A program made the position numbers and the translations under genes. The notes under the pieces are model-generated. The model saw only the letters and a program-made list of their open reading frames with translations, searched no databases and was not told where the DNA came from. Of a stretch of 35,436 nt of DNA, positions 1 through 35,436 are shown piece after piece (the stretch's first letter is position 1; each line of letters opens with the position of its first letter). This DNA comes from a virus. The DNA is taken from positions 1-35,436 of the IMG/VR virus record IMGVR_UViG_3300010885_022602; one strand, written 5' to 3'.

Positions 1-491
1 AGACGGGGGTTCATGTGCCGAGGTTCACGCTCCTGGGTTCATGTGCCGGGGGTCTGGGGCTTGAATGCCGGATGAAGGGCTGCGATGAATGGGGAGGGGA
101 TGGGCCAGAGCGCCCAGGTCCAAGCATTGGCGGGGGGCTTTCTACCCTAGAAAATTTCAAAGTCCATGAAACACGCCACATATTCCCCGTACCTTCCTCC
201 GCGATATAATATCCTTTCGCACATAGTTCACTTTTCTCCGGGAAAATAAATAACGAGAGATTCATGGAACACGAGGTACCCCTCCCGATCCACTCTACCC
301 CCTCTACCCGTATCGGTGGACCCCTGTGGCGCTATGTACGTCACCTCGAAGGTATACTCCGTACCCCACATTTTAGAAAAAATAGGAGTGGGTAGGAGTC
401 TTGGAGTGTCGTCTGAAGCATGTTCATTGTTCATTTGGAGTAGATAGGAGCCGGTGAGAGTAGTAATCGATGAAGGCCTGTCTGAGGGGGG
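1..491. other. Non-coding left-end control region
   Basis: I see no convincing gene here; the open frames on both strands have odd composition and no good ribosome binding site. The region holds a 14-base direct repeat GGGTTCATGTGCCG (7-20 and 35-48), a tandem CTCTACCC pair near 293-309, a pyrimidine-rich stretch (about 280-310) followed by a purine-rich stretch with several TAGGAG words (about 383-510), and an imperfect inverted repeat (356-369 against 388-399). It precedes the late-gene promoter. If the genome is circular or terminally redundant, it would separate the plus-strand late genes from the minus-strand early genes. Packaging site or origin function is only a guess. Confidence 0.45.
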
Positions 492-521
492 TTGACAGCC
501 GGTAGGAGCCTGTGGTACACT
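492..521 (+). promoter_or_regulatory. Sigma70-like promoter for the late/packaging operon
   Basis: A perfect -35 box TTGACA (492-497), an 18-base spacer and an extended -10 (TGG at 513-515 followed by TACACT at 516-521) are visible. The expected start of transcription, six to seven bases after the -10, falls at about 528, which is the A of the ATG of the small terminase gene. The message would therefore be leaderless or nearly so. No other strong promoter was seen upstream of the plus-strand block. Confidence 0.6.
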
Positions 522-527
522 CTGCAT

Positions 528-998
528 ATGAGTGACGTTATTGATATTGAACCCCTACGCTCCGTTGGAATAACGGAAGATATAGCGTTTGAATATCCGG
601 CGCTGACTCAAGCAGAAGACACGTTCGCTCTTGCGGTCATTGAATGTGGCGGGAATATCGCATCAGCGTACAAGATGACATTTGGTGCAGATTCTCCATT
701 CCCCGTAGCACGGGGCAAAGAGCTGCTAAGTAAACCCCAGATCGCCTTGCGTATCAAAGAGATCACGGACAAAATCCAAGATGCCTCTCTGATTTCGATG
801 GGCGCTCACCTCTACGAATTGGCGGATATACGCGACCTCGCGAAGGTATCAGGCCAGTTGAAAGTAGCGTTGGGCGCTGAACGAGCACGCGGTGAAGTAG
901 TCGGGCTATATGACAATTTCGCGAGCGGTAGCAAGAATAACGCCGGACCCGCGAATATTCAGATCAATCTGGTTAGCAAATTCGATGTGAATATCTGA
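528..998 (+). CDS. terS: Terminase small subunit (putative)
   Basis: A 156-residue protein directly upstream of terL, the usual place for the DNA-recognition subunit of the packaging motor. The N-terminal half is helical and looks like a small-terminase DNA-binding region, with the stretch GKELLSKPQIALRIKEIT resembling the post-helix segment of many TerS proteins. The assignment rests mainly on position and size. The frame is open upstream to a TTG at 492, but that codon is the -35 box of the promoter, so the ATG at 528 is chosen. A possible SD (AGGAG near 504-508) is too far from this ATG and would be upstream of the predicted transcript start. The stop overlaps the terL start by one base (TGATG). 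Confidence 0.65.
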   Translation: MSDVIDIEPLRSVGITEDIAFEYPALTQAEDTFALAVIECGGNIASAYKMTFGADSPFPVARGKELLSKPQIALRIKEITDKIQDASLISMGAHLYELADIRDLAKVSGQLKVALGAERARGEVVGLYDNFASGSKNNAGPANIQINLVSKFDVNI

Positions 999-2353
999 TG
1001 GCCGAATTTAAACTCACCGAAAAGCAGGAAGAGGCCCAAGAAGTGCTGGCAGGAAATGCCACACATGGGATGCTTTTTGGCGGGTCACGGTCTGGGAAGA
1101 CGTTTCTACTAGTCCGGAATGTCGTGCTGCGAGCAATGAAGGCTCCACGTTCACGTCACTGTATTTTGCGGTTCCGCTTTAACCACATAAAAGCGTCGAT
1201 TATTCTCGATACGTTTCCGAAGGTCATGGAAATATGTTTTCCGGGGGTCACGTTTAACCTCTCAAAGACCGACTGGTTTGTAGGCCTTCCAAATGGCAGT
1301 GAAATATGGTTTGGTGGGTTGGACGACAAAGAAAGAACGGAAAAAATCCTAGGTCAAGAATATTCGACGATATATTTCAATGAGTGTTCGCAGATCCCGC
1401 AGAATTCTCATGATATTGCGATGACCCGTTTAGCACAGCTTGCGGAAACCACGCCGGGTAAATATTTGATTCCGAGGGCGTTCTATGATATGAACCCCAC
1501 GAACAAGATGCACTGGGCATATAAGATATTCATCCAAAAGGTCGAGCCTGAGACGAAAAAGCCTCTGAGCCATCCGGAGAATTTCGTAAACTGCAAAATG
1601 AATCCGGAAGATAATTCTGAGAATCTTAGCAGCACGTATATTGAAACCCTGAAGGCGCTCAGTCCACGTCTTCGCAAACGTTTCTTGTTGGGCGAATTCG
1701 CGGATGCCACTCACAATGCGCTCTTTAATGATGAAAACTTTGAACTTTGGCGAGTAATCGATGGCGTGGTTCCTGACATGGTTCGAATCGTTATCTCTGT
1801 TGATCCTTCAGGTGCTGGAGATACTAACAACGCTGACAACGACGCTATTGGTATTATAGTAGCCGGGATAGGCACGGACGGACATTGCTACGTACTGGAA
1901 GATATCACCGTGAAAGCTGGCCCGGCGACTTGGGGACGAGTGGTTACGGACGCTTACGACCGATATGAAGCAGATGCGGTAGTAGGGGAAGTAAATTACG
2001 GTGGCGCAATGGTCAAGCATGTGATTCAGACTGCTCGTCCACGCACGAATTTCCGGAAAGTCACGGCTACCCGTGGTAAAGTAGTACGGGCTGAACCCAT
2101 TTCGGCGCTTTACGAACAAGGTAAGGTACGCCACGTTGGATATATGCGAGACTTGGAAGACGAACTCTCGGCATTTACTACAGGCGGTTATATAGGCGAA
2201 AATAGTCCGAACCGGGCCGACGCGCTTGTTTGGGCTATTTCCGAACTATTTCCCGGCATTATCAAGCCACGCAAGGAAAAACAAGCCGTGGAAAGTGTGC
2301 GACAACGTGAGTTTCAAGGTCGCGGAGTAGCCTCTTCATGGATGGGCAGCTAA
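998..2353 (+). CDS. terL: Terminase large subunit
   Basis: The 451-residue packaging ATPase-nuclease that pumps DNA into the prohead. The Walker A motif GGSRSGKT is at residues 28-35 and Walker B TIYFNE at 124-129, with the catalytic Glu at 129. The coupling-type motif DMNPTN lies near 164. The C-terminal RNaseH-like nuclease shows the expected acidic residues: D269 in VDPSG, E331 in VVGEV and D408 in NRADALVW. Length is normal for a compact phage TerL. Its ATG overlaps the terS stop by one base, suggesting translational coupling, and the next gene begins directly after its stop. Confidence 0.95.
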   Translation: MAEFKLTEKQEEAQEVLAGNATHGMLFGGSRSGKTFLLVRNVVLRAMKAPRSRHCILRFRFNHIKASIILDTFPKVMEICFPGVTFNLSKTDWFVGLPNGSEIWFGGLDDKERTEKILGQEYSTIYFNECSQIPQNSHDIAMTRLAQLAETTPGKYLIPRAFYDMNPTNKMHWAYKIFIQKVEPETKKPLSHPENFVNCKMNPEDNSENLSSTYIETLKALSPRLRKRFLLGEFADATHNALFNDENFELWRVIDGVVPDMVRIVISVDPSGAGDTNNADNDAIGIIVAGIGTDGHCYVLEDITVKAGPATWGRVVTDAYDRYEADAVVGEVNYGGAMVKHVIQTARPRTNFRKVTATRGKVVRAEPISALYEQGKVRHVGYMRDLEDELSAFTTGGYIGENSPNRADALVWAISELFPGIIKPRKEKQAVESVRQREFQGRGVASSWMGS

Positions 2354-2602
2354 ATGAAAAAAGTGTCGCTTAGTATCGGGCGCGGTGAGAAGTTGCCTAC
2401 ATCTCAGGGTGCGGGGTTGACCGCCAAGGGTCGAGAGAAATATAACGCCGCTACCGGCGGTAATTTAAAAGCTCCCCAACCTCAAGGTGGCGCTCGCAAG
2501 GACTCGTTCTGCGCTCGTATGTCGGGTGTGCCGGGACCGATGAAAGATGATAAAGGTAGACCCACCCGTAAGGCAGCTGCATTAGCAAGATGGAAATGTT
2601 GA
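2354..2602 (+). CDS. Small conserved phage protein with SFCARM motif
   Basis: An 82-residue basic protein with no spacer after terL. It carries the pattern LTAKGREKYN, then APQPQGG, KDSFCARMSGV and a C-terminal ARWKC. I recognise this layout (Lys/Gly-rich, SFCARM, terminal WKC) from a small protein commonly encoded next to terminases in podophages; I recall it as DUF6321-like but cannot confirm the family number. Function is unknown. Position suggests a role in packaging or head assembly, but that is inference. Confidence 0.8.
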   Translation: MKKVSLSIGRGEKLPTSQGAGLTAKGREKYNAATGGNLKAPQPQGGARKDSFCARMSGVPGPMKDDKGRPTRKAAALARWKC

Positions 2603-2610
2603 GGTAAATT

Positions 2611-2757
2611 ATGCCACTCGTTAAATCACCAACCCCCAAAGCCTTTCGTGAAAACGTCAAGGCTGAGGTCAAGGCCGGGAAGCCTATCAAACAAGCTGTT
2701 GCGATTGCATATGCAGTCAAGCAAGGCGCAAATAAATCAATGGCCAAAAAGAAATAA
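2611..2757 (+). CDS. Small Lys/Ala-rich phage protein
   Basis: A 48-residue frame: it starts MPLVKSPTPKAF, continues with KAGKPIKQAVAIAYAVKQ and ends MAKKK. A Lys/Ala-rich protein with the phrase GKPIKQAVAIAY is a pattern I have seen in short phage proteins near the terminase and portal genes, of unknown function. A GAGG-containing sequence (GAGGTAAATT) precedes the ATG. The stop TAA shares one base with the portal ATG (TAATG), so the gene is packed in the same operon. It is very basic, so nucleic-acid binding is possible but unproven. Confidence 0.75.
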   Translation: MPLVKSPTPKAFRENVKAEVKAGKPIKQAVAIAYAVKQGANKSMAKKK

Positions 2758-4943
2758 TGGCTGATCAAACAGGCATGGTAGCGGTAGGAAATGTCGCCAA
2801 TGGTGGTGGCAGGAGGAACGATGATTCCGACGTTCTAGCTACCGCTCGTACCCGCCTGGACATGGCGATTTCAGCGTTGTCGGAATCCCGCGAGGATGAG
2901 ATCGACGACTTGAGATTTTATGCTGGTAGTCCGGATAATCAATGGCAGTGGCCTGCCGATGTGTTGGCGACCCGTGGAGCGGTGCAGGGTCAGACCATCA
3001 ACGCACGACCTTGCCTGACCATTAACAAGCTGCCCCAGCACGTTAGGCAGGTAACCAATGATCAACGGCAGAACCGTCCAACTGGCAAGGTTATTCCAGC
3101 CGACGACAAGGCAGACATTGACGTTGCCGAAGTCTTCAACGGCATGGTGCGGCACATTGAGTACATCTCGGACGCAGATGTGGCTTACGACACCGCATGC
3201 GAAAACCAAGTCTCCTACGGAGAAGGTTATATCCGACTCTTGACCGAGTATTGCGACGACAACACGTTTGATCAGGACATCAAGATTGGTCGGGTACGCA
3301 ATTCGTTCTCGGTGTACATGGACCCGACGATCCAAGATCCTTGCGGTGCCGACGCCAAATACTGTTTTATCACCGAAGACATCCGCAAAGACGATTACCA
3401 ACGGATGTATCCCGATTCAGCGCCCATCACGACTTTACAAACGCTTGGAGTGGGTGACCAGAACTTGTCGCAATGGTTGAACGAGGACACGATTCGCGTT
3501 GCTGACTATTATTACGTTGATTACGATACGGCTACGCTTAATTTGTACCCTGGCAACGCCACGGCGTTTGCTGGAACGCCTGAAGACAAGCAGTTGAAAG
3601 CTATCTACGGCAAGCCCAAGAAGAGCCGTGAATCTGACCGACGAAGAATCAACTACTGCAAGATTAACGGATACGAGATCTTGGAAAAACGCGAGTGGGC
3701 GGGTAGATTTATTCCGGTTGTGCGTGTTGTAGGCAACGAATTCGAGGTAGATGGTCGTTTGTACGTATCTGGTATCGTGCGAAATGCCAAGGATGCCCAG
3801 CGGATGTACAACTATTGGGTGAGCCAAGAGGCAGAAATGTTGGCGTTGGCTCCCAAAGCACCATTTATCGGCTACGGTGGGCAGTTTGAAGGTTACGAGA
3901 ACCAGTGGAAGACTGCCAACACGACCAACTGGCCGTATCTGGAGGTGAACCCTGACGTCACGGACGGCGCGGGGGTTACCCTGCCACTACCCCAGCGTGC
4001 CCAGCCTCCGATGGCCTCTACGGGCCTCCTGCAGGCAAAAGCGGGGGCGTCTGAGGACATAAAATCGTCGACAGGACAGTACAATGCCTCCTTGGGCATG
4101 ACATCAAACGAGCGTAGTGGCAAGGCAATTCTTGCGAGGCAACGTGAAGGCGATGTAGGCACTTACCACTTTGGTGACAATTTGGCACGTGGTGTGCGGT
4201 ATTTGACCCGCCAATTGGTGGACCTGATCCCCAAGATTTACGATACTCAGCGTATTGCTCGAATTATCGGTGAAGACGGCGAGACAAGCATGGTCAAGAT
4301 CGACCCGATGCAGCAAGAGCCGGTCAAGAAAATCGTAGATCAGCAAGGTATCGTGATCGAAAAGATTTACAACCCCGGTGTTGGGAAGTATGATGTGGTG
4401 GCCACTACCGGGCCGGGTTACGCGACCAAGCGCCAAGAAGCGTTGGAAGCAATGGCCCAGTTGCTGCAAGGCAATCCGCAGTTGTGGCAAGTAGCAGGCG
4501 ACCTGTTTGTGAAGAACATGGATTGGCCTGGTGCCCAAGAAATGGCGAAACGCTTTGCCAAGACGATTGACCCCAAGCTGATGCAAGACGGCGACAAGCC
4601 TCCTGAGTTGCAGGCCGCAGAGCAGCAGATTCAGGCGATGGGTCAGGAGATGGAGCAGATGCACCAGATGATTATCAACGCCGGTAAGTCGATTGAGGCG
4701 CAAGACATGCATCGCAAAGACTTTGAGGCGACTGTAAAGGCGTATCAAGCCGAAACCCAACGCATCTCTGCTGTGCAAGCCAGTATGTCCCCAGAGCAGA
4801 TTCAAGATATCGTCATGGGTACGGTTCACGGGATGATCACTTCGGGTGATCTGGTGGGCGAGATGCCTGGTCGTGATGTGGACACCGGGCCGGAGATGCC
4901 GCAAGAGGGCATGGAACAACAGCCAATGGGAATGCCACAATGA
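2757..4943 (+). CDS. Portal protein, P22 gp1-like
   Basis: A 728-residue portal, close to the length of the P22 portal (725). The body segment with DLRFYAGSPDNQW near residue 50 and the NQVSYGEGYIRL region near 150 match the P22-type portal family. The C-terminal part (about residues 600-690) is Gln/Met-rich and predicted to be helical or coiled-coil, as in the barrel and crown of P22-type portals. It forms the dodecameric channel at the packaging vertex and binds the terminase and the head completion proteins. The ATG overlaps the preceding stop, and the stop overlaps the next start (ATGA). Confidence 0.93.
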   Translation: MADQTGMVAVGNVANGGGRRNDDSDVLATARTRLDMAISALSESREDEIDDLRFYAGSPDNQWQWPADVLATRGAVQGQTINARPCLTINKLPQHVRQVTNDQRQNRPTGKVIPADDKADIDVAEVFNGMVRHIEYISDADVAYDTACENQVSYGEGYIRLLTEYCDDNTFDQDIKIGRVRNSFSVYMDPTIQDPCGADAKYCFITEDIRKDDYQRMYPDSAPITTLQTLGVGDQNLSQWLNEDTIRVADYYYVDYDTATLNLYPGNATAFAGTPEDKQLKAIYGKPKKSRESDRRRINYCKINGYEILEKREWAGRFIPVVRVVGNEFEVDGRLYVSGIVRNAKDAQRMYNYWVSQEAEMLALAPKAPFIGYGGQFEGYENQWKTANTTNWPYLEVNPDVTDGAGVTLPLPQRAQPPMASTGLLQAKAGASEDIKSSTGQYNASLGMTSNERSGKAILARQREGDVGTYHFGDNLARGVRYLTRQLVDLIPKIYDTQRIARIIGEDGETSMVKIDPMQQEPVKKIVDQQGIVIEKIYNPGVGKYDVVATTGPGYATKRQEALEAMAQLLQGNPQLWQVAGDLFVKNMDWPGAQEMAKRFAKTIDPKLMQDGDKPPELQAAEQQIQAMGQEMEQMHQMIINAGKSIEAQDMHRKDFEATVKAYQAETQRISAVQASMSPEQIQDIVMGTVHGMITSGDLVGEMPGRDVDTGPEMPQEGMEQQPMGMPQ

Positions 4944-5308
4944 TGTACAAAGCCTGTGATTTTGTCGGGATGCTCTTCTTGGCGCGGGATGTGGCGCACA
5001 GCGTCCACTTGAACACGCGCAGCTACAGCAAACACGTAGCACTCAACATCTTTTATGAGCGCATTGTTGGTGCGGCTGATGACTTTGCTGAAGCCTATCA
5101 GGGGCGTCATGGGTTGATGGGGCCAATTGCGCTGCATTCCGCCACCAAGACCGCAAATATCATCGACTTCCTGCAAGGCCAGTTGGATGAGATTGAAAAG
5201 TGCCGGTATGACGTAGTAGACAAGTCTGACTCTTCGATCCAACAGCTTATAGATAACATCGTAGAGATCTATTTGCGTACACTCTACAAACTCCGCTTCT
5301 TGGCGTAA
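4940..5308 (+). CDS. Small helical protein, possibly ferritin-like (DUF5856-type)
   Basis: A 122-residue protein that appears all-helical. The N-terminal segment with FLARDVAHSVHLNTRSYSKH followed by ALNIFYERIVGAADDFAEAYQG resembles small Dps/ferritin-like phage proteins I know as DUF5856; spaced His and Glu residues (H20, H23, H32, E44, D52) would suit such a fold. I recall the family name from memory and cannot verify it. Enzymatic or DNA-protecting activity is not shown. It overlaps the portal stop by four bases (ATGA), so the two are probably translationally coupled. A second in-frame ATG at 4943 is an alternative start. Confidence 0.7.
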   Translation: MMYKACDFVGMLFLARDVAHSVHLNTRSYSKHVALNIFYERIVGAADDFAEAYQGRHGLMGPIALHSATKTANIIDFLQGQLDEIEKCRYDVVDKSDSSIQQLIDNIVEIYLRTLYKLRFLA

Positions 5309-5317
5309 GGAAAAATC

Positions 5318-5620
5318 ATGGAATTTCTCAATCCACTGGCCGATACCAATTTCCCTTCCAAGTCCATCACTTACACTGGCACTGCTGGCGTGACAGGTAC
5401 TTGGCCTGCTGGTGCTCAAGGCGTGGTAGTTTGGTCTGATCAGGCTTGCTATGTGCTGGTTGGTGAAGGCGTTACTGCTACTACGGCAAGCACCCCGATC
5501 CCCCCGTTTACCCCGATTCCGTTTAAGATTCCTGCCAGCGTTAGCGACCAATGGCGCGTAAGCGCAATTCAAGTGTCTACGGGCGGCACGATTTACTGCA
5601 AACCGATTAACGCACAATGA
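5318..5620 (+). CDS. Small beta-rich virion protein (hypothetical)
   Basis: A 100-residue protein with an AAGGA ribosome site eight bases before the ATG. Composition is rich in Thr, Val, Gly and Pro with alternating beta-type segments, including a GVVVWSDQACYVLVG strand pair, an IPPFTPIPF turn and a C-terminal IYCKPINAQ. This is typical of small phage head-decoration or tail-associated proteins, but I do not recognise the family with certainty. It opens the receptor-binding module placed between portal and scaffold. Its stop overlaps the start of the next small gene (ATGA). Confidence 0.75.
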   Translation: MEFLNPLADTNFPSKSITYTGTAGVTGTWPAGAQGVVVWSDQACYVLVGEGVTATTASTPIPPFTPIPFKIPASVSDQWRVSAIQVSTGGTIYCKPINAQ

Positions 5621-5781
5621 GCTTCTTTGGAATTCCTATTCGCAATGGTGTTGCCATTGGGTTGGGGAGCATTATTTCTCTTCTGTCTGGTTACGCCGAT
5701 GCGACCGTGCAGGGCAATCTATTAACTGAGATCGGCGACAACCTCATTAAAGAGGATGGCGGCTTGATCTTGCTGGAGTGA
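5617..5781 (+). CDS. Small conserved phage protein (54 residues)
   Basis: A short frame joined to its neighbour by an ATGA overlap. It begins MSFFGIPIRNGVAIGLG, contains a hydrophobic segment (AIGLGSIISLLSG, residues 14-26), then an acidic tail ending GGLILLE. The hydrophobic segment could be membrane-associated. The codon pattern agrees with the surrounding genes. The GGAG at its 3' end serves as ribosome site for the next gene, which supports its reality as an operon member. Function unknown. Confidence 0.65.
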   Translation: MSFFGIPIRNGVAIGLGSIISLLSGYADATVQGNLLTEIGDNLIKEDGGLILLE

Positions 5782-5786
5782 CATAA

Positions 5787-6284
5787 ATGGCCGTATTTCT
5801 CTCTCCAGTGGGCGGCGCTGCGGCTCAGTTCTTTACAAACAGCGGCGTTATCTTGTCGGGTGGCAAGCTGTACAGCTACGCTGCGGGTACGACGACTCCA
5901 CAGGCTACTTTTACCAGTTCTTCTGGAAACACCGACCATACCAATCCAATTATTTTGGATTCGGCGGGTCGTGTACCTGGCGGTGAAGTTTGGTTAAGCG
6001 CACCGCCGTACAAATTTGTCCTGAATACGGCAACGGATGTACTGATAGCCACGTATGACAACATACGGGGATTGGGGGCTGCAAGCTACCAAGTAGATAA
6101 CTTTACGGGTACTGGATTGCAAACGGTATTTACGTTAAGCGCCGCATCACTGGGTGAGAATTTTACATTTGTGTACGTCAATGGCGTGTACCAAAACAAG
6201 AATACCTACGCTGTGTCAGGCACAGCCTTAACTTTCTCACAAGCACCCCCGCTTACTTCGCTAATTGAAGTAATGTTTAACTGA
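5787..6284 (+). CDS. Tail fibre / receptor-binding adaptor protein
   Basis: A 165-residue protein. Residues about 20-80 form the GGKLYSYAAGTTTPQATFT ... NPIILDSAGRV ... YKFVL pattern common in N-terminal domains of phage tail fibres and tailspikes, where it mediates attachment to the virion. Residues about 100-165 form a second beta domain with FTGTGLQTVFTLS and FVYVNGVYQNKNTY, also frequent in fibre proteins. The absence of a long C-terminal receptor domain suggests that it is an anchor for the two following proteins or a stand-alone short fibre. GGAG is nine bases upstream. Confidence 0.75.
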   Translation: MAVFLSPVGGAAAQFFTNSGVILSGGKLYSYAAGTTTPQATFTSSSGNTDHTNPIILDSAGRVPGGEVWLSAPPYKFVLNTATDVLIATYDNIRGLGAASYQVDNFTGTGLQTVFTLSAASLGENFTFVYVNGVYQNKNTYAVSGTALTFSQAPPLTSLIEVMFN

Positions 6285-6295
6285 TTGGATACGTC

Positions 6296-6895
6296 ATGGC
6301 AGACACCAAAATCTCGGCGCTTCCTGCGTCAACTACCCCGCTTGCTGGTACTGAGGTACTTCCAATTGTTCAGTCAAGCGCAACTAAGCAAGTGTCTGTT
6401 GCCAACTTGACTGCTGGCCGCGCAATTAGCGCAACTCAACTGACGTTGACTACTGGCAATCTGATTGTTGCAAGTGGTCAGGGAATTGATTTTTCTGCCA
6501 CACCAGGCACAGGCACAAGCGAGTTGCTGGCTGACTACGAAGAGGGTACTTGGACGCCGACTGATGGTTCTGGAGCCGCGTTAGTTTTTACTTCAGCACT
6601 AGGGGTTTACGCAAAAATAGGGCGCATGGTTTATTGGCAAGTCAATATTGTCTACCCTGCAACAGCTAGCGGTGCGACTGCTTCTTTTGCGGGATTGCCT
6701 TTTGCTTTGAATGCTTTTGGCGCACAAGGACGCGCAGGTTCAACTATTACCGCCACTTCAGTAGCAACACTCATTCAATCATTGCAACTTGAAACAACTA
6801 ACTCAGTCCGTCTTTACAAAGCAGGACTTGTTCAATCAACAAATATTGAATTAACTGGAGCAACCCTTTACGCTGCTGGTTTTTACTCGGTATAG
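6296..6895 (+). CDS. Tail fibre-like virion protein
   Basis: A 199-residue beta-rich protein. The N-terminal 35 residues (MADTKISALP ... EVLPIVQSS.TKQVS) are an anchor module also present at the start of the protein at 12603-13211. The middle contains the SELLADYEEGTWTPTDGSG phrase typical of phage fibre proteins, followed by a compact Ala/Thr/Ser-rich beta domain. It probably forms part of the receptor-binding apparatus with the tailspike that follows. Its 3' half is more A/T-rich than the portal or coat genes, consistent with mosaic exchange. Confidence 0.75.
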   Translation: MADTKISALPASTTPLAGTEVLPIVQSSATKQVSVANLTAGRAISATQLTLTTGNLIVASGQGIDFSATPGTGTSELLADYEEGTWTPTDGSGAALVFTSALGVYAKIGRMVYWQVNIVYPATASGATASFAGLPFALNAFGAQGRAGSTITATSVATLIQSLQLETTNSVRLYKAGLVQSTNIELTGATLYAAGFYSV

Positions 6896-6904
6896 GGAAA
6901 CAAA

Positions 6905-8314
6905 ATGAGCCTTACAAAAGTTTCTTACTCTATGATTTCAGGGGCGTATGTAAACGTTCTTGACTTTGGTGCTGATCCTTCTGGAGTAAATAATTCAGCA
7001 GCCGCATTTCAAGCTGCGATTGATTACGCAAAAAACAATGTAAAGGGTGTTTTTATACCATCTAGTAATGCAAGTGCGGTCTATAAAATTCAAAGCCCTC
7101 TTGTGATTAACAAAGCAATTGATTTTATTGGCGAGTCAATGAATGGTGTCACCCTTAACGGCGTTGGGATAGGTGCTGGCAACTACCTTTTGTCTATCAC
7201 CGATCCTTCAAAAATCACAGGCATGAAGGTTGGTAACTTTACGCTGATGGGGGATAGCGCTTGCAATTGTCTATATATCAACAACGTCACTGCATCAACA
7301 TTTGAGAATATTAACGTTCGCACAGCAGTAAACGGCGTTGACTTTGCAGGTACAGCTGGTAATAACTACCAGATGACTTGGTCAAACCTTAATACTTTAA
7401 CGGCCATATCTGGAAGTGCGGTAAGAATTTTATCGGGTGGTTCAGTTGTTCATACAACATTCCAAAATTGTTTTTTTGGTGGCAACATTGGGTTTTATGC
7501 AAACAGCGGAAGCGCCATTGCATCAACAACAATGCTTAGTTGCAACTTTGAATCAAACACAAATCATGGGTTTCTTGTAGAGGGTTCAGTACAAGGCCTA
7601 TCTATGGTTGGATGCAGAACAGAGGGCATTAATAGCGTAATTGCGGATTTTATGTTTGACCCGCAAGCAGGTGCAACCTGTAACGGCATTTCAATTACTG
7701 GTGGTTATTTCAGCAGAGGTAGTGCTGCCAGCGCTATTCGTTTTAATACTTTAAGCAATGGATTTCTTGTTTCTGGAAATTTTACCCGCCAAGGTTACAC
7801 GCAACTTGTGTTTTGCAATGGTACTGGCGACTCTGGAACAATTTCCGGTAATTATCAAGAATTCAACGCCAATAACTATCCGTCTATTGGAAATCCAATA
7901 AATACTAACAGACTATCTGTTGCGGTATTTAATAATCAATTTTTTGATACTACAACCAGCACCCAAACATTAATTGGAAACTTTAACCCTAATCCTATTT
8001 CTGGTGTATCTGGGGTTTTTAGAAGTTTCAACGGAACTGTTTCTGTTGCCAACAATACGTTTGCTACGCTATTTGACGTAGCTGACAGTGGTGGCATATA
8101 TATTCTTCAAATATGGGTAAGTGGCAGCGCTTCGACTTTTAACGCTTGGGCAGTTGTTTCAGATAGTGGTGCTACCGCTAGTTCTCCAGTTATTTTGACT
8201 CAGAATGATGGCGGCAGTGGATCGTTGTTTCAAATATCAGGCACTAATGTGCAAGCAAAACAACTTACAGGCGGCGTTGCCACTATAAATTGGGCGTACA
8301 TTCGTATTTTTTAA
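6905..8314 (+). CDS. Tailspike with pectate-lyase-like beta-helix, putative depolymerase
   Basis: A 469-residue protein. Residues 15-60 carry the NVLDFGADPSGVNNSAAAFQAAID signature of the pectate-lyase superfamily entry to a right-handed beta-helix, the fold of most phage capsule or O-antigen depolymerases. Repeated short coils rich in Asn, Gly and Thr run to about residue 330 (for example FENINVRTAVNGVDF and GLSMVGCRTEG), followed by a C-terminal beta domain. It would bind and possibly cleave host surface polysaccharide; catalytic residues cannot be assigned by eye. The DNA is clearly richer in A/T than the flanking head genes, suggesting acquisition from elsewhere. GGGAAAC precedes the ATG. 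Confidence 0.85.
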   Translation: MSLTKVSYSMISGAYVNVLDFGADPSGVNNSAAAFQAAIDYAKNNVKGVFIPSSNASAVYKIQSPLVINKAIDFIGESMNGVTLNGVGIGAGNYLLSITDPSKITGMKVGNFTLMGDSACNCLYINNVTASTFENINVRTAVNGVDFAGTAGNNYQMTWSNLNTLTAISGSAVRILSGGSVVHTTFQNCFFGGNIGFYANSGSAIASTTMLSCNFESNTNHGFLVEGSVQGLSMVGCRTEGINSVIADFMFDPQAGATCNGISITGGYFSRGSAASAIRFNTLSNGFLVSGNFTRQGYTQLVFCNGTGDSGTISGNYQEFNANNYPSIGNPINTNRLSVAVFNNQFFDTTTSTQTLIGNFNPNPISGVSGVFRSFNGTVSVANNTFATLFDVADSGGIYILQIWVSGSASTFNAWAVVSDSGATASSPVILTQNDGGSGSLFQISGTNVQAKQLTGGVATINWAYIRIF

Positions 8315-8327
8315 TTGCTAAACCGTA

Positions 8328-8371
8328 CCAGTTCGGACAACTGGAAACCTTAGTGTTTGACTGTATAGTCA
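8328..8371. other. Two small hairpins after the tailspike gene
   Basis: The 78-base gap holds CCAGTT/AACTGG (8328-8333, 8339-8344; five-base loop) and TGACT/AGTCA (8358-8362, 8367-8371; four-base loop). A direct repeat CTGGAAAC occurs at 8341-8348 and 8374-8381. There is no T-run, so these are not classical terminators. They may be RNA-processing or stability elements at the end of the receptor module. Confidence 0.35.
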
Positions 8372-8392
8372 GGCTGGAAACAAGGAAATATA

Positions 8393-8635
8393 ATGGCTCT
8401 TGAAAAAGTTATCTCTGTTGATCTGATTGAAGTTGTGGAAAATGGCGCTGTGCAAGTTCGGACCAAGACCGCTATTCTTGAAGATGGGAAACAGATTAGC
8501 GGATCATTCCATCGCCACGTTGTCGTCCCCGGCGATGACTACAACGGTGAGGATGACCGTGTAAAGGCCATTTGCAAAGCAATTCACACAGCGCCAGTTA
8601 TGGCAGCGTATAAAGCGGCTCAAATTCCAGCATAA
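8393..8635 (+). CDS. Conserved small phage protein, unknown function
   Basis: An 80-residue protein with a well-placed AAGGA six bases before the ATG. It begins MALEKVISVDLIEVVENGAVQVRTKT and includes HRHVVVPGDDY; I recognise this kind of short protein from fibre regions of related podophages, with no assigned role. It is predicted to be a small beta sheet followed by a helix. It lies between the tailspike and the scaffold gene, at the end of the receptor-binding module. Confidence 0.75.
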   Translation: MALEKVISVDLIEVVENGAVQVRTKTAILEDGKQISGSFHRHVVVPGDDYNGEDDRVKAICKAIHTAPVMAAYKAAQIPA

Positions 8636-8687
8636 TGCTGACAAAACGTACTGATGCGATTCATCAGGGATTCTTAGGAATCGAAAA

Positions 8688-9449
8688 ATGTCGGAAGAGA
8701 ACCTAGCGGTTGTAGAACCCGCGCTGGAACAGGTGGCAACGGCTGCACCTGAACCCGAAGTTAACGCGCCGGAAGCAGAAGCACCCAAGACCTTCTCGCA
8801 AGAGGAACTTGATGCGGCTATTGGAAAACGCCTCGCAAGAGAGCAACGAAAGTGGGAACGGGAACAAGTACAGAGGGTTGCGGAAACGCAGACCTTGAGG
8901 GCACCGGCAACACAATCTGCTGACCAGTTTGAAACGCCAGAGGCTTACGCCGATGCGTTGGCCTACCAAAAGGCTGAACAACTGATCGCGCAGAGAGATG
9001 CGGCCAAGCAGCACTCACAAGTTCTTGAGAGTTATCACGATAAGGAAGAGGAAGCCCGTGCTAAGTACGATGACTTTGAACAAGTAGCGTACAACCCCAA
9101 GCTGAGAATTACTGATGTGATGGCCGATACGATTCGGTCTTCGGATGTTGGACCTGAGTTAGCTTACTACCTCGGAACTAACCCCAAAGACGCAGACCGT
9201 ATATCTCGCCTAGCCCCGCTTGTGCAGGCAAGGGAAATTGGAAGGATTGAGGCCAAGTTGGCATCTGACCCTCCGATGAAACGTACTACATCAGCGCCAG
9301 CGCCGATTTCGCCTGTTACTGCCCGATCCACTGGATCACCGGCCTATGACACTACGGACCCACGTTCTACCCAGAACATGACGACCTCGCAGTGGATTGA
9401 AGCTGATAGGGCACGGCAGCGGAAGAAGTGGGAAGCGCAAACCCGCTAA
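8688..9449 (+). CDS. Capsid scaffolding protein
   Basis: A 253-residue, highly charged protein immediately before the coat gene. Its layout is scaffold-like: a Glu/Pro/Ala-rich N-terminus, a long helix with KTFSQEELDAAIGKRLAREQRKWE (a motif common in phage scaffolds), an extended Gln/Glu-rich coiled-coil middle, and a basic C-terminus ending in RARQRKKWEAQTR. A basic C-terminal helix binds the coat protein in P22 gp8. It directs procapsid assembly and leaves before maturation. AGGA lies about nine bases before the ATG. Confidence 0.85.
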   Translation: MSEENLAVVEPALEQVATAAPEPEVNAPEAEAPKTFSQEELDAAIGKRLAREQRKWEREQVQRVAETQTLRAPATQSADQFETPEAYADALAYQKAEQLIAQRDAAKQHSQVLESYHDKEEEARAKYDDFEQVAYNPKLRITDVMADTIRSSDVGPELAYYLGTNPKDADRISRLAPLVQAREIGRIEAKLASDPPMKRTTSAPAPISPVTARSTGSPAYDTTDPRSTQNMTTSQWIEADRARQRKKWEAQTR

Positions 9450-9468
9450 TTTTTTAAGGATTTTCTTC

Positions 9469-10677
9469 ATGGCTAATTCGATTCTTACCATCGACATGAT
9501 CACGCGCAAAGCGCTTGAGATTCTCGAAAACAACCTAGTGCTTACCCGCAACGTAAACCGTCAGTACGACGACAGTTTTGCTGTTCAAGGTGCCAAGATT
9601 GGTTCTACCCTGCGTATTCGCCTGCCTGACCGCGCTTTGGTCACTGACGGTGCTGCCCTGCAAGTTCAGGACGACAACGAACAGTTCACCACGCTGACTG
9701 TCTCCACTCAAAAGCATATCGGCGTGAACTTCACCTCCGCTGAACTGACGATGCAGTTGGACGACTTTGCCGAACGTGTGCTGAAGCCACGTATCAGCCA
9801 GTTGGCATCCAGCATTGACGCTGACGTTGCTAATGCGTACAAGACTATTGGTAACACGGTCGGCACCCCCGGCACGACTCCTTCGACCTCTTTGGTGCTG
9901 TTGCAAGCCCAGCAGAAGTTGAACGAAAACGCTGCTGTGATGTCGCCTCGTTATGCAACGGTTAACCCGGCTGCAAATGCTGGCCTGGTTGAAGGCATGA
10001 AGGGATTGTTCAATCCTACCGACACCATCAGCAAGCAGTTCAAGAACGGCATGATGGGCACTGGCGTGTTGGGCTTTGACGAGATCAACATGTCTCAGTC
10101 GATCAAGCAGTTCACCACGGGTTCGCGTGATGCTACGGCAGCTACCACTGTGAAAACCACGGTGACTTCTGAAGGTTCTGCTAGCCTTGTTTTGACCCAA
10201 GGTTCTGTAAGCACAACCCTTAAGGCTGGCGATGTGTTTACCGTCGCAGCTTGCTTTGCTGTGAACCCGCAAACCCGTGAAACCACTGGTTCGCTGTTTC
10301 AGTTTGTGGCTTTGGCTGACGCAACCGCTGTGTCTGGCGATTGGACTGTGACTGTTGCTGCCATGTATTCCGCTGCTCACGCACTGGCTACCATGACTGC
10401 CTTGCCAGTAGCTGCTGCTGTTGTGACTTTCGTCGGCACCGCTTCTACTGCTTACGCGCAGAACTTGGTTTATCACAAGGACGCCATCACATTTGCTACG
10501 GCTGACCTGTTGCTGCCCCAAGGTGTTGATATGGCTGCGCGTGCTGTTCACAACGGCATTAGTTTGCGCGTTGTTCGTCAGTACGACATCAACAACGACC
10601 GTATGCCTTGCCGTATTGATGTGCTGTACGGTTTTAATACCATTCGTCCACAGATGGCCTGCCGCATCTGGGGTTAA
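9469..10677 (+). CDS. Major capsid protein, P22 coat-like
   Basis: A 402-residue coat protein. The N-terminus MANSILTIDMITRKALEILE followed by NRQYDDSFAVQGAKIGSTL is the hallmark of the P22 coat family (P22 gp5 is 430 residues), which has the HK97 fold. The C-terminal part contains VRQYDINNDRMPCRIDVLYGF. A longer frame opens at 9397, but it overlaps the scaffold gene, while the ATG at 9469 has TAAGGA eight bases upstream, so this start is chosen. The insertion-like region around residues 220-300 is rich in Thr and Val and may correspond to the I-domain. Confidence 0.93.
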   Translation: MANSILTIDMITRKALEILENNLVLTRNVNRQYDDSFAVQGAKIGSTLRIRLPDRALVTDGAALQVQDDNEQFTTLTVSTQKHIGVNFTSAELTMQLDDFAERVLKPRISQLASSIDADVANAYKTIGNTVGTPGTTPSTSLVLLQAQQKLNENAAVMSPRYATVNPAANAGLVEGMKGLFNPTDTISKQFKNGMMGTGVLGFDEINMSQSIKQFTTGSRDATAATTVKTTVTSEGSASLVLTQGSVSTTLKAGDVFTVAACFAVNPQTRETTGSLFQFVALADATAVSGDWTVTVAAMYSAAHALATMTALPVAAAVVTFVGTASTAYAQNLVYHKDAITFATADLLLPQGVDMAARAVHNGISLRVVRQYDINNDRMPCRIDVLYGFNTIRPQMACRIWG

Positions 10678-10705
10678 TCAGTAACACGTTTAAAGGAAAA
10701 TTATC

Positions 10706-11128
10706 ATGACACTCCCATCAGTCGGCGGCGGTTACCAGTTTGGTGACGGCAACCTTAATGAAATTGACATTACGTCAATCACGCCCCAAGCAGCAACTGT
10801 TACCGCAACGTTGACTGTGGCGCAAGTCACAAACAATTTGCTGGTTGCAACCGCCGGAACAGCCGCAGCAACCTATACTTTGCCTACCGCAGCGTTGCTT
10901 GATGCAACACTGACTAACGCAAAAGTAGGGTCTAGTTTTCGGCTGTCAATTGTGAACCTTGGTACGTCCAGTGGTGTTGTAACGATCGCAGCAGGAACTG
11001 GCATCACTTTGGTTGGAACAATGACTTTTGCAATCACTGCGGTGGCATCAACTTCACCTTCTGGTGGAGGAGAGTTGTTGTTCTACAAAACTGGCAGCGC
11101 TGCTTACAACGTGTACCGGATTTCCTAA
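10706..11128 (+). CDS. Beta-rich structural protein, possible head decoration
   Basis: A 140-residue protein of strongly Thr/Ala/Val/Gly composition with AAAGGA before the ATG. It begins MTLPSVGGGYQFGDGN and then has alternating hydrophobic beta segments (YTLPTAALLDATLTN, GSSFRLSIVNLG, GVVTIAAGTGITLVG). Similar small proteins after coat genes often decorate capsids or fibres. I do not recognise a named family. It is followed by a GC-rich hairpin (11136-11154). Confidence 0.7.
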   Translation: MTLPSVGGGYQFGDGNLNEIDITSITPQAATVTATLTVAQVTNNLLVATAGTAAATYTLPTAALLDATLTNAKVGSSFRLSIVNLGTSSGVVTIAAGTGITLVGTMTFAITAVASTSPSGGGELLFYKTGSAAYNVYRIS

Positions 11129-11135
11129 ACTTAAA

Positions 11136-11154
11136 TGGGGGCTGACTACCCCCA
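11136..11154 (+). terminator. Intergenic GC hairpin, copy 1
   Basis: Stem TGGGGG/CCCCCA (11136-11141, 11149-11154) with loop CTGACTA, then GTTCTAAA. A nearly identical copy is found after the next gene. The downstream sequence has few T residues, so termination would be weak; transcript processing or 3'-end protection is equally possible. Confidence 0.45.
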
Positions 11155-11172
11155 GTTCTAAAGGACCAAATC

Positions 11173-11664
11173 ATGGCAAACACAAAACCTGTCGGTGTCG
11201 CATATAGCGACCCCGAATTGACTTCTGGCACTACGTTGAGCGGCGCTGCGATTGATGGCAGCGCTATTGGTGCGACGACCCCATCTACCGTAGTTGGCAC
11301 TACCGTTTACGCTACGACCGAAATCGGCTATGCGGCAGCGGCTGAAGGTGTTGTGACGCAAGCCACAGACAAGTCAACAGGGGTAACTCTGAACAAGTCT
11401 GCTGGCCGCATCACAATGAACGCCGCAGCGTTGGCAGGAGCCACTGCCGTGTCGTTCATCTTGACCAATAGCTTGATCTCCACCAATGACACAATCATTG
11501 TGAATGTTTCAAGCAATACCACTGGTAGTCTTGCTGGGGCTTACACCACTTACATTTCTTACCTGGCCACTGGTTCTGCCTTGATTACGTTGCGGAATTT
11601 GACTGCTGCTACTTCATACTCTGAAGCTGTCATCATCAATTACGCAATTGTTCACGGCGCTTAA
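11173..11664 (+). CDS. Beta-rich virion protein with TQATxKSTGVTL domain
   Basis: A 163-residue protein flanked by twin hairpins. Residues about 60-163 (from GVVTQATDKSTGVTLNKSAG to the end) align closely by eye with the C-terminal half of the protein at 12603-13211, sharing TQAT.KSTGVTL.KS.G.IT.NAAALA, VSF.LTN and SEA.VI..A. The two genes are therefore paralogous in this domain, which is a common surface domain in phage virion proteins. It may decorate the head or contribute to adhesion. AAAGGACCAAATC precedes the ATG. Confidence 0.75.
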   Translation: MANTKPVGVAYSDPELTSGTTLSGAAIDGSAIGATTPSTVVGTTVYATTEIGYAAAAEGVVTQATDKSTGVTLNKSAGRITMNAAALAGATAVSFILTNSLISTNDTIIVNVSSNTTGSLAGAYTTYISYLATGSALITLRNLTAATSYSEAVIINYAIVHGA

Positions 11665-11670
11665 CCTAAA

Positions 11671-11689
11671 TGGGGGCTAACTACCCCCA
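11671..11689 (+). terminator. Intergenic GC hairpin, copy 2
   Basis: Stem TGGGGG/CCCCCA (11671-11676, 11684-11689) with loop CTAACTA, followed by GTTTTAAATT. It matches copy 1 except for one loop base and one flank base. The GTTTT makes this copy slightly more terminator-like, but the next gene starts only 11 bases later. Confidence 0.45.
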
Positions 11690-11699
11690 GTTTTAAATT

Positions 11700-11888
11700 A
11701 TGGCAGTCATTTATCTCTCTCATCCTGTTCATGGACGCAAAGTCGCCACGATGGATCTGGAAGCCGATGCCGACGAAAAGAATGGTTGGTCGCGGTGCGA
11801 TGAAGCCGTACCTGTTATTGAAGACACGGCTCCTGTCAACGTGATGGAAGTAAAGCGTAAATCGACGCGTAAGGAGTCAGAACAATGA
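11700..11888 (+). CDS. Small charged protein, unknown function
   Basis: A 62-residue hydrophilic protein. It begins MAVIYLSHPVHGRKVATMD and ends in a run of Lys, Arg and Glu. Similar short proteins with an MAVIYLSHPVHG-like start occur before head-completion genes in phages, but I know no function. No strong ribosome site is seen; the second hairpin lies directly upstream. Its stop overlaps the next ATG by four bases (ATGA), indicating translational coupling to the gp4-like gene. Confidence 0.7.
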   Translation: MAVIYLSHPVHGRKVATMDLEADADEKNGWSRCDEAVPVIEDTAPVNVMEVKRKSTRKESEQ

Positions 11889-12601
11889 CTACGTACACTG
11901 CAGGTGATCAAATCAACCGGGCGCTGCGGCTACTGGGCGTGCTGGCCGAAGGAGAAACGTCTTCTGCGGAGGTGTCGCAAGATAGCTTGACGGCACTCGA
12001 TCAGATGATCGATTCTTGGAACACTGAGCGCCTGTCAGTGTTCAGTACCCAAGATCAGGTATTCACATGGCCTGCTGGCCAGATCAACCGTACTCTTGGC
12101 CCGACCGGTGACTTTATAGGCAACCGGCCCGTCTTGCTGGATGACGCGACCTACTACCGCGATCCAGGCACTAATGTCAGTTATGGCATCAAAATGATTA
12201 ACCAGCAGCAGTACGACGGTATTGCTGTGAAGACGGTAACCAGCACGTACCCGCAAGTTCTGTTTATCAACATGAGCTACCCAAATGTTGATATGTACAT
12301 TTACCCAAAGCCTACGCGAGACTTGGAGTGGCACTTTATCTCGGTTGATGAACTGGATCAGCCTGCTACCTTGGCAACTAACATCCTGTTCCCGCCAGGT
12401 TACCTGCGTGCGTTTACCTACAACTTGGCAATGGAAATTGCGCCAGAGTTTGGTGTTGAGCCTAGCCCACAAGTACGGCGCATTGCCATGACCAGCAAGC
12501 GCAATATCAAGCGCATCAACAACCCTGACGATGTGATGTCAATGCCTTACGCGATTGTGTCTTCTCGACAACGGTTTAATATTTACGCAGGAAACTACTA
12601 A
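11885..12601 (+). CDS. Head-tail adaptor / packaged DNA stabilisation protein, P22 gp4-like
   Basis: A 238-residue protein beginning MTTYTAGDQINRALRLLGVLAEGE, then LTALDQMIDSWNTERL, the typical helical start of the gp4-like head completion proteins that attach beneath the portal ring. The remaining sequence carries FFPPGYLRAFTYNLA-like and EIAPEFG segments shared with that family. P22 gp4 is 166 residues, so this protein has an added beta region around residues 60-150. It lies upstream of the gp10-like gene, as in P22. Confidence 0.82.
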   Translation: MTTYTAGDQINRALRLLGVLAEGETSSAEVSQDSLTALDQMIDSWNTERLSVFSTQDQVFTWPAGQINRTLGPTGDFIGNRPVLLDDATYYRDPGTNVSYGIKMINQQQYDGIAVKTVTSTYPQVLFINMSYPNVDMYIYPKPTRDLEWHFISVDELDQPATLATNILFPPGYLRAFTYNLAMEIAPEFGVEPSPQVRRIAMTSKRNIKRINNPDDVMSMPYAIVSSRQRFNIYAGNY

Positions 12602-12602
12602 C

Positions 12603-13211
12603 ATGGCTACTATTGCAATCACCGCTCTTCCAACGGCCACGGCTGCTGCCGTTGGTGATGTCTTGCCAATTGTGCAAGGTGGCACCACAAAACAGGTTAC
12701 TAACGCGCTGTTGTTTACCAATGCAACGATGGTTGCGCCTGCCTTGGGGACGGTAGCCAGTGGCAACATCAGTGCTTGTACCAGCACCTCAATGGCGTTG
12801 ACCACGCCAGTTATCGGTGCGGCAACTGGCACAAGCCTTAGCACCACTGGCAATCAAGTCATCAGTGGAACAGGAAAGCAGGGATATGCAACTGGTTCAG
12901 GTGGCACTGTTACCCAAGCTACCAGCAAATCTACCGGAGTTACGTTAAGCAAATCAACCGGCCAGATTACGTTGAACGCCGCCGCGCTTGCCGCAGATAC
13001 TACGGTCAGTTTTACGTTGACCAACACCGTTATTGAGGCTGGCGATATCCTGATAATGAACCATATCAGTGCAGGTACTGCGGGTTCTTACCTGCTCAAT
13101 GCTCAGTCTGCGGCAGGGTCGGCAAGCATCAACGTGCGTAATATTTCCTTGGGTTCCTTGTCTGAAGCCATTGTTATCGCCTTTGCAGTGATTAAGGCTG
13201 TGAGTGCCTAA
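12603..13211 (+). CDS. Modular virion protein sharing domains with two others
   Basis: A 202-residue protein; ATG at 12603 chosen because it follows the gp4-like stop and has AGGA upstream, although the frame is open from 12555. The N-terminal 40 residues (ITALPTATAAAVGDVLPIVQ.GTTKQV) resemble the start of the protein at 6296-6895. The C-terminal 100 residues (GTVTQATSKSTGVTL to the end) resemble the protein at 11173-11664. A middle segment (MVAPALGTVASGNIS) is typical of fibre linkers. It is likely a fibre or decoration protein built by recombination of these modules. Confidence 0.75.
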   Translation: MATIAITALPTATAAAVGDVLPIVQGGTTKQVTNALLFTNATMVAPALGTVASGNISACTSTSMALTTPVIGAATGTSLSTTGNQVISGTGKQGYATGSGGTVTQATSKSTGVTLSKSTGQITLNAAALAADTTVSFTLTNTVIEAGDILIMNHISAGTAGSYLLNAQSAAGSASINVRNISLGSLSEAIVIAFAVIKAVSA

Positions 13212-14857
13212 TGAAAACGCCGATTCTTGGGTCGGCCTATGTTGCACGCAGTATCAACGCTGCGAACAACCGCATGGTCAATCTTTTCCCAGAGGCCATT
13301 CCTGAAGGCGGCAAGGAACCCGGCTTTCTTAACCGCGCACCTGGCCTTGACTTCCTACAGACCGTAGGCACTGGGCCGATCCGGGCGTTGTGGGCGCACC
13401 AGACCAACGGCAGCGACTTCTACGTTGTTTCCGGATCTGGCTTTTACAAGTTGACCGGCCTGACAGCCACACCGCAGTTGCTTGGCTCTTTGACTACCAA
13501 CACCGGGCCGGTGTCCATTGCGGACAACGGCACACAGATATTTTTAGCTACTAATCCTGACGGGTTTATTTACAACGAATCAACCAACGTATTCGCCCAG
13601 ATCACCGACCCGGACTTTGCTGGCGCGGTAACGGTAACGTACCTTGACGGGTACTTTGTCTTTAACCAACCCAACAGCCAGATCATCTGGGTTTCGCAAT
13701 TACTGGATGGCACTTCAGTCGATCCCTTGGACTTCGCCAGCGCCGAAGGCTCACCTGATGGTGTTGTAGGAATTATTTCCGACCACCGCGAGTTGTGGGT
13801 GTTTGGCACCGACTCGGTGGAAGTCTGGTATGACGTTGGACTCCCTGATTTTCCGTTGCAACGCATCCAAGGTGCGTTCAATGAGATTGGTTGCGTCGCT
13901 GCGTTCTCAATCGCTAAACTGGACAATGGCTTATTTTGGTTAGGCACGGATGCCCGTGGGCAAGGTATCGTCTATAAGGCGAATGGTTATACTGGCGTTC
14001 GGATGTCCACCCATGCGGTCGAATATGCTATCGCCCAGTACGGCAACATCGCGGACGCCATTGCGTACACTTATCAGCAAGAAGGTCACGCCTTCTATGT
14101 GCTGACATTCCCCACGGGCAACGCCACTTGGGTTTATGATGTTTCTACCCAAGTATGGCATGAGAGAGCCGGTTTTGATCGTGGCGACTTTACCCGGCAC
14201 CGCAGCAACTGCCAATGTAATTTTGGCGGCAACATTATTGTTGGTGATTTTGAGAACGGCGACATCTATCGGTTTGACTTGGATGTATATGCTGATAATG
14301 GCGGTATCCAGAAATGGTTGCGATCATGGAGAGCATTGCCGACCGGCCAGAACAACCTTAACCGCACGGCGCACCACAGTCTGCAATTGGACTGTGAAGC
14401 AGGCGTTGGGCTAAATTTGTACCCTGCGTATGCCAGCGAAAATATTGACACTGAGGCGGGGTTAGACCTTGTGGCTGAGTACGTGCAAACGTTTTTAGCC
14501 GCGCAATCGGGGGTTACTTTAACCACCGAAGCGGGGGACGGTTTTGAGCCTTTGGGACAATACGAGTTGTCAGATACCGATATCACTGGGTACAACTTAG
14601 TCACCAATTCATACCCCGCAGCACCAGGCTATGACCCGCAAGTAATGCTGCGCTGGTCAGACGATGGTGGTCACACTTGGTCCAACGAACATTGGTCGCC
14701 TATAGGGAAGATCGGCGCGTATGGTCACCGTGTGTTCTGGCGTCGGCTGGGCATGACTCTGAAGCTGCGCGACCGGGTCTATGAACTCTCCGGCACCGAC
14801 CCCAACAAGATAGCGATTATGGGCGCTGAGTTGCTACTCAGCCCAACCGACGCTTAA
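13211..14857 (+). CDS. Packaged DNA stabilisation / tail protein, P22 gp10-like
   Basis: A 548-residue protein resembling the P22 gp10 family, which forms the hexameric tail hub below gp4 and plugs the portal (P22 gp10 is 472 residues). Family-typical features are the start MKTPILGSAYVARSINAANNR, the NLFPE and GKEPGFLNRAPGLD segments, and repeated beta-propeller-like blades with LWVFGTDSVEVWYDVG and NGLFWLGTDARGQG. Its ATG overlaps the preceding stop (TAATG). The extra C-terminal 80 residues are a beta domain with WSDDGGHTWSNEH. Confidence 0.9.
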   Translation: MKTPILGSAYVARSINAANNRMVNLFPEAIPEGGKEPGFLNRAPGLDFLQTVGTGPIRALWAHQTNGSDFYVVSGSGFYKLTGLTATPQLLGSLTTNTGPVSIADNGTQIFLATNPDGFIYNESTNVFAQITDPDFAGAVTVTYLDGYFVFNQPNSQIIWVSQLLDGTSVDPLDFASAEGSPDGVVGIISDHRELWVFGTDSVEVWYDVGLPDFPLQRIQGAFNEIGCVAAFSIAKLDNGLFWLGTDARGQGIVYKANGYTGVRMSTHAVEYAIAQYGNIADAIAYTYQQEGHAFYVLTFPTGNATWVYDVSTQVWHERAGFDRGDFTRHRSNCQCNFGGNIIVGDFENGDIYRFDLDVYADNGGIQKWLRSWRALPTGQNNLNRTAHHSLQLDCEAGVGLNLYPAYASENIDTEAGLDLVAEYVQTFLAAQSGVTLTTEAGDGFEPLGQYELSDTDITGYNLVTNSYPAAPGYDPQVMLRWSDDGGHTWSNEHWSPIGKIGAYGHRVFWRRLGMTLKLRDRVYELSGTDPNKIAIMGAELLLSPTDA

Positions 14858-14858
14858 C

Positions 14859-15635
14859 ATGGCTACTGCCAACCAAACCCAGATCACGCCCCCTCGGGTG
14901 TCGCTGGTCGATGAGCGCACGGGCGCAGTCTCGCGCCAATGGTATCGCTGGTTTTACAGCCTATATACTTTTACCGGGGAAGGAACAGGCATTCTTCCCG
15001 TCACCTCTGGCGGTACTGGATTGGACACAATTCCAACCAACGGCCAATTGCTGATTGGCAACGGCACCGGGTACACGTTAAACACGCTAGGCGCTGGCGC
15101 AGGTATTTCTGTCACCAATGGCTTAGGCACCATCACGGTAGCCAACACGGGCGTTCTGAGCGTTTCTGGAGGCACTACTGGCCTTACCCCTGCCGCGCCG
15201 ACCACGGGCGCTGTAACGTTGGCTGGAACTCTTGTAGCAGTCAATGGCGGCACAGGGTTTTCATCTTTTGCTGTCGGCGACTTGCTTTATGCCAATACGA
15301 CAACTACTTTAGCCAAACTGCCTGATGTCGCTATTGGTAACGCACTCATATCAGGCGGCGTAAATACAGCGCCAGCGTGGGGCAAAATTGGGTTGACGAC
15401 GCACGTAAGCGGAATTTTGACCGTACCTAATGGCGGTTCGGGCGCGGCGACGTTGACGGGATATGTGAAAGGCAATGGTACTGCGGCTTTTACAGCATCG
15501 TCCACAATCCCTAGCACCGACATCACCGGCCTTGGTACTATAGCTGTCAAGAATATTGGCGTGTCTGGGTCATTCACTACCGTCGATCTGAAGACAGTAA
15601 CCGTTACTGACGGCATCATTACGAGTATCGTATGA
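14859..15635 (+). CDS. Fibre-like protein, at the position of the P22 tail needle
   Basis: A 258-residue protein. The N-terminal 40 residues (TQITPPRVSLVDERTGAVSRQWYRWFYSLY) form a short anchor seen on phage fibre proteins. The rest is made of Gly/Thr-rich fibre repeats such as SGGTGLDT..TNGQLLIGNGTGYTL, GGTGFSSFAVGDLLYAN and VPNGGSGAATLTGYVKGNGTAAF, which build trimeric beta fibres. In P22 the gene after gp10 encodes the tail needle gp26; a similar role here is positional inference only. It overlaps the next gene by four bases (ATGA). Confidence 0.75.
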   Translation: MATANQTQITPPRVSLVDERTGAVSRQWYRWFYSLYTFTGEGTGILPVTSGGTGLDTIPTNGQLLIGNGTGYTLNTLGAGAGISVTNGLGTITVANTGVLSVSGGTTGLTPAAPTTGAVTLAGTLVAVNGGTGFSSFAVGDLLYANTTTTLAKLPDVAIGNALISGGVNTAPAWGKIGLTTHVSGILTVPNGGSGAATLTGYVKGNGTAAFTASSTIPSTDITGLGTIAVKNIGVSGSFTTVDLKTVTVTDGIITSIV

Positions 15636-16078
15636 ACAATATTGTTCTATCGCCTGCGTTGATGCGCCAAAGGGTCGAAGCGCTACAAATTGAAGTTGCC
15701 AAACATGAACAATATGAGGCACCTACTGAGCATTTATTTCATGCAGGCATGTATTGCCGTCAAGTTTGGCGTCCTGCTGGATGTTTAATAGTCGGCAAGG
15801 TTCATAAAAAAGAGCACTTTTATATGGTCGTCTTTGGTACGGTTGCCGTCACCACAGACGAAGGTGTTAGACGAATCACTGGCCCACAAGTAATATGCAG
15901 CAGTCCAGGAACGAAAAGAGCGGTCTACGCAGAGACAGATGCACTGTGTATGACGTTTCACCGAGTCGAGTCGAGTACGGTTGAAGATGCGGAATCGGAA
16001 TTAGTTGAAGCCGATCCGCATGCTATGTTTGGTGTCGGGAATAAGATAAAAGATCAATCAATTGAGGTGTCAATATGA
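15632..16078 (+). CDS. Cupin-like small protein
   Basis: A 148-residue protein. Residues about 35-120 look like a single-domain beta-barrel: HAGMYCRQVWRPAGCLIVGKVHKKEHFYMVVFGTVAVTT, then a GPQVICSSPGTKRAVYAETD turn and ALCMTFHRV. The spacing of His and Glu residues (HKKEH, then a late H) resembles cupin metal sites, but binding is unproven. Similar proteins occur in virion regions of podophages. It lies between fibre and ejection genes and overlaps both neighbours by four bases, which argues for a role in the particle or its assembly. Confidence 0.65.
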   Translation: MNNIVLSPALMRQRVEALQIEVAKHEQYEAPTEHLFHAGMYCRQVWRPAGCLIVGKVHKKEHFYMVVFGTVAVTTDEGVRRITGPQVICSSPGTKRAVYAETDALCMTFHRVESSTVEDAESELVEADPHAMFGVGNKIKDQSIEVSI

Positions 16079-17091
16079 GTTTCATAACAGTAGCAATGAT
16101 CGGAGCCGGAGCCTCGCTTGCAGGTGGTCTTTTAGCGTCATCTGGTGCTAGCGCTGCTGCCAGTACTCAGGCTGGTGCGGCTGATCGTGCTTCGGCGCTT
16201 CAGAAGCAGATATTTGACCAGCAAATGGCGGGGCAAGAACCCTACCGTCAGGCTGGACTAACAGGGCAAAACCGGCTGATGGAGTTGCTCGGACTAAGCG
16301 CACCCGCGCAGCCTGGTGTTGGTGGTGCGCCTACTATGCGTACCGACGCCGAACTTCGCAATGCGTTAATGGGGCAATTTTCAACCCCGGCAACGTATGA
16401 TTCAACTGTCGGTGATCACGGTGGCATGGTGGGTGGAGGGGTTAACGAAGCCGGTCTTGTTGCGGCTATTGCGTCGGCACGTCAAGGCGACCAGAACGCC
16501 ATGAACAACTACCGGCCACCGCAAGGTGCTGGTAGTCAAAGTGCTGACTTTGGCAAGTATGCGCGTGACTTCAATATGTCGGACTTCCAGCAAGACCCAG
16601 GCTATGCGTTCCGCTTGAGCGAAGGCCAAAAGGCATTGGATAGGTCTGCGGCGGCTAGGGGTGGCCTAATCTCCGGTGGGGCGTTGAAGGCAGCTACTCG
16701 CTTTGGGCAGGACATGGGTTCGCAGGAGTACCAGAACGCATTCAACCGTTACCAGACAAACCGATCTAACCAACTACAGCCACTGGGCAATTTGATGGCA
16801 TCCGGTCAGTCTGCGGCGTCTAACCAAGGCTCCGCTGCGGGGCAGTATGGCACCAACGTCGGGAATCTAACGATGCAAGCGGGTAATGCAATGGCAGCGG
16901 GTCAAATGGGTTCTGCAAACACTTTAGCTGGCGGGTTGCAGAATGCCGCAAGTTCATACCAAAACCAAATGAATTTCAATGATTATTTGGCGTCAAAAAG
17001 AACGCCGCCTATGAGTCAACCATCGTACGCAGCGCCGCAATATATGGAAACAGATCCGTATTCCGGTGTGCGTTCGCAGGGATACATTTAA
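16075..17091 (+). CDS. DNA ejection protein, P22 gp7-like (putative)
   Basis: A 338-residue protein. It starts with a Gly/Ala-rich hydrophobic segment (residues 5-30, with IGAGASLAGGLLASSGASA) that could insert in a membrane, followed by helical Gln-rich sequence. Residues about 165-240 contain DFQQDPGYAFRLSEGQKALD and GGLISGGALKAATRFGQDMG, a motif set common to phage internal virion proteins annotated as DNA transfer proteins. In P22, gp7, gp20 and gp16 leave the head to form a channel through the host envelope; the order here fits. The start overlaps the cupin gene stop. Confidence 0.75.
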   Translation: MSFITVAMIGAGASLAGGLLASSGASAAASTQAGAADRASALQKQIFDQQMAGQEPYRQAGLTGQNRLMELLGLSAPAQPGVGGAPTMRTDAELRNALMGQFSTPATYDSTVGDHGGMVGGGVNEAGLVAAIASARQGDQNAMNNYRPPQGAGSQSADFGKYARDFNMSDFQQDPGYAFRLSEGQKALDRSAAARGGLISGGALKAATRFGQDMGSQEYQNAFNRYQTNRSNQLQPLGNLMASGQSAASNQGSAAGQYGTNVGNLTMQAGNAMAAGQMGSANTLAGGLQNAASSYQNQMNFNDYLASKRTPPMSQPSYAAPQYMETDPYSGVRSQGYI

Positions 17092-17100
17092 GGACAAATC

Positions 17101-18615
17101 ATGGCTGATCTAAACGCACTTATCGCTCAGGGTTACCAGTTCCAACCTCCCGCCGATCCCTTCGTTCAATATGCAAAAAGACAGCAGTTGGATGTTGGTG
17201 AAAACCAAAATGCTTTGACACAATACCAACTTGCACAGGCTCAACGCGCAGATACTCAAGCAAACGCGCTAAACGCTGCCTATGCTGGTGGGATCAATGC
17301 GGACACAGGCGAGATGGACTACGCAAAAGTTCGCAGATATTTGGGCGCTGCCGGTGCGGGGTCACAAATTCCGGAGCTTGAAAAAACGCGCATGGCACAG
17401 GCCACAGCGAAACTTAATCAGCAGAAATTAATGGGTGAGGTCGCAGCGCAACCCGTGGCTTTGGCGAAAGCGATAACAGACGCCGTGGAAGCGCAACTAA
17501 AGCAATCAAGGGAATTTTTAGACCGCATTGATCCGAATAGCCCTACTGCTGGAGAGCAACTGATGAATTGGCATATGTCAAATCATTCAGATGCGTTAGG
17601 TGACACACTCCGCGCCAATGGTTCTACGTCACAACAAACTCAAGGTGATATTCAAGCCGCTGTTGCCGGGGGACCAAAAGCTATCGCTAGTTTCATAGAG
17701 CGCTCAAAACTAGGGCAGACTGAATTTGCAAAAGTAATAGCTCCAATGCCCGAGAAAGTAAACGATGGTAAGACTGAATTTTTCATAGATAAAAATCCAA
17801 GAAGCCCAACGTTTATGCAGAAAGTCGGCGGCGAAGGATTTGCAATGCAAGCTACGCCGGGGCAACTGCTGGTAAATGAAGTTGGCGCAGAACGTAACCG
17901 CATAGCAGCAGGTCAACTTGGGGTGGCAACGCAACGGTTAAACGCTGAAATGGCTACAGGTAACCTTACACCAGATACCATTGATTTTATCGCTGAAACA
18001 TACCGTCAAACTGGAACGTTACCACCTATGGGCATGGGGCCAATGGTTGCTGCCGCTCGGTCTAAGATTTTAACAAGAGCGGGTGAATTAGCTATGAGCA
18101 ACGGCGCGACTCCAGCGCAAGCGGCAACAGATGTAAGAACCGCTAAAGGTGAAACCGCAGGCATGATTTCGGGGCAACGTGCAGTCGGTACCCAGATCGC
18201 AAATGTGCAAGTCGCGGCCAATGAAGCCACGAAAATGATCAACATCGCAAAACCGTACGTGGATAAAGTCAATCCCAGTGATTATCCGATGCTTAATCCT
18301 GCTGGCAATTACATAGCTAGAAAGACCGGGGACACTAACATCGTTGGATTAGCAACAGCCCTTAACGCTGTTGTGAATACTTACGCGAGGGCGATCAATC
18401 CAAAGGGTATTGGTACGGTTTCAGATAAAAATCATGCCCGAGATATTATTAATGAGGCTATGTCTAAGGGTCAACTTAACGAGGCCTTTAACGTGATGAG
18501 TCAAGAAATGGGTGCGGCCCTTTCATCTGGCCCAGAAGTCAAAGCTGGTATGCGAGCGGCTAACGCACCTACTGGTGGCGCAGGTAAAGAAGTCCCGTTT
18601 GGGAGTCTAAAATAA
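17101..18615 (+). CDS. Internal virion / ejection protein (gp20-like position)
   Basis: A 504-residue, largely helical protein rich in Ala and Gln. Its start (ALIAQGYQFQPPADPFVQYAKRQQL) and the long helical region with QYQLAQAQRADTQANALN are typical of podophage ejection proteins, as is the AMSKGQLNEAF-type helix near the C-terminus. No enzymatic motif is visible. It lies between the gp7-like and gp16-like genes, the position of P22 gp20. AAGGAC precedes the ATG and its stop overlaps the next ATG by one base. Confidence 0.7.
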   Translation: MADLNALIAQGYQFQPPADPFVQYAKRQQLDVGENQNALTQYQLAQAQRADTQANALNAAYAGGINADTGEMDYAKVRRYLGAAGAGSQIPELEKTRMAQATAKLNQQKLMGEVAAQPVALAKAITDAVEAQLKQSREFLDRIDPNSPTAGEQLMNWHMSNHSDALGDTLRANGSTSQQTQGDIQAAVAGGPKAIASFIERSKLGQTEFAKVIAPMPEKVNDGKTEFFIDKNPRSPTFMQKVGGEGFAMQATPGQLLVNEVGAERNRIAAGQLGVATQRLNAEMATGNLTPDTIDFIAETYRQTGTLPPMGMGPMVAAARSKILTRAGELAMSNGATPAQAATDVRTAKGETAGMISGQRAVGTQIANVQVAANEATKMINIAKPYVDKVNPSDYPMLNPAGNYIARKTGDTNIVGLATALNAVVNTYARAINPKGIGTVSDKNHARDIINEAMSKGQLNEAFNVMSQEMGAALSSGPEVKAGMRAANAPTGGAGKEVPFGSLK

Positions 18616-20285
18616 TGGACGTCCGCCTACCCGATGGCACTCTGATTAAGGATGTGCCGGATGATATGTCTAAGGCTGACCTTACAGCCAAATTGAAATT
18701 AAACGGGTACGATGTTAGTAAGTTAGAAGCTCCCGGCGAAGGTATGCCGAATGCAAGGTTGCAAATTCCGGGGACAATACGGCCTGCTGAACCAGAAGCG
18801 CCAGCATCGTTTTTAAATAAAATTCGTGGTGCTGCTGAAGTTCTACCAGCGATGGCAGGTGGGATGGTCGGCGGTGTTGTCGCGCCTATCGCTCAACTTG
18901 GACATGAACTGACTCAAGGTCAAGCGTTTACACCTGAAGGCAAAGCAGCAGCAGCAGAGTTCGGTAAATATATCCAGGGGCAATTCTATCAACCAAGAGG
19001 TGAACTAGGGCAAGAATATACTGCTGCCGTTGGTAATGCTTTGGCACCTATGATCGGAGTTCCGATCCCAACACTTAATGCTCTTGGTAAATCGGCTCCT
19101 GCTGCCATTCGTGCTATTCGTGATGTTGCTGGCGCGGATTTACCGTTTGGTGAAACCACAGCAGCGCAAACAGCCCGTATCGGTCAGGCGAACATTGCTC
19201 AAAGCTTCCAAAACGCTGGACGAATTGAAGCCGCGAATAAGGGGTCGCAAATTGGGTTAGTCGCTAGTCCAGCCGCGATGAACCCGACTAAGACCAATAA
19301 AACAAAAGCATTTTTAACCGACCCGAAAGCAATTGATGTGGCTGCGGCTGAATCTAATGCCGTACGGGTACCACAAATTGCGCTCAATGAAATGGGCTTG
19401 CCTGTAAACACGGCACTCAATTCTGAAGCGCCGTTTGCAGCGGCTAGAGAAGCAGCTAGCGGTCCATATAAAGAAGTAGCAAAATTACCGTCAATGACCG
19501 CTGATTCAAAGGTAGTAGATTCTTTGGAATCGCTTCGACCAAACATACTAGTATTAGGGAAGACCCGCGCTGCTGCATTGAATGAGATTATTGACACGGC
19601 GAAACAAGACATAACAACAGGGCTTACTGGTTCTGAGACTATAAAAAGTATCAGTGATTTAAGAGCGCAAGCCCAGACTATCAATAATTCTCAAAAAGCA
19701 GGCCATCCGATTCCCGCAAGCGAATTAGATAAAGTAAAAGCCTATCGTGGTATCGCAGATGCACTGGAGCAAATGCTTGAAGACAACGTTACAGATCCCA
19801 AAACTCTAAGCGATCTTCGCGCCGCTCGCGTAAAAATAGCGAAAATTCACGCATATGAGGACGCTACTGACTTTAATACCGGAAAAATAGACCCGGCGCA
19901 GTTAGCGAAACTTACCGCTGAAAATTCAAAACTCACTGGCGACATTGCTACTATTGGACAATTCGCCGGAAATTTCCCGGAAGCGATGGGACTAACGACA
20001 CCTGAGTCTGTAGCTGGTGCCGTCAGGAGAACCCTAAGCAGAGCTACATTGAGCGGTGCGGTAGGCGCAGGGATCGGGTCGGTAATCCCCGGCGTAGGAA
20101 CAGCCGCTGGTTTAGCTGCTGGCGCTGCATTAGGTGAACTAGGTAGCAGGGCTATGGCTAAGCGAATGGTAAGCCCAAAGTACCAAGCCGCCAACGCAGT
20201 ACCCACAGACTACCGGCCAACGCCAGAGGCAATCCGCAAACTCAATAAGTTATCTCCAGACAACCAAAACGCACTAACACCATGA
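18615..20285 (+). CDS. Internal virion / ejection protein (gp16-like position)
   Basis: A 556-residue protein. The first 35 residues (VRLPDGTLIKDVPDDMSKADLTAKL) form a small domain found at the start of many phage internal virion proteins. A Gly/Ala hydrophobic stretch near residues 75-95 and another near 475-505 (GAVGAGIGSVIPGVGTAAG) could insert in a membrane, fitting a role in DNA ejection. The middle is helical. No lytic transglycosylase motif is seen. The last bases overlap the start of the lysis cassette (ATGA). Confidence 0.72.
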   Translation: MDVRLPDGTLIKDVPDDMSKADLTAKLKLNGYDVSKLEAPGEGMPNARLQIPGTIRPAEPEAPASFLNKIRGAAEVLPAMAGGMVGGVVAPIAQLGHELTQGQAFTPEGKAAAAEFGKYIQGQFYQPRGELGQEYTAAVGNALAPMIGVPIPTLNALGKSAPAAIRAIRDVAGADLPFGETTAAQTARIGQANIAQSFQNAGRIEAANKGSQIGLVASPAAMNPTKTNKTKAFLTDPKAIDVAAAESNAVRVPQIALNEMGLPVNTALNSEAPFAAAREAASGPYKEVAKLPSMTADSKVVDSLESLRPNILVLGKTRAAALNEIIDTAKQDITTGLTGSETIKSISDLRAQAQTINNSQKAGHPIPASELDKVKAYRGIADALEQMLEDNVTDPKTLSDLRAARVKIAKIHAYEDATDFNTGKIDPAQLAKLTAENSKLTGDIATIGQFAGNFPEAMGLTTPESVAGAVRRTLSRATLSGAVGAGIGSVIPGVGTAAGLAAGAALGELGSRAMAKRMVSPKYQAANAVPTDYRPTPEAIRKLNKLSPDNQNALTP

Positions 20286-20503
20286 TCGACCAACAAACAG
20301 TCAACATTATCTTGGGCGCGGTGATGTCCGTTATCGGGTGGTTTGCGCGTGAGCTGTGGGCTGCGGTGAAGCAGCTTAAAGACGACCTGGCTCAACTGCC
20401 AAAAGTCTATCTCGCCCGATCGGATTACAAGGATGACATGCGCGAGGTCAAAGAGATGCTCGGCAAAATCTTTGACCGACTAGACCATAAAGCCGACAAA
20501 TGA
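20282..20503 (+). CDS. Small membrane protein of the lysis cassette
   Basis: A 73-residue protein with one N-terminal membrane segment (about residues 7-28, IILGAVMSVIGWFARELWAAV) followed by a charged coiled-coil region ending DRLDHKADK. Small proteins of this type with a LARSDYKDDMREVKEML-like segment precede endolysin genes in many phages and are called holin-like; antiholin or regulator is also possible. It overlaps the ejection gene upstream and the endolysin downstream by four bases each. Confidence 0.7.
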   Translation: MIDQQTVNIILGAVMSVIGWFARELWAAVKQLKDDLAQLPKVYLARSDYKDDMREVKEMLGKIFDRLDHKADK

Positions 20504-20967
20504 CATTCGACCAAGCGTTTGAGCGGTTGATAGGTTTGGAGGGCGGCTACGTTAACGATCCGCATGACCCAGGCGGCGAGACTAAGTACGGAATTTCTCG
20601 GCGCAGCTATCCCGGCGAAATGATTCGAACGATAACACTGGCACATGCCAAGGAAATCTACCTGCGCGACTACTGGGGGCCAACGGGATGCGAGAGTGTG
20701 CCTGACGCCATCAAGTTTGACCTCTTTGACATGGCGGTGAACTCTGGCGTCGGTACTGCCATCAAGACCTTGCAACGCACCGTTGGCGTGGACGACGATG
20801 GCAACCTTGGCCCGGTCACGCTACAGGCTGTGGTGTCTATGCCTGCCCTGCGGTTCGTCGCTAGGTTCAACGGGGCTAGGTTGCAGTTTATGTCTGCCCT
20901 GCCAACCTGGCCGTCATTTGGTCGGGGGTGGGCTAACCGCATCGCCAAAAATCTGTTGGAGGCGTAA
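20500..20967 (+). CDS. Endolysin, GH108-type N-acetylmuramidase
   Basis: A 155-residue peptidoglycan hydrolase. The catalytic motif LEGGYVNDPHDPGGETKYGIS (Glu at residue 14) is the signature of glycoside hydrolase family 108, and the C-terminal part (FDMAVNSGVGTAIKTLQRTVGV..DG..GPVT) is the matching peptidoglycan-binding domain. It lacks an obvious signal peptide, so it should depend on a holin for release. It sits between a single-TM protein and a 3TM holin, a compact lysis cassette. Typical length for the family. Confidence 0.92.
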   Translation: MTFDQAFERLIGLEGGYVNDPHDPGGETKYGISRRSYPGEMIRTITLAHAKEIYLRDYWGPTGCESVPDAIKFDLFDMAVNSGVGTAIKTLQRTVGVDDDGNLGPVTLQAVVSMPALRFVARFNGARLQFMSALPTWPSFGRGWANRIAKNLLEA

Positions 20968-21356
20968 TGTCACTCGACCCACTCACCGCAGGCATCGACC
21001 TCGCCAAGACTGTCGTGCAAACGATTTGGCCCGACAAGACTGAACAGGAGAAGGCGCAGCTTGCCGCAGCACTTGCTTTGGTACAGGGTCAGTTGGACAT
21101 CAACAAGGCAGAAGCAGGCTCTACAAGCGTTTTTGTCTCCGGGTGGCGACCAGCGATAGGCTGGGTCTGCGGCGTGGCTTGCGCGTGGAACTGGATCGGT
21201 CTGAAGGCATTGCTGTTTGCTGCTGCCTACCTAGACCATCCGCTGACGGGTTTAGCGCCAGCGGACTTGAGTGAAATGATGCCCGTCTTGATGGGGATGC
21301 TCGGCCTAAGTGGCCTTCGCACCATTGAGAAGCTAAACGGTCGCGCTTCTAAGTAG
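20967..21356 (+). CDS. Holin, 3TM GTA-type
   Basis: A 129-residue protein whose central and C-terminal parts hold hydrophobic segments: GWRPAIGWVCGVACAWNW, then LKALLFAAAY, then a short MMPVLMGMLGLSG before a basic tail. The SGWRPAIGWVC phrase and the leading helix with WPDKTEQEKAQL are characteristic of the three-TM holin family first named for gene transfer agent release. It would form membrane lesions that free the muramidase. It is the last plus-strand gene; its 3' end overlaps the minus-strand primase-helicase gene by eight bases. Confidence 0.88.
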   Translation: MSLDPLTAGIDLAKTVVQTIWPDKTEQEKAQLAAALALVQGQLDINKAEAGSTSVFVSGWRPAIGWVCGVACAWNWIGLKALLFAAAYLDHPLTGLAPADLSEMMPVLMGMLGLSGLRTIEKLNGRASK

Positions 21357-23925
21357 CTTCATCTTGTTTCTCCTCGATTGGTTTTGGGAACTTGGACGCG
21401 CTACGAGCAGCGCTGATTGATGACCATAGGTGCGGTACTGTGTCCTGTGTCAGGTCGTACGCGTAAGTAGAGCCATGCCATTTACCTGAGGGCCGGGTCT
21501 TCTTGAATCCGAGTCCCCGGAGTACCTTCTGGACCCGTAATACGTCATTCTGGCTCTGTCTTGAAGTGTCGATCTGCAACACGATGCCGAGTATCAAATG
21601 TAACGGACCTGAGCGGACATTGAAACCCGCAACCGGCTGACCGAGTTCATACCGGGGGACGGCGAAAAAGATTTCATTGGCAAAACTATCTGGATCGGTA
21701 AGTGCATCCCGAATCCTCTGGAACCATGGCTCCACATTTTCAACGCTAATTTGGCGGTCACCTTGCTCCTCAGTAACTAGCTCTTGTGGGACTTTATGCC
21801 AATCCTCCCCTAATTCGTAAGCGTAGACTGCCTCAGCCCATATCTGCTCGCGCATCTCTTTCAGCTGCAGTGTCCGGACCGGCCCACACTCACCCACGTG
21901 AGTCGGCCAGAATCGACGGGCACCCGTCAAATCAGAGATATACGCCTGACCCACCTCGTTGGTGGTACCAGCAAAAACGCAGGTGCGGGGATAAGCTTTC
22001 GGATCACGTTCATAGGAAAGCCGGACATCGTCCACAGTGGTGGTCAAGATCGCCTTGAGCGCTTCCATATCGGCACGACGGACAGTCGCGAGTTCCGACA
22101 TTTCTACGATCATCTTGCCTGCAATCACGGCTACCATGTCTTTATGGGATGTCCCACCACCCGTCATGCCGCCTGAATATTCGGTGTAGAATTGCCCTCC
22201 AAGAATACGAAGTGCTTGCGATTTGCCGATACCCTGAGTGCCTTCAAAGATCAGCATATGGTCGGCTTGGCATCCGGGTTCCATGGCACGAGCCACGGCG
22301 CTGATCAGCCATTTGCGCCCTATTGCTCGGGTATATTCGGTATTCTTGGTCCCCATGTAATCTGGTAGCCACGTGTCGAGGCGACGGGTACCGTCCCAAA
22401 TCAATTGCTTCAGGCTGATCCGCAGGGGATTGACTCGGTATTCACTGGCCAGATACTTGATCACTTGGCTCATGTGCATTTGCTTGACCCAAGATTCCCC
22501 GGCTGAGTGGAATCGGACCATCATATTGATTTCTTCCTCTTCGCTGCATTTCGGGCAGTCGATATCTCCAATCTTGCCGACGCGAACCCGGTGGTCATAA
22601 TCCGCAATCCAGAACATGGGTACAATGCCTTCATCCTGCATTAAACGGGCACGGTTAATAATGCCTACGATATTACCTCGTTCGTTATTATCTCCGATCG
22701 TCTCCCGCTGAAATCGCTTACGCTCTGACTTGATCAAGTCTTCCAACAACAATATCCGGGGGCGAGCGCATTCTTTGCGAAGTTTCTTCAGAATCTGGAT
22801 CAACTGCTTTCCGGTAGCGCAAGCTGACTGGACCAATTCATTGTCCATTTCTGCAGACGGGCCATCACACCAATCTTTCAGCCGGTCATATATTGTCTCG
22901 GGACTTTTGTAAGTCGGGTCGATCTTCTCACGGAATTCCTTCCAACGGAAGGCGGAGCAAGAATCATGGAGACACCGATACACAGGCCGGTTGCTGACCA
23001 AACCCACCATGGGGTCGGAGTGAGTCTCATTGAATGGACATTTCGAGATGATCCATTTCTGGCCTTCATTGCCAAACATTGGGCGCGGACCGCTCATGAT
23101 CGTTTGCCCCCGATCAGTCAGCCATTTCACCATATCGGAAATGTACTCGCCGGTCATGTCCCGGAATTCGTCTGATTTAGCGTCTCGCAGTGGCCTCGCC
23201 ACATTTTCAATCTGGTCGCGGGTCAGGAGCTTCAATTCCTTAGGAACCCGTGTCAACATTGCGACCCGGTGTGGCCGGTCAGCCGTATGGGATCCCTTGG
23301 CGCTCACCGTACCGTAAATCTTCCAAACCCGGCTCGAATTGAAGACAGTAACGTCTACTTTGACCGCATCATCCGAGAAAATGGAAGACAGCATCTTAAG
23401 CGCATACTCAAAATCAATCCGAGCCAAGTCGTCATTCGGCTCGTCGACCCGGTACATCACGTGACACCCATTGCCGCTGTCGGCTCGAATTGGTTCCGGC
23501 CACCCGATCGATGTTAACCACTCGACCACATCATCTGCCTTGCGCAGAGCAGCTTCGTATTCCGATTTGGATGACGAGATTCCAGCGGGTCGGACTGCAT
23601 CAAAATCAAGTAAAAACCAGCGGCGGCGTAGAACATCAACATCCGAAGACGTCATGAACGAGCCATAAGTTAGCGTATTCTCGCTACGTGCCATTAATGC
23701 TGGTTGGATCGGGTTCACGGTCATGTAGACCGATTGGTGTTTACCATTCTCCTTGGCGATCATAGAGGCAGCGATGCCGGTATCATTGAAATACCCGCTG
23801 ATCGTCCCTGCCTTCGTCTTAGGAATCCGTACCTCGAAAACGTCCCCCGGTGCATGCAGTAGATCGAGCGTGGCCTTGATAATTATCGCAGGCTTCGTCT
23901 CCGCATATTCTTTGAATTGATTCAC
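21349..23925 (-). CDS. AEP primase-polymerase fused to VirE-type helicase
   Basis: An 858-residue replication protein. The N-terminal archaeo-eukaryotic primase domain keeps its catalytic motifs: D107 and D109 in FLLDFDA, H155 in SGNGCHVMY and D191 in VDVTVF, followed by R199 and K202. A Cys/His cluster (C296, H302, C318, C323) and a CPKC (457-460) suggest zinc sites. The C-terminal half is a virulence-associated-E-like superfamily 3 helicase with Walker A EGTQGIGKS at 561-569. It probably primes and unwinds, and may polymerise. Start is GTG at 23925 with AAGGA six bases upstream. It ends the minus-strand operon and overlaps the holin gene. Confidence 0.9.
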   Translation of the reverse strand: MNQFKEYAETKPAIIIKATLDLLHAPGDVFEVRIPKTKAGTISGYFNDTGIAASMIAKENGKHQSVYMTVNPIQPALMARSENTLTYGSFMTSSDVDVLRRRWFLLDFDAVRPAGISSSKSEYEAALRKADDVVEWLTSIGWPEPIRADSGNGCHVMYRVDEPNDDLARIDFEYALKMLSSIFSDDAVKVDVTVFNSSRVWKIYGTVSAKGSHTADRPHRVAMLTRVPKELKLLTRDQIENVARPLRDAKSDEFRDMTGEYISDMVKWLTDRGQTIMSGPRPMFGNEGQKWIISKCPFNETHSDPMVGLVSNRPVYRCLHDSCSAFRWKEFREKIDPTYKSPETIYDRLKDWCDGPSAEMDNELVQSACATGKQLIQILKKLRKECARPRILLLEDLIKSERKRFQRETIGDNNERGNIVGIINRARLMQDEGIVPMFWIADYDHRVRVGKIGDIDCPKCSEEEEINMMVRFHSAGESWVKQMHMSQVIKYLASEYRVNPLRISLKQLIWDGTRRLDTWLPDYMGTKNTEYTRAIGRKWLISAVARAMEPGCQADHMLIFEGTQGIGKSQALRILGGQFYTEYSGGMTGGGTSHKDMVAVIAGKMIVEMSELATVRRADMEALKAILTTTVDDVRLSYERDPKAYPRTCVFAGTTNEVGQAYISDLTGARRFWPTHVGECGPVRTLQLKEMREQIWAEAVYAYELGEDWHKVPQELVTEEQGDRQISVENVEPWFQRIRDALTDPDSFANEIFFAVPRYELGQPVAGFNVRSGPLHLILGIVLQIDTSRQSQNDVLRVQKVLRGLGFKKTRPSGKWHGSTYAYDLTQDTVPHLWSSISAARSASKFPKPIEEKQDEAT

Positions 23926-23926
23926 G

Positions 23927-24370
23927 TTAAATCCTTGTCAGTGTTTTAAGTATGGGAACCAACACTTTTACGACATCAGCTTGATTACACGTAGCGGTAC
24001 ATATTAACTGCATATCGGAAGCGTTATGAATCTCGGGCACGGTAGCGTGGTATATACCGTCCACCAGATATAGCGTTTTCTTAACGCGAATCAGGAAATG
24101 AATCGGCATATGAGGGAGCCAGCGTCGCATAAATTGGTGTTGCGAAGGCTCGACTTTAATGCGGCGAGTCGGAAAAAGATCTGTGTCGATAGCCTTGAGT
24201 TCTAACCATCCAACCCGATATTCAATTCGATGATCTTCCTCGTTGACCATCACATAATGGAGGTCGGGTATACCGGGGCTAATATGACGATCTTCATGCC
24301 ATGCCATCATCCACTTGCCCCTCATCGCCGGTCCAATAAAGTGCCGGAATGACAGTTCAGCTGTGTTCAT
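23927..24370 (-). CDS. PD-(D/E)XK nuclease (VRR-NUC/resolvase-like)
   Basis: A 147-residue protein with the core of a restriction-fold nuclease: GIPD (D36) followed about 20 residues later by WLELKA (E57, K59). A QHQFMRRW helix after the core matches VRR-NUC-like and podophage endonucleases. It may act in recombination, concatemer processing or destruction of host DNA. It lies between the HD phosphohydrolase (14-base overlap) and the primase-helicase, one base upstream of the latter. No clear SD was found, so it is probably translated by coupling. Confidence 0.8.
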   Translation of the reverse strand: MNTAELSFRHFIGPAMRGKWMMAWHEDRHISPGIPDLHYVMVNEEDHRIEYRVGWLELKAIDTDLFPTRRIKVEPSQHQFMRRWLPHMPIHFLIRVKKTLYLVDGIYHATVPEIHNASDMQLICTATCNQADVVKVLVPILKTLTRI

Positions 24371-24911
24371 ATGCGTAGAACATGATGTAGTCTTTCACAT
24401 GCGCGATCACATGCTCCGGCCAATGATGTTCGTCCTTGGCGGACTCGAAGATTTTGAGTATCTGCTCTTCGAGTCCCTCCTGCGCGTGAGATGCAGTCAT
24501 ATCGACTCCATGTAAACGGACGAATCGGATGCCGTCCGCAAGATCGCACATCTTGATCAACATCATGGTGCTTGAACGTGCTTCTAAGAAAAAATCACGT
24601 GGTGTAACCAATTTCTCCAAAGCACTGATCCCAGTAAGCATTTTCTTTGTATGAGAGGGGATATCGCCGGTAAACGCTTCCGGGAGGTCGTGCACCAGAG
24701 CCACAGCGCCCACGTAATGGTAGGTGTCGAAGAATTCGATCGGGGAATTCAGTGCGATGAGCATCGCCAACATCGCCACGTTCGCGGAATGTTCGGCCAG
24801 ATTTTGGGTCCGAGTCGTGTCAATCATATGCCAGCGCTTCACAGCCTGAATCCGCATCACCGATTCCAACATGTGCCGTTCTGGTCCGTAGGCCAAGAAT
24901 TTATTTAACAT
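24357..24911 (-). CDS. datZ: HD phosphohydrolase, DatZ-like dATP triphosphohydrolase (putative)
   Basis: A 184-residue HD-domain enzyme of the YfbR/DatZ type. Metal ligands are visible: H41 in AEHS, H74-D75 in VHDLPEAFTGD (with E78) and D123 in KMCDLAD; the R26-W27 pair lies in the substrate-binding helix. In Z-phages DatZ removes dATP (to deoxyadenosine and triphosphate), excluding adenine from replication. The adjacency to purZ and mazZ makes this the best call; a general 5'-nucleotidase of the YfbR type is the alternative. ATG at 24911 is chosen over GTG at 24917 because GAGGAG lies five bases before it. Confidence 0.82.
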   Translation of the reverse strand: MLNKFLAYGPERHMLESVMRIQAVKRWHMIDTTRTQNLAEHSANVAMLAMLIALNSPIEFFDTYHYVGAVALVHDLPEAFTGDIPSHTKKMLTGISALEKLVTPRDFFLEARSSTMMLIKMCDLADGIRFVRLHGVDMTASHAQEGLEEQILKIFESAKDEHHWPEHVIAHVKDYIMFYAYEHS

Positions 24912-24913
24912 AA

Positions 24914-25285
24914 TCACTCCTCGTAATAAACATGACTATTTACCCCATTTTTGTCAGTCACCCATGTCCGAGCTTGGTTGATTTCAAGCTTTCGCAAGAC
25001 TGCCGTGGTAACGTCAACCTTCTTACGTTTGGCGTAATCCAGCAAGAGGATAAACATATCAGCGATCTCGTTCGCGTCCCCGTCTGACTCGATCATTTCA
25101 GCGATCTCACCATACATCTTGAGGTACATACTGGCATCGTTACGATTCGGAAAAGTAGCCTCTGCCCATTCGAATACTCGCTCAGTTAATTCCCCCACTT
25201 CAGTATTGTGGTCGTGGGACCAATCATTAGTTTCTTCGGGGTCTCCGAGATAATCTATCATAAGTTCAAACTCCAATTGTTTCAT
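24914..25285 (-). CDS. mazZ: MazG-fold pyrophosphohydrolase, MazZ-like
   Basis: A 123-residue all-helical protein with the MazG metal motif: EIAE (E60, E63) and EIAD (E73, D76), that is EXXE then EXXD. MazZ enzymes cut dGTP (and dATP) to the monophosphate, so they feed dGMP to PurZ and also lower dATP. The ATG at 25285 overlaps the purZ end by 20 bases and has GGAG at good spacing. A second in-frame ATG at 25261 also has a GGAG, so the start is not certain. It precedes datZ by two bases. Confidence 0.83.
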   Translation of the reverse strand: MKQLEFELMIDYLGDPEETNDWSHDHNTEVGELTERVFEWAEATFPNRNDASMYLKMYGEIAEMIESDGDANEIADMFILLLDYAKRKKVDVTTAVLRKLEINQARTWVTDKNGVNSHVYYEE

Positions 25286-26339
25286 AGTATTCTCCAACAG
25301 TATCGACGTCATCATCATCTGGACCAAACCCAAGCCAACTCACACTGGGTGGGTTGCCGTTGAGGACAGAAGCGGTTTCTATCTTGTTGATAATGCTTCG
25401 CAGTTCCTCGGTCCCATAAGTGTAGTTGGCGAAATTCAGAAATACTCGGGTATCCCAGTATCCACCACAATGGAAAGCTGCCTCTTGTGCCTGCTGCTGA
25501 CTGAATGTGAAGATTCTGCGCTTAAGTTTAGTGACCGTTGTGAATTCTGGCTCGACCCCGAGATCTTCGAAGCTGATTTCCTCTTGGTCGGGGTAACAGG
25601 GTCCACTGCTGCCGGTACGGTTGTTGACCCGGATCGGAAAGCATCGCATGGAACCGATAACCTTGATGTAGCTCGCCCACCGGTAAGGCAACGCACAGTC
25701 AGCCGCAATCTGCCAAGGAGTAACGTCGCGAGATGTGGTGTACGGGTATTGGCCGTGATACATCGAGAGACTAAAGCCTTGAGCACCTTCTATCAACACA
25801 TTTTCAGCCCGTCGAAGAGCTTCGCGGTATTTCTCCGGAGTGGTCACGCACCATTCTAGTTCAGTCCCGGCCCAACGGATCGCGGCGATGTTCGGGTTAG
25901 TCGGGTCGCGCTTAATACGCTCGATAGCTGCAGCACCGACTCCGTGAACGGTCGACCCGATCTTGGCCATACCCCATTCAACTTCCTGATCTGTGTGGTA
26001 CTCTTCAATCACGGCGGCGTGAGGGTGAATCAGGATCTGCTTGCCTTGGAGAAGATGGCTGTACTTATGAATTTCACCTAACAGGGTCGGCCCATGAATC
26101 AGGGATCCGGGTCCGATCAGTATTTGCTTCACGGTTGGGGAAGACAACGCACCTGTGGGAATTTGCTGCGTCATCAAATGGATTCCACGAGACTTGTCGA
26201 TGTAAGTGTGTCCGGCATTGACTGCAAAAGAGCAGATCGACGTGTCGTAATTACCACGCTTGGCTAGATATCCAGCGATCAAGCCTTTGCCAGTGGACCC
26301 GTACTGAAAATCCATCACCATGTCAACATTATGTGTCAT
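25266..26339 (-). CDS. purZ: PurZ, N6-succino-2-amino-2'-deoxyadenylate synthase
   Basis: A 357-residue member of the adenylosuccinate synthetase family. The P-loop-like motif of PurA (QWGDEGKGK) is here QYGSTGKGL: the catalytic Asp is replaced by Ser at residue 15, the change reported for phage PurZ, which uses dGMP plus Asp. NAGHT (41-45) keeps the catalytic His. The IHLMTQQIPTGAL and GVGAAAIERIKR segments correspond to PurA HLIPSG and ARKIGTTGRG regions. Length is shorter than bacterial PurA (about 430), as in phage PurZ. The product is turned into dZMP by host PurB. The start overlaps the HNH gene stop by four bases (ATGA). Confidence 0.93.
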   Translation of the reverse strand: MTHNVDMVMDFQYGSTGKGLIAGYLAKRGNYDTSICSFAVNAGHTYIDKSRGIHLMTQQIPTGALSSPTVKQILIGPGSLIHGPTLLGEIHKYSHLLQGKQILIHPHAAVIEEYHTDQEVEWGMAKIGSTVHGVGAAAIERIKRDPTNPNIAAIRWAGTELEWCVTTPEKYREALRRAENVLIEGAQGFSLSMYHGQYPYTTSRDVTPWQIAADCALPYRWASYIKVIGSMRCFPIRVNNRTGSSGPCYPDQEEISFEDLGVEPEFTTVTKLKRRIFTFSQQQAQEAAFHCGGYWDTRVFLNFANYTYGTEELRSIINKIETASVLNGNPPSVSWLGFGPDDDDVDTVGEYYETIGV

Positions 26340-26728
26340 TGTTTGACCTTAAAAAAGTTACCCTTGCTATAATTAACATTGCCGGGTAACAATTGTAAGT
26401 TGTTTTCCACATGCAATCCTGAAACTAATTGACCCCGCAAAGGAATAATATGATCAACTGTCATCCCAGTTCTTTCGGCTTCTTGATAAATAGCCTTAAT
26501 CTTTTCATGGTCTGCCCAAGAGGGGACCCTTTGTATTTTCGCGAGTTGATACTTCCTCGTCTTGGCCAACACAGTGGCTGAATTATTGCGGTTCGATCTG
26601 TTAATAATCTCTCGCACCTTCTCAGGGTTCGCGGCTCTCCACTCGTTGATTTTCGCAAGTCTGCGCTCTCAATTCGCATGATAATAAGCAGCATTATAAG
26701 CTTTCGTCTCTTCTGCTGATAATCTCAT
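26336..26728 (-). pseudogene. HNH endonuclease gene with in-frame TGA at codon 20
   Basis: The reading frame from ATG 26728 (overlapping the dpoZ stop as ATGA) to stop 26336 (overlapping purZ start as ATGA) is 131 codons, interrupted only by TGA at 26669-26671. Downstream it contains LAKINEWRAANPEK and the HNH core VDHIIPLRGQLVSGLHVENNLQLLP. The basic N-terminal motif is typical of phage homing endonucleases. A one-base change (CGA to TGA) would explain the stop. A shorter frame from ATG 26617 keeps the HNH core (93 residues) and could still make a protein. The DNA is more A/T-rich than its neighbours, consistent with insertion. Confidence 0.8.
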
Positions 26729-28545
26729 TTCGATGCCTCATACCAGTTATGACCAAAATCCCCACTTGCAGTGATCGGAACCCGCATCTTCACCACCGAA
26801 TTCTCATTATTGAAATTTGTATAGCGTTTGATGATCAGGGATTTGACCTCATCATCTTGTTTCATACTCACCCCGATTTCGTCGTGGCACGACATCAGAA
26901 GCCTCGCCGGGAGTTGTTGGGAGCGGATCAAAGCATCGACTTCGACCAGCCCGATTTTATGTAAGTCGGCAGCGTAAGATTGGTAGAGCAGTCCAGCTGC
27001 TTTGTGGGCACCTGTCGGGAATCTCAGACGGCGACCCACGGCTGTCCGGACATGTCCGGTTTCCTTAGCCACGGCTTCCGCTTTCTTCATGAATTCCTTG
27101 ACTCCGGGAAGCTTTTTATGGTAGAGGTTAAATATGTCGGTGGCTGACTGTCCTGCCACGTATTGCATCTTGCCTCGAGCCTCTTTGATCTCGTAAGGCA
27201 TCCCCATCATGAACGCCAGCTTCCCGACTCCTGCTCCGAATGCGAGTCCGAGATTGATCTGCTTTGTGTTCGGCGCACCCGCATATGTTGCATTTCGGGG
27301 GATTCCGGTCATGTCAGATACGATCTGGTGGTAATCCAAGCTCGGATCTAATGCATAAGCGTCGATCACGCTCTGGTCGTTGATCAGATGTGCCGCGCAA
27401 CGGAAGTCTACTTGCGAATAATCAGCACAAAACCATTCGTCTTCTGCATCAGGGAGGAACATGGCCCGGAGGATTGCAGCGTTGACTTTATCGCGCTTTG
27501 TGATCTGCTGTAACGCCGGGTCCGTAGACGATAAACGTCCGGTGACAGTCCCTGCATCTGCATCATTACGTGTTTGATTGAATTGGGTATGTACGTATCC
27601 GTCCCCATCAGCACTTCCGATAACATGGCCACGGATAAAGGTGTCTCGTAACTTGATCGTCTTACGAAGAGCCAATATTTTCTCAGCCAGAGGATGCTTG
27701 ATGGTTCGCATGACGTTCTGGTCAAGTGATGGACCCTTCCCACCTTTGGTCGGCCCGACGAGCGTACCGTCGAGTAGACGCCATTGAAATTTGCTGATCG
27801 GTTCCGGCTTGAAGAATTCGCGGACTTGGGGAGACGAGTTGACATTAAATTTCCCTCCTGTGATTGCGTTGATTTCAGCTTGAAGAATTCCCTCTTGGTC
27901 GTCCAATCGGGGGATGGCAGCATGTGCCGCTTCGAGATTAACCCGGATGCCAGTCCAAGACATGTCAGCCAGCACAGGCATAACGTCTTGTTCAAGCTGC
28001 AGTACTCGGTGCAGGTCTTGCTTGGAGATTTCGGACTGCTGAGCACGGTAGATTAGGAGGGCGTCGGAGGCGTCGGAGGCACCGTACCGGGCCACCATAG
28101 CTGCGGGGACTTCTGAGAGTCGCCGTAGTACCTCCCGACTATCTCGCCACCCCATCGCGGTACGTATCTCCTCGAGTATCATGGTTTTCTGGCTGTCGAT
28201 GCCACGGTACTTCGCAATACTAGCCAGATCGTAGGTAAGGTGATGTTCATTGATGAGGCACTCAGCCACCATCGTGCAGTACCAATTGGTCAGTCGAGGG
28301 TCGGCTCCAAGAACACGAGAACACTGATATTCATACTGAGCGTTCTGAGCGACTACCGTTCGATTTCGAATAGTGTCACGTAACCATGCAACAACGCTTG
28401 GATCATCCCGAATATCCCAGTACCAAGAATCGCTGCCAGTAGCCACGCCGATACCAAACACGCGAAAATCGGGATCCCAATACTTAAGACCAGTAGTCTC
28501 ATAATCGAGCGACATGATTTCATTTTTTGGTATCTCGGGAAACAT
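26725..28545 (-). CDS. dpoZ: A-family DNA polymerase with 3'-5' exonuclease, DpoZ-like
   Basis: A 606-residue PolI-type replicase. Exonuclease motifs: ExoI LDYETTG (D14, E16), ExoII-like QNAQYEYQ (Glu where Asp is usual) and ExoIII YGASDASD. Polymerase motif A is DYSQVDFR (D for the usual E), motif B NTKQINLGLAFGAG, and motif C SCHDEIG with HDE. DpoZ polymerases favour dZTP over dATP through their exonuclease. The frame is open to 28596, but that part reads through a terminator hairpin, so the ATG at 28545 is the more likely start; its SD is weak (AGAG). Confidence 0.9.
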   Translation of the reverse strand: MFPEIPKNEIMSLDYETTGLKYWDPDFRVFGIGVATGSDSWYWDIRDDPSVVAWLRDTIRNRTVVAQNAQYEYQCSRVLGADPRLTNWYCTMVAECLINEHHLTYDLASIAKYRGIDSQKTMILEEIRTAMGWRDSREVLRRLSEVPAAMVARYGASDASDALLIYRAQQSEISKQDLHRVLQLEQDVMPVLADMSWTGIRVNLEAAHAAIPRLDDQEGILQAEINAITGGKFNVNSSPQVREFFKPEPISKFQWRLLDGTLVGPTKGGKGPSLDQNVMRTIKHPLAEKILALRKTIKLRDTFIRGHVIGSADGDGYVHTQFNQTRNDADAGTVTGRLSSTDPALQQITKRDKVNAAILRAMFLPDAEDEWFCADYSQVDFRCAAHLINDQSVIDAYALDPSLDYHQIVSDMTGIPRNATYAGAPNTKQINLGLAFGAGVGKLAFMMGMPYEIKEARGKMQYVAGQSATDIFNLYHKKLPGVKEFMKKAEAVAKETGHVRTAVGRRLRFPTGAHKAAGLLYQSYAADLHKIGLVEVDALIRSQQLPARLLMSCHDEIGVSMKQDDEVKSLIIKRYTNFNNENSVVKMRVPITASGDFGHNWYEASK

Positions 28546-28557
28546 ATTATGCTCTAT

Positions 28558-28585
28558 AAAAACCCCCCTGCCCGAAGGCAGAGGG
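28558..28585 (-). terminator. Intrinsic terminator with UUCG loop before dpoZ
   Basis: On the minus strand CCCTCTGCC, loop TTCG, GGCAGGGGG and GTTTTT form a nine-pair stem (one G-T pair) followed by a T run. It lies between the SSB-like gene and dpoZ, so the Z cassette is at least partly separated in transcription from the upstream early genes. No clear promoter for dpoZ is seen in the 18 bases that remain before its start; readthrough or phage-specific control is likely. Confidence 0.75.
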
Positions 28586-28635
28586 AAAAACCCCATGTGG
28601 CAACTGCAAAGGAGCCATGGGGAAGGGAGACTCAG

Positions 28636-29397
28636 TTAAATGCCGCCGCGATCAGCGGAGGTAGCTGCGTCCTTCTCGGGGACAGCGCTCGCGTGATCCG
28701 CCGTGATCTCACCGGAACGGAATGCGGTGTAAAGCCGTTCAGCCTCTTCGTAGACTGCTTTCGGTGGGAACCCGGCAGGCTGTACGACGAAGTTCTTGAA
28801 CTTCTGGCCTTTCTTGTTCTCGTCAGTGAAAGAGGACAGCTTGTAAACGCGACCAAATCGGTCACCACCAGCGATCTGGATCATCGCATTCCACTTGCGC
28901 GAGACTTTAGATTTAGTCTTGGCCATGGAAATGACGATTTGCTCTTTCTCGCCCTCAGGAGTGATCCGCAAGCCGTAATGCACTGGCGTGTCCACGATCT
29001 CCAAATGCTCGGGGTTTTCCCCGTTCCGGACTTCCGTAGCTTTGCGCTCCTCTGCTTGCTCCAACGTGGGAAACGATCCGAAGAAGCCACCACCTTGATC
29101 CTGATCCTTCCAGATCAGATACTCTAAGCGAAAGTACACCGGGACGAAATAGGCATGGTCGCCTATAATCTCCTGCGTCACTGAATTAAACAGCAGGCCA
29201 TCACGGGCATCCTGATTCAGTTCTTTGATAGGAGAAAGAGCCTGGACGATCTCCAAGCGGGGCAGCACCATGTCGGAGGATTTGACCTCTTCCGATCCAC
29301 GGGCTGCGCCCTGCTTGATGTAGTCAGGTGCCGTAGTCACAGCAAACGGATCTGCGGGAACGATTGCGACTTCAGTTTTCTTAGGGTTAGTAGCCAT
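28636..29397 (-). CDS. Conserved phage protein, possible ssDNA-binding protein
   Basis: A 253-residue protein. Residues about 45-200 contain a beta-rich core with VLPRLEIVQALSP, FVPVYFRLEYLIWKD, YGLRIT and VRK.WNAMIQ segments, and a final Gly/Lys-rich FKNFVVQPAGFPPKAVYEEA. The layout resembles proteins of phage replication regions proposed to bind single-stranded DNA; I cannot confirm the OB fold or name. The last 25 residues are disordered. GGAG lies 11 bases before the ATG. A terminator follows it. Confidence 0.75.
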   Translation of the reverse strand: MATNPKKTEVAIVPADPFAVTTAPDYIKQGAARGSEEVKSSDMVLPRLEIVQALSPIKELNQDARDGLLFNSVTQEIIGDHAYFVPVYFRLEYLIWKDQDQGGGFFGSFPTLEQAEERKATEVRNGENPEHLEIVDTPVHYGLRITPEGEKEQIVISMAKTKSKVSRKWNAMIQIAGGDRFGRVYKLSSFTDENKKGQKFKNFVVQPAGFPPKAVYEEAERLYTAFRSGEITADHASAVPEKDAATSADRGGI

Positions 29398-29472
29398 GAT
29401 TTCAATTACTCCAAACGCTGCTTACAAAAGCCGAGCCGCTGCGCGTTATACAGGATGGCCCGGAGGGGGAAC

Positions 29473-29571
29473 TCATTTCTTCTTGGTCAGCGATTTCTTG
29501 GTCTTCCTGTGACCTTGCTTATGGTAACGACCCGGACCTTTTTTGGTGGCAGATGGATTTTTGAAAGACAT
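29473..29571 (-). CDS. Small highly basic protein (32 residues)
   Basis: A short frame rich in Lys, Arg and His with the middle KKGPGRYHKQGHRK. The ATG comes one base after the stop of the preceding gene, so translation by reinitiation is plausible; no own SD is seen. Such short basic proteins occur in phage replication regions. Function unknown; nucleic-acid binding is possible. Confidence 0.55.
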   Translation of the reverse strand: MSFKNPSATKKGPGRYHKQGHRKTKKSLTKKK

Positions 29572-29572
29572 T

Positions 29573-29977
29573 TTAGGCTTTGACGATTGATGCACGGATA
29601 AAAGGAGTGACGTTCAGGCAGTCGGGGATATCGGTACCCTGTTCGATCAGACGGCGGACCAATGCTTTCATGCTGCTGGCGTTGTACGTCTCGCTGATCA
29701 TTCCGTCCATTTCCATGTCGCGAAGCCATTGCATTGCCGCATCCTTTTTACCGGCCTTCGTCGAGCAATAAAGGTCACCAGCCAGTTGTACGCGTCCGAT
29801 CCCCGGAAACGTCGCATTCTTCACCTCGATCTGATCCATCATTTCAGGGATCTTCTTGAGGCGCAGGTCGTCGATGTCGATATTCACCGTCTTGAGGGAC
29901 TCCTCAAGCGTCTCCTTGTCGGTCTGCAAGCTCTGCATTTTAGCGCAGAGTTCGCGCAGGGTATTCAGGTCAGCCAT
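29573..29977 (-). CDS. Small protein with N-terminal coiled coil, unknown function
   Basis: A 134-residue protein. Residues 1-40 (LNTLRELCAKMQSLQTDKETLEESLKTV) form a likely coiled coil; the rest has GIGRVQLAGDLYCST and WLRDMEMDGMISETYNASSMKALVRRLIEQG. I have seen similar proteins in replication regions of podophages without assigned function. AGGA lies upstream of the ATG (ATAGGAAAATAGTATT). It is placed between the 127-residue unknown and the small basic protein, in a tightly packed operon. Confidence 0.8.
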   Translation of the reverse strand: MADLNTLRELCAKMQSLQTDKETLEESLKTVNIDIDDLRLKKIPEMMDQIEVKNATFPGIGRVQLAGDLYCSTKAGKKDAAMQWLRDMEMDGMISETYNASSMKALVRRLIEQGTDIPDCLNVTPFIRASIVKA

Positions 29978-29981
29978 AATA

Positions 29982-30365
29982 CTATTTTCCTATTGATTCG
30001 AGAGTGATTGTAGAGGTATCCGGGAGACTGTTATCCAAGACGCGATACCGGTTCTCTTCGCGTCTCCAGACGAGGTAACGAGGAGCCTTGCCAGCCAATC
30101 CGAGCTGATGTCCGACTGCGAAAATGGCGGTAGGTGATCCCGTCGTGATGATGAAATCCGTCAGCGGGTCGTATTCACGAACAAAAGCTGCCACGTCCAG
30201 ATCCCAATTCATCTGGACAGATGAGCGGGGGTAAAGTGGCATATCTTGATGGGTGATGAATTCGATCTCGCCGTAAGCCATAGCCGGACTGTAATCCATC
30301 GCTTCGCTGCCGGTGCTGCTGCGCACCGACTGCTCTTTAATAATCCAAACAGTTGGACGTTTCAT
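29982..30365 (-). CDS. Conserved podophage protein, unknown function
   Basis: A 127-residue protein beginning MKRPTVWIIKEQSVRSSTG, with MDYSPAMAYGEIEF and, near the C-terminus, LVWRREENRYRVLD. The pattern of beta strands and helices with FIITTGSPTAIFAVG suggests a Rossmann-like or small alpha/beta fold. I recognise the family only as an uncharacterised phage protein. ATAGGA precedes the ATG, and a TGGTATACT extended -10 lies about 48 bases upstream, so it may head its own transcript. Confidence 0.8.
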   Translation of the reverse strand: MKRPTVWIIKEQSVRSSTGSEAMDYSPAMAYGEIEFITHQDMPLYPRSSVQMNWDLDVAAFVREYDPLTDFIITTGSPTAIFAVGHQLGLAGKAPRYLVWRREENRYRVLDNSLPDTSTITLESIGK

Positions 30366-30412
30366 ATTGATTCCTATTTAACTATCCGGATCTCTCTCGA
30401 CCCGGTACTCCG

Positions 30413-30421
30413 AGTATACCA
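30413..30421 (-). promoter_or_regulatory. Extended -10 promoter candidate TGGTATACT
   Basis: On the minus strand TGGTATACT (30421 down to 30413) is an extended -10 like the one of the terS promoter (TGGTACACT). No good -35 was found at 16-18 bases. It sits in the gap between the SNF2 helicase stop and the next gene. A transcript would begin near 30406, about 40 bases before the ATG at 30365. Confidence 0.35.
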
Positions 30422-30445
30422 CGGGCGACGGGTGCCGTCTATGTC

Positions 30446-32191
30446 CTACCCAGTGAGTTCCATGCTTTCGAGTGGCGCTCCGTTTTTGAGCCGGTGCATG
30501 ATATATTCCTCCACGCTCATCTTCTCCGCGTTAGCGGCGATAATATGTTCGTCGATCGTCTTCTCCATCACCAAATCGGAAATGGTAACGGATCGGTGTT
30601 GACCTATTCGGTGGGCACGGTCTTCACTTTGTGCGCGATCAATATAAGCATTGGTCCCTGAATAGTACACCAAGATGTCGTCCATTCCGGAGACAAGAGT
30701 AAGTCCAAGTCCTGCTGTAGCTGGATTACCCACAAAGAATTTAAGGGTCGGGTCGTTGCAATAGCGATCCTCGATTCTAGACCTTTCTTCTTTCTCAGTA
30801 GCACCATAGTACAGAGCCGTCTTATCTGATCCGTACTTTTCCCGTAACCTCGTGGCGATATATTCAAGCTCGTGTATGAATGTGCTCCAAATGATAAACT
30901 TCGATCCGTCATAGTGATCCTCGATCATTTCGAACAGCAAGTCCATCTTCGGGTTCTCCTTGAGCGGTTCAAGGGTCACTTTCCCGGACAGGGGGTCCTG
31001 CCGTGGAATCCAGCCTCCGACCACTTGTCGCCAGCGAAGTACCCGTTCCAGTACGTTATCGACCTTGATTAGTGGGGCGTTCGGGTCGAGGGAGTTACCG
31101 GACTTGATCAGGCGCAATAACATCTTCTGCTCGGGGGTCGCGGCACAATACCGGGTCTTCGGCATTTTCGGTGGTAGATTCAATACGTCTTTACCGACTT
31201 CGACAGTGTAAGGCTCAATCAGCTTCATCAGTTCTTCAATATTCCGTACTCCGACGATCTGCTTGTTTTCGTAGCCACCCATTGCTAAATATCGTGTCTT
31301 GAAGCTCCAATAATCTCCGCTACCTATAATATTGGGGTCGAGGAATTCGTACTGGCTCCATAGGTCTTGAATACCGAGCGCAATGGGTGTGCCGTTGAGT
31401 ATAATTCGATACTTGGCAGCATCGCGAAATTCAATCGTGCGCTCAGTGCGCTTGGCCGCAGGGTTTTTGATCCGGCTGCTTTCGTCCATAACGACCATGA
31501 CGTTTCGACGGGGGAAGAAACCACACACGCTATCATATAACGCGGATGACACGCCAAGACCTTCCACTGATACGGCAAGTATCTGTAAGGTGCCAGATTT
31601 GTGGTCGGCATAAAATTCCTTCAGCCATGTGGCTTTCGTCTCATGTATCTTAAAGTCATATTCCACAGTCGCGTATTTAGCCAGTTCTTTACGCCACGTA
31701 GAACGAAGTGTTGACGGGCATACGATGACGACTGAATCAATGAGGCCAGCTTTAAACCGAGCGCAAGCAAGATGTATCGCAGCAAATGTTTTGCCAGTAC
31801 CCATCTTAGCAAACCACGCGACAGCCGGGAGATTCCAAGCTTTGTCAAGCATCTTACGTTGATGCTCCATCGGCTCGTACGCTTTCTCAGATTTCTTGAA
31901 GTCATAGAGGTGATAGGGGAAGGGTTGATACTTCGGCCCGGACATGAGCGACTCGTAATTCTTGATCGCAGATACAGCTGATTCCGTGAAGTGGTAAAGG
32001 TAGAGGTGCTTTGTATCATGCAAGTGCATAATATTCGTCCTCACCAGCGGCATGCGCCATGTCTTGCTCTTCGGGTCGAATCGACGAGAAGGGAAATTCC
32101 GAGCGGCGTCGGCGAGGAAGAATGGGTACGCCATCTTCAGGCGTCGCGTTTTCGCGTCGAAGTCCACGTGAACGGTATTTGAGAGAGTCAT
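30446..32191 (-). CDS. SNF2-type DEAD/H helicase
   Basis: A 581-residue superfamily 2 ATPase. Visible motifs are the PMEHQ Q-motif-like site near 107, Walker A KMGTGKT at 129-135, motif Ia VIVCPSTL, Walker B DESS at 236-239, motif III NGTPI near 266, and motif VI RAHRIGQ at 525-531 preceded by IDRAQSED. Phage proteins of this kind probably serve as replication or recombination helicases or DNA translocases. The ATG at 32191 overlaps the stop of the upstream Cys-rich gene (ATGA), and the zinc-ribbon frame also ends 12 bases earlier, so it is likely translated by coupling. Confidence 0.93.
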   Translation of the reverse strand: MTLSNTVHVDFDAKTRRLKMAYPFFLADAARNFPSRRFDPKSKTWRMPLVRTNIMHLHDTKHLYLYHFTESAVSAIKNYESLMSGPKYQPFPYHLYDFKKSEKAYEPMEHQRKMLDKAWNLPAVAWFAKMGTGKTFAAIHLACARFKAGLIDSVVIVCPSTLRSTWRKELAKYATVEYDFKIHETKATWLKEFYADHKSGTLQILAVSVEGLGVSSALYDSVCGFFPRRNVMVVMDESSRIKNPAAKRTERTIEFRDAAKYRIILNGTPIALGIQDLWSQYEFLDPNIIGSGDYWSFKTRYLAMGGYENKQIVGVRNIEELMKLIEPYTVEVGKDVLNLPPKMPKTRYCAATPEQKMLLRLIKSGNSLDPNAPLIKVDNVLERVLRWRQVVGGWIPRQDPLSGKVTLEPLKENPKMDLLFEMIEDHYDGSKFIIWSTFIHELEYIATRLREKYGSDKTALYYGATEKEERSRIEDRYCNDPTLKFFVGNPATAGLGLTLVSGMDDILVYYSGTNAYIDRAQSEDRAHRIGQHRSVTISDLVMEKTIDEHIIAANAEKMSVEEYIMHRLKNGAPLESMELTG

Positions 32192-32541
32192 TTTCGCGTC
32201 TTCTTATTCGTCTGGTTCAATATGATCATCGTCATCGCGCTCATTGCGCTCGGTACCAGATCCACCACAACTCCAGCAGCGAGTGCCTTCATATCGGCCT
32301 TCACCGGAACCGGAACAATTGATGCAATATTGCGGGTCTTCTTCTTCGGGGGTTGGCATTTGATATCCTTTATCCTTGGGTGGTCGGCACAGCAGAAATG
32401 ACGTCCACCAAACATGACTCGGACGGACCCACCTTGAATGGGCCGATGGGTTCCACAGAGGGCGCAGTATTTAATGATACCAAGACCCTTGTACTCGTTG
32501 TTACCTTCATAGTAGGTCGAACTTTTGTGGCGTAGGCTCAT
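32188..32541 (-). CDS. Small Cys-rich (zinc-finger-like) protein
   Basis: A 117-residue frame. Its N-terminal 60 residues have a metal-site look: YCALCGTHRP followed by RHFCCADHPRIKDIKC. The C-terminal half (from about residue 65) is Val/Ala/Met-rich and different in character, and is the out-of-frame reading of the zinc-ribbon gene at 32204-32359. Both ends are linked to neighbours by ATGA overlaps, which favours the full length. It may bind nucleic acid or protein through zinc. A frameshift that lengthened an originally shorter gene is the alternative. Confidence 0.65.
   Translation of the reverse strand: MSLRHKSSTYYEGNNEYKGLGIIKYCALCGTHRPIQGGSVRVMFGGRHFCCADHPRIKDIKCQPPKKKTRNIASIVPVPVKADMKALAAGVVVDLVPSAMSAMTMIILNQTNKKTRK
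32204..32359 (-). CDS. DnaJ-type zinc-ribbon protein nested out of frame
   Basis: A 51-residue frame inside the 3' half of the Cys-rich gene but in another frame. It reads CINCSGSGEG then CWSCGGSG, the CxxCxGxG repeat of DnaJ-like zinc ribbons, between an acidic start (MPTPEEEDPQ) and an acidic tail. The quality of the double motif makes a chance reading unlikely. SD is weak: GGATATCAA before the ATG. Small DnaJ-like zinc proteins are frequent in phages and may bind RNA or proteins. Confidence 0.7.
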   Translation of the reverse strand: MPTPEEEDPQYCINCSGSGEGRYEGTRCWSCGGSGTERNERDDDDHIEPDE

Positions 32542-32783
32542 GGTACCATCTTCACGATTTTGGCGTCAGCGAATTTCACGATGTTGATATATCCGGCATC
32601 TTCACGGCTTCTGAAGCTTTCAGGCCAATGGCCAAGATACGGTACCGTCTGACCTATTTTACCAGCATACCACATCAGGGGGTCTGGGCATTGGACGATC
32701 AGAAGCTTGTACTTTGACGCGTCCGGGAGGCGCTCGATGGGTATCGGGCTATGTCGGGTCGATCCGGGGGTCGGGAGTGGCAC
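32538..32783 (-). CDS. Small early protein, unknown function
   Basis: An 81-residue frame with GTG start at 32783 (GAGG eight bases upstream) nine bases after the previous stop. The C-terminal part (LLIVQCPDPLMWYAGKIGQTVPYLG then INIVKFADAKIVKMVP) is a compact beta pattern resembling proteins seen in small early genes of podophages. It ends with an ATGA overlap to the Cys-rich gene. The first 25 residues are Pro-rich and less certain, so a later start is possible. Function unknown. Confidence 0.65.
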   Translation of the reverse strand: MPLPTPGSTRHSPIPIERLPDASKYKLLIVQCPDPLMWYAGKIGQTVPYLGHWPESFRSREDAGYINIVKFADAKIVKMVP

Positions 32784-32792
32784 GGTGGTACC

Positions 32793-32966
32793 TCAGGAGT
32801 GGGTGTGTGCCGGGTCGCGGCGTGGGATCGGTACGGCGAGGAGCCAGCGATCGCCCAGAATCCGGACTGCGCGAATCCAAGCACGTTGGTTATAACGATT
32901 CTGTGCACGAGTAGCAAGGTCATTATTGAAATGTCGACGTGCGCGGACAAGCATATTGATCTTCAT
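32793..32966 (-). CDS. Small basic early protein (57 residues)
   Basis: Begins MKINMLVRARRHFNNDLATRAQNRYNQ and has a strand-like ILGDRWLLAVPIP. The ATG at 32966 has an excellent SD (AGGAG, six bases upstream), so it is preferred over the GTG at 33053 of the same frame, which would translate a 29-residue extension through a hairpin. The sequence is rich in Arg and hence may bind nucleic acid. I recognise only the general type (small RR.HF...NRYNQRAW protein of podophages). Confidence 0.72.
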   Translation of the reverse strand: MKINMLVRARRHFNNDLATRAQNRYNQRAWIRAVRILGDRWLLAVPIPRRDPAHTHS

Positions 32967-32992
32967 GGTAACTCCTATTTGAACTATGGGGT

Positions 32993-33009
32993 GGCACCTT
33001 ACGGGTGCC
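32993..33009. other. Hairpin in the leader of the small basic gene
   Basis: A perfect six-pair stem GGCACC/GGTGCC with loop TTACG lies about 27 bases before the ATG at 32966. No T-run follows on either strand. It could stabilise the message or control access to the SD downstream. The rest of the 161-base gap (32967-33127) contains short inverted repeats (CCCCG/CGGGG near 33072-33100) and no convincing gene. Confidence 0.35.
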
Positions 33010-33127
33010 GATCGAGCGAAGCTGTGATCTGCTTGCTGTACGCTGTTCAGCACAATTTCCTGTGATCACTTAGGAACCCCGATATCTCGCTTTACGGGGC
33101 ATTCCTCTAGGCGAGGGAAGAATACTT

Positions 33128-33829
33128 TTACGCTTCGGCTGTCTCGGGAACGGCAGCGGCTTTCAACGCTGCTTTTGCTTCACGCTCGGCCTTCGCCGCC
33201 GCGACACGCTCGGCTTTGGCAGCTGCCTTCTCCACGATCGACTCGCTGAAATCCAGATCATTCTCATCGATGTAGTCGTGGACCATATCAAGGTTGATCG
33301 TGTTTTTGCGCAGCGCTCCACGCAGCTTGTTGCGCAGATTCATGCTTTGCTGACCTACGTTCAGATGGCTGTAGGGGTTCACGTCCAGCTGCAAGACGGC
33401 TTTCGCGATCTGGATCACACCATTAGGGGTGACACCATCCAGCATCTGTGCGAGATCGTCATTCGAGCGAAGCTGTCCGGTAGCGCTCTTGACGTAGACC
33501 CCCTGCTTGACGCGATCAGCCAGAGCCAGCATCGAGCCGACGTATTTGCGTGTGCCATCCACGTTCAACGCTTCGAGTCGTGATTGACGTTCGGCCTTCG
33601 CAGCTTTACGTGCCTCTTTGGTCGACGTTACCTTAGCCAGCTTGGCAGCTTCTTTCTCGGCCTTGGCAGCAGCACTGGCTTCGAGCTTCTCGGCCTTGGC
33701 AGCGATCTTGGCCTGGGCTTTCTCGGCAGCGATCTCTTGCCGGGTCGGTTCGCGCACGGGTTCAGGGTTCAGGGTTTCGGTGTAGCCTTCGTCATTGATG
33801 ATAGACTCGGCTTTAGGTTTACGTGCCAT
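33128..33829 (-). CDS. Ala/Lys-rich conserved early protein
   Basis: A 233-residue protein: basic N-terminus, a long Ala/Lys/Glu helical segment with AAKAEK repeats (about 40-85), a conserved core (YVGSMLALADRVKQGVYVKSATGQLRSNDDLAQML, then SHLNVGQQSMNLRNKLRGALRKNT), and a second AAKAER-type tail. The core occurs in early-region proteins of podophages of unknown function; DNA binding is plausible. The ATG at 33829 has AAGGA eight bases upstream and begins MARKPKAE. An in-frame ATG at 34024 would add 65 residues; see findings. Confidence 0.82.
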   Translation of the reverse strand: MARKPKAESIINDEGYTETLNPEPVREPTRQEIAAEKAQAKIAAKAEKLEASAAAKAEKEAAKLAKVTSTKEARKAAKAERQSRLEALNVDGTRKYVGSMLALADRVKQGVYVKSATGQLRSNDDLAQMLDGVTPNGVIQIAKAVLQLDVNPYSHLNVGQQSMNLRNKLRGALRKNTINLDMVHDYIDENDLDFSESIVEKAAAKAERVAAAKAEREAKAALKAAAVPETAEA

Positions 33830-34020
33830 GGTGATTTCCTTAGAGTTAAAAACTGAATATCCGGTCAATACCGGCTGATCCGATTGGAGCACATCGTCGG
33901 ACCCCCTGTCAAGTATCAGGTCGGTAATCTTCACGTGACCCTCGATCGTGTTTAGGTCCGGAATGGGTCGGCCTGTTCTGGCATTCACCATTCGGATCTG
34001 TCGACGTTTGTAAGTCATAA

Positions 34021-34254
34021 TCATTTGGCCACCTTCGGTACTATACGCAGCACGTGATTTTCGAGGGTAACGCCACCGGCTCGGACCATCAATCCGACCA
34101 TGCTCTGGTAAGTCTGAAGATCCATATGACCCATGAGCATCGCGTAGAGGTGGCCTGAGGGAATACCGGAGGGTCCGGCAGCTTCGATGATCTCTTGTAC
34201 CGCGTCGAGTATGGGCTTGACACGTTCGAATGCTCCTGGATCGTCATTATTCAT
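34021..34254 (-). CDS. Small early protein, possible winged helix
   Basis: A 77-residue protein with GAGGAA seven bases before the ATG at 34254. The order helix (VKPILDAVQEIIEAAG), turn (SGIPSGHLYAML), helix (LQTYQSMVGLMVRAG) and a final beta hairpin (VTLENHVLRIV) is winged-helix-like, and IPSGHLYAMLMG is a phrase I know from phage early proteins. The frame is open farther to 34314, but the SD decides the start. Its stop overlaps the ATG at 34024 by four bases. Confidence 0.78.
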   Translation of the reverse strand: MNNDDPGAFERVKPILDAVQEIIEAAGPSGIPSGHLYAMLMGHMDLQTYQSMVGLMVRAGGVTLENHVLRIVPKVAK

Positions 34255-34510
34255 CTGCTGTTCCTCGGTGGTAATTGCCGGATTCGACGTCGATTTCGAT
34301 GATGGTGGCGCCATTCACGACGAGCATCAGAGTCTCAGGTGAGTCGGACCAGACTTCATCGACTTGATCGATTGGGTCGATCACGCTGGCTGCAAGCAGG
34401 ACGGATTCAAGAGCGATGTCGGCTTCGTCATTTGGGTTGTCGGCAGTGGTGGCGAGCCAAGCTCGTGCTGCCTCCGAGATTGCCGTACGTCGGGCTTTTG
34501 CTGTATTCAT
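34247..34510 (-). CDS. Small early protein, unknown function
   Basis: An 87-residue acidic protein with a well-placed AGGA before the ATG at 34510. N-terminal helix (AKARRTAISEAARAWLATT), then ALESVLLAASVIDPIDQ and a beta pair (LMLVVNGATIIEIDVESG). No family recognised. It overlaps the next gene start by eight bases and follows the terminator at 34549-34568, so transcription probably restarts or reads through just upstream. Confidence 0.75.
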   Translation of the reverse strand: MNTAKARRTAISEAARAWLATTADNPNDEADIALESVLLAASVIDPIDQVDEVWSDSPETLMLVVNGATIIEIDVESGNYHRGTADE

Positions 34511-34548
34511 GGTGTGGTCCTATAGGCTATGTCGGGACAATTCCCGCG

Positions 34549-34568
34549 AAAACCCCCCGCGAGGGGGG
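34549..34568 (-). terminator. GC-rich intrinsic terminator after the 55-residue gene
   Basis: On the minus strand CCCCCC, loop TCGC, GGGGGG, then TTTT. The stem is all G-C with a four-base loop and the T run is short. It lies 17 bases after the stop of the small gene at 34586-34753. Confidence 0.65.
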
Positions 34569-34585
34569 CTTGCACTGGTCGAGTC

Positions 34586-34753
34586 TCAAGCATCCAGGAG
34601 GTGGATCTGGATCAGGGACAGATCGAAGCCGAGAGCGCGCTTAGCGGCAAGCCAAGATGGAGCGATCACCGTACGAATCGGGGTGACGAAATCTGGCAGG
34701 ACAGGCGAAATGCAGAGCGAGCCATCGTCGCGAGAGAAGAGGTGGAAAGGCAT
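34586..34753 (-). CDS. Small early protein (55 residues)
   Basis: A short frame with a strong ribosome site (TAGGAG, seven bases before the ATG at 34753). It begins MPFHLFSRDDGSLCISPVLP and continues with FVTPIRTVIAPSWLAAKRALGFDLS. Placed between a hairpin upstream (34788-34810) and a terminator downstream (34549-34568), it looks like a one-gene transcription unit. No family recognised. Confidence 0.65.
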   Translation of the reverse strand: MPFHLFSRDDGSLCISPVLPDFVTPIRTVIAPSWLAAKRALGFDLSLIQIHLLDA

Positions 34754-34787
34754 CTGGGTACTCCTAGGTTTGGTGAGATTCTATTCT

Positions 34788-34810
34788 AGCACACCCGGAG
34801 AGGGTGTGCT
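34788..34810. terminator. Nine-pair hairpin downstream of the 166-residue gene
   Basis: AGCACACCC (34788-34796), loop GGAGA, GGGTGTGCT (34802-34810): a perfect nine-pair stem between the stop of the gene at 34823 and the SD of the next gene. The flanks are not T-rich, so it may be a weak terminator or an RNA-stability element. Confidence 0.5.
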
Positions 34811-34822
34811 ATGGGGTCTTCC

Positions 34823-35323
34823 TTACTCTTCGCAGACCAGTTGATAGGTGGGCACCTCCTTGACTTCAAAGCCGACCTGGACTTTCCTGCAGGTCGCATC
34901 GGGGGCGTCAAGGAGTTTCGCCGTGAAATTGAATTCGATCGACAGCATTCCGAACTTTGCGGGTCGCTTGAATTCGAAAGTACGATTCGCTGCTCCATTG
35001 CTGGTCTGGTCCGACGTCTTGACGGCATCGAATCCGGCTTCGAGGAGCGATCGCATGAATGCAGGGGCGATACCCTCCTTCATGCTGGTCACCTCGTGAA
35101 TGGTCGAAAGGCACAGCACAACTGGCTCGGCGATGCTCCACACGTTGACGCGGGTCCAGGCATAAGGGGCAATCTCTGGGTGCCGTGCGATGATGGCATT
35201 CAAGAATTTCGTTGCGGCAGTCAGTGCTTTCTGGTTGGCACGCACGAGGGTAAGCTCGGACTTCCAGTAGTCCATCGACTCGACACGTGATCTAATGAGG
35301 CTGGCTGAGGTGATTTGTGGCAT
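34823..35323 (-). CDS. Early protein, unknown function
   Basis: A 166-residue protein with AGGAAG seven bases before the ATG. An N-terminal helical part (SASLIRSRVESMDYWKSELTLV, then ALTAATKFLNAIIARHPEIAPYAWTRV) is followed by a beta-rich C-terminus (NRTFEFKRPAKFGMLSIEFNFTAKLL, then VQVGFEVKEVPTYQLV). No family recognised. It follows a hairpin (35368-35393) and is the first complete gene of the minus-strand block in this window. Confidence 0.75.
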   Translation of the reverse strand: MPQITSASLIRSRVESMDYWKSELTLVRANQKALTAATKFLNAIIARHPEIAPYAWTRVNVWSIAEPVVLCLSTIHEVTSMKEGIAPAFMRSLLEAGFDAVKTSDQTSNGAANRTFEFKRPAKFGMLSIEFNFTAKLLDAPDATCRKVQVGFEVKEVPTYQLVCEE

Positions 35324-35367
35324 GATTGCTTCCTATGAGCTATTTCGGGTTTGCGGTATGCTCCCGT

Positions 35368-35393
35368 CTCTGACCCCCTGTCACGGGGCAGAG
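35368..35393. other. Bulged hairpin between partial gene and next gene
   Basis: On the plus strand CTCTG (35368-35372), a two-base bulge, CCCC, loop TGTCAC, GGGG and CAGAG (35389-35393). The stop codon of the partial gene lies in the loop. No T-run follows, so it may be a weak terminator or a processing site. Confidence 0.4.
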
Positions 35394-35436
35394 GCTGGTT
35401 CATTCGGCTGCTGATTTGGCTGCTGATTTGGCTGCT
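35381..35436 (-). CDS. Partial gene, C-terminal end only, QPNQ repeat
   Basis: The minus-strand frame entering at the right edge reads QPNQ-type repeats and ends NEPASAP before TGA at 35383-35381. The repeat is the 12-base unit GGCTGCTGATTT (plus strand) present in two full copies and one partial copy at 35406-35436. Only 18 codons are visible, so identity cannot be given. A Pro/Gln/Asn-rich low-complexity tail is the only statement possible. Confidence 0.35.
   Translation of the reverse strand, partial: QPNQQPNQQPNEPASAP
35406..35436. repeat. 12-base tandem repeat at right edge
   Basis: GGCTGCTGATTT occurs at 35406-35417 and 35418-35429, followed by GGCTGCT (35430-35436) up to the end of the window. 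In the minus-strand partial gene it encodes a four-residue repeat. The window stops inside it, suggesting an assembly break at a longer repeat array. Confidence 0.75.

Follow-up and report, generated by a model that had tools for sequence, protein, structure and literature searches.

The window, by which we mean the whole 35,436-base IMG/VR virus record that was analysed, comes from an uncultured short-tailed phage. Its rightward genes (approximately 492-21356) encode a terminase, a P22-type portal, scaffold and coat proteins, gp4-like and gp10-like head-completion proteins, fibres, ejection proteins, an endolysin and a holin. Its leftward genes (35323-21349) make up the early and replication module, which contains a SNF2-type helicase, Pam3 gp32/33/34-like proteins, DpoZ, an HNH fragment, PurZ, MazZ, DatZ, a VRR-type nuclease and a VapE-domain primase-polymerase (PrimPol). 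Among the scanned genes, none was recognised as an integrase, and a tRNA scan of the record returned 0 tRNAs. Because the record is linear and no terminal repeats were found, its completeness is uncertain. The features that concern us are the following:

2757-4943, plus strand: P22-like portal protein
9397-10677, plus strand: P22-like major head protein
21349-23925, minus strand: AEP-like primase-polymerase fused to a VapE/VirE helicase domain
23927-24370, minus strand: VRR-NUC-like nuclease gene
24357-24917, minus strand: datZ, predicted HD-domain dATP triphosphohydrolase
24914-25285, minus strand: mazZ (MazZ-1, S-2L type), predicted (d)GTP diphosphohydrolase supplying dGMP
25266-26339, minus strand: purZ, predicted 2-aminoadenylosuccinate synthetase (dGMP to dSMP)
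26336-26617, minus strand: HNH endonuclease fragment between dpoZ and purZ
26725-28545, minus strand: dpoZ, phiVC8-like (DpoZ-2) family A DNA polymerase with 3'-5' exonuclease
28563-28586, minus strand: terminator- or attenuator-like hairpin
28636-29397, minus strand: Pam3 gp34-like replication-module protein

On the minus strand, positions 24357-28545 carry dpoZ, the HNH gene, purZ, mazZ and datZ, and these are followed by the genes for the VRR-type nuclease and PrimPol. Neighbouring frames overlap by 4 bp (DatZ/MazZ), 20 bp (MazZ/PurZ) and 4 bp (PurZ/HNH). These coordinates bear out an earlier note on this DNA, which had placed the four Z genes together in one orientation, with overlapping or nearly adjacent ends apart from the HNH gene. 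They also place mazZ between datZ and purZ, which is the arrangement that defines the Z-cluster (datZ-mazZ-purZ) (PMC8342488). The nuclease gene (phrog_2165, 1.6e-11) encodes a GIPD...WLELK motif and adjoins datZ, as it does in Alteromonas phage ZP6.

This arrangement is conserved. When the window proteins were mapped onto PurZ loci, the order gp33-gp34-DpoZ-PurZ-MazZ-DatZ recurred in dozens of IMG/VR contigs, and in the window's own clade (22 records, described below) the syntenic VRR gene and the PrimPol gene come next after DatZ. In phiVC8, ZP6 and SH-Ab 15497, dpoZ, purZ, a MazZ gene and datZ likewise stand in the window's order. All 56 DatZ-matching phage records fell in phage groups that also carry PurZ. 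The best PDB match of each of the four proteins was a Z protein of phiVC8 or S-2L, and none of them matched a cellular paralogue better than the Z-phage family; the nearest homologues in isolated phages are 46% (PurZ), 38% (DpoZ), 40% (MazZ) and approximately 33% (DatZ) identical. Because the family scores are decisive and the same order is found in dozens of contigs, the assignment of the four genes is not due to chance. Gene identity, most key residues, phylogeny, and gene order with its conservation are established here. We believe that this P22-headed podovirus very probably has a complete operon for Z-genome (2-aminoadenine) replication, and its virion DNA would carry Z in place of A. The recurrence of the dpoZ-purZ-mazZ-datZ order makes a Z-for-A virion genome the best explanation of the data.

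The operon may have its own regulation. The gp34-like gene (PF23977, 5e-60) lies upstream of dpoZ in the window, as it does in phiVC8, ZP6, SH-Ab 15497 and the clade. Between the two genes is a hairpin with a 10-pair stem and a TTCG loop, followed by TTTTTAT, and this combination of hairpin and T-run suggests that the Z genes may be regulated separately. The dpoZ reading frame could start at 28596, but we prefer 28545 because the stretch between these two positions holds the hairpin and T-run.

DpoZ scored 867.6 bits against NCBIfam NF038380 (phage_DpoZ_1; cut-off 500) and matched phiVC8 DpoZ in the PDB (7pbk, 4e-100). The alignment shows that the three phiVC8-type polymerase insertions are present and that the equivalents of L455, F459 (the hallmark) and G548 are kept, along with D26, E28, the exo III Tyr and Asp, and the polymerase aspartates. 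Two positions differ: the exo II Asp (phiVC8 D85) is Glu in the window and R161 of phiVC8 is not conserved. The exo II Glu is present in 17 of the 22 clade DpoZs. This trait is labile, since it requires six changes on the tree used and also occurs in the non-Z polymerase of MW202483. The Glu could weaken the proofreading that has been proposed to help reject A.

MazZ matched S-2L MazZ (PDB 7ody, 6.5e-13) and Pfam PF04447. It keeps the equivalents of E35, E38, E50 and D53, which bind ions, of I56 and D60, which contact guanine, and of K76, N80, R83 and W85. E34 is Gly in the window; this is the one position that the S-2L MazZ authors reported as varying. The mazZ start is an ATG preceded by GGAGA, and an alternative upstream TTG at 25333 is possible. 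DatZ, which may start at a GTG (24917) or an ATG (24911), matched phrog_7076 (dATP triphosphohydrolase, 3e-22) and S-2L DatZ (PDB 6zpa, 7.6e-12). When aligned with S-2L DatZ, it keeps the HD metal ligands, R19, W20, E70, K81, K116 and D119. At two base-contact positions, I22 is Met and P79 is His; in S-2L DatZ, I22 excludes dZTP (PMC8065100). Thus, the earlier claim that each protein has the key residues of its family holds for most of them, but not for DatZ I22 and P79 or the DpoZ exo II Asp.

These differences are what could favour a rival reading, in which dZTP is made but the replacement of adenine is partial, so that some dA is incorporated and the genome contains both A and Z. The exo II Glu of most clade DpoZs and the altered R161 position point in this direction, but phiVC8 exonuclease mutants retain their preference for dZTP (PMC8599892), and the Glu is also present in the non-Z polymerase of MW202483. 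The Met and His in DatZ point the same way, but the S-2L authors reported conservative changes at the base-contact positions of other Z phages (PMC8065100), ZP6 also has Met at I22, and the removal of dATP by DatZ would continue. We consider a mixed genome unlikely.

The HNH gene (phrog_26577, 8e-15; endonuclease VII family phrog_1035) interrupts the cluster as an insert of approximately 390 bp, and the 5' part of its frame contains an in-frame stop. It has no counterpart at this spot in records L002-L006, where dpoZ almost abuts purZ, and similar HNH genes are found at other places in L005, L082 and L083; we therefore rejected it as a member of the pathway. From its sequence, it reads as a mobile, free-standing endonuclease gene that is possibly decayed. 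Its damaged frame raises the question of whether the cluster itself is decaying and has been inactivated in this record by the HNH insertion or other lesions. This is very improbable: the flanking dpoZ and purZ are intact, all four genes are full-length with open frames and show 78-91% identity to L002, a relative, and the end of dpoZ coincides with that in relatives.

PurZ gave 304.7 bits against NF038379 (amino_Aden_PurZ), narrowly above the cut-off of 300, and matched the PurZ structures of phiVC8 (6fko, 7e-76) and S-2L (7odx, 4e-69). The TTVT loop is kept. At the position of PurA Asp13, the window has Ser (GSTGKG, compared with GDEGKG in E. coli PurA). Among 124 aligned homologues, this position is Ser in 115, Asp in E. 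coli PurA and five others, and Gly in three. Two IMG/VR scans yielded 25 and 167 PurZ-encoding stretches. In a maximum-likelihood tree of 85 PurZ/PurA rows, the window falls within a group of 22 uncultured viral records (100/100) that is nested inside phage PurZ and lies apart from PurZ0 (Wayne, Ghobes), from archaeal and bacterial relatives and from E. coli PurA. The same 22 records form one clade in a DpoZ tree built from a shorter search. The window PurZ therefore groups with phage PurZ and not with bacterial PurA, and its Ser at Asp13 agrees with this placement; on the tree and the Ser together, we rejected an ordinary PurA. The generic Pfam names Adenylsucc_synt, YfbR-like and dATP-dGTP_PPHyd might suggest ordinary nucleotide-scavenging genes (PurA, a YfbR-like 5'-nucleotidase and MazG) in a phage with a normal ATGC genome, but a PurZ that has Ser for the catalytic Asp, nests in phage PurZ, exceeds the PurZ cut-off and co-occurs in fixed order with DatZ, MazZ and DpoZ leaves this reading hardly any likelihood.

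A nucleotide search of phage records using half of the window found no match. When clade PurZ was used to look for a host in bacterial and archaeal genomes, only distant relatives (at most 46% identity), mostly on MAG contigs, were returned, and no host was found.

Based on work with S-2L, phiVC8 and SH-Ab 15497, in which dGMP is produced by MazZ and dSMP by PurZ, dZTP is completed by host enzymes, dATP is broken down by DatZ and dZTP is the substrate preferred by DpoZ (PMC8342488, PMC8599892, PMC8065100, PMC12884076), we infer every enzymatic step of the following model. MazZ would convert (d)GTP to (d)GMP, and PurZ would join dGMP to aspartate to form dSMP, which host PurB and nucleotide kinases would take on to dZTP. 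DatZ would remove the triphosphate from dATP and so exhaust the supply of dATP. With priming by the AEP-VapE protein, DpoZ would then copy the genome, placing Z opposite T and disfavouring A. The resulting Z-for-A virion DNA may be resistant to many host nucleases that read adenine-containing sites.

The predicted primase in this model was recognised in two parts. Pfam recognises only the VapE domain (residues 505-719; PF05272, 1.6e-67). As a sequence search of the N-terminus against PDB chains gave no real match, we used a structure model. The first 402 residues were modelled with AlphaFold (mean pLDDT 77, moderate), and the best Foldseek match of this model was the RepB' primase 3h20 (E 9.8e-4, probability 1.00), followed by archaeal, mycobacterial and CRISPR-associated primase-polymerases; DhD and SGNGxH motifs are present. 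The VapE domain and the AEP-like N-terminal part of the model support the earlier description of this protein as a VirE-type PrimPol. The link that was drawn between such a PrimPol and the Z cluster is real in that the pairing is present, but it was known before: primase-polymerases are encoded by S-2L, Wayne and Ochrobactrum phage OH, and the VapE region of the window protein can be aligned with the S-2L PrimPol (29%).

The head genes are of P22 type. The portal matched PF16510 (P22_portal, 6e-175), the coat protein matched phrog_283 (3e-73), and scaffold, gp4/gp10-like and ejection proteins were also recognised (matches to the structural module include phrog_578 and other families). The earlier attribution of a P22-type head is right for the portal, coat, scaffold and head-closure proteins. 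P22_portal exceeded the Pfam cut-off in 14 Z-cluster records, namely the window and 13 other IMG/VR PurZ records, ten of them in the clade and three outside it (behind L012, L149 and L152). One MAG with a PurZ contig also has P22_portal, on a different contig. None of the 10 known Z-phage isolates tested (eight PurZ, two PurZ0) exceeded the cut-off; BUCT555 gave a weak match below it. Given that weak match and the ten representatives tested, we make no strict claim that cultured Z phages never have a P22-type head. The association of a Z cluster with a P22-like head, which the earlier note had pointed out, is correct, and no description of a P22-type Z phage was found in the open-access literature searched.

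The P22-like podoviruses DSL-LC05 and MW202483 resemble the window in the portal (76-77% and 68% identical), the coat (76% and 82%, the latter against the MW202483 protein annotated as P22 coat) and the gp4-like protein (76% and 77%), but neither record contains PurZ and their replication modules differ. The window therefore has the appearance of a Z replication module combined with a P22-type head. Because the closest head relatives found (68-82% in portal and coat) lack PurZ, the head and replication module appear to have separate histories, and the Z module seems to be passed as a unit from one head type to another.

In sum, the Z cluster, its gene order and the adjacent PrimPol were known before from S-2L, phiVC8, ZP6, SH-Ab 15497 and Wayne; what is new is a clade of 22 uncultured records and the fact that it is paired with a P22-type head. 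The pathway itself is known already, and these data add phages with P22-type heads to those that have the Z gene set. The clade also provides naturally occurring DpoZ variants that differ at an exonuclease residue, which can help to address how the polymerase discriminates against adenine, and many new PurZ, MazZ-1, DatZ and DpoZ sequences that could serve to produce Z-containing DNA. Of these findings, the P22 pairing and the altered exonuclease site deserve further attention. Tentatively, and with considerable doubt, we propose that the P22-headed Z phages form a widespread clade not described before, in which the DpoZ exonuclease site is naturally altered (17 of 22 members) and A may be excluded mainly by DatZ and the polymerase site rather than by proofreading, and that P22-type portals and the Z cluster came together repeatedly, as the three records outside the clade would indicate.

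The closest known Z phages compare with the window as follows. The Vibrio phage phiVC8 (Enhodamvirus) is also a podovirus and has gp33/gp34-like proteins, DpoZ, PurZ, a MazZ and DatZ in the same order, with 46% identity in PurZ and 36% in DpoZ. However, the MazZ of phiVC8 is MazZ-2, a gene the size of a primase separates its dpoZ from purZ, and its portal belongs to family PF12236, whereas the window has MazZ-1, a PrimPol downstream of datZ and a P22-like portal. The Alteromonas phage ZP6 (Mareflavirus), another podovirus, shares the order of nuclease, HD, MazG, PurZ and DpoZ genes, but has a primase between purZ and dpoZ and a head-tail connector of family PF12236 instead of a P22 portal. The cyanophage S-2L is a siphovirus without DpoZ, and its PrimPol is the sole polymerase and is not Z-selective (PMC8065100); like the window, it has an unfused MazZ-1, overlapping genes in the order purZ-mazZ-datZ, a VRR-NUC gene and a PrimPol that can be aligned over its VapE region. 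The Acinetobacter phage SH-Ab 15497 differs in carrying its MazZ-1 domain within a longer fused protein, in its PcrA-type helicase and in having no P22 portal, but it shares with the window a MazZ-1-type domain, DatZ and a DpoZ that, at 38% identity, is among the closest.

The catalytic aspartate of the exo II motif (aligned to phiVC8 D85) is replaced by glutamate in 17 of the 22 clade DpoZs, including that of the window, and the DpoZ tree places this substitution at several independent points.

The P22 portal is absent from three records of 40-45 kb (G008, G019 and G020, behind loci L009, L086 and L088), which belong to the clade on both PurZ and DpoZ. As these are long clade records that lack this portal, they suggest additional head exchange.

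Two features of the window lie beside Z-cluster genes:

28563-28586, minus strand: strong terminator-like hairpin with a T-run, immediately upstream of dpoZ
26336-26727, minus strand: HNH gene, an insertion separating dpoZ from purZ, with an in-frame stop close to its 5' end

The hairpin and its T-run make a dpoZ start at 28545 likelier, and they hint at attenuation or a separate promoter. HNH genes resembling that of the window occupy different positions in the loci L005, L082 and L083.

A 41.9 kb Verrucomicrobia MAG contig (L060) carries homologues of gp34, DpoZ, PurZ, MazZ and DatZ in the usual order; it may be a phage that was binned with the MAG, or it may point to a host. Contigs with archaeal and bacterial assignments (L061-L069, L071 and L073; Halobacteria, Lokiarchaeota, Lachnospiraceae, Clostridia and others) also encode PurZ-like proteins, with serine or glycine at the Asp13 position. 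Most of these proteins fall outside the phage PurZ clade, and their candidate origins are prophage or cellular.

No purZ was seen in the stretch of Pseudomonas phage PAKlein3 that was examined. At L047:435-3887 this phage encodes a DpoZ-related polymerase, and its annotation places a dATP triphosphohydrolase gene beside those for thymidylate synthase and dCMP deaminase.
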